A stretch of DNA of 64,000 bases from Thermococcus bergensis. GTDB lineage: Archaea; Methanobacteriota_B; Thermococci; Thermococcales; Thermococcaceae. A program made the position numbers and the translations under genes. Shown one piece after another: positions 1-64,000 of this stretch (its first letter is position 1; each line of letters opens with the position of its first letter). Where the stretch lies: NCBI RefSeq assembly GCF_020386975.1, contig NZ_JABFNK010000003.1, forward strand, positions 62,001-126,000. Direction: 5' to 3'. The notes below the pieces were generated by a model. That model was not told the origin of the DNA. It ran no database searches and saw nothing but the letters and a program-made list of their open reading frames with translations.

Positions 1-474
1 CGAAACTTCATCGCAGTTGACGAAACAGTAATAAAAATCAACGGGAAGAAAAGATACCTCTGGGCTGCAATTGACGTTGAGAGCAAGGAAGTTTTAGCAG
101 TCTGGATTACGACTGTTAGAAACTGGTGGGTTGCCAGGGATTTCATTCTGGTTGTTTTAAAGTCGTGTGAAGGGCAGCCTGTCTTTCTGGTTGACAAGGC
201 GAGCTGGTATAAGTCTGCTTTTAAGAGTTTGAGGTTGGGTTATCTGCATGTGACTTTCGGGCCGAGGAACAGTGTTGAGCGTTGGTTTAGGACGTTGAAG
301 GAGAGGACGAAGCGTTTCTGGAATAATTTCAGGAGTGAGGACTGGAGGAGGGTTCATAGGTTTGTTTTTCTGTTTGCCTTCTGGTATAATTTTGTCAGAA
401 TTCATTCTAGTTTTGGTGATCCGCCTGGTGATGTTACTGAATGGCTTCAGGAGGTGATGCCCCAGTTATCCTAA
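1..474 (+). CDS. IS6-family DDE transposase, C-terminal part
   Basis: This is the C-terminal part of an IS6-type transposase, which moves the element by replicative, cointegrate-forming transposition. The frame is open through base 1. The three catalytic acidic residues are visible in family context: D in VDET near the start, D in FLVDKASWY about 60 residues later, and E in SVERWFRTLKERTKRF. About 157 residues are seen, so roughly the first third, with the helix-turn-helix, is missing only because the window starts there. Nothing suggests decay in the visible part. Confidence 0.85.
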   Translation, partial: RNFIAVDETVIKINGKKRYLWAAIDVESKEVLAVWITTVRNWWVARDFILVVLKSCEGQPVFLVDKASWYKSAFKSLRLGYLHVTFGPRNSVERWFRTLKERTKRFWNNFRSEDWRRVHRFVFLFAFWYNFVRIHSSFGDPPGDVTEWLQEVMPQLS

Positions 475-516
475 CAGTATCCATAAATAAGTGAGAAAAT
501 AAATAAGTGAAAATTG
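1..516 (+). mobile_element. IS6-family insertion sequence, right part
   Basis: The window opens inside an IS6-type element: its transposase frame is open from base 1 and stops at 474. About 40 bases follow, with two repeats of AATAAGTGA, before the 3' end of the ABC permease gene. The right end probably lies near 516, next to the sequence GAAAATTGC, but the left end is outside the window, so neither the inverted repeats nor the target duplication can be confirmed. The element abuts the stop codon of the permease at 518 and may have replaced whatever originally followed it. Confidence 0.6.
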
Positions 517-517
517 C

Positions 518-1270
518 TTATTTGAAATATTTGCCAAAACTACGGTGTAATAGGCTAATCCCTACTATCGAAAACACAACAAAAGATATCATTTCAGAAA
601 TAGGAATTTCTATCCCAAATAATATATTCCTAATTAAATCCGCACCAAATGAAATTGGATTAATTCTTGCTAATGTTTTGAGAACAGCTGGCATTAAGCT
701 TACCGGATAATATGCGGTACTTATAAATATCATCGGCAAAAGGAATAATGAAGTTAATGAGTTAAAGCTTTGTTCTTCCCTCAAACTTGCTGCAATCCCC
801 ATCATAAATATTCCTACCGCAAAACTGCTAGAAAAAATTGCTAAAAATAAAACTGGAATATTATCAATTGATAGATATAACTCAGAACATATTGTTAATT
901 TTGCAAGTAATAGGAACATTAATGCGTTAAAAGCTGAAAGTAATGAATGAATCAGTATTTTTACAAAAGGTACAAGCGATTTATTCATAGGAAGTGAAAG
1001 AAGGTCAAGTAAAGCGTGAGATTTTCGTTCTATAAATACTCTAGTAGCAGAGTTCAGTGATGAGTATATTACAACTAACATTATTATTCCGGGCAATATA
1101 TAATTTAAATAAGATACCCCATTTATGGATGGCATGCCCTTATTCAGAGTATATCCAAAAACAAAAAGGTACATAAGAGGGGACAAAAAGGACGCTATCA
1201 TAAAACCTACACTTCTTTTGTAGCTTAGAAGTTCTCTTTCAATTAATATTAATGTTTGCCCCAACATCAC
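518..1270 (-). CDS. ABC-2 type permease, probable peptide exporter subunit
   Basis: Membrane component of an ABC exporter, 250 residues. It is hydrophobic throughout with about six predicted membrane segments and an N-terminal MLGQTLILIERELLSYKR stretch, the usual start of ABC-2 permeases. The start codon overlaps the stop of the ATPase gene by four bases (1267-1270), so the two are translationally coupled. As last gene of a minus-strand operon encoding two radical SAM enzymes and a small peptide, it is likely to export the modified product or give self-resistance; that role is inferred. Its stop codon lies directly against an IS6-type element, so the C-terminus could have been altered by that insertion. 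Confidence 0.8.
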   Translation of the reverse strand: MMLGQTLILIERELLSYKRSVGFMIASFLSPLMYLFVFGYTLNKGMPSINGVSYLNYILPGIIMLVVIYSSLNSATRVFIERKSHALLDLLSLPMNKSLVPFVKILIHSLLSAFNALMFLLLAKLTICSELYLSIDNIPVLFLAIFSSSFAVGIFMMGIAASLREEQSFNSLTSLFLLPMIFISTAYYPVSLMPAVLKTLARINPISFGADLIRNILFGIEIPISEMISFVVFSIVGISLLHRSFGKYFK

Positions 1271-2193
1271 TTTTCTCCCTCCACCAATTCTACAAATATT
1301 TCATTCAAATCCTTTCCAGCATATCCTATTTCCTCTACTATACATTCTTCAAATAGAGATGCTAGTTCAGAGATTTTATATTGTGTGGGCGTCTCAAAAT
1401 AAATTTCATTATTCTCCACTCTTGTCACGTTAAATCCAAGAACTTTGACCTTTTGAAGGAATTGTTTAGGAAAACCACACTTAATTCTATACAGCCGATC
1501 TATTCTGAAGTTACTCTTTAGATCAGATAACGCCCCATCAAAAATAATTTTTCCATTTTTTATAAAAATTATTTTATCACATAAATTTTCAACATCTTCC
1601 ATATTATGAGTAGTGAGTATAATCGTCTTCCCATCCTCTTTTAGCGTCTTTATTATATTCCAAAGTTTTAGTTTAAAACTTGGATCACTTCCAGCAGTAG
1701 GCTCGTCTAAGATGATAAGCCTCGTACTTTCTGTTACACTAGCAAGACATCTTGCCACTTGAACTTTCTTTGCTAGACCTGGGCTTAGCTCCAAGAACAA
1801 TTTTCTTCTATGTTCCTCAAGATTGAATGACTTAATATATTCTTCAGTTTTTATCTTTGCTCTTTTTTTAGGTATCCCCCTAAGACGTTGGTATAGATAA
1901 ATATTTTCTTCAACAGTTAAAAAGGGATCTCCCGTAGCTTCTTGATGAGCAACAGCAATAAGTTGCTTAGCTTCAGTACTCTTTTTCAATACATTCATTC
2001 CAAATATTTTAACGTATCCGCTCCAGGGTTTTAGAATTCCTAATAATGTCAATATTGTTGTAGTTTTACCTGCACCATTGGGACCCAAATACCCAACTAT
2101 TGTACCCTCGTCTATATTGAAACTTATCCCCTTTAGAATCTCTGTCTTTTTGTACCCTACTACTAAATTAGAGACTTCTACAGCAGCGTTCAT
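1267..2193 (-). CDS. ABC transporter ATP-binding protein
   Basis: Cytoplasmic ATPase of the exporter, 308 residues. Visible motifs are Walker A GPNGAGKTTT, the Q-loop region AVAHQEATG, Walker B LIILDEPTAGSD and the switch histidine in TTHNME. The signature motif reads LSPGLAKKVQ instead of the usual LSGGQ, a mild deviation also seen in some ABC-2 export ATPases. The C-terminal 80 residues form the accessory domain typical of drug or bacteriocin exporters. It overlaps the upstream radical SAM gene by ATGA (2190-2193) and the permease gene by four bases, indicating one transcript. Confidence 0.85.
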   Translation of the reverse strand: MNAAVEVSNLVVGYKKTEILKGISFNIDEGTIVGYLGPNGAGKTTTILTLLGILKPWSGYVKIFGMNVLKKSTEAKQLIAVAHQEATGDPFLTVEENIYLYQRLRGIPKKRAKIKTEEYIKSFNLEEHRRKLFLELSPGLAKKVQVARCLASVTESTRLIILDEPTAGSDPSFKLKLWNIIKTLKEDGKTIILTTHNMEDVENLCDKIIFIKNGKIIFDGALSDLKSNFRIDRLYRIKCGFPKQFLQKVKVLGFNVTRVENNEIYFETPTQYKISELASLFEECIVEEIGYAGKDLNEIFVELVEGEK

Positions 2194-3554
2194 AAATTAT
2201 CACCTATCCGGATCTTTAAAAATTCCAGTGTAAGATCTTTATATAATTCTAAAATTTCTTTAGTAATATAAGAGCACGTTCTGTTGCGCAATTTCTCATC
2301 TCTTAATAATCTCAATGCAGTACACCCCCCTCCACAAAGTAGTGCATATGAACATTCTTTACAAGGCAGAGTTAATATACAGGTTTCTCTCCATTTTTTA
2401 AATGAATCATAAAATTGCAAATTTGGAATAAATTTCCCAACAGAAAATTCCTTTATGCCTACTACCACATCACAAGGATATATATCGCCATATAGATCGA
2501 AAACATATTGGTTTATATTAGCTTCACAATGTCTAAATTTGGGGAAGTATACGTTATTTTTATTGATTAAGTAATTTAATGACATTGCAAATGAATGGCC
2601 AGTAATTATTACCTCTTTAATCATCGAGGGGAAGTTCCTAACAAGGTACAATAGAGATTCCAATTCATTTTTTATACCTTCGGTTAATAAAGATTGATCA
2701 AGGTAGTTATACACTGACATAACATACAAGTGAACGTTTTTTCTCTTGAGAATACCAATCTCTTTTAAATAACAGTATAAATTATACACTGAGTTCTCTT
2801 TTCCTCGATGAACATGAATTCTTAACGCTATATGTGTCTTAGTGCTTATCTCATCAAGTAGAGAGCATAGATTATTTATTATAATATCAAAAGTCCCCTT
2901 TCCATTTGGGAATATTCTATATTTATCATGAGTGCTCTTATCTCCATCAAATGTAATCTGAATTGAATTAAATTCTTTAAGTAATGAAAGATAATGTGGT
3001 ATTCCAACACCATTACTTACAACATTAAGAGCTAAATTTTGTTCTCTGCTTTCTTTTACTATTTGAGCAATAATATCAAATTCTCTTTTAATTGGAAGTA
3101 GTGGTTCACCCCCGAATATTGTTAATATAGACTTTACATTTGATTTCTTTGCAGCTTCTATTAGGTTTATTGCATGAAATAATTTCGATAAAGCTTTTTC
3201 AGAAATAAATTCAGGATCTTTTTTGATGCCCTTTTCATAGCAATATGTACACGTTAAATTACAATAATATGTTGGGATTACCATATAATGAAGTGGTAAT
3301 GATTTCTCCTTTCTTATGAAATCTAAATATGCTCTCTCAACGTCTTTATTAAACTCATCTTCCGAACGGTATAACAACTTATTTTTTAACAAATCATGTA
3401 TAGTATCACTACAACTTGAGTTTTCAGGATTGAGTAGATAATAGTATTCATTTCTCTTTAGCTTGTATATCTTGCCATGTAACGTATCCAATATAATGTA
3501 ATTCCCTTCCTCTACGGGAATCTGAACCAAGTACTTATTAGTCTTCATAGCCAT
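2190..3554 (-). CDS. radical SAM/SPASM peptide maturase
   Basis: A 454-residue radical SAM enzyme of the peptide- or protein-modifying SPASM group. Residues 1-90 form an N-terminal domain (KYLVQIPVEEGNYIILD...) resembling the peptide-binding region of such maturases. The SAM-cluster motif is C98-x3-C102-x2-C105 (CNLTCTYC), followed by a GGEPLL motif. The C-terminal part has a SPASM-type set of cysteines: CDVV, then CKEC, LLCGGGC and a final C, which hold auxiliary Fe-S clusters. Known relatives form thioether or C-C cross-links on ribosomal peptides. Its start overlaps the stop of the B12 radical SAM gene by one base and its stop overlaps the ATPase start, so it is coupled to both. Substrate is inferred to be the 35-residue peptide encoded at 6658-6765. 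Confidence 0.85.
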   Translation of the reverse strand: MAMKTNKYLVQIPVEEGNYIILDTLHGKIYKLKRNEYYYLLNPENSSCSDTIHDLLKNKLLYRSEDEFNKDVERAYLDFIRKEKSLPLHYMVIPTYYCNLTCTYCYEKGIKKDPEFISEKALSKLFHAINLIEAAKKSNVKSILTIFGGEPLLPIKREFDIIAQIVKESREQNLALNVVSNGVGIPHYLSLLKEFNSIQITFDGDKSTHDKYRIFPNGKGTFDIIINNLCSLLDEISTKTHIALRIHVHRGKENSVYNLYCYLKEIGILKRKNVHLYVMSVYNYLDQSLLTEGIKNELESLLYLVRNFPSMIKEVIITGHSFAMSLNYLINKNNVYFPKFRHCEANINQYVFDLYGDIYPCDVVVGIKEFSVGKFIPNLQFYDSFKKWRETCILTLPCKECSYALLCGGGCTALRLLRDEKLRNRTCSYITKEILELYKDLTLEFLKIRIGDNL

Positions 3555-4768
3555 TACCCCATAAGCTTGTAATAGTTATCTATGAAATTCAGTTTTTCTT
3601 GCAAATTGGGAGTATTGAACCAATAAAACGAGACGTATATTGGAGGATGTTTTAAAATTTCCTCAACAATTTCTTGAGGTAAGTCTTGAGTTGATAATAT
3701 AGTGTGCGAATATATGTTAAAGTATAATGGTTTTATTATGTCGTTCTCATATTTTTTCCGCAGTTCTGACATTGGTAAAGGTGCTAATCGTGAAAATCTA
3801 GTTTGTACCCCAAAATAATCCAAATATGTTATTGCATAAAAAGTTTTCAGGAAATCCTCGAAGTCTTCAAATGGATATCCCCAAATGAATGAAGCAGTAA
3901 CATTTTTAATATAATCTAACGAGTTTATTACTACCTCTATAGCTTTGCCTATTGTAAAACCTTTATTTATTAAACGTAATATCCTATTACTCCCTGATTC
4001 AATACCATAAAATATCCCCTTACATCCAGAATCCATCAATGAAGTAAGAACATTATTATCTACTAAGTTTACTCTACCGAAGCAGGCATATTGTATGTCC
4101 AAGTCTGATTTCTGTATTTGCTCAGTAATTGAAAGAACTCTTTGTTTATTCAATGTAAATGTATCATCCGTAAAATGAATGTTCTTTACCCCATAATTTT
4201 CATTCAATAGTTTTAACTCCTCAATAACCCTTGAAACTCCTTTATAGATAACTTTCCGACCCCATAAGGGAGCCACATCACAAAAAGTGCATCTAAATGG
4301 ACATCCACGAGATGTGTCTACAGTGACTTGATAATATTTTTTAAGGTTTATAAGATGATAAGCTGGAAATGGCAAAGCATCTAAGTCCTGAATCCTTTCT
4401 CTTTTTGGGGTTACTATAACCCTATCTCCATGCTTAAATGCAATCCCTTTTATATTAAGCAAATCCCTAGGAGTATATGAAATACCATTTCCTATAGTCC
4501 TCATTAACTCAAGTAGAGTGTATTCCCCTTCTCCAATACAGACGATATCTACACTGTCGTATGTGCTAAGCAGATTGTAACACACCTCTGATGGACCAGG
4601 CCCCCCAAGTATTATAATCTTTTCTGGAGTAATAGATTTTGCATATTTGGTAGCTAGCATGACCCATGGCAGTGAGTCCGTCATACATCCAATACCAACT
4701 ATCTTCGAGTCAATGTTAGCTATAGTCTCACCAAGATGTTTATACCCCCATTTGTGTTTATAAAAAAT

Positions 4769-5700
4769 ACCCTAGTTCCCACCACCTGTGAAGTTGTATA
4801 ATCTGTCCAGATTCACGGCCAGAATCGCCCCTAAAATCCTGACAGCTAACCCCCTCAAACTAACACTCCTGCTCGGCCTCAGAAGAAACTCAGAAAACTT
4901 CGAAAACAAAGTCTCAATCCTCCTGCGAAAGTCAGACAAGTACTTGTAAAACTTCTTCTCCTCCAGATTACTAACCTGATTCTCCCGCTTCACCGGCGTG
5001 TAAACAACGCCAAACTTCAGGAATTCCTCCTGAAGTTCTCTACTAACGTAACCCTTATCCAAAAACAGAAAACAGCCAGAAAACTCCTCAACAATCACCC
5101 AGAACTTTTCCCTGACAACACTCACATCATGCTTATTCGCCGGATCAACGGACAGCAAAGCCAGCAAATTTCCATCAGAGTAACAGGTCAGCTTGTACCC
5201 ATAGTAAAACTTTTTTTAGAGGGAACAAACCCAACTGCGGGCTTTTCAGAGATGACTTCTGAAGAACCCTCCTTATCCTTCCTGTTTTTTCTGGCCAACT
5301 CCTTGGTCTGAATGGGCTTTGAGTCCAGTATTCTAACGTATTCTCTGGCGTGTTTTTTGAATAATTCTTCCTGCGCTAGGAGCAGGAGTTTTTCGTGCCT
5401 GTTCAAGCGTTCTGTTAGTTTGTTGTACCTGATTTTGGGGAACAGCTTCATTTCTTCGATTAGGACTCTGTAAGCGTGCTTGTAAACTCCGTTAAAGTGC
5501 AAGTGTGCTAGTATTGCGAAGGTTATTAGGTCGTAGAGGCTGATTATTTCCCTGTGAGTGTTTTTCGGGTAGTGTTTGCTGATTATCGGATAGATTTCGG
5601 ATTTTATGATCAGGATTTCCTGCTGAAAGTTCATAACAACCACCAATCAACCAAAAGACTTAAGTGCTTATAACTCTAACGATCTAATGGGAACTAGGGT
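4769..5700 (-). mobile_element. IS982-family element, copy A
   Basis: A 932-bp element bounded by perfect terminal repeats beginning ACCCTAGTTCCCA, inserted in minus orientation. It is flanked by the 7-bp direct repeat AAAAAAT (4762-4768 and 5701-5707), so it arrived by its own transposition. It splits the B12 radical SAM gene. Its proteins are identical to those of copies B and C. Confidence 0.95.
4772..5634 (-). CDS. IS982-family transposase, two frames (copy A)
   Basis: DDE transposase encoded in two overlapping frames: the first ends with SKKSFTMGTS, the second continues as KKFYYGYKLTCYSDGN. A run of seven T on the plus strand (A7 in the gene, 5211-5217) lies where a -1 shift joins them into one 287-residue protein, the family's usual size. 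Likely catalytic residues are D in ILDSKP, D in FLFLDKGY and E in RRIETLFSKF. ATG 5634 is preferred to GTG 5646 because GGTGG lies five bases before it. Confidence 0.85.
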
Positions 5701-5839
5701 AAAAAATATATTGGTAATCAATAACATCAACATCAAAATTATATTTCTCAAGAGTACCAGCCAGATATAAAATTCCAAGCGGAGTTTGAGGTTTAGACGA
5801 TGATGAAACTACATTTATTAAAGTAATATCGGGCATTTG

Positions 5840-6613
5840 CTAAACCTCCTGCTTATTATTCTTTAAAAAGTTGAGATATTTCAAAGCTTGTTTATCAGCA
5901 GGATTGAGTTTCAAAGCATAATGGAGGTATTTGTGAGCTGTATCTAATTTATTATCCTTTAGGTATATTATTCCTAAGAGAACATAAGATTTTGAGTAGT
6001 TTGGACTTAGAGCTATTGACTTTTTCAAATATGTTATAGCGCTATTGTAGTCCTCAAGGGAATAATAGGATAATGCAATTAAGTATAATAATTTAGCCCG
6101 AATAAAATCTGAAGTAGGAGGTAACGAGGACAAAGCCTTGAGATAAGACGCAATAGCCTTTTCATATTGTCCTATGTAAGATTCTAAATTACCTAGTTCA
6201 AAATAAAGTTTCCATACACTATCCTTATATTTAGCTAAATACATAGAAGATTGAAAAACTTCTTGGAGTTGCTTCTTAAAAGCTATAGCTTCACTTATTT
6301 TGTTGTGCAATATTAGGATTCTGAGATATTTAGCAAAGAGAAATGGTGGAATATCATGTTTTATATATTCCTTAAAAACTCTGTTTAGAAGTAGATTACA
6401 TTTCTCAAAATCTTTTTGTAGAATATAGACATTAAGTAATTTATTAATTACTTTTAAATTTTTTGGATCTTTTTCAAACAACATTTTAAGGTATCTTTCT
6501 CCTTTCTCTACATCACCCAGACATAATAATAAATATCCTTTGCAATATATATCCCCATCAACGTCTTTTTTTGGTATATCATCTCCCAACTTATCTAGGT
6601 ACCCTTTAATCAC
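5840..6613 (-). CDS. TPR repeat protein of the peptide cluster
   Basis: A 257-residue soluble protein made of tetratricopeptide repeats. The clearest units are GQYEKAIASYLKALSSLPP, LEDYNSAITYLKKSIALSP and DNKLDTAHKYLHYALKLNP, in the last 120 residues; the N-terminal half is more divergent. It starts with GTG at 6613 with GGAGGGG seven bases upstream. It lies between the small peptide gene and the B12 radical SAM gene and its stop is three bases from the ATG of the latter. TPR proteins usually bind peptides or partner proteins, so a scaffold that presents the peptide to the two radical SAM enzymes is a reasonable guess. No enzyme motif is seen. Confidence 0.8.
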   Translation of the reverse strand: MIKGYLDKLGDDIPKKDVDGDIYCKGYLLLCLGDVEKGERYLKMLFEKDPKNLKVINKLLNVYILQKDFEKCNLLLNRVFKEYIKHDIPPFLFAKYLRILILHNKISEAIAFKKQLQEVFQSSMYLAKYKDSVWKLYFELGNLESYIGQYEKAIASYLKALSSLPPTSDFIRAKLLYLIALSYYSLEDYNSAITYLKKSIALSPNYSKSYVLLGIIYLKDNKLDTAHKYLHYALKLNPADKQALKYLNFLKNNKQEV

Positions 6614-6635
6614 TTTTTGCCCCCTCCAAGTGAAG

Positions 6636-6656
6636 TTAAAAAATAAAATAATAAAA
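6636..6656 (-). terminator. T-rich tract after the peptide gene
   Basis: On the coding strand the 20 bases after the peptide stop codon are almost all T and A with several T runs. Archaeal RNA polymerase terminates at such T tracts, so this may be a partial terminator that makes the peptide transcript more abundant than the downstream enzyme transcript. Confidence 0.35.
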
Positions 6657-6657
6657 T

Positions 6658-6765
6658 TCAGTCAGAATCTGTACTTATAAATGCCCAAACTTGGAGACAA
6701 CACGTCAATAATGTGGCGTCGTTTAAAGTTTCTGTAATGGCAGATTTGACATCAAACTCTTCCAA
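6658..6765 (-). CDS. 35-residue peptide, candidate RiPP precursor
   Basis: A small gene with a TTG start at 6765. The ribosome binding site GGAGGTGAT (6779-6771) exactly matches the archaeal 16S 3' end and ends five bases before the TTG; an in-frame TAA lies just upstream, so no earlier start is possible. The N-terminal half is acidic and helical-looking, like a leader. The C-terminal half is TLLTCCLQVWAFISTDSD, with adjacent cysteines C22-C23, a single W and F, and a polar end. It is the first gene of the operon encoding TPR, B12 radical SAM, radical SAM/SPASM and ABC export proteins. Size, strength of the binding site, position and the CC pair fit a ribosomal peptide precursor modified at cysteine. 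No homologue is known to me; the role is inferred from context. Confidence 0.7.
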   Translation of the reverse strand: MEEFDVKSAITETLNDATLLTCCLQVWAFISTDSD

Positions 6766-6810
6766 CTCTTATCACCTCCGAAAATTTTACATACTCAATA
6801 AGTTGTTTTT

Positions 6811-6827
6811 ATATTTAAAATTTTCTT
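6811..6827 (-). promoter_or_regulatory. promoter of the peptide operon (BRE/TATA)
   Basis: On the minus strand AAGAAAA (6827-6821) followed by TTTTAAATAT (6820-6811) forms a BRE/TATA pair. It would place the transcript start near 6790, about 25 bases before the TTG start of the peptide gene. IS982 copy B begins at 6828, directly against it, and its target duplication contains the BRE, so the core promoter survives but any upstream operator has been moved 932 bp away. Confidence 0.6.
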
Positions 6828-7759
6828 ACCCTAGTTCCCATTAGATCGTTAGAGTTATAAGCACTTAAGTCTTTTGGTTGATTGGTGGTTGTTATGAACT
6901 TTCAGCAGGAAATCCTGATCATAAAATCCGAAATCTATCCGATAATCAGCAAACACTACCCGAAAAACACTCACAGGGAAATAATCAGCCTCTACGACCT
7001 AATAACCTTCGCAATACTAGCACACTTGCACTTTAACGGAGTTTACAAGCACGCTTACAGAGTCCTAATCGAAGAAATGAAGCTGTTCCCCAAAATCAGG
7101 TACAACAAACTAACAGAACGCTTGAACAGGCACGAAAAACTCCTGCTCCTAGCGCAGGAAGAATTATTCAAAAAACACGCCAGAGAATACGTTAGAATAC
7201 TGGACTCAAAGCCCATTCAGACCAAGGAGTTGGCCAGAAAAAACAGGAAGGATAAGGAGGGTTCTTCAGAAGTCATCTCTGAAAAGCCCGCAGTTGGGTT
7301 TGTTCCCTCTAAAAAAAGTTTTACTATGGGTACAAGCTGACCTGTTACTCTGATGGAAATTTGCTGGCTTTGCTGTCCGTTGATCCGGCGAATAAGCATG
7401 ATGTGAGTGTTGTCAGGGAAAAGTTCTGGGTGATTGTTGAGGAGTTTTCTGGCTGTTTTCTGTTTTTGGATAAGGGTTACGTTAGTAGAGAACTTCAGGA
7501 GGAATTCCTGAAGTTTGGCGTTGTTTACACGCCGGTGAAGCGGGAGAATCAGGTTAGTAATCTGGAGGAGAAGAAGTTTTACAAGTACTTGTCTGACTTT
7601 CGCAGGAGGATTGAGACTTTGTTTTCGAAGTTTTCTGAGTTTCTTCTGAGGCCGAGCAGGAGTGTTAGTTTGAGGGGGTTAGCTGTCAGGATTTTAGGGG
7701 CGATTCTGGCCGTGAATCTGGACAGATTATACAACTTCACAGGTGGTGGGAACTAGGGT
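6828..7759 (+). mobile_element. IS982-family element, copy B
   Basis: A 932-bp element with ACCCTAGTTCCCA ends, in plus orientation, flanked by the 8-bp repeat ATTTTCTT (6820-6827 and 7760-7767). It separates the peptide operon's core promoter from the 190-bp region next to the ribosomal operon. Copies A and B lie inverted on either side of the peptide and TPR genes, but each has its own target duplication. Confidence 0.95.
6894..7756 (+). CDS. IS982-family transposase, two frames (copy B)
   Basis: Same two-frame transposase as copy A, identical at protein level. The seven-A run is at 7311-7317; the first frame ends at 7340 and the second covers the C-terminal 140 residues with the catalytic glutamate in RRIETLFSKF. 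The stop codon lies inside the right terminal repeat (CTAG). Confidence 0.85.
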
Positions 7760-7767
7760 ATTTTCTT

Positions 7768-7950
7768 AAACTTTTAGTTCACATCTAATGGTTTTTTTTC
7801 TCTCAAAATAAAGTAATTCTCTAAAGACTTCTTTTTTCAAAATCAAGAAAGTATGAAAACTTTTAGAGTGTTAGTAGTAATTCCTAAGAACTCAACACAT
7901 AAACAAAAAAATATTCAGAGCAATATATAATAAAAAGAAAAACAAAAATT
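7768..7950. other. AT-rich intergenic region, no gene seen
   Basis: Between the IS982 copy B target repeat and the eL14 stop codon there is no credible open frame on either strand. Before the insertion this region lay directly upstream of the peptide operon promoter, so it may hold displaced regulatory sites for that operon. Confidence 0.5.
7926..7949 (-). terminator. T-rich terminator after the ribosomal operon
   Basis: Directly after the eL14 stop the coding strand carries several T runs in succession (TTTTTGTTTTTCTTTTTATT), the usual form of an archaeal intrinsic terminator. It ends the long minus-strand ribosomal operon. Confidence 0.5.
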
Positions 7951-8202
7951 TCACTCTAAACTTATTCCCGCTTTTTCCAAAGCTTGCTTAACAGCCTCGT
8001 CGTCGGCGCCTCTCTCAATGTTAACCTTCTCTGGAAGAGGCTCAAGGTGCTTGATGTTCATCCTTCTTCTCTTCACTTTGTTCAATCCAGCGCCGGTAAC
8101 GAGGACGAAGTTCTTGTCGATTATGTCAACAACAACTACCTTTTGTCCAGCCCTTCTTCCGGCAATAACAACGGCTAGCCTTCCAACATCAATTGCTGGC
8201 AT
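7951..8202 (-). CDS. rpl14e: large-subunit ribosomal protein eL14
   Basis: An 83-residue ribosomal protein of archaeal/eukaryotic type with the KOW-like start [20 protein letters not shown] and the basic KVKRRRMN motif. It is full length against Pyrococcus relatives. It is the last gene of the ribosomal operon, 20 bases after cmk; in related genomes the pseudouridine synthase gene cbf5 commonly follows, but here IS982 and the peptide cluster follow instead. Confidence 0.95.
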
Positions 8203-8222
8203 TCATCCCACCTCCATCTTTT

Positions 8223-8780
8223 TTATTTCCCCGTGTCGCCATCGGGGTACAGGTGGTCGATGGCGGCCTTCACAATGGCGAAGACCCCATCGGGACCCCA
8301 ATTGGCAGTGTTAATAACCAAATCATAAACTGAGAGATCGTTAATGTCAATCCCGTATAGGTTTAAATATCTTTTCCTATTTTGCATTTCCCTCTCGGCA
8401 ATCTGCATGAATGCCTCCTCAACACTTATGCCCTCTCTCTTTGCTACACGCTGAGCCCTTACTTGAATCGGTGCATCAAGCCATATCTTTAAATCGGCAT
8501 TTTTTACCATCCATCCAGCCAAACGACCCTCAATAACTACGTTGCATTCTTTTGCCGCTTCTACTTGTCTCCTATCAACTTCCCTGTCTATTTCTGGGTG
8601 CATTTCAGCATATTTCTGGAATTCTTGGAGAGACATTCCCATCTCTTTTGCCATTTGTCGAAATATTAAACCGGCATAAACGTGCTTAAAGCCGTAGTGT
8701 TTAGCTAGATTCCTGCAGAGAGTTGTAGTACCACTTCCTGCCAATCCGCTCACTGTGATCACTAGACATCCCTTAGGCAT
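8223..8780 (-). CDS. cmk: cytidylate kinase
   Basis: Archaeal cytidylate kinase of 185 residues; it phosphorylates CMP and dCMP with ATP in the cytoplasm. The P-loop is GLAGSGTTT, followed by YAGLIFRQMAKE and the arginine-rich lid region REMQNRKRYLNLYGID. It sits between the genes for eL34 and eL14, its normal place in Thermococcales. Confidence 0.93.
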   Translation of the reverse strand: MPKGCLVITVSGLAGSGTTTLCRNLAKHYGFKHVYAGLIFRQMAKEMGMSLQEFQKYAEMHPEIDREVDRRQVEAAKECNVVIEGRLAGWMVKNADLKIWLDAPIQVRAQRVAKREGISVEEAFMQIAEREMQNRKRYLNLYGIDINDLSVYDLVINTANWGPDGVFAIVKAAIDHLYPDGDTGK

Positions 8781-8802
8781 GGTGCATCCCTTTCGTCCAA
8801 GG

Positions 8803-9069
8803 TTAGAGGGCAGCCCTTACCTGAGCCTTCATAACTCTGCGCATGCAGCTTGGGCAGAGGTGTGGCATAGGCCTCTCGGGTCTTTTTTTAGTCTTGGGGA
8901 GCTTTCTTAACTCACTTGATCTTCCCCTTGGGATTCCGTTTAGTGGTCTTCCGCACATTGCACAGTGTGCTATTTTTGGCTTCTTCTTTTCAAAGTGTAT
9001 TACAGTCCTTCCACCCGGAGTTCTAACGTACTTTCTTCTCCATGATCTTGACCTGTACATTGGTTTCAT
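8803..9069 (-). CDS. rpl34e: large-subunit ribosomal protein eL34
   Basis: An 88-residue ribosomal protein with two zinc-binding CxxC pairs (CAMCGR and CPSCMR). ATG 9069 is chosen because GGGGTGAG lies just upstream; the longer frame to 9078 would begin inside that binding site. It follows the EMC3/YidC-like gene in the operon. Confidence 0.95.
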
Positions 9070-9115
9070 ATTTCTCACCCCGCTTAGCTTTTTTGTGCAG
9101 CATTTTTAAATTTAA

Positions 9116-9643
9116 CTAATATGAGTCCAAGAGCTTTCTTAAAACCTGCCCGACAATCATTGATGTTAGGATGTACCATCCGATATAGCCCAACTCGTTG
9201 GCTTGGAGGGAAGAGTGGTAAAATCTGTGGAACCAGTCAAAGAGGAAAAAGTTGAAAGGTGACTTCACGATTGCTGTTTCAACATACCACCTTCTCATCC
9301 ACCCAAAGAATATGAAGAATATCGGCATTGTAAAGAGCATTGGTTTAAACATTGAGTCTTTCATAACTTCATTTTGAAGCTTTAAAAGTTCCAGCTGCTT
9401 TTGTTGAAGCTTTCTTAATTTCTTCTCATCTTTTGCTTTTTGAGCCTCTTTCCACTCCTTCTGAAATTCCCTGCTCATTTTTTGTAGTTTTTTCATTTTT
9501 TCTTGGTCTATCAGTATGTGATTGACTAATGTGAAAAAGGCACCAAGTATAATTCCCGAAATTGTTACTACCCACATTGGGTGAGCATTGGTAACTAAAG
9601 GACCAAATACTTTGTCAAGTGCCAGGTATATTCCCTCAAGCAT
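9116..9643 (-). CDS. DUF106/EMC3-like membrane insertase
   Basis: A 175-residue membrane protein of the DUF106 family, the archaeal relatives of YidC/Oxa1 and eukaryotic EMC3, which insert membrane proteins. It has an N-terminal membrane segment ([20 protein letters not shown]), a long charged coiled coil ([20 protein letters not shown]...), then two more membrane segments ([12 protein letters not shown]-type and [13 protein letters not shown]). ATG 9643 has GGAGG upstream and overlaps the adkA stop by eight bases. Location near secY fits a role beside the Sec channel. Confidence 0.88.
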
Positions 9644-10226
9644 CTTCCTCCACCGCCAGATCAAGTATTTTTACCAATTCATTAACGGCCTCTTCCAAAC
9701 CTTTATCCTCATGATTTTCAATTATCTTTATAAGTGCATTGGAATGCATTGCATAGCTTATTGCGGCAGCCCTATTTAAATCCTGATGTCTCTGAATTTG
9801 TTCCTCAGTTTCAACATCCCTGTCTCTTTTCAGATCTCTTAATCTTCTTCCGAGTATTTCACTAGGCGTCGCCTCTATTATAACAACAAATCTCGGGTTT
9901 ATGACCTCAATTACCTCCTTAGGAAAGCCGAGCATATACCCCAAAGGCGTTTTTATTGTAGCATGAGTATCGAGCAGTACGGGTTCTTCTCTAGATATCT
10001 CAAGGATTCGTTGGGCAGCTTTAAGCTGCAATTCCCTCTGCACCTTCAAGCTCAGTCTCCTCATTTCGTCTCTGTGAGTAACTAGCTTCGCCTTGACTGC
10101 TTCCTCGAACATTATATCCCCAAAGTTAACTACCCTAAATTTCGCTCGAGTCCTTTTCAAGGCCAGTTTTGTGATTGTGCTCTTTCCTACCCCCGGGATT
10201 CCCGTAATGACCACCACAAATGGCAT
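9636..10226 (-). CDS. adkA: archaeal-type adenylate kinase
   Basis: A 196-residue archaeal adenylate kinase converting AMP and ATP to two ADP. P-loop GIPGVGKST at residues 8-16, then [10 protein letters not shown] and the arginine-rich LRDLKRDRD region. In relatives it follows secY directly; here an 869-bp IS lies between them. A TATA-like sequence just upstream (10282-10290) is retained on the adkA side, so adkA and the genes after it can still be transcribed. Confidence 0.93.
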
Positions 10227-10281
10227 ATTCTATCACCCTGATCAAAACTCGCACTCCAAAGAGTGAAAGAAAAATTGGTTT

Positions 10282-10290
10282 ATAAGGTTT
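10282..10290 (-). promoter_or_regulatory. TATA-like element upstream of adkA
   Basis: On the minus strand CCTTATAAACC lies about 60 bases before the adkA ATG, preceded by an A run. It lies on the adkA side of the IS, so it could drive adkA, the EMC3-like gene, rpl34e, cmk and rpl14e independently of the upstream operon. Confidence 0.45.
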
Positions 10291-10301
10291 TTTAGAAAAT
10301 G

Positions 10302-11170
10302 GGGCGTGTTTATAGTAACCTTTATTAGGGTTTTTGCCGAATTCTTTCAGGTGGTTGCCGTGATCCCCAGATGGGATCACAGACTCAAAGACCCTGAAAG
10401 CGTGGCATTCACAATTCTTGACGTTTTAGCAGACTTCGAATCAGAAGGAAAGCTGAAGAACCTGCCAAAATCCAAAAAATTTCCAGTAAAAACAATACTG
10501 GCAATACTCCTCTTTAAACAATACTACAACCTACCCCTCAGAGACGCCCAGCACTACGGCAGAAAATTCTTCGGAGCAAACATTCACTACTCAACCCTCC
10601 ACAACTGGGAGAAAAAGCTGAACCTCGAAGAACTGACAAACCACCTCCTGAAAAAACTCCAGAAATTACCCTACGCCAGCACTCAAGCAGACTCAACCAT
10701 TATCACAAATAAAAAAAGGGCAGGATAGAAGTTCAGGCAATAACGAGAATCCTGCCGGGTTTACTGTATCCGGTTGCTGTGAGGATCACAACTTCTGAGA
10801 ACGAGCTGATTGAACTCCTGCCGGAGGGTTCTGGGAATTTTTATGCTGATGGGGCTTATGATTCAAAGAAAGTTCTGAACACTGTGGTGGAAAAGGGTTA
10901 TCGGCCGATTGTTAAGAAAACTAAGAACCCTCCAGGTGGTTTTGGTAGTAAGAGGAGAGATAGAGTGTTTTCTGAAGAAGAGTACAGGCATAGGAATCCT
11001 CATGAGGGGTTCTGGGGTGCGTTTACAACGTGGTTTGGCAGTAGGATCCCCTGTTTTCTGAAAAAGACTACTGTAACCCGAATCCTGCTTGGGGTAATGT
11101 GTTATGGTCTGAAAATCCTCCTCAGAGTCAAATACTGTTTAAATAACAGGGGGTGAAACTAAACACGCCC
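10302..11170 (+). mobile_element. 869-bp insertion sequence, copy 1
   Basis: A compact element with terminal inverted repeats GGGCGTGTTTA / TAAACACGCCC and a 10-bp target duplication TTAGAAAATG (10292-10301 and 11171-11180). It lies between secY and adkA, opposite to the operon's direction. I do not assign the family; the transposase is a DDE type. It is identical to copy 2 at 47704-48572 except for at least one base. Confidence 0.93.
10360..11156 (+). CDS. DDE transposase in two frames (869-bp IS, copy 1)
   Basis: The first frame (to 10728) has an N-terminal DNA-binding part and the first catalytic aspartate in TQADST. The second frame supplies NFYADGAYDSKK with the second aspartate and a likely glutamate in RNPHEGFWGAF. 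A -1 shift at seven A (10711-10717) joins them as NKK-KGRIEVQAIT, giving about 265 residues. GTG 10360 with AGGTGG upstream is preferred over GTG 10306, which lies inside the terminal repeat. Confidence 0.8.
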
Positions 11171-11197
11171 TTAGAAAATGAATGACAAAAAAAGAAA

Positions 11198-12583
11198 CTA
11201 ACTGAAAAACCTGCGCAGTGCTGGGAACATCTCAGTGGCTTGTTCCCTTGCTATTTCTTCATAAAATCTGTATAAGATACCTACTGTAAGCAGTATTCCG
11301 GTTCCAGTTCCTAGCGCTCCAAGGAAGTCTGCTAATACCGCAACAACAGCCAAAGTGAATGCTCCCCAGAATGTAACGTAAGGTATATATCTCTGCAGGA
11401 CCCTTTCCAAGATTCTTGGATCCCTTCTAAAGCCGGGTATTTGCAATCCCGCTCTTTGCAGTTGCCTTGCAATGCTCTTTGCATCAAGTCCAGTGAGCTC
11501 AACCCATAGGAATCCAAAGAGGAGAGAGAACATTATGGTCAATATGGCATAAACCAAAGCCCTTAGCGGATCGGCTGTAACGCTGAATATGTCTCTAGGT
11601 GGTAGGACGTACCTCACAAACCCAGAGACTGCCGCTCCAGTTTCGTCAAAAGTTCCAAGAATTGGATGGCCGAGTCTTTGTAAAAGCCTAGCCCAGAGCT
11701 GGATGTTCGCGTAAAGGGCAAATGTGAGTATGATCGGAATGTTGCTGACATACATGAACCTTATTGGATATCTTCCTCTTACAGTTACCCTTCCATAGCT
11801 GAGAGGGATCTCCACTCTCATGCTTTCTAAGTAAACAACTATCAAGAAGATAACTATTGTTGCCAAAACACTTACCATGTCTGGAAGACCCCTTCTGTAT
11901 AACGCTCCAGTAACATCACCTTTAATTATGTGCTGGATAAAGGCTGGAATAGCACCTATTATGGCGGGACCACCTGTTAAGGGGTCTATAGCTTGATTTG
12001 TTGTTAATGGGTTAAGAGCTCTAGTAACAATTGTCTGTGAGACTCCCGCAGCAATAAAGAGACTTATACCGCTACCAATTCCCCACTTGCTCACAAGCTC
12101 ATCCATAATCATTACCATTATTCCACCAAAGGCGAGCTGAAGCATGAGGAGTACCTTGATTGTCAATGTGGGATTTCCAAAAGCTCCCGCAAATACGTAA
12201 ACAGCTGCCTCAAAGAAGCACATGAACACTGCAAATACCTTCTGCAGAGCCTGATAAAATCTCCTGTCTTCGGGGTTTGAAAGGTCTAGCTTTATTATTT
12301 CTGAACCGACTAAAAGCTGCATTATAATTCCAGCGGTAACTATGGGTCCTATTCCCAATGTTAATAGACTACCGTTTCTACCCGCTAGAACTACTCTTAA
12401 AGTCTGGAAGTAGTCCTGTATTTGGCCGGGAATTCCAAAAAGAGGTATCTGTGCCATGATAAAATACAACAGCAATGCGACTCCTGTCCAAGCGAATTTT
12501 TCCTTTAAAGGTACATGCCGTTTTGGCCTTTCAATTTCTGGAAATGCATGCTCTATTTTGTAGATTATTTCCCTTGCTCCCAT
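11198..12583 (-). CDS. secY: protein translocase subunit SecY
   Basis: Channel subunit of the Sec translocon, 461 residues with ten membrane segments. Family motifs include the plug/TM2 region [21 protein letters not shown], the [15 protein letters not shown] segment and the conserved cytoplasmic loop [14 protein letters not shown]. It aligns over its whole length with Pyrococcus SecY. It follows rpl15 in the spc-type operon; the IS directly after it separates it from adkA. Confidence 0.97.
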
Positions 12584-12622
12584 GGATTACACCTCAGAGA
12601 CAATTATTCAAAAAGAAAAAAA

Positions 12623-13066
12623 TCAAGCAAGCAGAGCTTCTCCCCCAGCTTGGATTATTTTCTCCTCAGCCTTGGGGGAGAACGCTCTGGCTTTAATTAC
12701 AAGTGGTTTTGTGAGTTTCCCGGTTCCAAGCACCTTATCGGCAAACTGAGTGGTATCGACAATAATTCTTCCTTCTTCCTCGTAGGCAATACCAAGCTGC
12801 ATGAGCTCGTCAAGGTGCTCGTCAATGAATTTGAGGTTCACTGCAGTTATCTCTCTTTGAACTTCCACAGGCCTCTTGAAACCCCTTTTGCCTAGGTGAT
12901 CAGGGGCATATTTGATGACCCATGTCCATTTTGTCTTCTTCCTCTTTCCAGTTCCTGCCATACCTCTACCGCCCTTGTGTCCTCCACCGCGGTGCTTCTT
13001 TTTGCATCCCCATCCATGAGTGTGGGAACCGCGAAGCTTTCTCACCTTTTTCTTTCTCCTAATCAT
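12623..13066 (-). CDS. rpl15: large-subunit ribosomal protein uL15
   Basis: Basic 147-residue protein with the archaeal signature [19 protein letters not shown] near its start. ATG 13066 has GAGGTG upstream; the frame extends nine bases further but into that binding site. It lies between rpl30 and secY. Confidence 0.96.
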
Positions 13067-13076
13067 CTCGCGCACC

Positions 13077-13541
13077 TCACAGCATTCTCTCTATAAGCTC
13101 GTTAATAGCCTCTCCTCTATAACCTAAAGCTCCACCCTCTTTGAAGGTTCTCTTCTTGCTCCTAATGCCACCTCTTGCTGGGTGAAGTCTAAATACTGGC
13201 TTTAGCCCCTGCAGATCATTGAGCTTCATTTCTCCGTTGATCACTTTTTCAGCAAATTCTTTGATGCTCATGCCGAGCTTTTCTTGGACGTACTCCTCTG
13301 TAACTCTCTTGTTCCCAGGCAATCTTCCCCTCTTCTCTATGAGCTTTGCTAGGGTTTCAGCGTTTATTTCTCCCCAAGTGATGTAATCTTTTACCTTTTG
13401 TATCATTCCCTTGTAAGTTGGGGTGTCGTCAACAATTACAAGGTGGTTTACCTTGTGGAGTCTTAGCATTGCAAGGGTGTCTTTTACGGGTCTCTTAACA
13501 TTCACTCTGCCCCTTATCCTAATCAAAGCAAGTTTTGCCAT
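13077..13541 (-). CDS. rpl30: large-subunit ribosomal protein uL30
   Basis: A 154-residue archaeal-length uL30 (bacterial forms are about 60). It begins [20 protein letters not shown] and has the [20 protein letters not shown] tail region. It lies eleven bases after rps5 and ten before rpl15. Confidence 0.96.
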
Positions 13542-13552
13542 CCTCGCTCACC

Positions 13553-14260
13553 TCACAGCTCAAAGTTCTGTGGCATTTCTCTACCAACTACGATACCATA
13601 ACGCTCGATCATCTCAGGCTTCACAGCAACACTGTTGGTGTTGTATAGTGCTTCAAACACTGCCTTTGCGAAGTTAACTGTGGTTCTCGTCTCACCCAAG
13701 GTTTGTGACCACACGTCCTTAACTCCCGCCAGGCTTAGTATCTTCTTACCGACATCACCGATAACTAGGCCAAGTCCTCTTGGTCCTGGCATGAGCTTGA
13801 CCTTTACACTACCGCTCTTGCCTTCAACGGCGAATGGGATTGAGTGTGGTCTTCTACACCTGCACTCCCAAGAACCACAGCCCCTCTTGATTTCAATTAT
13901 GTTCATCTTAGCGTAGTTTATTGCCTTCCTTATGGCTATTCCAACTTCCTTTCCGTGGCCGATTCCAAGTCCCACGTAACCGTCTCTGTTTCCTACCGCT
14001 GCCAGTACCCTAAACCTAACTCTTCTACCACTGTCAGTCATTCTTACTGTTAGAGCTATGTCAAGAACCTCTTGGTTCTCCCTTGCATTAACCTCAGGAA
14101 GGAGTACATCAACTATCTCGGGCTCTTTTATCTGGTAACCCTTTCTAAAGATCTCATGAATGTCAGTGATCTGACCTTCTTTAACGAGCATACCGAGCTT
14201 TGTCTTGGGTTGCCACTCTTCTAAAACCCTTTGAGCGTATTCTTTCCACTCCTGGCTCAT
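13553..14260 (-). CDS. rps5: small-subunit ribosomal protein uS5
   Basis: A 235-residue protein at the decoding-site side of the small subunit. The S5 signature [20 protein letters not shown] and the cysteine-containing [15 protein letters not shown] stretch are present. Its start overlaps the rpl18 stop by four bases. Confidence 0.97.
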
Positions 14261-14862
14261 GCTCTCACCTTCTCAAATTTCTCAATGATTCTCGCCTTAA
14301 CCTCTTCAAAGTGCTCGGGAAGCTTTTCAGGTTCAAGTCCCTTAACGAGATATCCTCCAAACTGTCTCCTGTACTTCTCTTCATCCTCTTCCTTAAGCAT
14401 CTTTGCGTACTCAGCGATGTGTTCCCCTTTAATTCTGTACTCTTCCGGATAGATTTCCTCGCTGTGTGGAACCTCCAATCCCGCATCAACTGCTCCCTTA
14501 AGGACCGCAAAGATGCTTGATCCTCTAGTGGGCGGGTGAAGTCCTATGTCAAGGATCGCCTCTTCAATTCCCTTCTCAAGTGCCTTGTAGCCTATGAGCA
14601 ACCCAAGGAGGTAAGCGCTTGGAGTATTTCCACCGTGTCCCTTCCATCCAAAGTCCCTCATGAGCTCTCTTGTGTGAGCTGAAACAACTGTTTTGTCGCC
14701 CTTTGGATCATATAGCACTATCTGAGCTATGTGGTGGTTGAGGGTTTTTCTCACAACTAATCTGGGCTTGCCTGATTTAAGGAGTGCAAGCCTCTTGTGA
14801 TAGTTAGTCTTACCTTCCCTTCTCCTTCTGAATGGAACCCTATATCTTGGTCCGTGTGCCAT
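14257..14862 (-). CDS. rpl18: large-subunit ribosomal protein uL18
   Basis: A 201-residue 5S rRNA-binding protein of archaeal type, starting [20 protein letters not shown] and containing [20 protein letters not shown]. It overlaps rps5 by four bases and follows rpl19e after five bases. Confidence 0.96.
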
Positions 14863-14867
14863 TTATA

Positions 14868-15314
14868 TCACCTCTTCAATATCCCTTTCTCTTCCATGAA
14901 CAGATAAAGCTGGTGTTTGCTCTTGAACTGTCCGCCCTTGGCCCTTATGTAAAGGTTGCGGTAGGTGTGTTCATCAATCTTCTTCTCTGCCTTGAGCTTT
15001 CTAAGTTCCTTTCTAAGGGCTCTAATCGTCATCATCCATCTCTCTTTCTTGCCCATCCTTGCGGTCTTCTTACCCTTTCTGCTTCCATGTCCCCTGTGTC
15101 TTCCCTTCTTTCTCGCTTCTTGCCTAAGCTTTGCCCTGTATCTGCTCTGCCCCTTAATTGGCTTCTTCTTTATGACGCCTTCATTGATTAATCTTTTAAT
15201 GTCCTCTCTTGTGATAGCGGACTTAACATCATCAATTCTTTCAGGGTCTATCCAAACCCTATTCTCGCCACATTTCAAAAGTTCAGCAGCAATCCTTCTC
15301 TGCATTTTGAGCAT
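14868..15314 (-). CDS. rpl19e: large-subunit ribosomal protein eL19
   Basis: A basic 148-residue protein with [20 protein letters not shown] and the very basic [20 protein letters not shown] segment. ATG 15314 is preferred to GTG 15323 because GAGGTGA lies six bases before it. Confidence 0.95.
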
Positions 15315-15319
15315 GACCT

Positions 15320-15700
15320 TCACCTCGCGTTGAGTACCTTAATACCCAATTCCTTGGCTCTCTCAATTATCATGAGTCTCTTCTTCTTTCCGACGGTTCT
15401 AGCTATTCTAGCGGCCTGTCTGGTTGGGTCTATCGTCTCAAGTTCCTTAACATTGTGTACCAGTACTTCCTCGTAACCGCTTGGGTGAAGTCCCCTAACT
15501 GCCCTCGGTGAGCTCCATCCAATGCTGGGTGATCTTGCCTTTCCTTTAAGCTTTAACCTCATCTTGCTGTCTGTTCCTTTGGGTCTCCTCCACTTGGGAT
15601 CATTCTTAAATTTTGGAAACCTCCACCATTCTTGCCTAAGAAACTTGGGCTTCTTCCTTTTGAGTTTGGCCCTTATCCTTAAGAGTCTCGCTTTTTCCAT
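15320..15700 (-). CDS. rpl32e: large-subunit ribosomal protein eL32
   Basis: A 126-residue protein with the family block [20 protein letters not shown] and [22 protein letters not shown] 15700 follows GAGGTGA; a GTG nine bases earlier lies within that site. Confidence 0.95.
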
Positions 15701-15710
15701 CAGTCTCACC

Positions 15711-16265
15711 TCAGAACTTTATAGGTTTACCAGCCTTTTCAACAATGTAAATACCATCTTGGAAGACTCTTCTATCTCTACCGGTAACCCTCGTCGCCTG
15801 CTCGATGTTTGCCGCAGTTTGACCCACTTTTTCCTTGTCAATTCCCTCTACTATTATTTCGCTACCCATGACTTTTACTGTAACTCCTGGGAGTATCTCG
15901 GCAATTCTCGGTGCTTTTTCACCATAGAGGTTTTCGATGTAGACTTTGTCTCCTTGTACCTTAACGGTTATCGGGAAGTGGCTGTAAACAACCTTGAGCT
16001 TGTAAGTGAACCCTTCCGTGACACCCTTGATCATGTTCGTTATGTGTGCTTTGAATGTTCTTGCAATGGCTATATCCTTTCTCCTTGGGAAGTCCTTGTA
16101 GATAACAACCTTGCCGTCTTCAGTGAATATCTTGACTCCCGGGTAGCTGAGCTCTCTCTCAACTTCTCCCTTTGGACCCTTCACCTTAACGACGTTACCG
16201 TTTATCTCGACAGTGACTCCTTCTGGAATTTCAACTTCCTCCCTCACCCATGCATCAATTGGCAT
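15711..16265 (-). CDS. rpl6: large-subunit ribosomal protein uL6
   Basis: A 184-residue protein with the duplicated L6 fold: ends of the two halves are marked by [17 protein letters not shown] and GTVKVMG-type strands before the [12 protein letters not shown] helix. ATG 16265 is preceded by GAGGTGA. It follows rps8 closely. Confidence 0.96.
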
Positions 16266-16275
16266 TTCTCTCACC

Positions 16276-16668
16276 TCAGTAGACGTAGGCTATTAACCTT
16301 CCACCAATGCCCTTTTCGAGGGCTTCTCTGTGGGTCATAACTCCTTGGGATGTGGAAACTATTAGGATACCAAACTCGAATGCTGGAAGGAACCTCTTCT
16401 CCCACTTTTCATATTCTCTAGCTTTCACTGAGAACCTTGGCTTTATTGCTCCTGCCTTGTTTATCTTTCCTAGGAGTTGAACTCTGTATATGCCTGCCCT
16501 TCCATCATCGATAAATTCAAACTCACCTATGTACCCGTTCTCTTGCATAACTCTAAGTACCTCTCCAATAAGCTTTGAGGCTGGCTTTATGTAAACCTCC
16601 TTCTTTCCAACTCTCTCGCTGTTTGTAATGTGAGATAAAGCATTTGCCAAAGGATCTAACAGAGTCAT
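16276..16668 (-). CDS. rps8: small-subunit ribosomal protein uS8
   Basis: A 130-residue protein starting [19 protein letters not shown], with the C-terminal S8 signature [20 protein letters not shown]. It is positioned between rps14 and rpl6 as in all Thermococcales. Confidence 0.96.
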
Positions 16669-16679
16669 CTCATCTCACC

Positions 16680-16850
16680 TCAGTCGTATTTCTTAAATCC
16701 TAATTTTGGAGCTACCTCTCTAAAGCAGTGCCTGCAGAGCATTAGTCCGTGTATTCTAACTATCGGTCCAAATTGTCCACAGCGGATGCATCTTCTCGCG
16801 CCCTTACCAAACTTCCTCGGCTTTCTTTTGTTGTAATCAGCTTTCGCCAT
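16680..16850 (-). CDS. rps14: small-subunit ribosomal protein uS14, zinc type
   Basis: A 56-residue gene easily missed because of its size. It begins [17 protein letters not shown] and carries the zinc-binding pairs CIRCGQFG and CRHCFRE. Length and position between rpl5 and rps8 are exactly those of archaeal uS14. Confidence 0.95.
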
Positions 16851-16852
16851 AA

Positions 16853-17404
16853 TCATCCCTCCACAATCTGGACTCCAAATTCTTCCTGCATGAAAACCAT
16901 ACCCTCTTCTTTTGTAAGCTTGTGTCTTGTGGGGATGTGGTGCCTTTTTCTTTTCCGTCTTGCAATTCTGTATCCCGGTCTTTCAAGTGTTACACAGACA
17001 TCCATACCAAATATACCGATTTCTGGGTCGTATTCTACTCCCGGAATGTTGATGTGCTCGTCAATACCAAAGCAGACGTTTCCGTTTTCATCAAAGTTTG
17101 ACGCCTTGAGCTTGTTGTCAACGGCAGCCAATAGCCTTTTGAGCATGTCGTAGGCTTTTTGTCCTCTTAGGGTTACCTTAACCGCTATCGGCTCACCTCT
17201 TCTAATTCCAAAGTCCCTGTTTGTTTTCTTTGCTGTTCTTCTTATTGGCTTCTGACCAACAAGTGATTCTAACATTGTCTCAGCCTTTGTAAGTCTCTCA
17301 CCACTCTCGCCAACGCCAATGTTTATAGTGACCTTAGCTATTCTGGGCTTCCTCATAGGGTGAGCTTCCCAATCCGCCAAGATTGCCTCTCTGTTAGCTA
17401 CCAT
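16853..17404 (-). CDS. rpl5: large-subunit ribosomal protein uL5
   Basis: A 183-residue 5S rRNA-binding protein. Motifs [35 protein letters not shown] and the [15 protein letters not shown] loop are typical. It follows rps4e by eleven bases. Confidence 0.96.
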
Positions 17405-17415
17405 TCCTTTTCACC

Positions 17416-18162
17416 TCACGGTAATGAAATCTTTGGTTCATCTTTACCCAACACAAATGCGTAATCTTTCAAGGTGTCGAAGAGCTCGCCTTCTTTGTCC
17501 TCAATGGTGACCACATCTGGCCATCCACCTGGGAAGTTTCTGACTTCAACGATTTTTCCTACCCTTGCAACGTTCTTACCTTGAACAACGAACACATAAG
17601 CACCAATTTCGAATGGGAGTACTTCAATTATCTCCCTCTCCGGGACCTTCATTAGGACTGTGTCCGCGGTTTTGAACTTGTCTTTGGTTTCATCCGTAAG
17701 TGAGCTGAGCTTGATTAAGTGGTTGGTTCCGTCGTGGAAGTTGAGCTGCAAGTTTCCACCCTTGACCATTCTCTTGTTGGTTATTCTGAGTGGCTTTATC
17801 TTTGCCTCTTCCTCGCTTATTGGGTGAAGGATAAGCTTTCCAATTCTGTTTGGAAATACTCTGTAGTGCTCCCCAGTTTCAGGTATTGAGACAACGTCCA
17901 TGATACCAACTGGGAACTTGTAGTCCTTTCTAACCTTTCCATCCACAAGCACTTTTCCTTCGTTGAGGATTTTTCTTGCTTCCCTACCGGTCTTTGCGTA
18001 TCCAAGGTAGTCCCTAATTATGTAGATGAGGGGAATTGATGTTTTCATGTTGTGCGGACCGGGGGAAGGTCTTACAGCCCACTTGTATGCCTTTCTCTCA
18101 ATGTACCATTGAGTTGGAGCAGCAAGCCTCTTTAAGTGTCTCTTAGCACCTTTCCTCGCCAT
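17416..18162 (-). CDS. rps4e: small-subunit ribosomal protein eS4
   Basis: A 248-residue archaeal/eukaryotic eS4 with an S4 RNA-binding domain followed by a KOW domain ([20 protein letters not shown]). The start [20 protein letters not shown] at 18162 matches Pyrococcus; two extra codons upstream belong to the binding-site region. Confidence 0.96.
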
Positions 18163-18164
18163 CT

Positions 18165-18527
18165 TCAAGCCCTCCTCTCAATTATCTTTTTCCTTCTCTC
18201 ATCTTCAAGGTTCAGTTCAACAATCATAACATTTGATGGGTGTATCGGGTAGAACACCTCAGTCCCGTTAACCTTCTTAAGAGTTGCTCCCTCAACGTGA
18301 ATCCTGTATCTCTTGAGGTCAACTTCTACGACTTTTCCTTCATGTCCCTTGAAGTCCCCTCTCATTATTTTTACTTTGTCGCCAGTCCTAATTGGAAGGG
18401 CTCTAATGCCGTACTTCTGTCTAAGTTCTTTTGAAAGGGTAGCACTGACTATCTTGTGTCTTAGATGAAGGGGAGCATTATACAAAAACTTCCTTTGCTT
18501 TCTTGGTTGTTTGCTCTTTAATTTCAT
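18165..18527 (-). CDS. rpl24: large-subunit ribosomal protein uL24
   Basis: A 120-residue protein with a KOW motif ([20 protein letters not shown]). ATG 18527 is preceded by GAGGTGA. It lies between rpl14 and rps4e. Confidence 0.96.
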
Positions 18528-18537
18528 CTCTCTCACC

Positions 18538-18963
18538 TCACAATATTATGCTCGCCATACTTCCAACTCTAACCCACTTCTCAGCGGCTTCTCTCGCAAC
18601 GGGCCCTCTAACTTCGGTTCCTCTTGGAACACCTTCAGGTGTTGTAATGACCGCTGCGTTGTCTTCAAATTTCACTCTCATCCCGTCAAGCCTCTTGTAC
18701 TCTTTTCTCTGTCTTATGATAACTGCCCTAACAACTTGGTGCCTCATGTCTGGTCTTCCCTTCTTTACTGCTGCAATTACCATATCTCCGACGCCTGCTG
18801 AAGCAAGTCTCCTTCTAACACCTTTGTACCCTACGACTCCAATTATCTGTATTACCTTTGCACCTGAGTTGTCTGCTACGTGGAGGTAGGCTCCAATTGG
18901 TAATGCCCTTGTAGGCCTAACTGGGGAGACACCCCTCGTAGCACCAGCACCTTTCTTTGCCAT
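18538..18963 (-). CDS. rpl14: large-subunit ribosomal protein uL14
   Basis: A 141-residue protein starting [11 protein letters not shown], with the uL14 blocks [17 protein letters not shown] and [23 protein letters not shown] 18963 has GAGGTGA upstream. Confidence 0.96.
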
Positions 18964-18968
18964 TATAT

Positions 18969-19304
18969 TCACCTCTCCTCAGCTTTTTGAACAACTGCAA
19001 CAACTACAAAGCTCTTTGTCTTGCTAAGAGGCCTTGTCTCGGCAATGATAACCTTGTCTCCAACTTTTGCGTTGATGCATGGTGGGTTGTGGGCGTGTAT
19101 TTTGCTTCTTCTGAGCTCATAACGCTCGTATTTCTTCAGATAGTGATAGTGCTGTCTCTCAACGGTAACTGTGTGTCTTGGCTTGTCGCTGACAACAACT
19201 CCCTCAAACACTCTACCGTGCACCTTAATGTGTCCGTGCCACGGGCACTTTGGGTCATCACACTTTTCCGCGGGAGGTTGTATCTTCAATCCAATGTCTC
19301 TCAT
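18969..19304 (-). CDS. rps17: small-subunit ribosomal protein uS17
   Basis: A 111-residue uS17 starting [17 protein letters not shown], with [20 protein letters not shown] and the C-terminal [21 protein letters not shown] 19304 follows GAGGTGA; it starts after the stop of the RNase P protein gene. Confidence 0.96.
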
Positions 19305-19309
19305 CTTTT

Positions 19310-19678
19310 TCACCTCTTTTTTAATCTCATCTCAGGCCTTCCAATCAGGGCTTCTCCCTTTATTCGTATTTTTTTATCGTCAATTTCAAACTCAAATTCC
19401 GCAACATTCTTGGGAACTACCCACACCTTTTCTCCGAGGATTGTGAGGGTGTTTCTCGTCTCGTCGATCACATATCCCTCAATCCCTACCAACCCCGGAT
19501 GAGAGCTTTTAACGACTTTGACTTTTAGGCCTATGAGCTCATGCAGTGCTATTGTTTTTCTGGTCACTCGACCTCTATTAATTCCTCTGAAAATCCGAGT
19601 TCTGCCAATAAGCGCTTCACCCTTTCTCTGTGATCTCCTTGGAGCTCTATTCTTCCGTTTTTGGCTGTTCCTCCGCAT
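19310..19678 (-). CDS. rnp1: RNase P protein component 1 (Rpp29/Pop4)
   Basis: A 122-residue protein subunit of archaeal RNase P, which trims the 5' end of tRNA precursors. The Sm-like core is [20 protein letters not shown] to the C-terminal [11 protein letters not shown]. The basic N-terminus [17 protein letters not shown] matches Pyrococcus Rpp29, so the long form starting at 19678 is preferred although it overlaps the eIF1 gene by 115 bases in another frame. A short form from GTG 19567 is the alternative. Confidence 0.9.
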
Positions 19679-19860
19679 GCCAGCTTCGCCTTGAGCTTTT
19701 TTGCAATCTCTTCAAGGTCAAATTCTTTCTCGTCAATTCCCTCTATTATGGTCTTGAGCTTCCCATAACGGGCCTTTTCAATATAGACCCTAATCCTTTG
19801 CTGTTCTTTTAACACCTCTTTAAATAGCATCTCATCCAGGGGGTTCACAATCCTAGGCAC
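19564..19860 (-). CDS. translation initiation factor aIF1 (SUI1)
   Basis: A 98-residue SUI1-family factor that helps start-codon selection on the small subunit. The conserved core [20 protein letters not shown] and [16 protein letters not shown] are present. It lies between rpl29 and rnp1, and its 3' end overlaps the rnp1 start region. Confidence 0.95.
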
Positions 19861-19866
19861 TAAACA

Positions 19867-20067
19867 TCACCCTTTTCTCCTCAACTTTTCCCTCTTGATT
19901 GTTAAAAGGCGGGCAATATCCCTTCTAAGGTTCCTGATAACCATTGGGTTTTCCATGGATGTTCCCATTGTGAGCATTCCTCTTTCCTTTGCAAGCTCAA
20001 GTCTAAGCTCTCTAATTTTAGCGTCGATCTCTTCTATACTCATCTCTCTAATCTCACTTGGCTTCAT
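19867..20067 (-). CDS. rpl29: large-subunit ribosomal protein uL29
   Basis: A 66-residue two-helix protein, [20 protein letters not shown], located at the exit of the peptide tunnel. It overlaps the rps3 stop by four bases. Confidence 0.96.
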
Positions 20068-20687
20068 TGCTCACTCACCTCTTCTTCAGTTGGCTTTTCG
20101 ATGATCTCAATTTCATCAGGAAGTCTAGCATCTGGCGGCATAATTGAAACTTTCACTCCAAGGACACCAAGCTTCAGCAATGCCTGTGCATATCCCCTTG
20201 AAACCAAAGTTTCAGCGGGATTTCCAACTTTTGCAATATATCCCTGATAGAATCTCACACTTTTAGCTCTTTCTCCTGTAAGCTTGCCGCTTATTCTGAT
20301 TTCCACACCTCTTGCGCCATTGTTCATAATTGCCCTTATTGCAGCGTATGCAGCTCTTCTAAAGTGGACTCCCCTTTCCAATGCCTGGGCAAGCCTTGTT
20401 GCTTGAACCTTAGCGTTAAAGTAGGGGTTCTTGATTTCCTCAACCTCTATCTGGGGGTTTTCCAAACCAAATTGTCTCTCCAGTATCCTTGTAAGCTCCC
20501 TTATTTTTCTTCCGCCTCTTCCTATAACGAAACCTGGTCTCTCGGCAAATATAACAACCTTTGTCCCAAGGGGAGTCTTCTTGATGTCAAGTCCTCCATA
20601 ACCAGCTCTTCTAAGCTCTTTCTCAAGATATTCATCGATGAGCATTTCCTTAATGCTTTCCTTTATGAAATATCTCTCGATTGCCAT
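20064..20687 (-). CDS. rps3: small-subunit ribosomal protein uS3
   Basis: A 207-residue uS3 with the KH motif [17 protein letters not shown] and the C-terminal [23 protein letters not shown] 20687 has GGAGGTGAG six bases upstream, so the nine extra codons of the longer frame are rejected. Confidence 0.96.
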
Positions 20688-20691
20688 GAGC

Positions 20692-21156
20692 TCACCTCCT
20701 AATCTCCTCAACAACTATCTCAATGTGTGTTGTCTGCTCGTTGAATGGTGTAGCTCTTCCAAAAGCCCTTGGTATGTATCCCCTAAGCACTGGTCCCCTG
20801 TGAGCTGCAGCGTGGATGATCTTTAGCCTATCTGGATCAAGACCTTTCTGCTCTGCGTTGTTTCTAGCATTGAGGAGAATCTTCTTGATTTCTTTAGCGA
20901 CTTTCACCGGATATCTACCAGGTCCAAAACCCTTTCCTTTCTTGTGGCCTTGGGAGTCGTTGAACCTTCTGAGGGGGATAGGTCTTCTCTTGGCTATTAC
21001 ATCATCAAGGAGCTTTATGGCATCATTGAGCATCATTCCTTTGATTTCTCTGCAGACTTCTATTGAGAGTTTCGGGGATATTCTCAAATCTCTCCCGCTT
21101 GCTTTTGCCATTCTCTCTGGGTCAAAATTTTGGAAAGAGTAGGAAAACTTTGCCAT
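20692..21156 (-). CDS. rpl22: large-subunit ribosomal protein uL22
   Basis: A 154-residue uL22; its extended hairpin near [20 protein letters not shown] lines the peptide tunnel. It lies between rps19 and rps3. Confidence 0.96.
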
Positions 21157-21167
21157 TACCTACCACC

Positions 21168-21566
21168 TCACTTGATTGCAACGAACATTGATGATCTTGT
21201 AGCACCAACACCAGGTGAACCGTGTTGGACTCTCTTTCTTGTTAGAGCAAATTCTCCAAGGTAATGTCCAATCATCTCTTCCTTAATCTCTACTGGGACA
21301 AACTCCTTACCATTGTGGACATAAATTGTGATTCCTACCATTTCTGGAAGGATAACCATGTCCCTGCTGTGAGTTCTTATTGGCTTCTTGTATTTGCCCC
21401 TCTTTGCCAACCTGATCTTTCTGAGAAGCTTCTTTTGTTCAGGTGTTAACCCTCTCTTAAGGCTTCTCCTCTGTCTTGAGGGGAAAAGTCTAGCCAAATC
21501 TTCAAGAGACATGTTCATTAGTTCTTCAAGAGTATAACCGCGATATTTAAATTCTTTCCTTGCCAT
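21168..21566 (-). CDS. rps19: small-subunit ribosomal protein uS19
   Basis: A 132-residue uS19 of archaeal length with the C-terminal block [20 protein letters not shown]. It starts 11 bases after rpl2. Confidence 0.96.
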
Positions 21567-21576
21567 TTATACCACC

Positions 21577-22296
21577 TCACTTTCTCCTTCCGGTTCTTCT
21601 CGCAGCTATATGACCGACTTTTCTTCCAGGTGGAGCGCTCCTTGAGACTGTACTTGGCTTACCGATGTGGTGTTCTTTACCACCGTGTGGGTGGTTGACT
21701 GCGTTCATCTTTACACCTCTTGGTTTAGGCCAGAACCTGTTTCTTGCCTTCATTATGTAGTATGCCTTACCTGCCTTGACTATTGGCTTTTCAAGTCTAC
21801 CTCCACCAGCAACTACACCAATTGTGGCCCTGCACATTGGATTGAATGCCTTAAGCTCACCACTTGGCAACTGAACAATTACTCTGTTCTTCTCTTTTGA
21901 AACAACTAGAGCATAACTTCCCCCGGCTCTCACGTACTTTCCACCATCGCCTGGAGAACCTTCAATGTTGTAAACGTATGTACCCTCTGGAATCTTTGCA
22001 AGTGGAAGTGTGTTTCCAATTGCTATCGGAGCTTCAGGTCCGATGTAAACCTCTTGATCCACCAAAAGTCCCTCTGGGGCAAGGATGAGTTTCTCAAGAC
22101 CGTTCTCAAACTTAACCTTGGCAACCGGTGCAGTTCTTCCGGGGTCGTGGAGTATCTCAACTACCCTACCAGCGAGGGTCTTTTCTTGGGTGAAATTCAA
22201 GGGGATGTACTTAACAGCACCCCTATATCTGTGAGACGGTGCTCTGAAGGTTGTTGTTCCTTTTCCTCTCCTCTGTTGAATCAAACTCTTACCCAT
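21577..22296 (-). CDS. rpl2: large-subunit ribosomal protein uL2
   Basis: A 239-residue protein of the peptidyl-transferase centre region. The key loop [20 protein letters not shown] holds the conserved functional histidine. ATG 22296 is chosen over GTG 22302, which lies within the ribosome binding site. Confidence 0.96.
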
Positions 22297-22307
22297 TCTC
22301 ACTCACC

Positions 22308-22568
22308 TCAGAACAATCCTATTCTAGCAGCAACCTCACTTGCGCTATACTCAGGCTTCAATTTCACGTAAGCCTTCTTTTCACCTTTCATTGTTATGAG
22401 TGTGTTGACCTTCTCAACTTTGACTTTGTATATTTCCTCGACAGCCCTCTTTATATCCTGCTTTGTAGCCCTTCTATCTACTATAAAGGTGAGCTTGTTT
22501 TCTCTCTCAACCATTGAAATTGCCTTTTCCGTGACTACAGGTCGTATAATAACCTTATATGGATCCAT
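22308..22568 (-). CDS. rpl23: large-subunit ribosomal protein uL23
   Basis: An 86-residue tunnel-exit protein, [20 protein letters not shown], equal in length to the Pyrococcus protein when started at ATG 22568. Confidence 0.96.
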
Positions 22569-22574
22569 CACTCA

Positions 22575-23342
22575 TCACCCATAAATCTCCCTTAATCTCT
22601 CTATTGCTCCCTTCGTCCAGATCGTGAGTCTTCCGGGGTGTGCACCTGGGGCTAACAGCTCTACACCCAAATTGTCCACTAAGACCACATCAACACCCGG
22701 GTGGTTTCTTGCTCCCTGGATGATTCCCTCGTTTTTGGCAACTACGATAAGTGGGCCCTTTGCTTTCTTGTATCTCCTGCCCCTCATCTTACCCTTTCCG
22801 GCTCTCACTTTGGTGTTTTTCTTTGCCCTCTCAATATCGTCCCAAACGCCGAGCTTCTTGAAGATCTCTCTGGTCTTTGCAGTCTTGTAGACCTTTTCGA
22901 GCTCATCTTCCACCACGAGGGGAACCTGAGGCAGATTATCAATTATGTGGCCCCTCGCCTTAACTAAATCGTAGTTTGCAGTTGCAGCTATGGCACTCAT
23001 CAAAGCAAGTCTTCTCTCCTTCTTGTTGATGTCTTCCCATATGATTTTCTCTACTTTTGGTGGGTGAGTTCTTCTACCACCTCTGGCAAATGGGACGAAC
23101 GCTGCGAACCTTGGAGAAGTCTTTATTCTTTCAACCCTTGCCATACCGTGGCCTTTTCCGATGTTCTCAGTAACCCTCCTCTTACCAGCGAGGGGGTCTC
23201 TCCCCTGTGGTTGTATGCGGTGGGTCCATGAAGCGATGACAGCTCTCTTAATGAGATCTGGTCTGAAAGGTGTTTGGAATACCTTTGGGAGTTCGATTTC
23301 TTCAATTGGCTCGCCATCGAGTGAAAATACCTTAACTTTCAT
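22575..23342 (-). CDS. rpl4: large-subunit ribosomal protein uL4
   Basis: A 255-residue archaeal uL4 with the long basic tunnel loop ([31 protein letters not shown]). It follows rpl3 after eleven bases. Confidence 0.96.
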
Positions 23343-23353
23343 AAACCCTCACC

Positions 23354-24439
23354 TCATTGTTTTGATTCTCTACTAACGTATGTTATTTGTGGAGCCTCAA
23401 CAGGTGGCTTCTTGGCTGGAGGCCTTATTGCCGGTCTTACCCTGATTATTCTCTTAATTGCTCCAGGTAGGGTCCCAGCTATCATAAGGAAGTCGTTTCT
23501 CACTACTCCGTAGTGTGGGAATCCTCCCTTTGGAGTGATCTCGATTTCTTCTCCGTTGAGCTCGAGTTTTCCGTTTTCTCCTATCCTCAGGAGCCTCTTG
23601 TTGAACTCAGTTCTGTGGTGGAATCCCATCTGTCCAGCTTGTGGAACTGTCCACATAACTCTCGCAGGATGCCATGGACCGAGGTTACCAACGTGTCTTG
23701 CTTTTCCAGCTCTTTGAGCCTTGTGGAACTGGATCTTAATGCCCCATCTCTTAACTGGGCCCTGAGTACCCTTACCCTTTGTAACAGCTACAACGTCAAG
23801 AAGCTCTCCCTCTTTGAGAACTTCACTTGCTCTGAGTTCTTTTCCAAGCTTCTCTTTGATGTAGGCAAACTTCTCTTCAACGCTTGTTCCACCAACAGCG
23901 TACTCCATAACCTCAGGCTTCTTCTTTATCCTCGCGAGCCATGGCTGAGTTGCCACAAGAGCCCTAACTTCAACTATTTCTCCGGACTTAACGAGATCCT
24001 CAAGCTCTCCAAGTTTTTGCTGGAAGGTCTCTTCGTTGTAGTTCTTTGGAAGAGTCTTAATCCTTCTCTCAAGAAGCTTGTAGAATGTTACGTTCTTTGC
24101 TTTCTTTGATGGGTAATTCTCGAGCTTGAAATCCGGAACTATGACCTCAGTTGCAGTTTCAAGTCCAAGGTAACCCTGCTTGTAAGCTCTAACCCCATAG
24201 ACTATTAAGGGCGGAGCTTCAACTATCGTTACTGGCACGAAGATCTCCTTACCCTTCGTAAGCCCTGGAGTATCGTCTATCATAAGCACGTGGGTCATTC
24301 CAGCCTTGTACCCTGCAAATCCAAGCATTCTAACCTCTTGCTCTTGTGGCCAGTTTTTAATTCTCGGGACTATACTCTTGGCTCTTTTTCTTGGGGAATA
24401 CGCCAATGAACCTCTCCTTGGTCTGCTAATTTTTCCCAT
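23354..24439 (-). CDS. rpl3: large-subunit ribosomal protein uL3
   Basis: A 361-residue uL3 of archaeal/eukaryotic length, with [20 protein letters not shown] and the W-containing finger [20 protein letters not shown]. It starts one base after the SPOUT gene stop. Confidence 0.97.
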
Positions 24440-24440
24440 T

Positions 24441-25217
24441 TCAATCCCTCCTTATGAAATTAAATACCGCCAATGTCGCCAACACGGCTTCCTCCGTTCT
24501 AACGGTCTTTGTCTTTTGATTTGGAATCGTATTGAGGATTAGATCAAAGGGATAATCCTCATTGAAGTCTCTCAGGATTTCCATTACCCCCTTCCGGGGA
24601 GATCCAAACACGAATCCCACTTCCCCCTCCAGCGGGGGAAGGTTCACTTTTCTCACATCCTCACCCTTTCGTGAGGTCGCGATTGCAAGGTTGAGTTTTG
24701 CCTTTTTAAGTGTTTTTGCCAAAGACTTTCTGGTGAAATGTACCCGATATCCCCAATACTCCTCCGGCTCTGCGGGCACCACTTTGAGCGGATTCAGGGA
24801 CACGATTTTGAAGGTCATCCGCCCTTCTCCGCCCCCCTCCACGAGGGCAAGCTCGTCAAGGCCAATGTCAGCGTAAAGCCTCTTGCCCTTTCTGACTACA
24901 ACGCCTTCCCTGATTTCGCCGAGCTTAGGCCTTCCTTTGAGTTTATGGTGCGGAGTTCTTAGTGGTGGTAAAACACCAACGTATTTGAGCTCTTTTGTGA
25001 GGGGAATCAGCTTCTTTCGCAGATACTGCGGTGTTTCCATGTATTCAAGGACGAGCTTAATGAACTTCCCGTCTTTTCCACCCGCGTTGTAAATCCATAT
25101 GTGTTCGATACCGAAGATCGCTGCTGCCCTGCCGATCTGCCCGACTTTGTATGTTCTTATTTTGGGGTCATTTGTCTCCTCGAGGAGTGAATCTGGAATA
25201 AAGATGTGCCATGCCAT
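24441..25217 (-). CDS. SPOUT-family RNA methyltransferase-like protein
   Basis: A 258-residue protein of the archaeal/eukaryotic SPOUT group (COG2106) that is conserved directly before rpl3 in Thermococcales. An N-terminal half ([19 protein letters not shown]...) and an inserted OB-like domain ([20 protein letters not shown]) precede the knotted C-terminus with [10 protein letters not shown] and the [18 protein letters not shown] helix. The family is expected to methylate rRNA; the exact target is not known to me. It is the first gene of the operon. Confidence 0.85.
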
Positions 25218-25272
25218 TTCAGTCAGCCTTTACGTTTCTATACTCTAAAGCTGTAGTGGGGTAAAAAGAAAG

Positions 25273-25290
25273 TATTTAAAAGGCTTTCGA
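25273..25290 (-). promoter_or_regulatory. BRE/TATA promoter of the ribosomal operon
   Basis: On the minus strand CGAAAGC (25290-25284) followed by CTTTTAAATAC (25283-25273) is a near-ideal archaeal BRE/TATA pair. It puts the transcript start near 25248, about 30 bases before the first ATG of the operon. Confidence 0.75.
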
Positions 25291-25340
25291 ACTGTTCCAC
25301 CCTTCTGAGCTTCCAAAGGTGTGAAAAATTTTTGCAAAGA

Positions 25341-25787
25341 CTATCCCACAATATTTTCTATGACCTTTATAATATTAGGAATATTACTTTTAATCTCTTC
25401 ACTAAGCTCAGTTCCCAGCCCAATCTCCTTAGCTACAATCCCCACGAAATGAATCTCTGCTTTAGCTAATCGTTCATCAAGACTCATTAGAAGTTTAAGT
25501 CCATCAATAGCTCCCATAAAATGTGCACTCCTTATCTCAGCCTGGAGTTTTTCAAAAACCTTCTCCCCTTTTAGATGGACTATTTCTCCTGGTTTGTATT
25601 TGTCAGTCAGTATGGCATCGACTATTATTATCTTCTCCTCCCCGTTGTAATAACGCTGAAGTCTAAATATATCAGTGCCAATTTCAACAACGTTATAACC
25701 TTTGTCTGCTAAAATTCTACCTACCTTAAGTCCCACGCCATCATCCTTCATGAGTTCGTTGCCAAGAGCTAGAATCAACGTGCTCAT
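25341..25787 (-). CDS. hydrogenase maturation endopeptidase
   Basis: A 148-residue HycI/HyaD-type protease that removes the C-terminal tail of the NiFe large subunit after nickel insertion. The start MSTLILALGNELMKDDGVG is the family N-terminus with the nickel-sensing residues; IIIVDAI and HFMGAIDG follow. ATG 25787 has GGTGAG upstream. It follows hydA by 37 bases; hydA ends in DPCISCSVH plus four residues, the expected substrate. Confidence 0.9.
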   Translation of the reverse strand: MSTLILALGNELMKDDGVGLKVGRILADKGYNVVEIGTDIFRLQRYYNGEEKIIIVDAILTDKYKPGEIVHLKGEKVFEKLQAEIRSAHFMGAIDGLKLLMSLDERLAKAEIHFVGIVAKEIGLGTELSEEIKSNIPNIIKVIENIVG

Positions 25788-25824
25788 ATTCTCACCAACA
25801 AAAATTAGAAGGGAAGTTAAAAAA

Positions 25825-27108
25825 CTAAAGCCTAACCACGTGAACAGAACACGAGATACATGGGTCATACGCCCTAACAGCCATCTCTGCAAGGAGCTTG
25901 AGCTTCTCAGGATCATCCTGCCAGTGCTTCTCCGCCATCATTCTAACGTGGCGCTCCATGATTGCAAGGTTCATTGCCGTTGGCGTTATGATATCCGCAT
26001 AGTTAACTCTTCCATCCTTGACTTCAAGAGCGTAGACGAGTAAGCCTCTTGGAGCCTCGGTTATGCTCACTCCAAAGCCGTCTTTTAGCTCTACCTCGTC
26101 CCTCTCTTTTACCGGCCACTTTGCAAGGGTATCGTCTATTAAGTCAATTGCCCTCTCTATGAAGTAAACGAGCTCAATTGCCTGAGCAAAGTTGTTTGCA
26201 AAACAGTTGTTATATCTGAGAAGGTCTTTGTATTGGGTGTAAAGCTCCTTTGCCTTACCGTAGAGAAGATCAGCGTTGTTAACTATTCTTGAGATTGCAC
26301 CTACCATAAAAGGCTTCCCTTTATAGAAGGAATGCTTTGCAAAGCTGTGTTCAACGACTTTCTCAACTATGTGCTTTTTGTAATCCTCAACCGGGAACTC
26401 AAATCCATCGCTAACCTTAATGTAGTCTCCGTATATGCCATAGACACCATTTCTTGGCTTCACTGCCATATGAACCATTTCATCGTCTGTCACTTCTTCG
26501 TACTGTTCGAGTTTTGAGAACAGCTCCACTGTATATTCCGCCAGAGGTAGCGCTTCCTTCAATTCTTTCTTAAGTTCTTCAAACTGGGCTTTTGTTGGAA
26601 GCTTTCCAAAGCCTCCAAGTATAGCGTTTTCCTGGTGAATAGCTCTTGAGCCGAGATAATCCATTATCTTTGAACCAATGTTTTTCAGCGTCATTGCGTA
26701 TTCGATTTCTTTTCTGTATTTGTCCACCATTGCCAGTGGATTTGAGTAGCCAAGGTAGTCAGGAAGGACTAAAAGGTAAAGGTGTAGGGCATGGCTCTCT
26801 ATCATATCCCCTATGTAAAGCAGGTCTCTCAAATCCTGAATTTCGGGTCTTGGGGTGAATCCTATTGCCTTTTCAGCAGCTTCTACAGCGGTAAGTTTGT
26901 GAGCTGCCGAACAGAACGAACAAACTCTCGGATAGATTGCCAATGCCTCTTCAAGCTTCTTGCCAATTGTAATGGCTTCAAAGAACCTCGGTCCCTCAAT
27001 GATGTTGAGCTTTACCTCTTTTACGCCCTCATCACTTGTAACTATCTCTATTCCTCCCTTACCCTCAACACGGGCTATATGATCAACCGTAATCGGGATA
27101 TACATCAT
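25825..27108 (-). CDS. hydA: sulfhydrogenase NiFe large (alpha) subunit
   Basis: Catalytic subunit of the cytosolic NADP-linked sulfhydrogenase, 427 residues. The nickel ligands are in RVCSFC near the N-terminus and DPCISCSVH at the C-terminus, followed by the removable tail VVRL. It aligns throughout with the P. furiosus hydrogenase I alpha subunit. It overlaps hydD by ATGA (27105-27108). With beta, gamma and delta subunits it oxidises H2 or evolves it with NADPH and can reduce polysulfide. Confidence 0.95.
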
Positions 27109-27896
27109 TCTCCCTCCCCAAATATCTTGTTAACCATTTCCTCAAGCTTCGGATTGTGGGCGTTGAAGATCTTCATTCTCTCAAGAATCTCCTCTTTTGT
27201 AAGACCTTTCTTCTTGAACTCTAAGGCTAGAGAGTCAAACCATGCAACGTCATAGCCTACAGCTCCTCTACACCCAATGCAAGCAACGTTAAAGCCCGGA
27301 CACCTTGCATCACACCCAGCAACTGTCACTGGCCCTAAGCACGGCTCTCCCTTTTCTATAAGAATACATGGGTTCCCTCTAAGCCTGCACTCAACACATA
27401 CTGGATAATCAATGTCTTCGGGCCATGAGCCCACTAAGAATGTGCCCAATGCATAGAGAAAGTCCTTCTTCTCTGGTGGGCAACCATAGATTTTATAGTC
27501 AACCTTGATGTATTTTTCAACAGGCTCTGCCATCTTGGGCTCAAATTTAACATGAGCATCTCCGTAAACAGTCTTCCAAAGCTCACTAAGTTCTTTGTCC
27601 TTACCCCAGCTCTGCACTCCACCATGAACGGCACATGATCCCACAGCAACAACTATTTTGGCCTTCTCTCTGATCTTCTTTACAAGCTCAACTTCTTCCT
27701 GAGTGGACACGCTTCCCTCTATGAAGGCTATATCCACTTCCCTATCCTCGCTGCTATCTCTATCCAGCATGAACCAGCATTCTATCTTTGCCTTGTCCAA
27801 AAGCTGAATTATCTCGTCCATCATAGCGAACTGGAGTTGGCAACCATAACATGAAGTGAGAGCGTAAAACCCGATGCGAACTTTTTCGTTCTCCAT
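27105..27896 (-). CDS. hydD: sulfhydrogenase small (delta) subunit
   Basis: Electron-transfer subunit of 263 residues carrying Fe-S clusters that connect the NiFe site with the beta subunit. Cysteines appear in [24 protein letters not shown] and the [13 protein letters not shown] region. ATG 27896 with GGTGGTGAAG upstream matches the Pyrococcus start. Confidence 0.94.
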
Positions 27897-27906
27897 CTTC
27901 ACCACC

Positions 27907-28797
27907 TCAGTCGAGCATTCCTGGTGTTGATACTATGTCAAAGTACGTGAATACGGGGCCATCTTTACAGACGTATTTCCATGATGTGCTTGTTCCTACG
28001 TTGCAGTGGCCACACTTACCGATTCCACATTTCATCATTCTCTCAAGCGTCACGTAGATGTTCTCTGGTCTGTAGCCGTAGTTTATAAGGGCCTCAAAAA
28101 CATCTTTGTACATCCTTGGAGGACCGCAGATTGCTACTGCTGTGTTCTTGGGGTTTGTATTTGCTTCGACTATGAAGTTCTGCGGCCTACCTTTTGGTCC
28201 CGGCCAATCAGGATCTCTGGTGACACTTTGAATTATCTTAACGTTCTCAGCCTCCGCTATGTCTTTCATTGCCTCAAGCTCCTTGTAGAAGAGTAAATCC
28301 TTCCCATAGCGGGCAGTGTTTATGAATGTTATGTTACCGTATTTCCACCTGTTGTCCATCGCATAAAGGAAAACACTCCTTAGAGGAGCCGTCCCGAGAC
28401 CAGCTGCTATTAAGAGCAAGTCCATCCCTTCCCATTTGTCAACAGGAAAACCGTTTCCATATGGGCCCCTCACGAGTACGGTATCACCAGGCTTAAGCTT
28501 GTGGACTGCAGTAGTTACCTTTCCAGCTTTTCTAATACATAGTTCAAAGAAACCCTGTCTCATAGGAGAAGAACACACGCTAATAGGTACTTCCCCTATT
28601 CCCGGTATTGTAAGCTGAACAAACTGACCCGGCTTAAATGTCCAGTTCTCTGCAATAGTTGGGTCTTCAAACCTAAATAAGAACAGCTTTTCCAACTCGG
28701 TAAGATGATATACCCTGAGAACTCTAACCCTTTCCAAGGCGTAGGGATTGTCCTCTGCAAAAGTATTGCTCCGAGGAACAGGTCTTGGTACGGTCAT
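27907..28797 (-). CDS. hydG: sulfhydrogenase gamma subunit, FAD/NAD(P)H binding
   Basis: Flavoprotein of 296 residues that exchanges electrons with NADPH. A ferredoxin-reductase-type FAD domain ([20 protein letters not shown]) is followed by the nucleotide domain ([26 protein letters not shown]) and a C-terminal 2Fe-2S motif ([13 protein letters not shown]). Its start overlaps the hydB stop by four bases. Confidence 0.94.
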
Positions 28798-29906
28798 TGT
28801 TCACCACCTCCAACAGAAGGACCATACGCAAATCCTCTCTTTGGAATCTCCTCCGAGATTCTCGGTGGACATGAGCTTTCTTCAAGACCCAAAATGGTTC
28901 TCAAATTCCTCACAAAGCTTATCTCTGCAGGACAGAAGTATGAACACCTACCACATCCAACACAATAGCTGAGACCAAGTTTTTCAACATATGAATTTTT
29001 GCACATATACCTGTTCATAAATCTAGATTTCTTTGTTGGCCTAAAGTTGTGTCCACCTGCCACCATTCCATGTCTTACCAGCTGACAAGAATCCCATCTC
29101 CTAACTCTTGCCCCAGTAACTCCATCGATATTTGGAATATCTTGGACATCAAAGCACCTGCAAGTCGGGCAGGTAGTGTTGCAGTTGCCACATGCGAGAC
29201 ATATATCGGACTGCTCGTCCCACATCGGGTGCTCTGTCTCGAGCTCAAGCAGATACCTCAAGTCCGCCCAGTCTTCGTGGTACTTGAACATCTGCTGCTT
29301 TTTATTTTCAAAATCTCTAAAGTTGCACACATCCTGAGATGTTACTTCCTCAAAGAGGCGTAAGTTCTTATCAACTATCCTATGACCAGTGGGAGTCCCG
29401 ACACGAACAAGCCAGCCATCGGGAAGTTCATGGAGGAATAAATCGAAGCCATCGTCTGCAAAATCCGTCTCCCTCAGATTACAGAAACAGTACTCATCTG
29501 GGACACAGCTAATGCCTATGATAATGCCTTTTTCCCTTCTAACCTTGTAATATTTGTCTGGAAGCTCGTCCAAGTATATGGTATCCATTATTTTAAGCCC
29601 GAAGATGTCACATGCATGTACCCCAAAAACAACAAACGGTTCGACTTTTTCAATAGCTTCCTTGTACTCCACCTTTGATAGATTAAATTCAAACATTTTT
29701 TCCCTTGGCAGGAAGAAGAACTTTTTTGGTGGCATTATAGTTCTGTTGTAATGAAATTCCACTTCTTTGACGTTTTCTATCTCTCTAAAATCATAGAATT
29801 TCTCAGAGATTTTTACGGGAGCGTAGAGGATTCCCCAGTCTTTTAATCGCTCTAAGAATTCATAAGTATTCTCCTTCGGGAGCTTAACGTACCTCAACTC
29901 CATCAC
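28794..29906 (-). CDS. hydB: sulfhydrogenase beta subunit, 4Fe-4S
   Basis: Iron-sulfur subunit of 370 residues with two ferredoxin-type cluster motifs near the end, [14 protein letters not shown] and [14 protein letters not shown]. It is the first gene of the hydB-G-D-A operon. The frame begins GTG-ATG at 29906/29903, but the Pyrococcus protein begins [18 protein letters not shown], which corresponds to TTG 29897 here, with AGGGGTGAT four bases upstream; that start is quite possible. Confidence 0.93.
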
Positions 29907-29978
29907 CCCTCTTTTCTAAGCCTATGAACAATGTCGATTTATTTTGTACATTAAACACCAATCATAGTACTTCAAAGC

Positions 29979-29989
29979 CTATAAAAAAG
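29979..29989 (-). promoter_or_regulatory. TATA element of the hyd operon
   Basis: On the minus strand AAAGCTTTTTTATAGG contains a TATA-like TTTTTTATAGG about 80 bases before the hydB start. The SurR-like motif lies just upstream of it. Confidence 0.5.
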
Positions 29990-30005
29990 CTTTCTAAACC
30001 CTTAG

Positions 30006-30022
30006 CTTTCCAACCAAAGGTT
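30006..30022. promoter_or_regulatory. SurR-like binding motif
   Basis: The plus strand reads CTTTCCAACCAAAGGTT, which fits the SurR pattern GTTn3AACn5GTT at eight of nine defined positions. SurR is the redox-sensitive regulator known to control hydrogenase genes in P. furiosus. The site is directly upstream of the hyd TATA element, where activation is expected. Confidence 0.5.
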
Positions 30023-30040
30023 TAGAAAATTCTTAAAAGC

Positions 30041-30051
30041 TTTACATATAT
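30041..30051 (+). promoter_or_regulatory. TATA element of the formate hydrogenlyase operon
   Basis: AAAAGC (30035-30040) followed by TTTACATATAT (30041-30051) is a BRE/TATA pair, giving a transcript start near 30075 and a leader of about 45 bases before fdhA. Confidence 0.5.
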
Positions 30052-30075
30052 CTAGGTCAAGGAACACTTATGGTC

Positions 30076-30103
30076 ATGTGAACATAAATGTACATGTATA
30101 CAT
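30076..30103. promoter_or_regulatory. three ATGT/ACAT dyads in the fdhA leader
   Basis: ATGTGAACAT (30076-30085), ATGTACAT (30088-30095) and ATGTATACAT (30094-30103) are three symmetric sites in 28 bases, lying around the expected transcript start and before the GGAGGG ribosome site. They look like a cooperative operator for a dimeric regulator; no regulator is assigned. Confidence 0.45.
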
Positions 30104-30118
30104 ACCGGAGGGAAAAAT

Positions 30119-32032
30119 ATGCGGATCGTTACCTGCCCATACTGCGGGGCCGGATGCAGGGCATATGTGAAGAAAGAGCTATCTCGCCCATTCATGATAG
30201 AGTACGTCACTGATATAAATGTTCCAAATGATCGTGGAAAGCTCTGTCCAAAAGGGAATGCCATGTTTGAACACATACTCAGCAAAGAGAGGCTGAAAAC
30301 GCCCTTGAAAGCCGTTGAGGAAGGAAAATTCGTAAAGATAAGCTGGAAAGAGGCGATAAATGAAATTACCTCTTTTATCCGGGACTACATGAAAGACGAC
30401 CCCAACAAGCTTATGTTCATCGCGGGTGGAAAGGTCAGCAACGAGTCCGCATATCTTTTCCAGAAACTTGCGAGGAACATCGGAACGAACAACGTTGACA
30501 ACACCAGCCACCTTTGCCACGGCGTATCCGTGAAGGCCATACTGGACGCAAACTTCGAAAGGAACTGGGCGACGTACGATGATATCGAAGAAAGCAACGT
30601 GATAATCCTTTGGGGAACAAACCTTGCAGAGACCGCCCCGCTTATTTTCCGCAGGGTTTTAAAGGCTAAGAACAAAGGCACTAAAATCATTGTCATAGAC
30701 CCCAGAAAGACCAAAACCACAAAATTTGCTAGTAGTCACGTCCGTCCGTTTCCCGGCACCGATATTGTACTGATAAACGCCCTTATCAACTTGCTGATGG
30801 AAAGAAGAAACGTAAAGAGTGTCCATTTCAAAGCATCCGATCTAGAAATAATAAGTAAAGACACACCAGAGCACGCTGAAAGAATAACCGGAGTGCCTGC
30901 GAGAGATATCGAGAAAATTGCAAGGGAAATTGGTCTTGCAGGGAGAGGCATTATTTTATGGGGCTCTGGCATCGCCATGCACTCTAACGGTTACGATGTT
31001 ATCAGGAGTATCATAACGCTCGCTTCAATGGTTGACTTCAAAGTCCTGCCGCTTGCTGGTCAAAACAACTCCCAGGGAGTCATGGACATGGGCGTGGTGC
31101 CCGACTTACTGCCTGGGTACAGAACATACGACGAGATATACTTCTTTAGGGAGGCATGGAAGAATGAGGGACTTCCAACCGAAGTTGGGCTCGACATTCC
31201 GAAATCAATTAAAGAGGCACAAAAGTGCAACGTTTCGGCGTTTTACGTTATGGGAGCAAACATCGCAGTGAGCTTTCCAGAGGCCGAAAAGGCCCTAAAA
31301 CGTGCAGAATTCGTCGTTGCTCAAGACATATTCCCAACACAGACAACAGAACTTGCCGATATCGTTCTCCCTGCGGCGGCGTTCCTTGAGAGCGACGGTT
31401 CTACAACGAACGCCGAGAGGAGAATCCAGTGGAGCTCCAGGGTGAAATGGCCCCCGGAGGATGCCAAGCCAGACTGGGCGATTTTATGCGAGCTGGGAAA
31501 TGCGTTAGGACTGAAAGGATTTGATTTCTACTTCCCCGAGGAGATTCTCCGGGAGATAAGCACTCTCGTTCCGCAATACGTAAACGCCAACCCCCGCACT
31601 TTAACGAGAACGCCTGAAGGAGTTATGTGGAATACTGTACCGAGTTCCCAGCCCACGAAAGTATATGTATCAGATAAGATGCCCCTCTTGGAACCTCCAG
31701 TCATGATTACGGTGAGATATGTGGGCCAGTTCCAAACAGGAACAATGACCAAAAGGAGCCCTTCACTGAATGTCAGGTGGCAAGACTTGCCCATTCTGGT
31801 AAGTGAGGAAGACGCACAGAAATGGGGAATAAAAGACGGCGATAGGGTAAAGCTCATCTCTGAGAGCGGGAAGTACATTGGGACCGTGAAAGTCTCCAAG
31901 ACAGTAATTCCCGGTACTATCAAGGTCCCCTGGCACGAGGGTGCCAACCGCATAATGGGCCTGAAGATTGATGAGGAAACTGGTTTGCCTCAAATGAAAG
32001 CATGTTCATGCAAACTTGAGAAGGTGGAGTGA
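30119..32032 (+). CDS. fdhA: formate dehydrogenase catalytic subunit
   Basis: A 637-residue molybdopterin oxidoreductase that oxidises formate to CO2. The N-terminus CPYCGAGCRAYVK with CPKGNAMFEH binds a 4Fe-4S cluster. The metal-ligand position reads SHLCHGVSV, so it is a cysteine enzyme, not a selenocysteine one; no in-frame TGA is used. The C-terminal molybdopterin-binding domain is complete (VRWQDLPILVSEEDAQKWGI...). GGAGGG lies eight bases before the ATG. First gene of the plus-strand operon encoding formate hydrogenlyase. Confidence 0.94.
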   Translation: MRIVTCPYCGAGCRAYVKKELSRPFMIEYVTDINVPNDRGKLCPKGNAMFEHILSKERLKTPLKAVEEGKFVKISWKEAINEITSFIRDYMKDDPNKLMFIAGGKVSNESAYLFQKLARNIGTNNVDNTSHLCHGVSVKAILDANFERNWATYDDIEESNVIILWGTNLAETAPLIFRRVLKAKNKGTKIIVIDPRKTKTTKFASSHVRPFPGTDIVLINALINLLMERRNVKSVHFKASDLEIISKDTPEHAERITGVPARDIEKIAREIGLAGRGIILWGSGIAMHSNGYDVIRSIITLASMVDFKVLPLAGQNNSQGVMDMGVVPDLLPGYRTYDEIYFFREAWKNEGLPTEVGLDIPKSIKEAQKCNVSAFYVMGANIAVSFPEAEKALKRAEFVVAQDIFPTQTTELADIVLPAAAFLESDGSTTNAERRIQWSSRVKWPPEDAKPDWAILCELGNALGLKGFDFYFPEEILREISTLVPQYVNANPRTLTRTPEGVMWNTVPSSQPTKVYVSDKMPLLEPPVMITVRYVGQFQTGTMTKRSPSLNVRWQDLPILVSEEDAQKWGIKDGDRVKLISESGKYIGTVKVSKTVIPGTIKVPWHEGANRIMGLKIDEETGLPQMKACSCKLEKVE

Positions 32033-32033
32033 T

Positions 32034-32531
32034 ATGGGGAAGAGAGTCTTTATCGACTTTAGGAACTGCATAGGATGCAGGTCCTGCGAGATTGCCTGCG
32101 CTAGGGAGCATCACGGGAAAGCTAACATTACGCTCATCGAGACATCAGAACTGCTAATGATGTCCTTTAACTGCAGACACTGTGAAAATGCCCCTTGTAT
32201 GCTGGTCTGCCCTGCCAGGGCGCTCTACAGGGATGAAGACGGTGCAGTACGCATCAAGTACCAAGAGTGCATAGGCTGTATGTTCTGTTCTGTTGCATGT
32301 CCCTTTGGCACACCAGAGTTTGTCCCCGAGCTGAAGATCATGGTAAAGTGCGACCTCTGCAGTCACCGCAGGGACGAGGACAAACTTCCGGCGTGTGTTA
32401 CGACGTGTCCAACTGATGCTCTAATTTTCGCCAGTGAGGAGGAGATACTCCAGATAAAGGTCAAACAGAACCTTGCCAAGGTTGAAGAGCTCGCCAAGAA
32501 GGTTGAAAAGATAATGGGGGGAACCGTATGA
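32034..32531 (+). CDS. formate dehydrogenase Fe-S subunit (HycB-like)
   Basis: A 165-residue ferredoxin-like electron carrier with four 4Fe-4S motifs: CIGCRSCEIAC, CRHCENAPCMLVC, CIGCMFCSVAC and a CDLCS...CVTTC set. It is expected to pass electrons from FdhA to the membrane hydrogenase. It starts one base after the fdhA stop and overlaps the next gene by ATGA. Confidence 0.92.
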   Translation: MGKRVFIDFRNCIGCRSCEIACAREHHGKANITLIETSELLMMSFNCRHCENAPCMLVCPARALYRDEDGAVRIKYQECIGCMFCSVACPFGTPEFVPELKIMVKCDLCSHRRDEDKLPACVTTCPTDALIFASEEEILQIKVKQNLAKVEELAKKVEKIMGGTV

Positions 32532-33952
32532 TATTTGAGCTCATCACGCTTTCAATAATCCTCGCGTATGCAGGTGCAGTATGTTTCGCCCTCGATGACC
32601 GGAAAGCAGACACCGTAATGTTGCCCCTTCTCTGGGCCTCGACGATCCTCCAGATAGTCGCTGGAGTCCTGTTCTACTCGTCCCCCTCGACGACTCATGT
32701 TAAACTACTAGTCTCAGAAAAGTTTGGAGAAGTATACGGCTTCATAATTGACCCTACGAGCGTGTTCACGGCCCTAGTGGTTTCATCTGCGGGTGCAATA
32801 TTCCTGACATACGCGGTCAGGTATATGGACGATAAAAACATCGGGCACCCCCACAGGGGCCAGAAGGGAAGGTTCTATGGGTGGATGATGATATTCCTTG
32901 GCTCAACACTCACGTTCATATACTCATCAACGGTACTGCAGATGCTGATATTCTTCGAGCTGATGAGCCTGGCGTGCTGGGGTGTCGTCGGGTTCTACGG
33001 AAGCAGAAAATCTGAAAGGTCAGCCCTCAAGGCCCTCCTGATACCGAACTTCGGTGCAGTTGTGGGTTTCTACACCGCTGTGGCCTTCGGGTTCAAGTAT
33101 GGCGACCTTGGCTTGAAGTTCCTCGGCGACCTGCCCGGGAACGAGAAGCTGATTCTGTTCATCTGCCTCATGATTGCGGCCTTTACAAAGAGCGCCCAGT
33201 TCCCGTTTTACTCATGGATTCCTGATGCTATGGTAGCCCCAACACCGGCGTCAGCGTTCCTTCACGGAGCGGCGATGGTCGAGATGGGTGTTTACCTGCT
33301 GGTAAGGGTCGTCCAGTTCATGAACCCGCCCAGAGAGGCGTTCTACCCGATGGTGGCAATCCTCTCCCTGACGCTAGTGATAGCAATCCTCGCGTATCCC
33401 AAGCAGACCGATGCCAAGAGGCTGCTCGCCTACTCAACGATAGCAGAGTGTGCCATCATGTATGCCGGAGTTGCAACTGCAGTCCTCGGCCACCCCGTTG
33501 GGATTAAAATCGCGCTGTTCCAGCTCATGAACCACGCCTACCTCAAGGGCCTCGCGTTCCTCACCGCGGGAGCCTTCACATACTACTACGGCACCCTGGA
33601 CATGACGAAGATAAGGGGTCTCAAGGAGACCCCAATACTTGCATACGGCTGGGCTATAGGGCTCCTCGGGCTCGCGGGACTGCCGCCGTTTGGCATTTTC
33701 TTCAGCAAGCTCTACCTCTTCCTCAACGCCGGCCCGATGTACAGCTCCCCGCTTGGAGCACTGCTGCTGACCCTGATCCTAGTGGACTCAGTCATACTGC
33801 TGGCGGTCGGTCTCAGGAGCATCAACATGATGGTATTCAGCGATGGAGAGGGGAAGAAAGTTGATGGCATCGTAAAGGGCGCACTGACCGGGCTGATACT
33901 CCTCTCCCTGGTCTCGGCATACATTGGGTACTTCGCCCTGGGGGTGATGTGA
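32528..33952 (+). CDS. hydrogenase antiporter-like membrane subunit (NuoL/M family)
   Basis: A 474-residue integral membrane protein of the complex I/Mrp antiporter family, with about 14 membrane segments. The conserved channel glutamate is in IFFELMSLACW and the lysine in FTKSAQFPFYSW, followed by the PDAMVAPTPASAFLHGA block. It is the first membrane subunit of the formate-linked hydrogenase and should contribute to ion pumping. Confidence 0.9.
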   Translation: MIFELITLSIILAYAGAVCFALDDRKADTVMLPLLWASTILQIVAGVLFYSSPSTTHVKLLVSEKFGEVYGFIIDPTSVFTALVVSSAGAIFLTYAVRYMDDKNIGHPHRGQKGRFYGWMMIFLGSTLTFIYSSTVLQMLIFFELMSLACWGVVGFYGSRKSERSALKALLIPNFGAVVGFYTAVAFGFKYGDLGLKFLGDLPGNEKLILFICLMIAAFTKSAQFPFYSWIPDAMVAPTPASAFLHGAAMVEMGVYLLVRVVQFMNPPREAFYPMVAILSLTLVIAILAYPKQTDAKRLLAYSTIAECAIMYAGVATAVLGHPVGIKIALFQLMNHAYLKGLAFLTAGAFTYYYGTLDMTKIRGLKETPILAYGWAIGLLGLAGLPPFGIFFSKLYLFLNAGPMYSSPLGALLLTLILVDSVILLAVGLRSINMMVFSDGEGKKVDGIVKGALTGLILLSLVSAYIGYFALGVM

Positions 33953-34321
33953 ATGCTGTTCGCAGTCCTGTTCACCATCGCGATCATAATAGGACTTCTC
34001 AGGCGAGAACAGGTAAAGGCAGTGGGGTTGCTGTCAGCCTTGGCCTCATTGACCCTGATAGTCGAGGCCTTCAACGGCATCAATGTTACTTACTCCATCT
34101 TTGGGCTTGAGTTCACCTTCATGACCGACACCCTGTCAAGGTTCTTCTGCATACTCGTGGGAATCTCGGGTTTCGCTGTCTCGATCTACACCACTGAGTA
34201 CATGGAGCCGAGGCACCTGAACCTCGCCGCTTATCCAGCTTTCATACTCTCAATGGCGCTCATAGTGATCAGCAGGGACTTCCTCGGGTTCATAATATTC
34301 TGGGAGCTCATGACAATAGCC

Positions 34322-35253
34322 ACCCTAGTTCCCATTAGATCGTTAGAGTTATAAGCACTTAAGTCTTTTGGTTGATTGGTGGTTGTTATGAACTTTCAGC
34401 AGGAAATCCTGATCATAAAATCCGAAATCTATCCGATAATCAGCAAACACTACCCGAAAAACACTCACAGGGAAATAATCAGCCTCTACGACCTAATAAC
34501 CTTCGCAATACTAGCACACTTGCACTTTAACGGAGTTTACAAGCACGCTTACAGAGTCCTAATCGAAGAAATGAAGCTGTTCCCCAAAATCAGGTACAAC
34601 AAACTAACAGAACGCTTGAACAGGCACGAAAAACTCCTGCTCCTAGCGCAGGAAGAATTATTCAAAAAACACGCCAGAGAATACGTTAGAATACTGGACT
34701 CAAAGCCCATTCAGACCAAGGAGTTGGCCAGAAAAAACAGGAAGGATAAGGAGGGTTCTTCAGAAGTCATCTCTGAAAAGCCCGCAGTTGGGTTTGTTCC
34801 CTCTAAAAAAAGTTTTACTATGGGTACAAGCTGACCTGTTACTCTGATGGAAATTTGCTGGCTTTGCTGTCCGTTGATCCGGCGAATAAGCATGATGTGA
34901 GTGTTGTCAGGGAAAAGTTCTGGGTGATTGTTGAGGAGTTTTCTGGCTGTTTTCTGTTTTTGGATAAGGGTTACGTTAGTAGAGAACTTCAGGAGGAATT
35001 CCTGAAGTTTGGCGTTGTTTACACGCCGGTGAAGCGGGAGAATCAGGTTAGTAATCTGGAGGAGAAGAAGTTTTACAAGTACTTGTCTGACTTTCGCAGG
35101 AGGATTGAGACTTTGTTTTCGAAGTTTTCTGAGTTTCTTCTGAGGCCGAGCAGGAGTGTTAGTTTGAGGGGGTTAGCTGTCAGGATTTTAGGGGCGATTC
35201 TGGCCGTGAATCTGGACAGATTATACAACTTCACAGGTGGTGGGAACTAGGGT
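34322..35253 (+). mobile_element. IS982-family element, copy C
   Basis: A 932-bp copy, same ends as A and B and identical proteins, with the 7-bp target duplication AATAGCC (34315-34321 and 35254-35260). It lies in the same direction as the hydrogenlyase operon. Confidence 0.95.
34388..35250 (+). CDS. IS982-family transposase, two frames (copy C)
   Basis: Identical in protein sequence to copies A and B. The seven-A shift site is at 34805-34811; the first frame ends at 34834 and the second runs to 35250, stopping in the right terminal repeat. Confidence 0.85.
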
Positions 35254-36704
35254 AATAGCCTCTTACATCCTGATAGTCACATACTACGACAGCCCCGAGA
35301 CCAAGAGGGCCAGCCTCATCTACCTCGTCGCAATGCACGCCTTCAACACGGCACCGCTCCTGCTGGCCATAGGTGCCATCTACAGTAATTTCGAAACACT
35401 CAGCTTCTCCGCCTTGCAGGGGGCCTACGTGCCGACCTGGGTAATTTGGGCCTTCCTCATCGGCTTCATGTCAAAGGCGGGCATATTCCCCATACACTTC
35501 TGGCTCCCGGAGGCACACCCTGTCGCTCCAAGCAACGTGTCCGCACTCCTGAGTGGTACGATGCTGAAGATGGCCATCTACGGCATGATAAGGGTCATCG
35601 AGCTGTTCCCGGGAAGTGAGGCAATCGCTAGGACGATGGTCGTGCTTGCAGTCCTCACAATAGCGGTTGGAGCGATAATGGCCCTTGTTCAGAAGGACAT
35701 AAAGAGGCTCATGGCATATTCGAGTGTGGACAACATGGGCTATCTGTTCCTGGCGCTCGGAGCCTATATAATGCTGGACGGGACCCTTAAGAAAATCGCG
35801 TTCCTTGCATTACTGCTCCACGCCTTCAACCATCTTGTCTTTAAGAACTTACTCTTCATGCTTTCGGGCAACGTGCTCCACGCAACTGGTAGAAAAGACC
35901 TTGAGCTGAGGGGCCTTGGAAAGAAAATGCCATTCACCGCGGCAATGATGGTCGTGGGAATCCTCTCGGTGTCCGGGGTTCCGCCGTTAAATGGCTTCAT
36001 AAGCAAGTGGCTGATATACCAGGCGACGTTCCTGTCAAAAGACCCCCTGCTGGTCGGGGGAGGAGTTGTAAGCCTGTTTGCAAGCGCACTAACTCTAGCA
36101 GCATACATCAAGATATACCGTATCTTCGGGGGAGAACCCAACGTTGAGGCCCACGAGGCAGCCCCGCTCATGCTCGCGGGGGAATCCATTCTGGCTTTCC
36201 TGTGTGTGGCCGCGGGAATATTCCCCGGCGTGATAGCCGGGCTGTTAGACGTCGAGGTCGGAAACCCATGGCTGATTTCGCTCGGTGGAGCGACCTTTAA
36301 CGCACTGCTCTTTGCAGGGGTGCTGCTCTCTATCATACTCGCAGTGGCAATAGCCTTGCCTACAAAGAAGAATCTGGACACTCCATGGACTACGGGCGAG
36401 CCGGCTGAGAAGTTTGAGCAGAGGCCCGAGCACATGTTCGCCCCGGTATCAAGGTGGGGCGAGAAACTCGGTATCATCGGCAGGAAGATTGAGAAGAAGC
36501 TCTCAGCCTTCGAAAGGTGGTACTCCTCTAGAGACATGGGATACCTCGACGAGATGGTGTTCATGCCGGTAATCCGACTGATGGCAGGGACTTCCTACGT
36601 GATAAGGGAGCTGTCCAAGAACCTGAACGCTCTGCTCGCGGTGACGTTCCTGGTGCTGTTTACGATAATCCTGACGATGGCCGTACTAGTGGGGGTGATC
36701 TGAT

Positions 36705-37577
36705 ATGGAGATCATCGGGGCAATCATTGCTCCATTTTTACCACCACTGCTGGATGGCGTTGCGAGAAAAGTGAAGGCGATGATACAGAACAGGGTAGGG
36801 CCCTCAATCCTCCAGACGTGGTACGACATAATCACGCTCCTCTCAATGGACTCAATACTCCCCACGTCCTCGCTCGCATTTAGACTGGCTCCCTACGTCG
36901 CACTCGCGAGCGCACTCTGCATGGCCCTCATGCTGCCCTACGGGTCAGACGCGATAATAAACTTCGGAGGGGACTTGATAGCGTTCATATACGTCTTCAC
37001 CCTGTTTTCCGCGGCTTTGGTATTTGGAGCCCTGAGCGTGGACAATTCGTACTCCCACGCGGGAGCTAACAGGGAGTTAACGCTCTCGCTGGTATTCAAG
37101 CCTCTCTTCGCGATTACGATAGGCATATTCGCCCTCAAGACTGGCTCGCTAAGCATAACTGAGATTGCCCGCTCAATCTCCCTGAGCCCCTCAATCATCG
37201 GAGCCTACCTGCTGCTCCTCTACGTTACCTACGTGGAGTCGGGGTTCATACCCTATGACATTGCCGAAGCTGAGACGGAAATCCTAGAAGGTCCCCTCAC
37301 AGAGTACAGCGGCAGGCTTCTCGGTCTGTTCAAGTGGGCACTCCAAATAAAGAGGTTCGCGATGATATGGCTGTTCGCGTCTTTCGTGGCCCTTCCTGTG
37401 GCAAAAGGCGCCGCCGCATTTGCCCTCCAGCTACTGGTATTCCTGCTCACTTACCTACTGATGGTGACCTACGAGTCCCTGAACGCCCGCCACAGGCTCG
37501 ACCAGGCAACGAAACAGGGAGTCAAGGGCATCATTATCGGTGTGATAATCATGATAATCGCGTGGCTAGGATGGTGA
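36705..37577 (+). CDS. hydrogenase membrane anchor subunit (NuoH/HyfC-like)
   Basis: A 290-residue NuoH-family protein that anchors the hydrogenase module and links it to the ion-pumping subunits. It has about eight membrane segments; typical loops are KVKAMIQNRVGPSILQTWYD and the acidic IPYDIAEAETEILEGPLTEY. It starts one base after the preceding stop. Confidence 0.92.
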   Translation: MEIIGAIIAPFLPPLLDGVARKVKAMIQNRVGPSILQTWYDIITLLSMDSILPTSSLAFRLAPYVALASALCMALMLPYGSDAIINFGGDLIAFIYVFTLFSAALVFGALSVDNSYSHAGANRELTLSLVFKPLFAITIGIFALKTGSLSITEIARSISLSPSIIGAYLLLLYVTYVESGFIPYDIAEAETEILEGPLTEYSGRLLGLFKWALQIKRFAMIWLFASFVALPVAKGAAAFALQLLVFLLTYLLMVTYESLNARHRLDQATKQGVKGIIIGVIIMIIAWLGW

Positions 37578-37581
37578 GACT

Positions 37582-39222
37582 ATGATAAGAGAGTTTGAAG
37601 AAAAATTTGGCTCGACGCTTGAGAAAAAGGTCATCGCAAAGAACAAAGTACTTTACACGCTGATGGTGAGGAGAGAGGACTTTCCCAACATAATCAACTA
37701 CATCCTCAGCAGGCCGAACACAAGACTCTTCACAATGGTCGGAATGGATGAGAGGAACACCGAAGAGGCCTTCAGTGTGACCTACTGGTTCCTTGACTGG
37801 AAGGACAACGAAGTCATCGGGATAAGGCTCTACGTCCCCGAAGATGAACCCTACTTCCCCAGCGTGGGGGCTTTTCACAAGGGAGCAATATGGTTCGAGA
37901 GGGAAGTTCAGGACTTGCTGGGCCTTAAGGCGAAGGGGATTCCAGACCCAAGAAGGCTGGTACTCCCTGACGACTGGCCAGAAGGAGTTTACCCGTTGAG
38001 GGAGGACTTCCAGTACTGCCACTCCCCAGCCGGAACGAAGAGCTACCCCTACAGGGAGCCGCCCGAAGATTCTACGGTGCACCCGATGGGGCCGTACCAC
38101 GTCGCGCTGGACGAGCCGGCGCACTTCAGGCTCTTTGTGAAGGGTGAGGAAATCGTTGACGTGGACTATCGCGGCTTCTACTCCCACAGGGGCATAGAAA
38201 AGCTCGCAAGGGGAAGGCTAAACTACAACCAGATAGTATTCATCGCGGAGAGGATATGCGGTATATGCGGATTCGCTCACTCCGTAGCGTACGCCCAGGC
38301 CGTCGAGGAGGCGGCCGGAATTGAAGTGCCGGACAGGGCGAGGTACATCAGAACGATACTCCTTGAGATTGAGAGGCTGCACTCCCACCTCCTCTGGCTG
38401 GGCGTTGCGGCTCATTTAACCGGCTTTGATACAGCATTTATGCGCTCGTGGGAGATTAGGGAGCAGGTCATGGAGCTCGCCGAGAGGCTCACCGGCAACA
38501 GGAAGACGTACGGCCTTGTTCTCGTTGGCGGAGTCAGGAGAGACCTCCTGGACTACAGGAAGTCCCTGATTCTTGAGACGCTTAAGAACCTGAAGAGAGA
38601 GTTCGACGAGCTCGTTGACATGCTCGTATCAACGAAGAGCTTCGTAAAGAGATGTGAGGGCATCGGTGTGCTCCCGAAGGAGAAAGCAAGGGAGTGGGAC
38701 ACCGCTGGCCCACTGGCGAGGGCTTCTGGAATTGACTACGACACGAGAAAGGGCCTCCCGTACGCGGCATACGATGAGCTGAGCTTTGACGTCCCCGTCT
38801 ACAAGGACGGAGACGTTCTGGCAAGGGCACTCGTGAGGATTGACGAAGTGAAGGAGAGCATCTCCTTGCTGGAACAGGCCATTGACACTATTCCAGGCGG
38901 ACCCGTGATGGCGGAGTTCAACGAAATCCCAAGCTGGAAGGAGGGCATATCAGCCGTTGAAGCCCCAAGAGGCGAGAATACCCACTACGTAATGACCGGA
39001 GAGGTTAACAGAATCTATAGGTGGAGGGTGAAGGCGCCGACGTACAACAACCTCCAGGCGGTTCCGGACATGCTGAGGGGCTACACAATAGCCGATGCTC
39101 CGCTGATAGTAGCCTCGATAGACCCCTGCTACTCATGTACCGAGAGGGTTCAGGTCGTTGACGTGAAGTCAGGAAAGACAAAGGTAATCTCACTGGGCGG
39201 AGGGATAGGGACATGCCCGTGA
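37582..39222 (+). CDS. group 4 NiFe hydrogenase large subunit (HycE-like)
   Basis: Catalytic hydrogenase subunit of 546 residues, a fusion of a NuoC-like N-terminal domain (about 1-170) and a NuoD-like NiFe domain. Nickel-ligand motifs are RICGICGFAHS and DPCYSCTERV. As usual in group 4 enzymes the C-terminus continues with SGKTKVISLGGGIGTCP instead of ending in a histidine-plus-short-tail. It produces H2 with electrons from formate. Confidence 0.94.
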   Translation: MIREFEEKFGSTLEKKVIAKNKVLYTLMVRREDFPNIINYILSRPNTRLFTMVGMDERNTEEAFSVTYWFLDWKDNEVIGIRLYVPEDEPYFPSVGAFHKGAIWFEREVQDLLGLKAKGIPDPRRLVLPDDWPEGVYPLREDFQYCHSPAGTKSYPYREPPEDSTVHPMGPYHVALDEPAHFRLFVKGEEIVDVDYRGFYSHRGIEKLARGRLNYNQIVFIAERICGICGFAHSVAYAQAVEEAAGIEVPDRARYIRTILLEIERLHSHLLWLGVAAHLTGFDTAFMRSWEIREQVMELAERLTGNRKTYGLVLVGGVRRDLLDYRKSLILETLKNLKREFDELVDMLVSTKSFVKRCEGIGVLPKEKAREWDTAGPLARASGIDYDTRKGLPYAAYDELSFDVPVYKDGDVLARALVRIDEVKESISLLEQAIDTIPGGPVMAEFNEIPSWKEGISAVEAPRGENTHYVMTGEVNRIYRWRVKAPTYNNLQAVPDMLRGYTIADAPLIVASIDPCYSCTERVQVVDVKSGKTKVISLGGGIGTCP

Positions 39223-39710
39223 CAAAGTACTATCCCTTCGAGCCGGAGCAGGCTCCGCCTGAGTACAGGGGAATCCCGGAGATAGACCCCCGCCTGTGCG
39301 TGGGATGCGGCGCATGTGTGAACGCATGTCCCCCTGACGCGCTGATCAAGATAGACGACTACGAGAAGGGGACGAGAAAGATAGTACTCGACATCGGCAG
39401 GTGCATAAGGTGCGCGAGGTGTGAGGAGGTCTGTCCAACCGGGGCTATAAGACTAACGCAGGAGTTCGAAGCGGCGAGCGACGACAGAAGCTCTCACGTG
39501 GAGGTAATAGAGCTGAGGCTCGCAAAGTGCAGGGGCTGTGGAAAGTACACCGACTACACCGAGAGACAGCTCCAGAAAGTCCTCTCAATGATACCCCCAG
39601 GCATCGTTGAGTTCGACAGGGTGAGAGAGAAGCTCCCGCTCTGCAGGAAATGTAAAAGGCTCCTAACGGTTGTTAACGCCACAAAGTTCGAGGAGGAGAT
39701 GAGAGAATGA
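39213..39710 (+). CDS. hydrogenase ferredoxin-like subunit (NuoI/HyfH-like)
   Basis: A 165-residue subunit with two 4Fe-4S motifs, CVGCGACVNACPPD and CIRCARCEEVCPTG, plus two CxxC pairs near the end (CRGCGK, CRKCKR). It overlaps the large subunit gene by ten bases and the small subunit gene by four. Confidence 0.92.
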   Translation: MPVTKYYPFEPEQAPPEYRGIPEIDPRLCVGCGACVNACPPDALIKIDDYEKGTRKIVLDIGRCIRCARCEEVCPTGAIRLTQEFEAASDDRSSHVEVIELRLAKCRGCGKYTDYTERQLQKVLSMIPPGIVEFDRVREKLPLCRKCKRLLTVVNATKFEEEMRE

Positions 39711-40477
39711 AGCTCAGATCCGTTTGGGTCTTTCACCTCAACACCGGGGCGTGCAACGGGTGCGACATAGAGATACTCGACGTCCTCACCCCCTACTACG
39801 ACGTCGAAAGGCTTGGTGTCAAGCTCGTCTCAACTCCTAGACACGCTCACGCCTTACTGGTCACCGGACCTCTAACGAGGCAGTCATACTACTCCGCTAA
39901 GAGGGCCTACGAGGCAATGCCCCCCAAGCCGAGGATAGTCATCGCCATAGGCACCTGTGCCTGTAGCGGCGGAATCTTCTACAACAGTTACGCCGTGAGG
40001 CGGGAGTCCGAAAGGCTCGGACTGGAGTACCCGAGGGCAGGAGGAACTTCTGAGTTCCTACCTGTGGACGTGTATATTCCGGGGTGCCCGCCAAGGCCGG
40101 AGGAGATACTCTACGGGCTTGCACTCCTGCTCGGGGTTGCCGAGAGGAAGCTCTCCCCGCGCCACTACACAGAGGAAGAGTTCACCCTCCCGCGTACCCA
40201 GTTCAAGGCATGGGTTGAGGTAATCCTCAAGGCGAGGATCAGGAAGGAGCTCGGCTACTTCGACGGCTACAGGCTCCTTGAGAGGTTCATGGATCTCGTG
40301 GACGCTGCAGAGACGCCGGAAGCCCTCAAGAGGCTTGTCGAAGAAGAGAAACTCAAAGAAAAGGACAGCCGGCTCAGGTACGGGCTGGATAAGCTCTATG
40401 AGTACTACCTAGAGGTGGTGAGGACGTATGAAGACATACTTGGTCAGAAAAGGAGAGTATTTAGAGTTCAAAAATGA
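39707..40477 (+). CDS. hydrogenase small subunit (NuoB/HyfI-like)
   Basis: A 256-residue NuoB-type subunit holding the proximal 4Fe-4S cluster: GACNGCDIEI, GTCACSGGIF and PGCPPRPEEI supply the cysteines. The C-terminal 80 residues (helical, charged) extend beyond the NuoB core and overlap the next gene by 50 bases. Confidence 0.92.
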   Translation: MKLRSVWVFHLNTGACNGCDIEILDVLTPYYDVERLGVKLVSTPRHAHALLVTGPLTRQSYYSAKRAYEAMPPKPRIVIAIGTCACSGGIFYNSYAVRRESERLGLEYPRAGGTSEFLPVDVYIPGCPPRPEEILYGLALLLGVAERKLSPRHYTEEEFTLPRTQFKAWVEVILKARIRKELGYFDGYRLLERFMDLVDAAETPEALKRLVEEEKLKEKDSRLRYGLDKLYEYYLEVVRTYEDILGQKRRVFRVQK

Positions 40478-40679
40478 CGTCGCACGGGTGCTCGATCACT
40501 TCGAGTCCAACTTTTCAACCGAGGAAATCGTCGGAGAGGTTAGCGAGAGGAGTGCAAAGCTGGTCGAAAAGGGTGTGACAGATATAGATGCCTACCCGGA
40601 GGAGGATAAGGAGACGATAGCCAGACTGCTTCCCGAGATAGAAAAGGGTCTCATAGCCGTGAGGAGGGTCTTTAGATGA
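40428..40679 (+). CDS. small soluble protein of unknown function
   Basis: An 83-residue charged protein without membrane segments or metal motifs (MKTYLVRKGEYLEFKNDVAR...). The ATG has GAGGTGGTGAGG upstream, inside the end of the hydrogenase small subunit gene, and the stop overlaps the MrpF start. The tight packing argues it is a real gene and an accessory or assembly factor at the junction of hydrogenase and antiporter modules. I do not recognise its family. Confidence 0.65.
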   Translation: MKTYLVRKGEYLEFKNDVARVLDHFESNFSTEEIVGEVSERSAKLVEKGVTDIDAYPEEDKETIARLLPEIEKGLIAVRRVFR

Positions 40680-40945
40680 TTGAGACGGCAATTTACGTGC
40701 TGTTTGCGGTTTACGGGCTCTCAGGTGTGCTCTATTTCATCAGACTGCTCAGGGGACCAACCGTGGTAGACTCAATCCTCGCCGCGGACTGTGTGTCCCT
40801 CGATGTCGCGCTGATAGCGTTGCTCCTGTCAATCTACTACAAGAACTCGTTCCTGGCAGTCGGGGCACTATTCCTGGTGCTCTGGGCGTTTATCCTAGAC
40901 GTGTTCGCAGCCAAGTACCTCACGAGAGAGGAGGTGGGAACTTGA
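40676..40945 (+). CDS. Mrp antiporter subunit F
   Basis: An 89-residue MrpF/MnhF-type protein with three membrane segments and the conserved LRGPTVVDSILAADCVSLD loop. Overlaps both neighbours by four bases. Part of the cation/proton antiporter module that couples the hydrogenase to a sodium gradient. Confidence 0.9.
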   Translation: MIETAIYVLFAVYGLSGVLYFIRLLRGPTVVDSILAADCVSLDVALIALLLSIYYKNSFLAVGALFLVLWAFILDVFAAKYLTREEVGT

Positions 40946-41274
40946 TACTCACAGTCATCGGGCTTATACTCCTCGCTATAGGAGCAGTCTGTGACCTCCT
41001 CGGTGCGATAGGAATGCACAGGTTTAACACGTTCTACCTTAGACTGCACGCCGCGACCGTGGGCACCGTCGGAGGAAAGTTCTACCCGCTCCTCGGAGTT
41101 GCGTTTATAGCAGCGGAGCAGGGCCTGTGGCCCGTTGTCGGAATCTCGGTACTTGCGGCGCTCCTTGTCCTGGTCACGACCCCCGTGGGAAGCCATGCAC
41201 TTGCATACGCCGCGAGCAAAGCCAAGATAGTGGAGATGGAGCTTGATGAGTTCAGGGGGGAGAAAGATGTTTGA
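40942..41274 (+). CDS. Mrp antiporter subunit G
   Basis: A 110-residue MrpG/MnhG-type protein starting with TTG, three membrane segments, and the family block GAIGMHRFNTFYLRLHAAT. It overlaps the next gene by eight bases. Confidence 0.9.
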   Translation: MILTVIGLILLAIGAVCDLLGAIGMHRFNTFYLRLHAATVGTVGGKFYPLLGVAFIAAEQGLWPVVGISVLAALLVLVTTPVGSHALAYAASKAKIVEMELDEFRGEKDV

Positions 41275-41509
41275 GCTGGCGGCAATTTTCCTCTTGTGCG
41301 CAGTGGCCCTCAGCTACCTCATAGTCACAGAGACAGACCTGCTGAAGGCCATCGCTTATTCTGGCGTCTTCGGGGGACTCATACTGCTGACGCTGTATGT
41401 TCTGATGGCCCCCGACGTAATCCTCGCGTACGTTGCGATAGCTGTGGGACTCTCCACCGGCCTTATGGTGTTCGTGGTAAGCAAAACGACGAGACACGAG
41501 GTGGTCTGA
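41267..41509 (+). CDS. DUF4040 subunit (MbhD/MrpA C-terminal-like)
   Basis: An 80-residue membrane protein of the DUF4040 type, equivalent to the piece following the main domain of bacterial MrpA. Motif LLKAIAYSGVFGGLILLTLY. ATG 41267 is preferred to the frame opening at 41243, which lies in the binding-site region of the overlapping mrpG end. Confidence 0.85.
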   Translation: MFELAAIFLLCAVALSYLIVTETDLLKAIAYSGVFGGLILLTLYVLMAPDVILAYVAIAVGLSTGLMVFVVSKTTRHEVV

Positions 41510-41510
41510 A

Positions 41511-42233
41511 GTGAGGAAGTTCATCACACTCTCCCTCATCATGCTGGCGGTCATAGCGGGGGCATACTACCTCTCCCCACACCTGGTCCCCAAGACGGAG
41601 CTAAACGCACTTGGCGAGTTTTACCTTAGAAACAGCTACTTCGGGGAGTACTCTGCCGGTTCACCTGAAGTTGTGACCGCGATCCTCTGGGATTACAGAG
41701 GGCTTGACACATACTTTGAGACCGCCGTCCTGTTCATGGCAATAATCGGTGCGGTATCAATCTTTAGGAACATGCCCAACGTGAGCTTCCACCCCTATGG
41801 CTTCACTGACATCACAAGAACCGGAGTGAAGATAGTTGGCTTAATCACGTTCGTAGCAGCTGCCACAACCGCATTCCACGGCCACATAACACCCGGAGGT
41901 GGTTTCCAGGGCGGTTCAATGCTCGCTGTGGTGCCCCTGCTGGTAATAGTTGCATTCTCTAAGAAGGCGCTTGAGAAAGCAGGGCTTACCAAGGAGAGGG
42001 CCCTCGTCATAAGAACGATAGGCCTCCTCACAATAGCCATCGTTGCGTTCTACCCCCTCCTTGTGGGGGGATACTTCATGCAAAACCTGCCGGTGTACCC
42101 GAAGGAGCTCTACGGAATGCTTGTCAGCGGAAGCCTGTCCCTCTTCAACATGGCGGAGTTCTTAGCAGTCGGAGCAGGGTTCACGATAATATTCTTACTT
42201 CTTTCAAACCCAGAAGGAGGGAGCGAAGCATGA
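41511..42233 (+). CDS. Mrp antiporter subunit B
   Basis: A 240-residue MrpB/MnhB protein starting with GTG. An N-terminal extension of about 95 residues with one membrane segment (like MbhE) is fused to the MrpB core, recognisable by FHGHITPGGGFQGGSMLA. The fusion explains why no separate MbhE-like gene is present. Confidence 0.88.
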   Translation: MRKFITLSLIMLAVIAGAYYLSPHLVPKTELNALGEFYLRNSYFGEYSAGSPEVVTAILWDYRGLDTYFETAVLFMAIIGAVSIFRNMPNVSFHPYGFTDITRTGVKIVGLITFVAAATTAFHGHITPGGGFQGGSMLAVVPLLVIVAFSKKALEKAGLTKERALVIRTIGLLTIAIVAFYPLLVGGYFMQNLPVYPKELYGMLVSGSLSLFNMAEFLAVGAGFTIIFLLLSNPEGGSEA

Positions 42234-42607
42234 CGTTTGCCCTTGCGTTGATAGTGAGCAGCATAGTCGCGATCATCATAATCTCGCTGTACGGCATAGC
42301 GGTGAGACCAAACCTAGTGAAGAAGATAATCTGCCTGGGCATATTCTCCGACATCATCAACGTGGCGGTCATACTGCTTGGCTACCGCGCCGTCGAGAGA
42401 CCCCTCCCACCAGTGCTTACTGACTACTCACAGAAGGGCGTTGAGGAGCTCGTCAAGGGGGCAGTGGATCCACTTCCGCAGGCCCTCACCATTACCGCAA
42501 TAGTCATCGGGCTTGCAATAACCGTGCTCATGGCCTATGGCGCAATCCACATCCAGAGGAAGTACGGCACTGTGGACGTTAGAAAGCTCGCGAGGTGGGA
42601 GGAATGA
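42230..42607 (+). CDS. Mrp antiporter subunit C
   Basis: A 125-residue MrpC/NuoK-like protein with three membrane segments; typical end is DPLPQALTITAIVIGLAITV. Overlaps both neighbours by four bases. Confidence 0.9.
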   Translation: MTFALALIVSSIVAIIIISLYGIAVRPNLVKKIICLGIFSDIINVAVILLGYRAVERPLPPVLTDYSQKGVEELVKGAVDPLPQALTITAIVIGLAITVLMAYGAIHIQRKYGTVDVRKLARWEE

Positions 42608-43089
42608 GGTTCCTGCCGGTGATGTTGCTCGCGTTCATACTGTACATCATAATAACGGGCTCGGCCACTCCATACGACATTGTAACGGGGGTAATAACAG
42701 CTCTCGTCGCAGGCCTGCTCTTCGGCAGATACCTAGTGAAAAACCCCAAGAAAGCCCTCAACCCGGCAAGATGGGTCGCCATGGTGGTCTACTTCATCAA
42801 GTACATTACGGTAATCGAGCTCAGGGCCCACTTGGATGTCATAAAGCGCATAATCTTCGGCGATACGAACCCGGGCATCATTAAGGTTCCCATTACCGTG
42901 AAGGACGAGTACGCTAGGTTTCTGGTCGCCAACTCAATAACGAACACCCCAGGCACCGTAACGGTGTACATGGACGAGAAATACGCTTACGTCAACTGGA
43001 TAGACGTGAAGACGAGAGACCCGGACGAGGCCAGGAAGGAAATCCTTGAGGAGTTCGAAAAACATGCAAAGAGGATTTTTGAGGGGTGA
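42604..43089 (+). CDS. Mrp antiporter subunit E
   Basis: A 161-residue MrpE protein: two or three N-terminal membrane segments, then a soluble domain with LVANSITNTPGTVTVYMDEK, the family signature. ATG 42604 has GGTGGGAGG upstream. Confidence 0.9.
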   Translation: MRFLPVMLLAFILYIIITGSATPYDIVTGVITALVAGLLFGRYLVKNPKKALNPARWVAMVVYFIKYITVIELRAHLDVIKRIIFGDTNPGIIKVPITVKDEYARFLVANSITNTPGTVTVYMDEKYAYVNWIDVKTRDPDEARKEILEEFEKHAKRIFEG

Positions 43090-44636
43090 TCCAGATGGAC
43101 GCACTGATACTCCCCACGATTCCAATGGCGTTTGCATTCGCGCTCCCCGTATTATCCCAGCTACTTAAGGGCAACAAGAAGTTCGTCAACGCCTACGCCA
43201 TGATAGTCACGGGGCTAACGTTCGTGCTGAGCCTTGACGTCTTCAGGGCAGCGTACTCCTCAGAAAAGCCGCTGATCTACACCTTCGGTGGGTGGAAGAC
43301 CCCGATAGGCATAATATATGAGGTAGACAAGTTCGGGGCACTGCTCGCCCTCACGACGTCGTTCCTCATGTTCATAATAACGTTCTACTCGATCAGGTAC
43401 CTTGAGCACGAGACCGGCGTCGAGTGGTACTACACACTCTACCTCGGGCTTGAGGCGGGACTCCTAGGAATATTCCTCACTGGGGACGCGTTCAACCTCT
43501 TCGTAATGCTCGAGGTCACCGCAGTCGCTGCCTATGGGCTTGTGATGTTCTACACGGAGGAAGGCTACCCAGCATACTCCGGTGTTAGGTACGCCATCAT
43601 AAGCTCCATCGGAACGACCTTCTATTTCCTAGCGCTTGGCGTGCTCTACTACGGCTTCGGCACGGTGAATTTTGCAGATCTTGCAGCGAAGGCAAGGGGC
43701 TACCCGTTCCCGGTGTCAGAGGCCGCTGGCAACCTCCTGACGGTGTTCGCCCTCGCAATGGCACTCATAACGTGGGCATTCACCATAAAGTCGGCAATCA
43801 TGCCCAATCACTTCTGGCTTCCGGGGGCACACTCCTCAGCACCGTCCCCGATATCGGCAGTCTTGAGTGGCCTTGTAGTTAATGCAGGAATTTACGGTTT
43901 GGCAAGGTTCATATGGCTGTTCACGGGAATTTCAGAATTCGAAAACGCTGTGAGAGTTGTTTCGACGGTGCTGATAGGACTTGGTGCGGTATCGGCACTG
44001 CTGGCTTCCTTAGCAATGACCGCACACGACGACGTCAAGAGGATCGTCGCCTACTCAACAATCCTCCACATGGGATACCTCGCAATGGCGGTCGGCCTGA
44101 GGACTGAACTCGGAACCAAGGCGATGGTCTTCCACATGCTCAACCACTCACTGGGTAAGGCGCTCCTCTTCCTTGCCGTTGGCGTCTTCATCCACGAAGC
44201 TGGAAGCAGAAAACTCCAAGATCTCGCTGGACTCGGCAAGAAGATGCCCCTCACCACGGTAAGCCTCGCCATAGCGACGATATCCCTCGTCGGCCTTCCA
44301 CCGACCAACGTGTTCTTCAGCAAGCTCGTGCTCTACTATGCCTACCTGGAGAAGAGCGTGGCCCTGGTAGTTGTCCTTGTGCTCTCAAGCGTCTTTGCCC
44401 TCGTGAGCTACATGAAGATGCTCTACTGGCTCTGGATCAAGAAGACAGAGAACAACACCGAGGTGAAAGAACCCAAGAGCATGGTGGCAGTGCTACTGTT
44501 GCTCGCCGTGCTGTGCCTTGCGATTGGAATCCTCTCGCCGCTGATAATCGAAAAAGTAATTGACCCTGCTACAGTGCAAGCCCTCGACGTTGAGGGATAC
44601 ATACAGGCAGCCATAAATGTCCTAGGAGGGAAGTGA
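43086..44636 (+). CDS. Mrp antiporter subunit D
   Basis: A 516-residue NuoN/MrpD-type antiporter subunit with 14 membrane segments. Channel glutamate in LFVMLEVTAVAAYG, lysine in FTIKSAIMPNHFWLPGAHSS. GTG 43086 overlaps the mrpE stop; ATG 43095 (MDALILPTIPM) is an equally possible start. Confidence 0.92.
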   Translation: MIQMDALILPTIPMAFAFALPVLSQLLKGNKKFVNAYAMIVTGLTFVLSLDVFRAAYSSEKPLIYTFGGWKTPIGIIYEVDKFGALLALTTSFLMFIITFYSIRYLEHETGVEWYYTLYLGLEAGLLGIFLTGDAFNLFVMLEVTAVAAYGLVMFYTEEGYPAYSGVRYAIISSIGTTFYFLALGVLYYGFGTVNFADLAAKARGYPFPVSEAAGNLLTVFALAMALITWAFTIKSAIMPNHFWLPGAHSSAPSPISAVLSGLVVNAGIYGLARFIWLFTGISEFENAVRVVSTVLIGLGAVSALLASLAMTAHDDVKRIVAYSTILHMGYLAMAVGLRTELGTKAMVFHMLNHSLGKALLFLAVGVFIHEAGSRKLQDLAGLGKKMPLTTVSLAIATISLVGLPPTNVFFSKLVLYYAYLEKSVALVVVLVLSSVFALVSYMKMLYWLWIKKTENNTEVKEPKSMVAVLLLLAVLCLAIGILSPLIIEKVIDPATVQALDVEGYIQAAINVLGGK

Positions 44637-44637
44637 A

Positions 44638-44991
44638 ATGCCCCTTGAACTCCTGAAAAGGCACTACGGAGACAATCTACTTGCGGTTGCCCAAGTAAGG
44701 GATACCCTGCTGGTAATACTCAAGGAGGGAGACAAGGTCGAACTGCTGGCCGATGCAGCTGAAAGCATTTTCGAACCCCTTGCTGAGAAGGGTTACGATG
44801 TAATGCTGTGGCTTTCGGACTCAATCGACACCCTCCATCCTGAAGTGTTTGGGGATATGGACGACTTTCGTGTTTTGTATGACCCCGAGGACTTCCTCTC
44901 ACCCCATCTTTCGAAGTTATTGGAGATGAAAGGAGCCCTTCCAACGCTCAAAAACCTTGACAAGATGCTGATTAAGGAGGTGGTAGAATGA
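44638..44991 (+). CDS. hypothetical protein linked to the formate operon
   Basis: A 117-residue soluble, acidic protein (MPLELLKRHYGDNLLAVAQV...) ending HLSKLLEMKGALPTLKNLDK. It starts one base after mrpD and overlaps the oxidoreductase by ATGA, so it is cotranscribed. The alternation of strands and helices resembles a small sensor or nucleotidyltransferase-like fold, but I see no active-site motif and assign no function. Confidence 0.6.
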   Translation: MPLELLKRHYGDNLLAVAQVRDTLLVILKEGDKVELLADAAESIFEPLAEKGYDVMLWLSDSIDTLHPEVFGDMDDFRVLYDPEDFLSPHLSKLLEMKGALPTLKNLDKMLIKEVVE

Positions 44992-46043
44992 ACGGAATGA
45001 GATTTGCATTCTTGTGTAGAGAAAAACCAAACCCCACTGGCAAAAAAGTAGCAATAATCGGCGCAGGGCCGGCAGGCCTCAGTGCCGCGGGCTACTTGGT
45101 CTGCCACGGCCACGAAGTTCATGTTTACGATAAACTTCCAGAACCTGGAGGATTAATGCTCTTTGGAATCCCCGAGTTTAGAATTCCAATCTACCGCGTC
45201 AGGGAAGGATATAAAGAGCTCGAAAACGTGTTCGAAGTCAAATTTTACCCGAACACCAAGGTAAGCTTTGAGGAAGGGGAAGAAGAGGGAGACGATTTCG
45301 TCAAGAACGTCGTGAACTTTGACGAGCTCGTCCAGAACTATGATGCAGTTTTAATCGCAACAGGAACATGGAAATCCTCAATTCCAAACATAGAAGGAGT
45401 TGAGCTAGAAGGAGTTTACCCAGCACTTGGATATCTGTTCAGGATAAAAAGCGCCAAGCTCGGCCACCTGAGCTGGGATGAAGTCGTTCCAGTAGAAGGG
45501 AAGAGAGTGATGGTTATTGGAGCAGGTCACACGGCCGTTGATGCGGCAATGGAAAGCCTGCTCCTTGGTGCAGAAAAGGTCTACATGAGCTACAGGAGGA
45601 CAATAAAAGAAGCCCCTGCCGGAGCATACGAGATTAACCTCCTCCAGAAGAGGGGTGTTAAGTGGCTTGAGCTGACCGTTCCGGTCCGCATAATAGGAGA
45701 GAACGGCAAAGTCAGGGCCATTGAACTCCAAAAGTGCAAACTGAGCGAGCCTGACGAGACTGGAAGGAGGAGGCCCATACCAATTGAGGGCTCGAACTTC
45801 CAGATAGACGTTGACTACGTAATCTTTGCCGTTGGTCAGAGCCCAACCCCACCCAAGGGAGCAGAGATTGCCATTGACAATAAGGGCAGGATACTAGTGG
45901 ACTCACGGCACATGACAAGCATAGAGGGAGTTTTCGCCGCCGGTGATGTTGTTACTGGCCCCTCAAAGGTAGGAAGAGCCGTTTTGGACGGTCTTTTGGC
46001 GGCTGAAAGCATGCACCACTGGCTTATGGAGGTGAGAAAATGA
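44988..46043 (+). CDS. NAD(P)H-dependent oxidoreductase, GltD-like
   Basis: A 351-residue flavoprotein of the glutamate synthase small-subunit type. FAD site VAIIGAGPAGLSAAGYL near the start, NAD(P)H site VMVIGAGHTAVDAAMESLLL in the middle, and the final FAD-contact ATAGDV-like block GVFAAGDVVTGPSKVGRAVL. It lacks the N-terminal Fe-S domain of full GltD; the next gene supplies a multi-cluster ferredoxin. Together they can link formate or ferredoxin oxidation to NAD(P). Confidence 0.88.
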   Translation: MNGMRFAFLCREKPNPTGKKVAIIGAGPAGLSAAGYLVCHGHEVHVYDKLPEPGGLMLFGIPEFRIPIYRVREGYKELENVFEVKFYPNTKVSFEEGEEEGDDFVKNVVNFDELVQNYDAVLIATGTWKSSIPNIEGVELEGVYPALGYLFRIKSAKLGHLSWDEVVPVEGKRVMVIGAGHTAVDAAMESLLLGAEKVYMSYRRTIKEAPAGAYEINLLQKRGVKWLELTVPVRIIGENGKVRAIELQKCKLSEPDETGRRRPIPIEGSNFQIDVDYVIFAVGQSPTPPKGAEIAIDNKGRILVDSRHMTSIEGVFAAGDVVTGPSKVGRAVLDGLLAAESMHHWLMEVRK

Positions 46044-46543
46044 GGAGGATACTCCACGTTGACTACAGCCTCTGTATCGGGTGTGAGACGTGCCAAGGAG
46101 TCTGTGAGTTCCTTCACCATGGGAAACCAAACATAAAAATCTATTACACCATGAGCGGCCTTCCAATCCCAATAAACTGCCGCCACTGTGAAAAGGCTCC
46201 GTGTATGGAGATATGTCCCGTTGGTGCAATCTCAAGGGACCACGATGGCGCTGTAATAGTGGATCCCCAGAGGTGCATTGGATGTTTCATGTGCCTTGCT
46301 GTGTGTCCGTTTGGTGTCCCAAGCTTCAACGTGGAAGTGAGAGCCATTACAAAGTGCGACATGTGTGCAGACAGGCGTGAGCTTGGCATGGAGCCGGCCT
46401 GTAAGGAGATGTGCCCGGCGGAGGCGATATTCTTCGGAAAGCCAGAGGAAGTCGAGGATAGGGTCAGAAGGAGGACTGCGGAGAAGATAGCGAGGGAGAG
46501 GATTTCGTCAGAGTCTTTCGAGAGCTTTGGACAGATGCTTTAA
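46040..46543 (+). CDS. four-cluster ferredoxin-like protein (HycB-like)
   Basis: A 167-residue electron carrier with 4Fe-4S motifs CIGCETCQGVC, CRHCEKAPCMEIC, CIGCFMCLAVC and CDMCA...CKEMC. It overlaps the oxidoreductase by four bases and is the last gene of the plus-strand run. Its TAA stop overlaps the stop of the convergent MFS gene. Confidence 0.9.
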   Translation: MRRILHVDYSLCIGCETCQGVCEFLHHGKPNIKIYYTMSGLPIPINCRHCEKAPCMEICPVGAISRDHDGAVIVDPQRCIGCFMCLAVCPFGVPSFNVEVRAITKCDMCADRRELGMEPACKEMCPAEAIFFGKPEEVEDRVRRRTAEKIARERISSESFESFGQML

Positions 46544-47658
46544 TTTCTCTTTTTATTTTCTGATCTTTTCTCTTGCACCAGTATCAATAAGCTCAAAAGG
46601 TACATCCCAGAAATTGAATAAAACGCCACTTCATAACCCATCCTATCTATTAAAATTCCAATGAAATATGGGCCAGCGGTTGCTCCAAAAAACCCCATCA
46701 TGTTCACAAACCCCATTACTGTGCCAAGATTTCCCTCACTTGCATGTTCACTTGTATAAGCGGTAACTATCGGACCAACGGAGTAGAAAAATAACCCCAA
46801 TAACAAAACCAATACGGGATAAGCGGTTTTTACCAACAGAAAAGACAAGAAAGCATTTAGAGCGAGAACAGAGAAAAGACTAGTTTCTCTAATCCTATCA
46901 TACACACCTCCTCCAGCAATAGAGCCAAACACCCCCACTATTGAAAGAAGCGAAAAGTAAAGAGAAGCTTCTTCTACACTTCTACCTTTGTTTACAAAGA
47001 AGTCTGGAAGGAAGGTTAGTATCCCAAAAAAGGCAGCCAAGACTATGAAGTTCATAATGCTGAGCCCAAACACGTTCTTGGGTATAGCGAACTTCGGTTT
47101 TTCAACCCGTCTTACTTCTCCCTTGATTATCAGCATAAGCGCTAGTCCAACTGTTAAACTCATAAGCGAGAGAACTAAAAATGAATACCTCCACTCTAAG
47201 GCCAAGGCTATTGGAACAACAATTGCTGGAGCAATGGCACTTCCTATTGGAGGCCCAACCATAAAAACGCCCAATGCAGAACCCTTTTTCTCCTTGTAAA
47301 TCCCACTTATAAGAGCCGTCGCCGGAGCATAATATAAGCCCGCAAAAATCCCGTAAAGGGCCCTAATCCCAATAAGATGCCAGTATTGGCGGGCAAAGAT
47401 AATCAAGGAACTTGCTAATGAATACCCAACGATGCTGATAACTACGAGCTTTTTTCTTCCGAGCCTGTCTCCAAAATAACCGGCCGGGACTTGGATTAAA
47501 GCGTATGGAAGGAGAAGGGATGTCATTAGAAGCCCAGCCTGAGCGTTTGTTATGGCTAACTCTTCTTTGATTAGTGGAATAAGGGGAGGAATAGCCATTC
47601 TGTGAGCATAATTAAATATCCATCCAAGAGAGAGCAGGAGGAGAAGTTTTTTCTGCAT
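46540..47658 (-). CDS. MFS transporter
   Basis: A 372-residue major facilitator with 12 predicted membrane segments and the family loop GYFGDRLGRKKLVVIS between segments 2 and 3. Substrate not predictable from sequence. Its stop and that of the facing ferredoxin gene share bases 46540-46543. A TATA-like TTTTTTAAATAC lies upstream near 47680-47690, on the near side of the IS. Confidence 0.85.
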   Translation of the reverse strand: MQKKLLLLLSLGWIFNYAHRMAIPPLIPLIKEELAITNAQAGLLMTSLLLPYALIQVPAGYFGDRLGRKKLVVISIVGYSLASSLIIFARQYWHLIGIRALYGIFAGLYYAPATALISGIYKEKKGSALGVFMVGPPIGSAIAPAIVVPIALALEWRYSFLVLSLMSLTVGLALMLIIKGEVRRVEKPKFAIPKNVFGLSIMNFIVLAAFFGILTFLPDFFVNKGRSVEEASLYFSLLSIVGVFGSIAGGGVYDRIRETSLFSVLALNAFLSFLLVKTAYPVLVLLLGLFFYSVGPIVTAYTSEHASEGNLGTVMGFVNMMGFFGATAGPYFIGILIDRMGYEVAFYSISGMYLLSLLILVQEKRSENKKRN

Positions 47659-47703
47659 ATGATCGAGGAAGAAGCAAGTATTTAAAAAACTTATTCAAAA
47701 CAG

Positions 47704-48572
47704 GGGCGTGTTTATAGTAACCTTTATTAGGGTTTTTGCCGAATTCTTTCAGGTGGTTGCCGTGATCCCCAGATGGGATCACAGACTCAAAGACCCTGAA
47801 AGCGTGGCATTCACAATTCTTGACGTTTTAGCAGACTTCGAATCAGAAGGAAAGCTGAAGAACCTGCCAAAATCCAAAAAATTTCCAGTAAAAACAATAC
47901 TGGCAATACTCCTCTTTAAACAATACTACAACCTACCCCTCAGAGACGCCCAGCACTACGGCAGAAAATTCTTCGGAGCAAACATTCACTACTCAACCCT
48001 CCACAACTGGGAGAAAAAGCTGAACCTCGAAGAACTGACAAACCACCTCCTGAAAAAACTCCAGAAATTACCCTACGCCAGCACTCAAGCAGACTCAACC
48101 ATTATCATAAATAAAAAAAGGGCAGGATAGAAGTTCAGGCAATAACGAGAATCCTGCCGGGTTTACTGTATCCGGTTGCTGTGAGGATCACAACTTCTGA
48201 GAACGAGCTGATTGAACTCCTGCCGGAGGGTTCTGGGAATTTTTATGCTGATGGGGCTTATGATTCAAAGAAAGTTCTGAACACTGTGGTGGAAAAGGGT
48301 TATCGGCCGATTGTTAAGAAAACTAAGAACCCTCCAGGTGGTTTTGGTAGTAAGAGGAGAGATAGAGTGTTTTCTGAAGAAGAGTACAGGCATAGGAATC
48401 CTCATGAGGGGTTCTGGGGTGCGTTTACAACGTGGTTTGGCAGTAGGATCCCCTGTTTTCTGAAAAAGACTACTGTAACCCGAATCCTGCTTGGGGTAAT
48501 GTGTTATGGTCTGAAAATCCTCCTCAGAGTCAAATACTGTTTAAATAACAGGGGGTGAAACTAAACACGCCC
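47704..48572 (+). mobile_element. 869-bp insertion sequence, copy 2
   Basis: Second copy of the element at 10302-11170, same ends GGGCGTGTTTA / TAAACACGCCC and length, with the 10-bp target duplication TTCAAAACAG (47694-47703 and 48573-48582). It lies between the divergent promoters of the MFS gene and the RIO2 gene. Confidence 0.94.
47762..48558 (+). CDS. DDE transposase in two frames (869-bp IS, copy 2)
   Basis: Same product as copy 1, differing by one residue before the shift site (I for T in TIIINKKRAG). The seven-A run is at 48113-48119 and the first frame stops at 48130. The -1 frame continues to 48558. Confidence 0.8.
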
Positions 48573-48585
48573 TTCAAAACAGTTA

Positions 48586-48596
48586 GATATAAAAAG
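48586..48596 (+). promoter_or_regulatory. TATA element of the RIO2 gene
   Basis: GATATAAAAAG lies about 33 bases before the RIO2 ATG, giving a very short leader. The IS and its target repeat end three bases upstream, so sequences farther upstream were displaced. Confidence 0.5.
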
Positions 48597-48623
48597 AGTG
48601 AGGTATAGGGCTGATTGAGAGCC

Positions 48624-49547
48624 ATGGTGAGCAAACTTCTTGCACTTGAAATCTATCCAAAGCTGAAGGATTTGGATTTCAGGGTACTCAGAGGGGTAGA
48701 GCTTAATATGCGCCATTACGAGTGGGTACCCCTTGAGGTAGTGGCAAAATTTTCCAGAGTGGACATTGAGACGGCTTCTTATCGTCTGGGGAAGCTCGAT
48801 AACTGGGGACTCGTGAGAAGGAGAAGCGATATGGGGTATATAGGTTATCAGCTCACTATACATGGATACGATGCTCTGGCAATAAGAACATTCGCCCAAA
48901 AGGGGATAATCAAGGCAATAAGCCAGACACAGATCGGGGTAGGGAAAGAAGCGGACGTTTATGTTGGAATAACCCCCAATGAAGAAAAAGTGGCCGTTAA
49001 ATTTAATCGGATAGGAAGAACGAGCTTCACAAGGATAAAGCTCTACCGGCCAGATTTTGTTAACAAAAGGCACATCTCGTGGCTCTACGTTTCAAGACTC
49101 GTTGCCCAAAGGGAGTACGAAGCCCTTCAGCTCTTGAGCCCAATAGCCAAAGTTCCCAAACCTATTGCCTGGAACAGACATGCGATTGTTATGGAGTTTA
49201 TAGAAGGGGTCGAACTTGTAGAGCTTGCAGACACGGATTTGACAAAAGAAGAAGCATCGGAGATACTGGATAAAGTTCTGGAGGAGTATAAGAAGATAGT
49301 CGAATTTGGGATAATTCACTCCGACATGAGTCTTTACAACATAGTCCTTAGGAATGACGGAGACATACTAATAATAGACTGGCCTCAATACGTAACAACG
49401 GCTTTTCCAGATGCCAAGTACTACCTGGAGAGAGACCTTAGAGTCCTCTTGAACTCATTTAAACGAAAATGGCAGGTAGAAAAAGACTGGGATGAAATTT
49501 GGAGAGAATTTGAAGAAGCATTTAAAAAGAGTCTAAGAGAGGCATGA
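48624..49547 (+). CDS. rio2: RIO2 atypical protein kinase
   Basis: A 307-residue RIO2 kinase/ATPase, which acts in late small ribosomal subunit maturation. An N-terminal winged helix (LRGVELNMRHYEWVPLEVVA) precedes the kinase core. The P-loop equivalent is GVGKEADVYVG, catalytic loop IIHSDMSLYNIV and metal-binding ILIIDWPQYV. ATG 48624 preferred; a TTG nine bases earlier is possible. Confidence 0.93.
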   Translation: MVSKLLALEIYPKLKDLDFRVLRGVELNMRHYEWVPLEVVAKFSRVDIETASYRLGKLDNWGLVRRRSDMGYIGYQLTIHGYDALAIRTFAQKGIIKAISQTQIGVGKEADVYVGITPNEEKVAVKFNRIGRTSFTRIKLYRPDFVNKRHISWLYVSRLVAQREYEALQLLSPIAKVPKPIAWNRHAIVMEFIEGVELVELADTDLTKEEASEILDKVLEEYKKIVEFGIIHSDMSLYNIVLRNDGDILIIDWPQYVTTAFPDAKYYLERDLRVLLNSFKRKWQVEKDWDEIWREFEEAFKKSLREA

Positions 49548-49875
49548 GCATGGCAGAGGAAGGATTTATTGTATCTCTCCTGAAGGAGGCGCAAGGGGCA
49601 TTAAATGAGCGAAAAATTGAAGTTGCAAAAAGGAAATTCGAAGAAGTTATGCATTTCTCAGAAGACTCCCATCCATGGATTTATTTTAAAGCCTGTTTTG
49701 GTTTGGTCGAAGCCTTTATGGAGGAGGGCAGCTACGCCAGTGCTATAAAATACTCAGTTGAGGCCCTTTTGAATGCTCCAGATGAAGAGATTTTTTCACT
49801 TGGGCTGTTCTTTAAATGGTTAAAAGCGTAAATTTTAAATATTTTTGTCTCATAATCTCTTTGGGTGTGAGCTGG

Positions 49876-50484
49876 ATGAGGCTTTATCGGACAGGGAAAG
49901 CGGCGCAACTCCTTGGCATCAGCAAGCCGACACTCCTCAGAAAAATCAAAGCCGGCGAGATTAAAGCATACAGGGTCGGAAAAGAATACAGAATTCCAGA
50001 AAGCGAGATTAAAAGACTCCTCGAAGGCAAAACCCCCGACAAGGTTGTAATTTACGCCAGAGTATCAAGCAGAGACCAGAAAGAAGACCTTGAAAGACAG
50101 GTCGAATACCTCAAGAACTACTGCGCATCAAAAGGCTACCAAGTTGCAAAAATCATAACAGACATTTCCCCAGGACTGAACGAGAACAGGAAGGGGTTAA
50201 AACAGCTCTTCAAACTCATTGAAAGCGGGGAAATAACAAAAGTCGTGATAACTTACAAGGACAGGCTCACCCGCTTTGGATTCAAATACCTTGAGCAGTA
50301 TTTCAACTCACACGGGGTTGAGATTGAAGTAATCTTTGATGATGAAGAGAAGACACCGGAAAAGGAACTTGTTGAGGACTTGTTAGCAATTGTTACTTCC
50401 TTTGCTGGAAAACTCTATGGTGCCCGTTCTCACAAGAAAAAACGCCTCGTCGAGGCGGTAAAAAATGCCCTCCGAGACGATTAA
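49876..50484 (+). CDS. tnpA: IS607-type serine recombinase TnpA
   Basis: A 202-residue transposase. Residues 1-50 form a MerR-like helix-turn-helix (GKAAQLLGISKPTLLRKIKA); the resolvase domain follows with the nucleophilic serine in VVIYARVSSRDQ and the arginine-containing YKDRLTRFG. It appears intact. Its end overlaps the tnpB start by 20 bases. Confidence 0.92.
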   Translation: MRLYRTGKAAQLLGISKPTLLRKIKAGEIKAYRVGKEYRIPESEIKRLLEGKTPDKVVIYARVSSRDQKEDLERQVEYLKNYCASKGYQVAKIITDISPGLNENRKGLKQLFKLIESGEITKVVITYKDRLTRFGFKYLEQYFNSHGVEIEVIFDDEEKTPEKELVEDLLAIVTSFAGKLYGARSHKKKRLVEAVKNALRDD

Positions 50485-51646
50485 GCTTACGGCAAAGTTC
50501 AAGCTCAAGACTGAACCTGAAGGGTTAGAAGAGCTTTTCTCCCTTTATCAGGAAATCGTGAACTTTTTAATCACCTACGCTTTTGAGAACAACATCACGA
50601 GCTTTTACCGGCTGAAGAAAGAGGCGTACAAGAGCCTCCGGAAGGAGTACCCCGACCTTCCGAGCCACTACATTTACACGGCCTGTCAAATGGCCACCTC
50701 AATCTACAAGAGTTACAGGAAGAGAAAAAGACGAGGAAAAGCCAACGGAAAACCCATTTTCAAAAAGCAAGTAATAATGCTGGATGATCATCTTTTCAAA
50801 CTCAACCTTGAAGGGGGATTTATCAAGCTCTCAACTCCAAGTGGAAGGCTGGAACTGGAGTTTTACCCGGCAAAACACCACGGGAAGTTCAGGAACTGGA
50901 AGGTCGGCCAAGCGTGGCTTGTTAAAAATCCAAAAGGAGTTTTCCTTCACGTAGTGTTCTCCAGGGAGGTTGAGGTTGGAGAGCCGAAGGCCGTTGTCGG
51001 CGTGGACTTGAACGAGAACAACGTTACAATTAGCCTTCCAAACGGTGAATTCATTCAGATAATCACTCACGAGAGGGAGATTAGAACGGGCTACTTCTTG
51101 AAGAGAAGGAGAATCCAGAAGAAGATAAAAACTGGTAAAAAGAGGAGAGAGCTTTTGGAAAAGTATGGCGAAAGAGAAAGGAACAGACTAAATGACTTGT
51201 ATCACAAGTTAGCAAACAAGATTGTTGAACTGACAGAGAAGTATGGTTGTATTGCCCTTGAGGATTTGACTAATATTAGAGACTCAGTTAGATACTCTGC
51301 TGAATTAAATGGCCGCTTGCACAGGTGGAGTTTTAGAAAGCTCCAGTCTATAATCGAGTACAAGGCGAAACTGAAGGGATTACGTGTCGTTTTTGTTAAT
51401 CCTGCTCGCACTTCATCCCTGTGCCCGATATGTGGGGGAAAGATAGTCCCGAATGGGCACAGGGTTTTAAAGTGTTCGAATTGTGGTTTTGAGGCTGACC
51501 GTGATGTGGTCGGCTCGTGGAATATTCGTTTGAAAGCCCTGAAGATGTGGGGAGTTCCCGTTCCCCCCGAAAGCCCTCCGATGAAGACGGGAGGAGGGAA
51601 GCCTACCCGTTACGAAATTAACACCCTACACACACTTTACGGGTAG
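50465..51646 (+). CDS. tnpB: TnpB RNA-guided nuclease of the IS607-type element
   Basis: A 393-residue TnpB, the ancestor-type of Cas12, which acts as an RNA-guided DNA nuclease that helps keep the element. RuvC residues are in place: D in VGVDLNENN, E in CIALEDLTNI and D in EADRDVVGSWN. A zinc ribbon CPICGG...CSNCGF lies between the last two. Full length and apparently active. The stop codon falls within a perfect inverted repeat, typical of the guide-RNA-encoding right end. Confidence 0.92.
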   Translation: MPSETIKLTAKFKLKTEPEGLEELFSLYQEIVNFLITYAFENNITSFYRLKKEAYKSLRKEYPDLPSHYIYTACQMATSIYKSYRKRKRRGKANGKPIFKKQVIMLDDHLFKLNLEGGFIKLSTPSGRLELEFYPAKHHGKFRNWKVGQAWLVKNPKGVFLHVVFSREVEVGEPKAVVGVDLNENNVTISLPNGEFIQIITHEREIRTGYFLKRRRIQKKIKTGKKRRELLEKYGERERNRLNDLYHKLANKIVELTEKYGCIALEDLTNIRDSVRYSAELNGRLHRWSFRKLQSIIEYKAKLKGLRVVFVNPARTSSLCPICGGKIVPNGHRVLKCSNCGFEADRDVVGSWNIRLKALKMWGVPVPPESPPMKTGGGKPTRYEINTLHTLYG

Positions 51647-51664
51647 GCAGAACGGTTGAGCGAC
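51601..51664 (+). ncRNA. candidate omega-RNA 3' end with hairpin
   Basis: GCCTACCCGT (51601-51610) and ACGGGTAGGC (51639-51648) are a perfect 10-bp inverted repeat spanning the tnpB stop. TnpB guide RNAs are made from the 3' end of tnpB to the element edge and end in a short guide from flanking DNA, here CTAAAAGCTG onward. Position and structure fit; transcription is not shown. The 5' end is not defined. Confidence 0.5.
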
Positions 51665-51867
51665 TAAAAGCTGTTCTTGTGATAATAAAGAAAAACAACA
51701 AACTCAACTTACTCAGGGATAGACTTGAAATTTTGCTCCCGCAAGTCAGCAACAGAGATCTTCAAGCCTTTTTATTATCACTAAGCGCCCTTACAAAAGG
51801 GAATGCCAAAGAGGCACAGCTCTTGGTCAAAGACATAAATTCAGAAAAACTCAAGGGAATTATAGAA

Positions 51868-52818
51868 TCACTCATGGAATATCCTGCCCAGTAATCTTTC
51901 AAACTGCTCTTTCCCCGGCCTCACTGGAAAATTATAAGGCTCTTTGCGGGGTTTCTCGTTGTAATAGGGCCTGTTGCACCCGGGGCAGCCGTGAGTCATG
52001 AAGACACTCTCGTCAAGAACTTTCAAAAGTTCCTCCTTGGAAAGACCAAAATCCACAAGTCTTCCATTGTCAAACCTGAATTCTTCAACTCTTGCTATCT
52101 TGTTTTCAATTAAATAGACTCCAATCTGCATCAATCTGTACCTATCTGGGTCTGGAGGAGTTCTGCCTTCTAACCTAGTCCCTTTAACCGGGGTAAATGC
52201 AAAAATAGAGACTTTTGCTTTTGAATCATACGCTCTTTGAACTGCCTGCAAAAACTCCTCTTCGCTCTCGCCCAGGCCAAAGATCAAATGAACAAATGCT
52301 CTCCCTTCACCGAAGACATCAACAACTGCATCGGCAAACTGCCACATTTCCTCCCAGGAGTACATAGAATCTTTTACCTTACTGTATACCCTCTCACTCG
52401 CCGCATCTACTCCAACACCAATGTAATCCACTCCAAGTCTCTGGAACTCTCTAAGGGAGTCTTTATCAACGGGAGTTATCGAGAGAGAAACTGGGAGATT
52501 TGAGGGATAAAAAGCTTCTAAAATCCTCAGGACATCTTCCTTTAAATTAGGATAATCTATGGTTTGCAGGCAGATTCTTGCAAATTTTGAGTCTTTTATT
52601 TTTGTCACAACTTCTTCTAGCTCGAATGCCGGCCAGGTTACCCTTGAAAGCTTTTCAACGTCTGCTCTGCTCTCCCTGGCCTGAACGCAAAAGGCACAAT
52701 TGTTTAGACATCTTCCTTCATAATAGGTCATAAAATAGGCTGTTGTGGGTTTTGCAAGCATTTTTCCACTCTTAAAGCCCAAGACAACTGCGGTTCCGTA
52801 TGAGACCCTTATTTTCAT
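51868..52818 (-). CDS. radical SAM protein, BioB-like
   Basis: A 316-residue radical SAM enzyme with the cluster motif CLNNCAFC early in the protein and the biotin/lipoyl-synthase-like core (ICLQTIDYPN, LSITPVDKDSL, IGVGVDAASERV). The C-terminal THGCPGCNRPYYNEKP adds three cysteine/histidine ligands. Archaeal lipoyl synthase halves LipS1/LipS2 are of this general type, so that is one option, but I cannot decide it. Its start overlaps the stop of the upstream MFS gene by four bases. Confidence 0.8.
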   Translation of the reverse strand: MKIRVSYGTAVVLGFKSGKMLAKPTTAYFMTYYEGRCLNNCAFCVQARESRADVEKLSRVTWPAFELEEVVTKIKDSKFARICLQTIDYPNLKEDVLRILEAFYPSNLPVSLSITPVDKDSLREFQRLGVDYIGVGVDAASERVYSKVKDSMYSWEEMWQFADAVVDVFGEGRAFVHLIFGLGESEEEFLQAVQRAYDSKAKVSIFAFTPVKGTRLEGRTPPDPDRYRLMQIGVYLIENKIARVEEFRFDNGRLVDFGLSKEELLKVLDESVFMTHGCPGCNRPYYNEKPRKEPYNFPVRPGKEQFERLLGRIFHE

Positions 52819-53984
52819 AGCGTTTTCCTCCTTAACACCTTGAGCAATAGAAGGTTTAGCAGAGATAAAAATGTTAGCACTGGGAGGAAAAGGAATACCG
52901 ACTCATAGCCCTTAATCTCTGCCAGATAGCCAAGTGCTAAAGGTCCAGAAAGGTACCCCAAGTCAAAGAACATTGTATAAATACCTGAGCCAACTCCCCT
53001 TACATTTTTGGGAAGAGTGGCCAAAGCGAGCATTTGAAGAGAAGGAACTGTCAGTCCAAATCCCATTCCTAAAACAACTGCACTTAAATATGCCTCGGGA
53101 GGCAGGAGGTAGAGGAATAAAACAACGTACGCAAGTGTAACCAGCAGTAAACCCGCAGAAGCAACTGGAATCGGCCCCCTTTTGTCTGCCTCCCTTCCCC
53201 CAAAGACCCTTGTAAGAAAGCTAAAGCCACCCATGATGCTCGCGTATATTCCAAAAATACCCGTGCCCAGTCCAAGGACCTTGTAGTATGCCGGAAGGAA
53301 AGTGTACGCCCCACTATACGCAAAGCTCATAAAGAAAAGTGAAATCGCAGCACCTACAAAGGAGAGATTAACCAGTTCCCTATAAGAACCTTTCTTTTCC
53401 TCGCTTTCTTTAAACCTTATCTTGGCCTTAACCTCTCTATAAGCGGTTGATACAAACAGAAATCCCACTAAAGAGAGCAAAATCGCGAGAACGAAGGCAA
53501 AATTGAACCCAAAGTAGTCTGCAACAAGCCCCCCTACAGCAGGACCGATGAGCTGACTTAGAGAAAACATGGTTCCTCTCCATCCAAGAGTCTCCCCAAC
53601 TCTTCCTTTAGGAGCTAAGTTTATGGCTGTCGCTAGGGAAGCCGGAAAGAAAAATGCTGATGCAATACCGTGCACTGCCCTTCCCGCAGCAAAAATAACC
53701 AGATTTTGCATGAGAAATGAGAGAAGGTAAAATACTCCTGCAACTGCTCCCAGGACTGTGCCCATCATCATTGCCTCAAAACTTTTTCCTTTGTCTCCTA
53801 AGATACCCCCAACCGGCTTCAATATAAGGGCAAATATCGAAGAAACAGAAGCTACTGTGCCAACCAAGAAAGGACTAGCCCCAAAACTTATAGCGAGAGG
53901 AGAAATTAGAGGCGCCACTAAGATATAACCCAAAAAGAAGAAAAATGCCGAAAAGTGAAGGAGCCACAGGTCTTTTCTCTCCAT
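52815..53984 (-). CDS. MFS transporter
   Basis: A 389-residue major facilitator with 12 membrane segments; loop motif GGILGDKGKSFEAMMMG between segments 2 and 3 and FGGREADKRGPIPV in the central loop. Coupled to the BioB-like gene by a four-base overlap. The substrate is unknown. Confidence 0.85.
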   Translation of the reverse strand: MERKDLWLLHFSAFFFFLGYILVAPLISPLAISFGASPFLVGTVASVSSIFALILKPVGGILGDKGKSFEAMMMGTVLGAVAGVFYLLSFLMQNLVIFAAGRAVHGIASAFFFPASLATAINLAPKGRVGETLGWRGTMFSLSQLIGPAVGGLVADYFGFNFAFVLAILLSLVGFLFVSTAYREVKAKIRFKESEEKKGSYRELVNLSFVGAAISLFFMSFAYSGAYTFLPAYYKVLGLGTGIFGIYASIMGGFSFLTRVFGGREADKRGPIPVASAGLLLVTLAYVVLFLYLLPPEAYLSAVVLGMGFGLTVPSLQMLALATLPKNVRGVGSGIYTMFFDLGYLSGPLALGYLAEIKGYESVFLFLPVLTFLSLLNLLLLKVLRRKTL

Positions 53985-53994
53985 TATCTTCCCC

Positions 53995-54912
53995 CTAAAT
54001 TTCCGCTACTGGACTTTCCATGCCATCTTTCATGTACGCAACGCTCATGTGCTTGGTATTCTTAGCGAATCCTATATTTCCTTCCCTATCAACCATAATT
54101 ATTCCCATATTGTCCTGCCCAAAGTGTTTAGTTGCAAGCTCTATTGCAGCTTCACTGGCCTTTTGTGCATTCAATCCGAACCTAACAAAGTCTGTAGCAG
54201 TTTTTGCGAGGGACAGCTTTATGGCGACTTCTCCAAGCCCAGTGCAAGAAGCTCCAGCAAATTCATTAGCATAAGTTCCGGCACCGATTATTGGAGTATC
54301 GCCAACCCTTCCAAACATCTTCAAGAAAACTCCTCCCGTTGAAGTGCCTGCCACTATTTCCTGGCCATCGAAGGCAACTGCCCCGACGGTACTCCTTAAA
54401 ACTTCAGGATATTCCTTTATCAGCTCGCTAATCTTTTTCCAGTGGGGGATGTTTCCATCTTCAAGAAGTTTTTGTCTAAGCTTTTTCCACTGTTCAATTC
54501 TTTCCTCTGTTACGGGATTATACTCCTCAAACCCCATCAAACGGGCGAATTTAAGGGCTCCTTCCCCAGCAAGGAGAACGTGGTCAGTCTTCTCCATGAC
54601 TTTCCTTGCCACGCTTATGGGATTTTTAACCCCCCATATGCCTGCAATGGCTCCTGCTTCAAGATTGGAGCGCATAATAGCGGCATCCATCTCAACCCTG
54701 CCATCTAATGTCAAAACGCTACCCGTTCCGGCGTTAAAGATAGGATTGTCCTCCAGTACTTTAACGGCTTCTTCAACGGCATCCAGAGCAGAACCTCGTT
54801 TTAACTCTTTCCAGCCTGCCAAAACCGCTTCTCTAACCCCTTCAAGGATTTTTGGAATTCTTTCTTCATTTTTTATTGTCCCGGCACCACCATGAACAAT
54901 AATAGCAACCAT
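53995..54912 (-). CDS. isoaspartyl peptidase / L-asparaginase (Ntn type)
   Basis: A 305-residue plant-type asparaginase precursor that cleaves itself to expose a threonine. The N-terminus MVAIIVHGGAGTI and NPIFNAGTGSVLTLDG are family blocks; the nucleophile is the T in LRSTVGAVAFD, with GDTPIIGAGTYAN following. It removes isoaspartyl dipeptides or hydrolyses asparagine. ATG 54912 is preceded by GTGGTGG. Confidence 0.92.
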   Translation of the reverse strand: MVAIIVHGGAGTIKNEERIPKILEGVREAVLAGWKELKRGSALDAVEEAVKVLEDNPIFNAGTGSVLTLDGRVEMDAAIMRSNLEAGAIAGIWGVKNPISVARKVMEKTDHVLLAGEGALKFARLMGFEEYNPVTEERIEQWKKLRQKLLEDGNIPHWKKISELIKEYPEVLRSTVGAVAFDGQEIVAGTSTGGVFLKMFGRVGDTPIIGAGTYANEFAGASCTGLGEVAIKLSLAKTATDFVRFGLNAQKASEAAIELATKHFGQDNMGIIMVDREGNIGFAKNTKHMSVAYMKDGMESPVAEI

Positions 54913-54981
54913 TAGAACCACCACTACGTAATGCCTTCGAAAGGTTAAAAGCATTATGGAAACGAAAAGAGAGAAGTTTCA

Positions 54982-55899
54982 TCAGCTCAGGCTCATGTTT
55001 ATTATTGTCTCCCCTATATTCTCAAGGTACTCCAGTATTCTCCGATAGCTGTCCATGGCAACGGACTTTCTGTAGTCTATAGATTTTATACGAGCCTTTA
55101 GTTCAAGCATTATTTTGTCAATCTTTTTCAGGTCTTTTTGGATTATTTGATCTATAACCTTTTGGATTATCTCCCTCAAGTACGAAATATCCAAATCAGG
55201 ATCAAAGTTTTCAGCTATTCTGACCATGTGGTCTCCTATTCTTTCAATATTGCGCACTATAAAGAGGACTCCCAAAAGATCGAAATTCCTCTTAATAAGT
55301 TCATCATCCCTCGCTATGCTACCCCCAGAGAGAATCTTATTCACCGTCCTCAGTGTCAAGAAATAAAAGCGGTCCAGTTCGTTTTCGAGACCATTGATGT
55401 CCCTAAGAACTTCCTTTTTTTCAAATTCTCCTATAAGCATAAGGTCCTCTATCATTGAAAGCAAAATAGAGGCCAGTCTTTCTATTATTTCCCTCAGATT
55501 TACTTCTTCATCCGCCAGCAGGCTTTTGCTTATAATTCTAAGGGGCTCTTCTAAGATTATTTCCAATCCTGGGAGGTTCTGAATTGTCCCTCGTATCTTC
55601 ACTTTATATAGCGGCATGTCCTCCGTGAATTTTACATCAATAACGTCATACCCCTGTATGTAGGCGGAAATCAGAAGCCTAATCGCCATGTCTGGTGAAA
55701 TGTCCTTAGAAATAATAAGTTCCTTACTCTCGCTAACTTCTTTAGGCTCTTTGGGAAGTATCATCAGGGAACCATCGGGATTAATCACTATCGGGACAAC
55801 ATCCCCCTGCTTCAGATTATTTTCCTTCACCCACTTTTTTGGAAGTGAGATGATATATGAGCTTCGTCCTGTGAACTGTATCTTCCTAAACTCCATACC
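54982..55899 (-). CDS. AbrB/PhoU-domain phosphate-type regulator
   Basis: A 305-residue protein with an N-terminal AbrB-like DNA-binding domain (KIQFTGRSSYIISLPKKWVK) and C-terminal PhoU-like helices (NELDRFYFLTLRTVNKIL, RIGDHMVRIAENFD). Such fusions regulate phosphate uptake in archaea, but no pst genes are nearby. ATG 55899 is preferred to a start ten codons earlier because GGGTGCGTGG precedes it. Confidence 0.85.
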   Translation of the reverse strand, partial: GMEFRKIQFTGRSSYIISLPKKWVKENNLKQGDVVPIVINPDGSLMILPKEPKEVSESKELIISKDISPDMAIRLLISAYIQGYDVIDVKFTEDMPLYKVKIRGTIQNLPGLEIILEEPLRIISKSLLADEEVNLREIIERLASILLSMIEDLMLIGEFEKKEVLRDINGLENELDRFYFLTLRTVNKILSGGSIARDDELIKRNFDLLGVLFIVRNIERIGDHMVRIAENFDPDLDISYLREIIQKVIDQIIQKDLKKIDKIMLELKARIKSIDYRKSVAMDSYRRILEYLENIGETIINMSLS

Positions 55900-55953
55900 A
55901 CGCACCCAATCTATATAGAATTCCTGCAATATAAATATTTTGACGTTTCGGCT

Positions 55954-56817
55954 TTACTCCCCTACTTCCAGACTCTCTTCGCCATGATTGCGTGTGAGTA
56001 GCATAATCTCAATAGTCTTCAGGAACTCCCTAAGGAATTCTAAGCCTCCACCATAGTTAACAGCCCCCGGATGGAGGGAGAGATAAAACATAAACCCTTC
56101 CTCAGAAGCTTTCTTATAATCATAAAGAGCTACAGATAGCCTCTCCTGTACCTGAGTCTCGTTGATATACCATGTGTACTCCCTGTTCACGATCCGCTCG
56201 CTACTGCCGTTAGGGAATATCAAGTAGTCTCTCGTCACCACTGTGAGGTTGTGCTCTAGAATAGTCCTCAGAGTTTCGTTGTTTAATGCCCACGCCGGCG
56301 GAAGAAAGAGTGATGGCTTTCCAAAGCCCAATGAGAATACCAGCGAAGTGGCGTTGTCGAGTTTCTCAGCAGCTAGCTCATAGGAGCAGTTGAACTCGTG
56401 ATATGTATGGGCGTACCCGTGGAGCTCCACTCTATATCCTTTCTCCCGTAGTTCGTGAAGATACTCAACAAATTCTGGGTGCTTCCTTAAATCCCACGTG
56501 CCATTATAGTGCGTGGTATCGAAGACTGGAACTACAAACAGAATTGTGGAGGTTGAATAGTTAAACTCGTCGAGAATGGCTATTATCTCGCGGATTTCAT
56601 CAAAATAAATGGGAGCAACATCGTGAATCAATATTGTTGGCCTCTCATAGTGGATGATTTCGTGAGTTATATCCCCACTTGGGCCGCGATCAAGCAGCTC
56701 TGTTTCCTCTGCATTCCCTCCCGAAGGAGTACTCTCCCGATGGTAAGTAACGTTTCCCACCAATATTGCGAAGACAAAAATTACAAGCATTAAGACGGCA
56801 AGGTACCTTTTTTCCAC
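55954..56817 (-). CDS. DUF2334 polysaccharide-deacetylase-like protein
   Basis: A 287-residue protein with one N-terminal membrane segment (YLAVLMLVIFVFAILVG), so anchored with its domain outside. The deacetylase-fold motifs are TILIHDVAPIYFDE, ELHGYAHTYHE and LSLHPGAVNYGG, supplying D and H metal ligands. Substrate unknown. GTG 56817 with GGGTGGT upstream is preferred to GTG 56829. Confidence 0.8.
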   Translation of the reverse strand: MEKRYLAVLMLVIFVFAILVGNVTYHRESTPSGGNAEETELLDRGPSGDITHEIIHYERPTILIHDVAPIYFDEIREIIAILDEFNYSTSTILFVVPVFDTTHYNGTWDLRKHPEFVEYLHELREKGYRVELHGYAHTYHEFNCSYELAAEKLDNATSLVFSLGFGKPSLFLPPAWALNNETLRTILEHNLTVVTRDYLIFPNGSSERIVNREYTWYINETQVQERLSVALYDYKKASEEGFMFYLSLHPGAVNYGGGLEFLREFLKTIEIMLLTRNHGEESLEVGE

Positions 56818-56878
56818 TAGACCTACCACCCAGTAATCTAAGGTATGAAATATAAAAAAGGTTACCGTTTCAAGGAGG

Positions 56879-57192
56879 TCAGTCTATAATCCTTTCCATC
56901 CAGCTTCCCCTTAGGAACCAGAGAAAAGCGAATAATCCGGCAATAACATTACTAAGGCCCATACCCAGAAAAAATACTCACTGAAGACCCTATGACCACA
57001 CATAATCCAAAAGGTAGCGAGTGTTTGAGAAAACCGTCGCTATGGCGGCACCTGCAACACCAAGCCTTGAAACCCAAAAAACTAAAGGTCGAAAACAAGG
57101 TTGTTGAGAATTAACGGCCAAGATAACTTGAAGAGAGTTTTCTCAATGTTGGCCTCTAAGATTTCCGTTCTTATTTCTGCTATTCCAGCCAT
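56879..57192 (-). pseudogene. decayed remnant of a second MATE transporter
   Basis: The region between the DUF2334 and MATE genes is not empty. On the minus strand it encodes the MATE N-terminus (EILEANIEKTLFKLSWPLI, like EIVEGNIEKTMLKLSYPLI of the neighbour), then a middle piece (RLGVAGAAIATVFSN) and the C-terminus (GMGLSNVIAG... LWFLRGSWMERIID) ending at 56879. These occur in about 310 bases instead of 1,380, in more than one frame, so this is a tandem paralogue reduced by internal deletions. Confidence 0.88.
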
Positions 57193-57209
57193 GACAAAAA
57201 TATATAAAT

Positions 57210-58580
57210 TTAATGGCCTATTATACGCTTCATCCAGCTTCCTCTAAGGAACCACAAAAAGCCAATTGTTGCTGCCAATACATTGCTTAGACCCATTCCA
57301 AGCCATACACCTGTTGTATCTGCCATTAATTTTCCAAGGAAGTATGCTAAGGGAATCCTAAGCCCCCACAGCCTCAGCATGCTAAGCAACATGCTCTTTT
57401 TGGTATGTCCAGAGCTCTGGAAGACATTGTTTACAGCTGAAAAAATACCAAAAAACGGCAATGAAAATGCAAAATACCTAACAAACTTAGCACTCTCCGC
57501 TAAAACTCTTTCATCCCTCACAAAGAACCCAAATATTTGGGCCCTGAACACAACCACTATGAGAGTTCCAATAGTGAGGACAATTAAATTGGTCAGCATA
57601 GCCATTTCAGCAATCTTCTTTGCCCTCTCATACTTCTCCGCACCAACATTTTGCCCAACCATAGTTCCCATTGCCATGCTTATGCCATCGGCTATAGCAA
57701 ACATAAAGTTGGTAAGGCGGTTAGCTATGGTGTAAGTAGCAAATGCGACAGTTCCATAGATGTAAATTATCCTTGTAAGCACTACGAACCCAAAGGCATC
57801 GGTGGAGAAACCTACACTTGAAGGCAGCCCCACTCTAAAAATCCGCTTGTAAAAGTCCCAATCCGGTTTGAGGTTTTCCAACGTTAAGTGTATCCCTACT
57901 TTTCCTTTAAAGAGCAGGTATCCGCCAATTAAAGACCCAATGCTGTTGGAAAACATCGTAGCAACTGCAGCCCCAACAACCCCCAGTCTAGGGAATCCCA
58001 GCCATCCAAAAATTAAAAGCGGGTCTAGGATAATATTAAGAAAAACTGTAAACATGTTAATCTTAACAGGTGTTTTAGTGTCCCCCACCCCTCTCAGTAG
58101 AAAGTTAAAAGCAAAAAGAGTAAACGAAAAAGGTATTCCAATGAATATTACCCTAATATAGTTTAATGCATATGGATAAACCTCGGGAGTCACTTTCATA
58201 AAATCAAGCGCAACAGGTGCTATTATTAACCCAAAAACTGCCACAAACGCCGAAAAAAGCATCATTAAAGAATATAATGCACCAGCGGCTCTATTGGCCT
58301 TCTCATAATCTTTGGCTCCGATATATTGGCTCACAAAGGCAAAGCCCGCAGTCGCAAAGCCCATTCCAATGCTCATAAAAAACCACACGAGAGGCCAGGC
58401 TGTCCCTGGGGCAGAGAGTTCTTCCGTACCTAATCTCCCCAGCCAAAAAGTATCTGTGAGGTTATAAAGAACTTGAACCATGTTGTTGATTATTAAAGGA
58501 TAGGATAACTTAAGCATGGTTTTCTCTATGTTGCCCTCCACTATCTCCTGCCTCATTGCTTGAATCTTCTCTCCGTCCAT
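57210..58580 (-). CDS. MATE-family multidrug/toxin efflux transporter
   Basis: A 456-residue MATE exporter with 12 membrane segments in two related halves (PGTAWPLVWFFMSIGMGFATAG and IADGISMAMGTMVGQNVGAE). It uses a sodium or proton gradient to export cationic compounds. ATG 58580 with AAGGTGG upstream is preferred to GTG 58589. Confidence 0.92.
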   Translation of the reverse strand: MDGEKIQAMRQEIVEGNIEKTMLKLSYPLIINNMVQVLYNLTDTFWLGRLGTEELSAPGTAWPLVWFFMSIGMGFATAGFAFVSQYIGAKDYEKANRAAGALYSLMMLFSAFVAVFGLIIAPVALDFMKVTPEVYPYALNYIRVIFIGIPFSFTLFAFNFLLRGVGDTKTPVKINMFTVFLNIILDPLLIFGWLGFPRLGVVGAAVATMFSNSIGSLIGGYLLFKGKVGIHLTLENLKPDWDFYKRIFRVGLPSSVGFSTDAFGFVVLTRIIYIYGTVAFATYTIANRLTNFMFAIADGISMAMGTMVGQNVGAEKYERAKKIAEMAMLTNLIVLTIGTLIVVVFRAQIFGFFVRDERVLAESAKFVRYFAFSLPFFGIFSAVNNVFQSSGHTKKSMLLSMLRLWGLRIPLAYFLGKLMADTTGVWLGMGLSNVLAATIGFLWFLRGSWMKRIIGH

Positions 58581-58763
58581 ATAGGCCACCTTAGTGAGAT
58601 ATCATTGATCATTGCATATCTTAATTCTGTTCAAAAGTGATCGCCTTGTGCTTAAATGAAAATCGAAACGTTACTATAAAAAGCTTATTATGGATAAATT
58701 ATCCACAGAATAGGTCTTTCAGAAATGAAAGAGTAATTTAAGAAGAAAAGAGGGGTAAAGAGC

Positions 58764-61142
58764 TCAGAACTCGAGCTCGTCCTCTTCTCCAAAGAGCTTC
58801 TTTCTGGCTGCCTCGAAGATAATCTTCTGCTCTTCTTGAGCAACAACCTTTCTGATGAGCTCTACTGCATCTGGGTTGGCTGATATGCTGTCAATGCCAA
58901 GCCTTACGAGTATCTTAGCCATCTTTGGATCACTTCCAGCTTGTCCACAGATGCTTGTCTCGACGCCATACTTCTTGGCGACCTTAATGACGTGCTTGAT
59001 GAGCTTGAGCACTGCTGGGTGCTTCTCGTCGTAGAGCTTGAAGACTCTCTCGTTGTCTCTGTCGATTGCAAGTGTGTACTGGGTGAGATCGTTTGTACCG
59101 AAGCTTACGAAGTCGAGGCCTTCCTTACAGAGGTCCTCTATAATCAGTGCTGATGCTGGTGTTTCGATCATGACACCAAATTCGACATCCTTGTGTGGTT
59201 CAAGGCCTACTTCTCTTGCGATTCTCTTTGCTTCTCTGAGCTGCTCGACGTGGCTGACGAGTGGGAGCATGACACCAATGTTGTCGTAGCCCTCATCAAC
59301 AAGCCTCTTGATAGCCTTGAACTCAGCCCTGAGGAGCTCTGGTTGGTCAAGACCTCTTCTAATTCCTCTCCATCCGAGCATTGGGTTTCTCTCTTCTGGC
59401 TCGTCTTCTCCACCTGGGAGTTCTCTGAACTCGTTAGTTGGGGCATCGAGGGTTCTGTACCAAACCCTTCTTGGATAGAATGCCTCTACGACCTTTCTGA
59501 TGCCCTCAACAAGCTTCTCAACGAGCTCATCTTCCTTACCCTCTTTGATGAACTTAACTGGGTGAACTCCGATACCAAGGATCATGTGCTCTGCTCTAAG
59601 GAGTCCAACACCATCAGCGCCGGTTGCAGCGGCCCTTTCTGCAACTTCTGGCATTGAAACGTTTACTTTAACTTCTGTGGCTGTGACAAGTGGAGCTCCT
59701 GCAACTACAACCTGCCCTCCAGCGCCAGCTACTTTCTCTTCTTCTTTCTTTCCAACAAGGCTCTTGACTATGCCCTCGTATACTACACCTCTTGTACCGT
59801 CAACTGTTACGAGCATTCCGTCCTTGAGAACCTTTGTAGCGTTCTTTGTACCAACAACGGCTGGGATTCCAAGCTCTCTTGAGACGATAGCAGCGTGGCA
59901 GGTTCTTCCACCTTCATCTGTAACGATAGCAGCGGCTCTCTTCATTGCTGGAACCATATCTGGGTTGGTCATTGTGGTAACGAGGACGTCTCCTTCCTTG
60001 ACCTTGTCAATCTCGCTTGCGTCGAAGATAACGACGACTCTACCAGCACCAACACCTGGTGATGCACCAAGTCCCTTGAGGAGAACCTTCATCTCTTCGG
60101 TCATCTCGGCTTCCTCCGCCTTGACCTCGTCTTTCAAGGTTGTGATTGGTCTGCTCTGGACGATGTAGAGCTTGCCATCGTCCTTATCGTAAGCCCACTC
60201 AATGTCCTGTGGCCATCCGTAGTGCTCCTCAATCTTAGCACCCATCTTTGCGACTTCAACTATCTGCTCATCTGTGAGAACCTGCTTCTCAACCCACTCT
60301 GGGCCGAGGTACTCAGCAACTGGGACTTTAACTGTTCCCTTACCTGTCTCTGGGTTTCTAACAATCATTATTTCTTTCTTAGCAATGATCTTCTCCTTAA
60401 TCTTCCAGGTGCCCTTCTCAACAATGTACTCGTCTGGGGTTACGGCACCGCTAACAACAGCCTCGCCAAGTCCCCATGCAGCGTTAATCATTATCTCGCT
60501 TCTATCGTTTGTGACTGGGTTTGCAGTGAACATAACACCGCTTGTCTCGCTGTTAACCATCTTTTGAACAACAGCGCTCAGGTAAACCTTTGAGTGGTCA
60601 AATCCTTGCTTTGCTCTGTAGAATGTTGCTCTTGCAGTCCAAAGTGAAGCCCAGCATCTCTTTACCTTGTCCTTAACATCATCTGCACCAAGAACATCCA
60701 AGTAGGTCTCTTGCTGTCCAGCGAATGATGCCTCCGGAAGGTCTTCAGCTGTAGCGGAGCTTCTAACAGCAACATAAACCTCGTCTTTACCAAATCTCTG
60801 GCTGAGCTCCTTATAAGCTTGCTCGATTTCCTTGGCAATTTCCTCAGGCATTTCAAGGGAAATTATCTTCTCCCTAATCTTAGCGGTGTTCTCCTGGAGC
60901 TGCTTGCTGTCATCAACATTGGTTTTGCTTATAATATCCATAATCCACTCCTGGAGAGTCCTTCCGTCTTCAACTTTAACGTTTTCAACAAAGTATTTGT
61001 ATGCTTCAGCTGTAACACAGAACCCCGGTGGGACTGGGATTCCAGCTTTTGTCAGTTCTCCAAGGTTTGCACCCTTTCCGCCCACAAGTGGGACGTCTTC
61101 TTTGCCCAATTCTTCAAACCATTTTATGAATCTGTACGCCAT
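58764..61142 (-). CDS. ppsA: phosphoenolpyruvate synthase
   Basis: A 792-residue enzyme that makes PEP from pyruvate and ATP, central in gluconeogenesis of Thermococcales and highly expressed. N-terminal ATP-binding domain (GGKGANLGELTKAGIPVPPGF, AVRSSATAEDLPEASFAGQQ), phosphohistidine domain (GGRTCHAAIVSRELGIPAVV) and C-terminal barrel with catalytic cysteine (SICGQAGSDPK). AGGAGGGG precedes the ATG. IS982 copy D begins 50 bases upstream and separates the gene from its TATA box. Confidence 0.96.
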   Translation of the reverse strand: MAYRFIKWFEELGKEDVPLVGGKGANLGELTKAGIPVPPGFCVTAEAYKYFVENVKVEDGRTLQEWIMDIISKTNVDDSKQLQENTAKIREKIISLEMPEEIAKEIEQAYKELSQRFGKDEVYVAVRSSATAEDLPEASFAGQQETYLDVLGADDVKDKVKRCWASLWTARATFYRAKQGFDHSKVYLSAVVQKMVNSETSGVMFTANPVTNDRSEIMINAAWGLGEAVVSGAVTPDEYIVEKGTWKIKEKIIAKKEIMIVRNPETGKGTVKVPVAEYLGPEWVEKQVLTDEQIVEVAKMGAKIEEHYGWPQDIEWAYDKDDGKLYIVQSRPITTLKDEVKAEEAEMTEEMKVLLKGLGASPGVGAGRVVVIFDASEIDKVKEGDVLVTTMTNPDMVPAMKRAAAIVTDEGGRTCHAAIVSRELGIPAVVGTKNATKVLKDGMLVTVDGTRGVVYEGIVKSLVGKKEEEKVAGAGGQVVVAGAPLVTATEVKVNVSMPEVAERAAATGADGVGLLRAEHMILGIGVHPVKFIKEGKEDELVEKLVEGIRKVVEAFYPRRVWYRTLDAPTNEFRELPGGEDEPEERNPMLGWRGIRRGLDQPELLRAEFKAIKRLVDEGYDNIGVMLPLVSHVEQLREAKRIAREVGLEPHKDVEFGVMIETPASALIIEDLCKEGLDFVSFGTNDLTQYTLAIDRDNERVFKLYDEKHPAVLKLIKHVIKVAKKYGVETSICGQAGSDPKMAKILVRLGIDSISANPDAVELIRKVVAQEEQKIIFEAARKKLFGEEDELEF

Positions 61143-61217
61143 CTCGACCCCTCCTTTTAGAATAACCGGAAATGATATAGAAATAGCCTATACCCTAGTT
61201 CCCATTAGATCGTTAGA

Positions 61218-61226
61218 GTTATAAGC
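61218..61226 (-). promoter_or_regulatory. possible outward TATA in IS982 copy D
   Basis: On the minus strand GCTTATAAC lies about 26 bases inside the IS left end and points at ppsA; a start would fall at the IS edge, giving a leader of about 45 bases. The same sequence is in all copies. Confidence 0.3.
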
Positions 61227-61257
61227 ACTTAAGTCTTTTGGTTGATTGGTGGTTGTT

Positions 61258-62120
61258 ATGAACTTTCAGCAGGAAATCCTGATCATAAAATCCGAAATCT
61301 ATCCGATAATCAGCAAACACTACCCGAAAAACACTCACAGGGAAATAATCAGCCTCTACGACCTAATAACCTTCGCAATACTAGCACACTTGCACTTTAA
61401 CGGAGTTTACAAGCACGCTTACAGAGTCCTAATCGAAGAAATGAAGCTGTTCCCCAAAATCAGGTACAACAAACTAACAGAACGCTTGAACAGGCACGAA
61501 AAACTCCTGCTCCTAGCGCAGGAAGAATTATTCAAAAAACACGCCAGAGAATACGTTAGAATACTGGACTCAAAGCCCATTCAGACCAAGGAGTTGGCCA
61601 GAAAAAACAGGAAGGAGAAGAAGGGTTCTTCAGAAATCATCTCTGAAAAGCCCGCAGTTGGGTTTGTTCCCTCTAAAAAAAGTTTTACTATGGGTACAAG
61701 CTGACCTGTTACTCTGATGGAAATTTGCTGGCTTTACTGTCTGTTGATCCGGCGAATAAGCATGATGTGAGTGTTGTCAGGGAAAAGTTCTGGGTGATTG
61801 TTGAGGAGTTTTCTGGCTGTTTTCTGTTTTTGGATAAGGGTTACGTTAGTAGAGAACTTCAGGAGGAATTCCTGAAGTTTGGCGTTGTTTACACGCCGGT
61901 GAAGCGGGAGAATCAGGTTAGTAATCTGGAGGAGAAGAAGTTTTACAAGTACTTGTCTGACTTTCGCAGGAGGATTGAGACTTTGTTTTCGAAGTTTTCT
62001 GAGTTTCTTCTGAAGCCGAGCAGGAGTGTTAGTTTGAGGGGGTTGGTTGTCAGGATTTTAGGGGCGATTCTGGCCGTGAATCTGGACAGATTATACAACT
62101 TCACAGATGGTGGGAACTAG
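61258..62120 (+). CDS. IS982-family transposase, two frames (copy D)
   Basis: Same organisation as the other copies although the sequence has diverged: first frame to 61704, second to 62120, seven-A run at 61675-61681 kept. Catalytic residues are unchanged. The conservation of the split in a diverged copy supports a programmed shift. Confidence 0.83.
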
Positions 62121-62129
62121 GGTATAGCC

Positions 62130-62138
62130 TATTTAAAA
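62130..62138 (-). promoter_or_regulatory. displaced TATA element of ppsA
   Basis: TTTTAAATA on the minus strand, overlapping the target duplication. Without the IS it would lie about 60 bases before the ppsA ATG; now it is about 990 bases away. Confidence 0.5.
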
Positions 62139-62323
62139 TTAACTGTCCAAAAATGGCTTTTGAGCCCATAAAATAATGCTTTAAAATTTTTAAAAACTAA
62201 AAAGTCTGAAACTCCAGAATTTTATCTGAAAAGTTCACTGGCATTCTTAGCGCCGTTGGAAGCTAGTGATTGTGTATTCATTCTTTCTGTGATGTTGCTT
62301 TTTGGTGGAGAGCCTGTTTGAAG

Positions 62324-62330
62324 TATATAT
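62324..62330 (+). promoter_or_regulatory. TATA-like element before the M20 peptidase gene
   Basis: TATATAT about 50 bases upstream of the ATG; GGTGATCC follows near 62369 as ribosome binding site. The remaining intergenic region 62133-62320 shows no gene. Confidence 0.4.
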
Positions 62331-62379
62331 CAAAAGGTTAAAATACAAATTTAAACCAATTATTTTTTGGTGATCCTTT

Positions 62380-63522
62380 ATGAACCCCCTTGAAGAAGCC
62401 CTCAAAATTAAAGACCAAATAATCGCCTGGCGCAGAGATTTTCACATGTATCCCGAGCTTGGCTATGAGGAAGAAAGAACTTCAAAAATTGTTGAGGAAC
62501 ACTTGAGAGAGTGGGGATACATAATTAAGCGCGTTGGAACCGGGATAATCGCAGATATCGGAGAAGGCGAAAAAACCATAGCCCTAAGGGCGGATATGGA
62601 TGCCCTACCAGTTCAGGAGGAAAACGATGTCCCCTATAAGTCAAAGATTCCCGGGAAAATGCACGCTTGCGGTCACGATGCTCACACGGCAATGCTTCTC
62701 GGAGCGGCGAAAATAATAGCTGAGCACAAAGATGAGCTTCCCAACAGAGTAAGGCTAATCTTTCAGCCAGCAGAAGAGGGAGGAAACGGAGCTCTGAAAA
62801 TGATAGAAGGAGGAGCTTTAGAAGGCGTTAACGCCATCTTTGGCCTCCACGTATGGATGGAACTACCGAGCGGTGTTGTTGGTATAAGAGAAGGCCCCTT
62901 CATGGCTGGAGTGGGAAGGTTTGATGTTGAGATATTGGGAAAAGGCGGACACGGAGCTTCGCCACATGAAACCATCGACCCAATTCCAATAGCGGCCCAA
63001 GCTGTTTTAGCTTTCCAGACAATCATAAGCAGGAACCTTAATCCCCTGGAAAGTGGAGTTGTGAGCGTGGGCTCAATAAAAGCCGGAGAAGCTTTTAACG
63101 TGATTCCAGAGAGAGTTTATATGAGCGGCACCTACAGATTTTTCACGCCTGAAACAAAAAGCCTTGTTGAAAAAAGAATTGAGGAGATTTTAAAAGGCAT
63201 AACATTAGCCAACAATGCCTCGTATAAGCTCAAAATAGAAGAAGTTGGTCCGCCAACAATAAACAACCCACAAATGGCCTCTCTCGCCAAGAGAGTTGCC
63301 CAAAATCTGGAATTGAAAGTGGAAGAAGTTCCAAAGACCATGGGAGCTGAAGACTTTGCCTTCTATCTCCAAAAAGTACCGGGAGCATTCATAGCTTTAG
63401 GCATTAGAAACGAGGAAAAGGGCATAGTATATCCACATCACCATCCAAAGTTCGATGTTGATGAAGATGTTCTTCACTTGGGAACTGCGTTGGAAGTGGG
63501 ATTAGCTTTTGAAAGAATTTGA
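62380..63522 (+). CDS. M20-family amidohydrolase / carboxypeptidase
   Basis: A 380-residue zinc hydrolase that removes acyl groups or amino acids from peptides and N-acyl amino acids; Thermococcales homologues are carboxypeptidases and aminoacylases. Metal ligands are in RADMDALPV, MHACGHDAHTAMLLG and the catalytic EE in FQPAEEGGNGA; the C-terminal His is in VYPHHHPKFDV. Full length, with a dimerisation domain in the middle (HGASPHETIDPIPIA). Confidence 0.93.
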   Translation: MNPLEEALKIKDQIIAWRRDFHMYPELGYEEERTSKIVEEHLREWGYIIKRVGTGIIADIGEGEKTIALRADMDALPVQEENDVPYKSKIPGKMHACGHDAHTAMLLGAAKIIAEHKDELPNRVRLIFQPAEEGGNGALKMIEGGALEGVNAIFGLHVWMELPSGVVGIREGPFMAGVGRFDVEILGKGGHGASPHETIDPIPIAAQAVLAFQTIISRNLNPLESGVVSVGSIKAGEAFNVIPERVYMSGTYRFFTPETKSLVEKRIEEILKGITLANNASYKLKIEEVGPPTINNPQMASLAKRVAQNLELKVEEVPKTMGAEDFAFYLQKVPGAFIALGIRNEEKGIVYPHHHPKFDVDEDVLHLGTALEVGLAFERI

Positions 63523-63688
63523 GTTATTGTTTAACCTTTTCATTTACTTAACGAACTCATTTTGAATTGAAGCTACACATATAAATTATTGACTTCTTGC
63601 TATCTATTGAGCATTAATGGGCTTTATGTCCCATTATCGCAGACAACCAAAACGCTATGAAACTATTTTTATACACCAATGCCGAAAT

Positions 63689-63698
63689 GTTTATATCG
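63689..63698 (+). promoter_or_regulatory. TATA element of the secreted-protein gene
   Basis: CGAAAT (63684-63688 region) followed by GTTTATATCG forms a BRE/TATA pair about 50 bases before the GTG start. The rest of 63523-63740 has no gene. Confidence 0.5.
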
Positions 63699-63745
63699 AT
63701 ACACATTACAATAGTATAGTGAACTATCTTATAGGAGGGATAGTA

Positions 63746-64000
63746 GTGAAAAAGTTGAGCCTGTTTTTGATAATCCTGGTAGTGCTCTCAGTGCTTCCTG
63801 TAGGGGCGACAACCGCAACAGAAACCCAAGAAACTCCTTATCCAGCCAATTTTATACCCGGAGAAGTCCTAAAACAAGATATAGCTCCAGAGAAAGAATA
63901 CGCCCTTGATGTATTTGAAGCCCTCAAAGAACTTGGAATGATAGACCCAATAAGCAAACCAGAATATCAGTTTATAGTCGTTGAAATGCCAATTGGAAAT
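63746..64000 (+). CDS. secreted protein, N-terminal part
   Basis: An 85-codon partial gene running off the window. GTG 63746 with GGAGGGA five bases upstream. It begins MKKLSLFLIILVVLSVLPVG, a clear signal peptide, with a likely cleavage after GATTA. The mature start (TETQETPYPANFIPGEVLKQ) has no motif I recognise; it could be an extracellular enzyme or surface protein. Confidence 0.75.
   Translation, partial: MKKLSLFLIILVVLSVLPVGATTATETQETPYPANFIPGEVLKQDIAPEKEYALDVFEALKELGMIDPISKPEYQFIVVEMPIGN

Follow-up and report, generated by a model that had tools for sequence, protein, structure and literature searches.

A gene of 35 codons, beginning with TTG and at present unannotated, stands at the head of a set of enzyme genes in Thermococcus bergensis and probably encodes the precursor of a RiPP modified by radical SAM enzymes. 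We put the chance of this reading, with the processing and export proposed below, at about three in four. So far as sequence can tell, the gene set has the anatomy of a RiPP cluster: on the minus strand the peptide is followed by a TPR solenoid protein, a B12-binding radical SAM enzyme, a SPASM radical SAM enzyme, and the ATPase and permease of an ABC transporter (Table 1), and the 35-codon open reading frame (ORF) is the sole credible precursor there. As is general for RiPP clusters, a short candidate precursor gene adjoins the genes of modifying enzymes. The ORF is best called a candidate precursor in a gene set that is new in combining TPR, B12-radical SAM, CteB-like SPASM, and ABC genes. 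It is favored by a strong leadered ribosome binding site (RBS), a single start, and its position as first gene of a compact operon. It also illustrates how a gene finder with a length limit could overlook so short a TTG gene. (The window, below, is the whole 64-kb stretch of DNA that was analysed.)

Table 1. Features of the candidate RiPP cluster and its surroundings, in window coordinates
Feature	Position	Strand	Remarks
35-codon TTG gene, candidate RiPP precursor	6658..6765	minus	35 aa, MEEFDVKSAITETLNDATLLTCCLQVWAFISTDSD
Ribosome binding site GGAGGTGAT	6771..6779	minus	9 contiguous pairs with the genome's own 16S tail
Archaeal BRE/TATA-like promoter (AAGAAAATTTTAAATATAAAA)	6806..6826	minus	kept at the IS junction; read from sequence, promoter role putative
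T-rich stretch (TTTTATTATTTTATTTTTTAAC)	6630..6655	minus	possible leaky terminator between precursor and enzyme genes; function putative
TPR protein	5840..6613	minus	257 aa, GTG start, all-helical solenoid
B12-binding radical SAM gene, 5' part	5702..5836	minus	first ~46 codons, start 5836; upstream of IS copy
B12-binding radical SAM gene, remainder	3554..4767	minus	ApyD-like
SPASM radical SAM enzyme	2190..3554	minus	454 aa, CteB-like fold, N-terminal beta3-alpha3 (RRE-like) domain
ABC transporter ATPase	1267..2193	minus	DrrA-like
ABC-2 permease	518..1270	minus	DrrB-like
IS copy	4768..5701		DDE transposase with ORF in two frames; interrupts B12-radical SAM gene after codon ~46
Second IS copy	6827..7760		100% identical, inverted; abuts promoter of 35-codon gene

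The ORF runs from TTG at 6765-6763 to TGA at 6660-6658, and an in-frame TAA (6771-6769) lies two codons 5' of the start, just as the original prediction had placed the gene, its start and the block to earlier starts. The same prediction held that the RBS matches the 16S tail completely. The genome's own 16S rRNA ends in ...CTCGATCACCTCCT (its tail given also as GATCACCTCCT), and GGAGGTGAT forms nine contiguous pairs with it, though the bases flanking the nine are unpaired. The site is a strong one: at -16.4 kcal/mol, its duplex exceeds those of the other five operon genes (-6.1 to -11.2) and that of rpl14e (-14.1), and none of 276 sampled background start sites matches it.

Might the ORF nonetheless have arisen by chance, with an RBS that is itself accidental or a relict, the enzymes having their true substrate elsewhere in the genome, or one that is not a peptide? 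Codon statistics are uninformative, as they do not separate the ORF from random, and the only copies found are three identical ones. However, of the two occurrences of GGAGGTGAT in the window, the one at 6779-6771 alone lies at RBS distance from a start codon that opens an ORF of at least 30 aa, a combination expected by chance in 0.03 cases per window (from dinucleotide shuffles). Given also the absence of so strong a site among the 276 background starts, and a position exactly at the head of the operon behind a promoter-like sequence, a chance origin is improbable.

The peptide carries the predicted CC pair, at residues 22-23. It had been said to resemble neither transposon nor ribosomal proteins, and searches of Pfam, NCBIfam, and PADLOC with it matched no family. 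An Rfam search of the window found no RNA family.

A gap of 44 nt, which includes the T-rich stretch, separates the ORF from the TPR gene. A leaky terminator after the precursor gene is one of the usual routes to more precursor than enzyme. The proposal of a peptide precursor made in excess has two parts: the precursor idea fits the content of the operon, and excess is plausible from the strength of the RBS and the terminator-like T-rich stretch. Or perhaps the ORF is a regulatory leader (uORF): translating it would govern whether transcription continues beyond the T-rich stretch, or how well the TPR gene is translated, and the peptide itself would have no function. The strong RBS and the T-rich gap ahead of the TPR gene would suit such a leader. 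But the TPR gene has an RBS of its own (-9.8 kcal/mol), an operon of radical SAM maturases would be left without a precursor, and the peptide, with its leader and hydrophobic Cys-bearing tail, resembles one. A uORF therefore seems unlikely.

The genes that follow bear out the claim that the ORF stands at the head of an enzyme operon, preceding the TPR, B12-radical SAM, SPASM radical SAM, and ABC genes. In a related genome (G080, contig L044), where the operon is uninterrupted, the genes from TPR to permease are spaced by no more than 3 nt or overlap by 4 nt at most, which fits a single transcription unit. The operon and the gaps flanking it contain no second credible small ORF, and the operon contains no peptidase gene.

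Both radical SAM enzymes have RiPP maturases among their nearest described relatives. The top NCBIfam matches of the SPASM enzyme are RiPP maturases (CefB, PapB, TIGR04463, geopeptide, nif11, DynA, and SCIFF), all below cut-off: 84 bits against 425 for SCIFF/CteB, 130 against 600 for CefB, and 114 against 340 for PapB. Its radical SAM and SPASM cysteines are invariant in 24 relatives. The AlphaFold model (pLDDT 82) finds CteB as the closest PDB fold (5WHY, E 1.7e-18; 18-19% identity over the fold alignment), with SuiB, anSME, and TigE next and ChlB also among the matches. The N-terminus of the model is a predicted, RRE-like beta3-alpha3 unit; it has no PqqD match in Pfam, and profile comparison with a PqqD pair gave no support for an RRE. 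Sequence and model together mark the SPASM enzyme as resembling maturases that are known to act on peptides. The B12 enzyme (P0006) has ApyD as its best NCBIfam family (175 bits against a cut-off of 750) but is shorter, with 447 aa to the 645 positions of the ApyD model; the C-terminal third is missing. ApyD is a RiPP Tyr beta-methyltransferase that acts on the aminopyruvatide precursor (PMC10635010). The scores of the enzymes lie so far below the family cut-offs that their chemistry is not predicted. The similarity that PADLOC found to defence systems is only the generic similarity of radical SAM and ATPase proteins, and a defence system was rejected.

TPR solenoids bind peptides, and the TPR gene adjoins that of the peptide. 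One might therefore suppose that the TPR protein is a direct receptor for the peptide, which would act as a signal in the manner of Rap/RRNPP systems, with the radical SAM genes merely downstream. The TPR protein, however, is a solenoid throughout, consisting of TPR repeats with no DNA-binding or phosphatase domain to serve as output, the peptide has no evident signal sequence, and the operon continues with maturase genes. Such a signal is very unlikely.

If the 35-codon gene is instead the precursor of a modified peptide, the pathway might run as follows. The SPASM enzyme (through its RRE-like N-terminus), the TPR solenoid, or both would bind an acidic leader (about residues 1-21), leaving a core of about residues 22-35, CCLQVWAFISTDSD (the boundary is a guess). 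The SPASM enzyme may use radical chemistry to link Cys22/Cys23 or some other residue of the core, and the B12 enzyme may C-methylate or otherwise alter a core residue, for example W27 or F29. A protease encoded outside the operon would trim the leader, and the ABC pair would export the product or protect the producer.

How does the cluster compare with known systems? The ranthipeptide and sactipeptide systems (CteB/SCIFF, PapB, CefB, and geopeptide) likewise have a maturase with an RRE-like N-terminus (here a prediction from the model), radical SAM domain, and SPASM domain adjoining a short Cys-containing precursor. Here, in contrast, the precursor has a single CC pair in place of Cys arrays or CX3D repeats, and the genes for a B12-radical SAM enzyme and a TPR protein are extra. 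PapB uses a CX3D motif in its precursor; the CX3D/E motif of PapB-type ranthipeptides is absent from the 35-aa peptide, whose nearest Asp lies 10 residues downstream of the CC pair. In the aminopyruvatide cluster (ApyA/ApyD, PMC10635010), too, a RiPP precursor is accompanied by a B12-radical SAM enzyme, and both precursors end in Asp, but the operon described here has no gene for an MNIO, a P450, or a methyltransferase of the ApyS kind. The cluster falls outside each of the named RiPP families tried.

The nearest outside relatives of the B12 enzyme (33-41% identity) come from two genomes of the same class (G114 and G101); in a plasmid collection, the relatives are distant and confined to rhizobial plasmids, and none appear in a collection of viral contigs. 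Some of the 33-41% relatives belong to clusters that open with a peptide gene of 28 codons. Those clusters share with the present one a head peptide with a GGAGGTGA RBS, B12 enzymes of the same subfamily, a SPASM enzyme, and a transporter gene. They differ in having an unrelated precursor (MYAK..WLISLPAVPY), a separate PqqD, two B12 enzymes, an MFS transporter in place of ABC, and no TPR protein. The association of these relatives with peptide, SPASM, and PqqD genes gives independent support to the idea that the B12 subfamily works in RiPP pathways. In the clusters themselves (L082 9290-15774 and L081 3674-8026), a conserved 28-aa peptide, MYAKPxLEEITVRITADKWLISLPAxPY, and its GGAGGTGA RBS accompany SPASM, PqqD, two B12-radical SAM, and MFS genes, and an NCBIfam search with the peptide matched no family. 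A different kind of system is seen in L048 and L049 (G047, of the same family, and G074, of the same genus), where at least three SPASM radical SAM genes lie beside large, secreted-looking proteins.

To our knowledge, few archaeal RiPP products have been characterised; a literature search found none from Thermococcales and no paper on this cluster. A survey of archaeal RiPPs, focused on lanthipeptides, includes clusters of ranthipeptide and sactipeptide type in the classes that are abundant in archaea, and its main text makes no mention of Pyrococcus or Thermococcales (PMC12144867). The present cluster, from an order of hyperthermophiles, brings together a precursor without a family and two radical enzymes that only in part resemble those described. 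Unusual heat stability is to be expected of the enzymes and of the product, and the enzyme genes are intact in two related species. Perhaps the cluster represents a new RiPP class of hyperthermophilic archaea. In such a class the TPR solenoid would hand the precursor to SPASM and cobalamin radical SAM enzymes acting in sequence, yielding a crosslinked, C-methylated peptide (antimicrobial or signal) stable near 100 C, encoded by a cassette spreading between Pyrococcus-like species. This larger claim is tentative, and the odds lean against it.

The 35-aa peptide occurs in three of 94 Thermococcales genomes, all of one genus: that of the window (G000), G075, and G080. Weaker matches in seven others were discarded, since they fall within longer genes or on the strand opposite to them, or run across stop codons. 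A close SPASM enzyme is found in the same three genomes only; the next best among the 94 is 30% identical, and a scan of genome contigs with the enzyme gave relatives of about 26-33% identity and none closer. The DNA of the operon is 100% identical in all three, and since the copies do not differ, dN/dS of the ORF is undefined and no test of selection is possible.

The operon forms an island between rpl14e and cbf5. The tract of 100% identity (L044 7238-13300 against the window and L043) begins at the end of rpl14e and spans the operon; between G075 and G080 it reaches into cbf5 as well. Outside the operon, identity falls to about 93% on the rpl14e side (G000 against G080) and to about 88% in cbf5 (G075 against G080). 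This contrast, and the fact that rpl14e directly precedes cbf5 in several other genomes of the genus, indicate that the island passed recently between species, presumably by recombination in the neighboring genes.

In the window genome the cluster is damaged. Both IS copies are absent from G075 and G080, where the B12-radical SAM gene and the other enzyme genes are intact. In the window, one copy splits the B12-radical SAM gene, so the pathway there is probably dead or incomplete; with the full pathway probably not operating, a partly modified peptide would be made at best, and a mature product is doubtful. The original prediction had overlooked these insertions. Beside the second copy, the BRE/TATA sequence is still in place because of the target duplication. 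The two inverted copies could in principle form a composite transposon that moves the peptide and TPR segment, but this reading was rejected. The operon occurs without them in G075 and G080, and in G080 it can be seen to occupy the same site. Moreover, each copy came with a target duplication of its own, and one end of the intervening segment falls within a gene. These points argue for two independent later insertions.

In the window, an IS6-family element borders the operon at its downstream end. In both IS copies the transposase occupies two frames (152 + 131 aa), and a pattern of short matches suggests that the window has more such copies, around 34.4-35.3 kb and 61.2-62.1 kb. In G075, another repeated IS-like element lies at nearly the same site upstream of the promoter (L043, ~141), where the assembly splits into two contigs. 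The element at 6827 of the window and that of G075 are different IS-like elements, and the two species acquired them independently, at sites no more than about 10 bp apart and immediately upstream of one and the same promoter.
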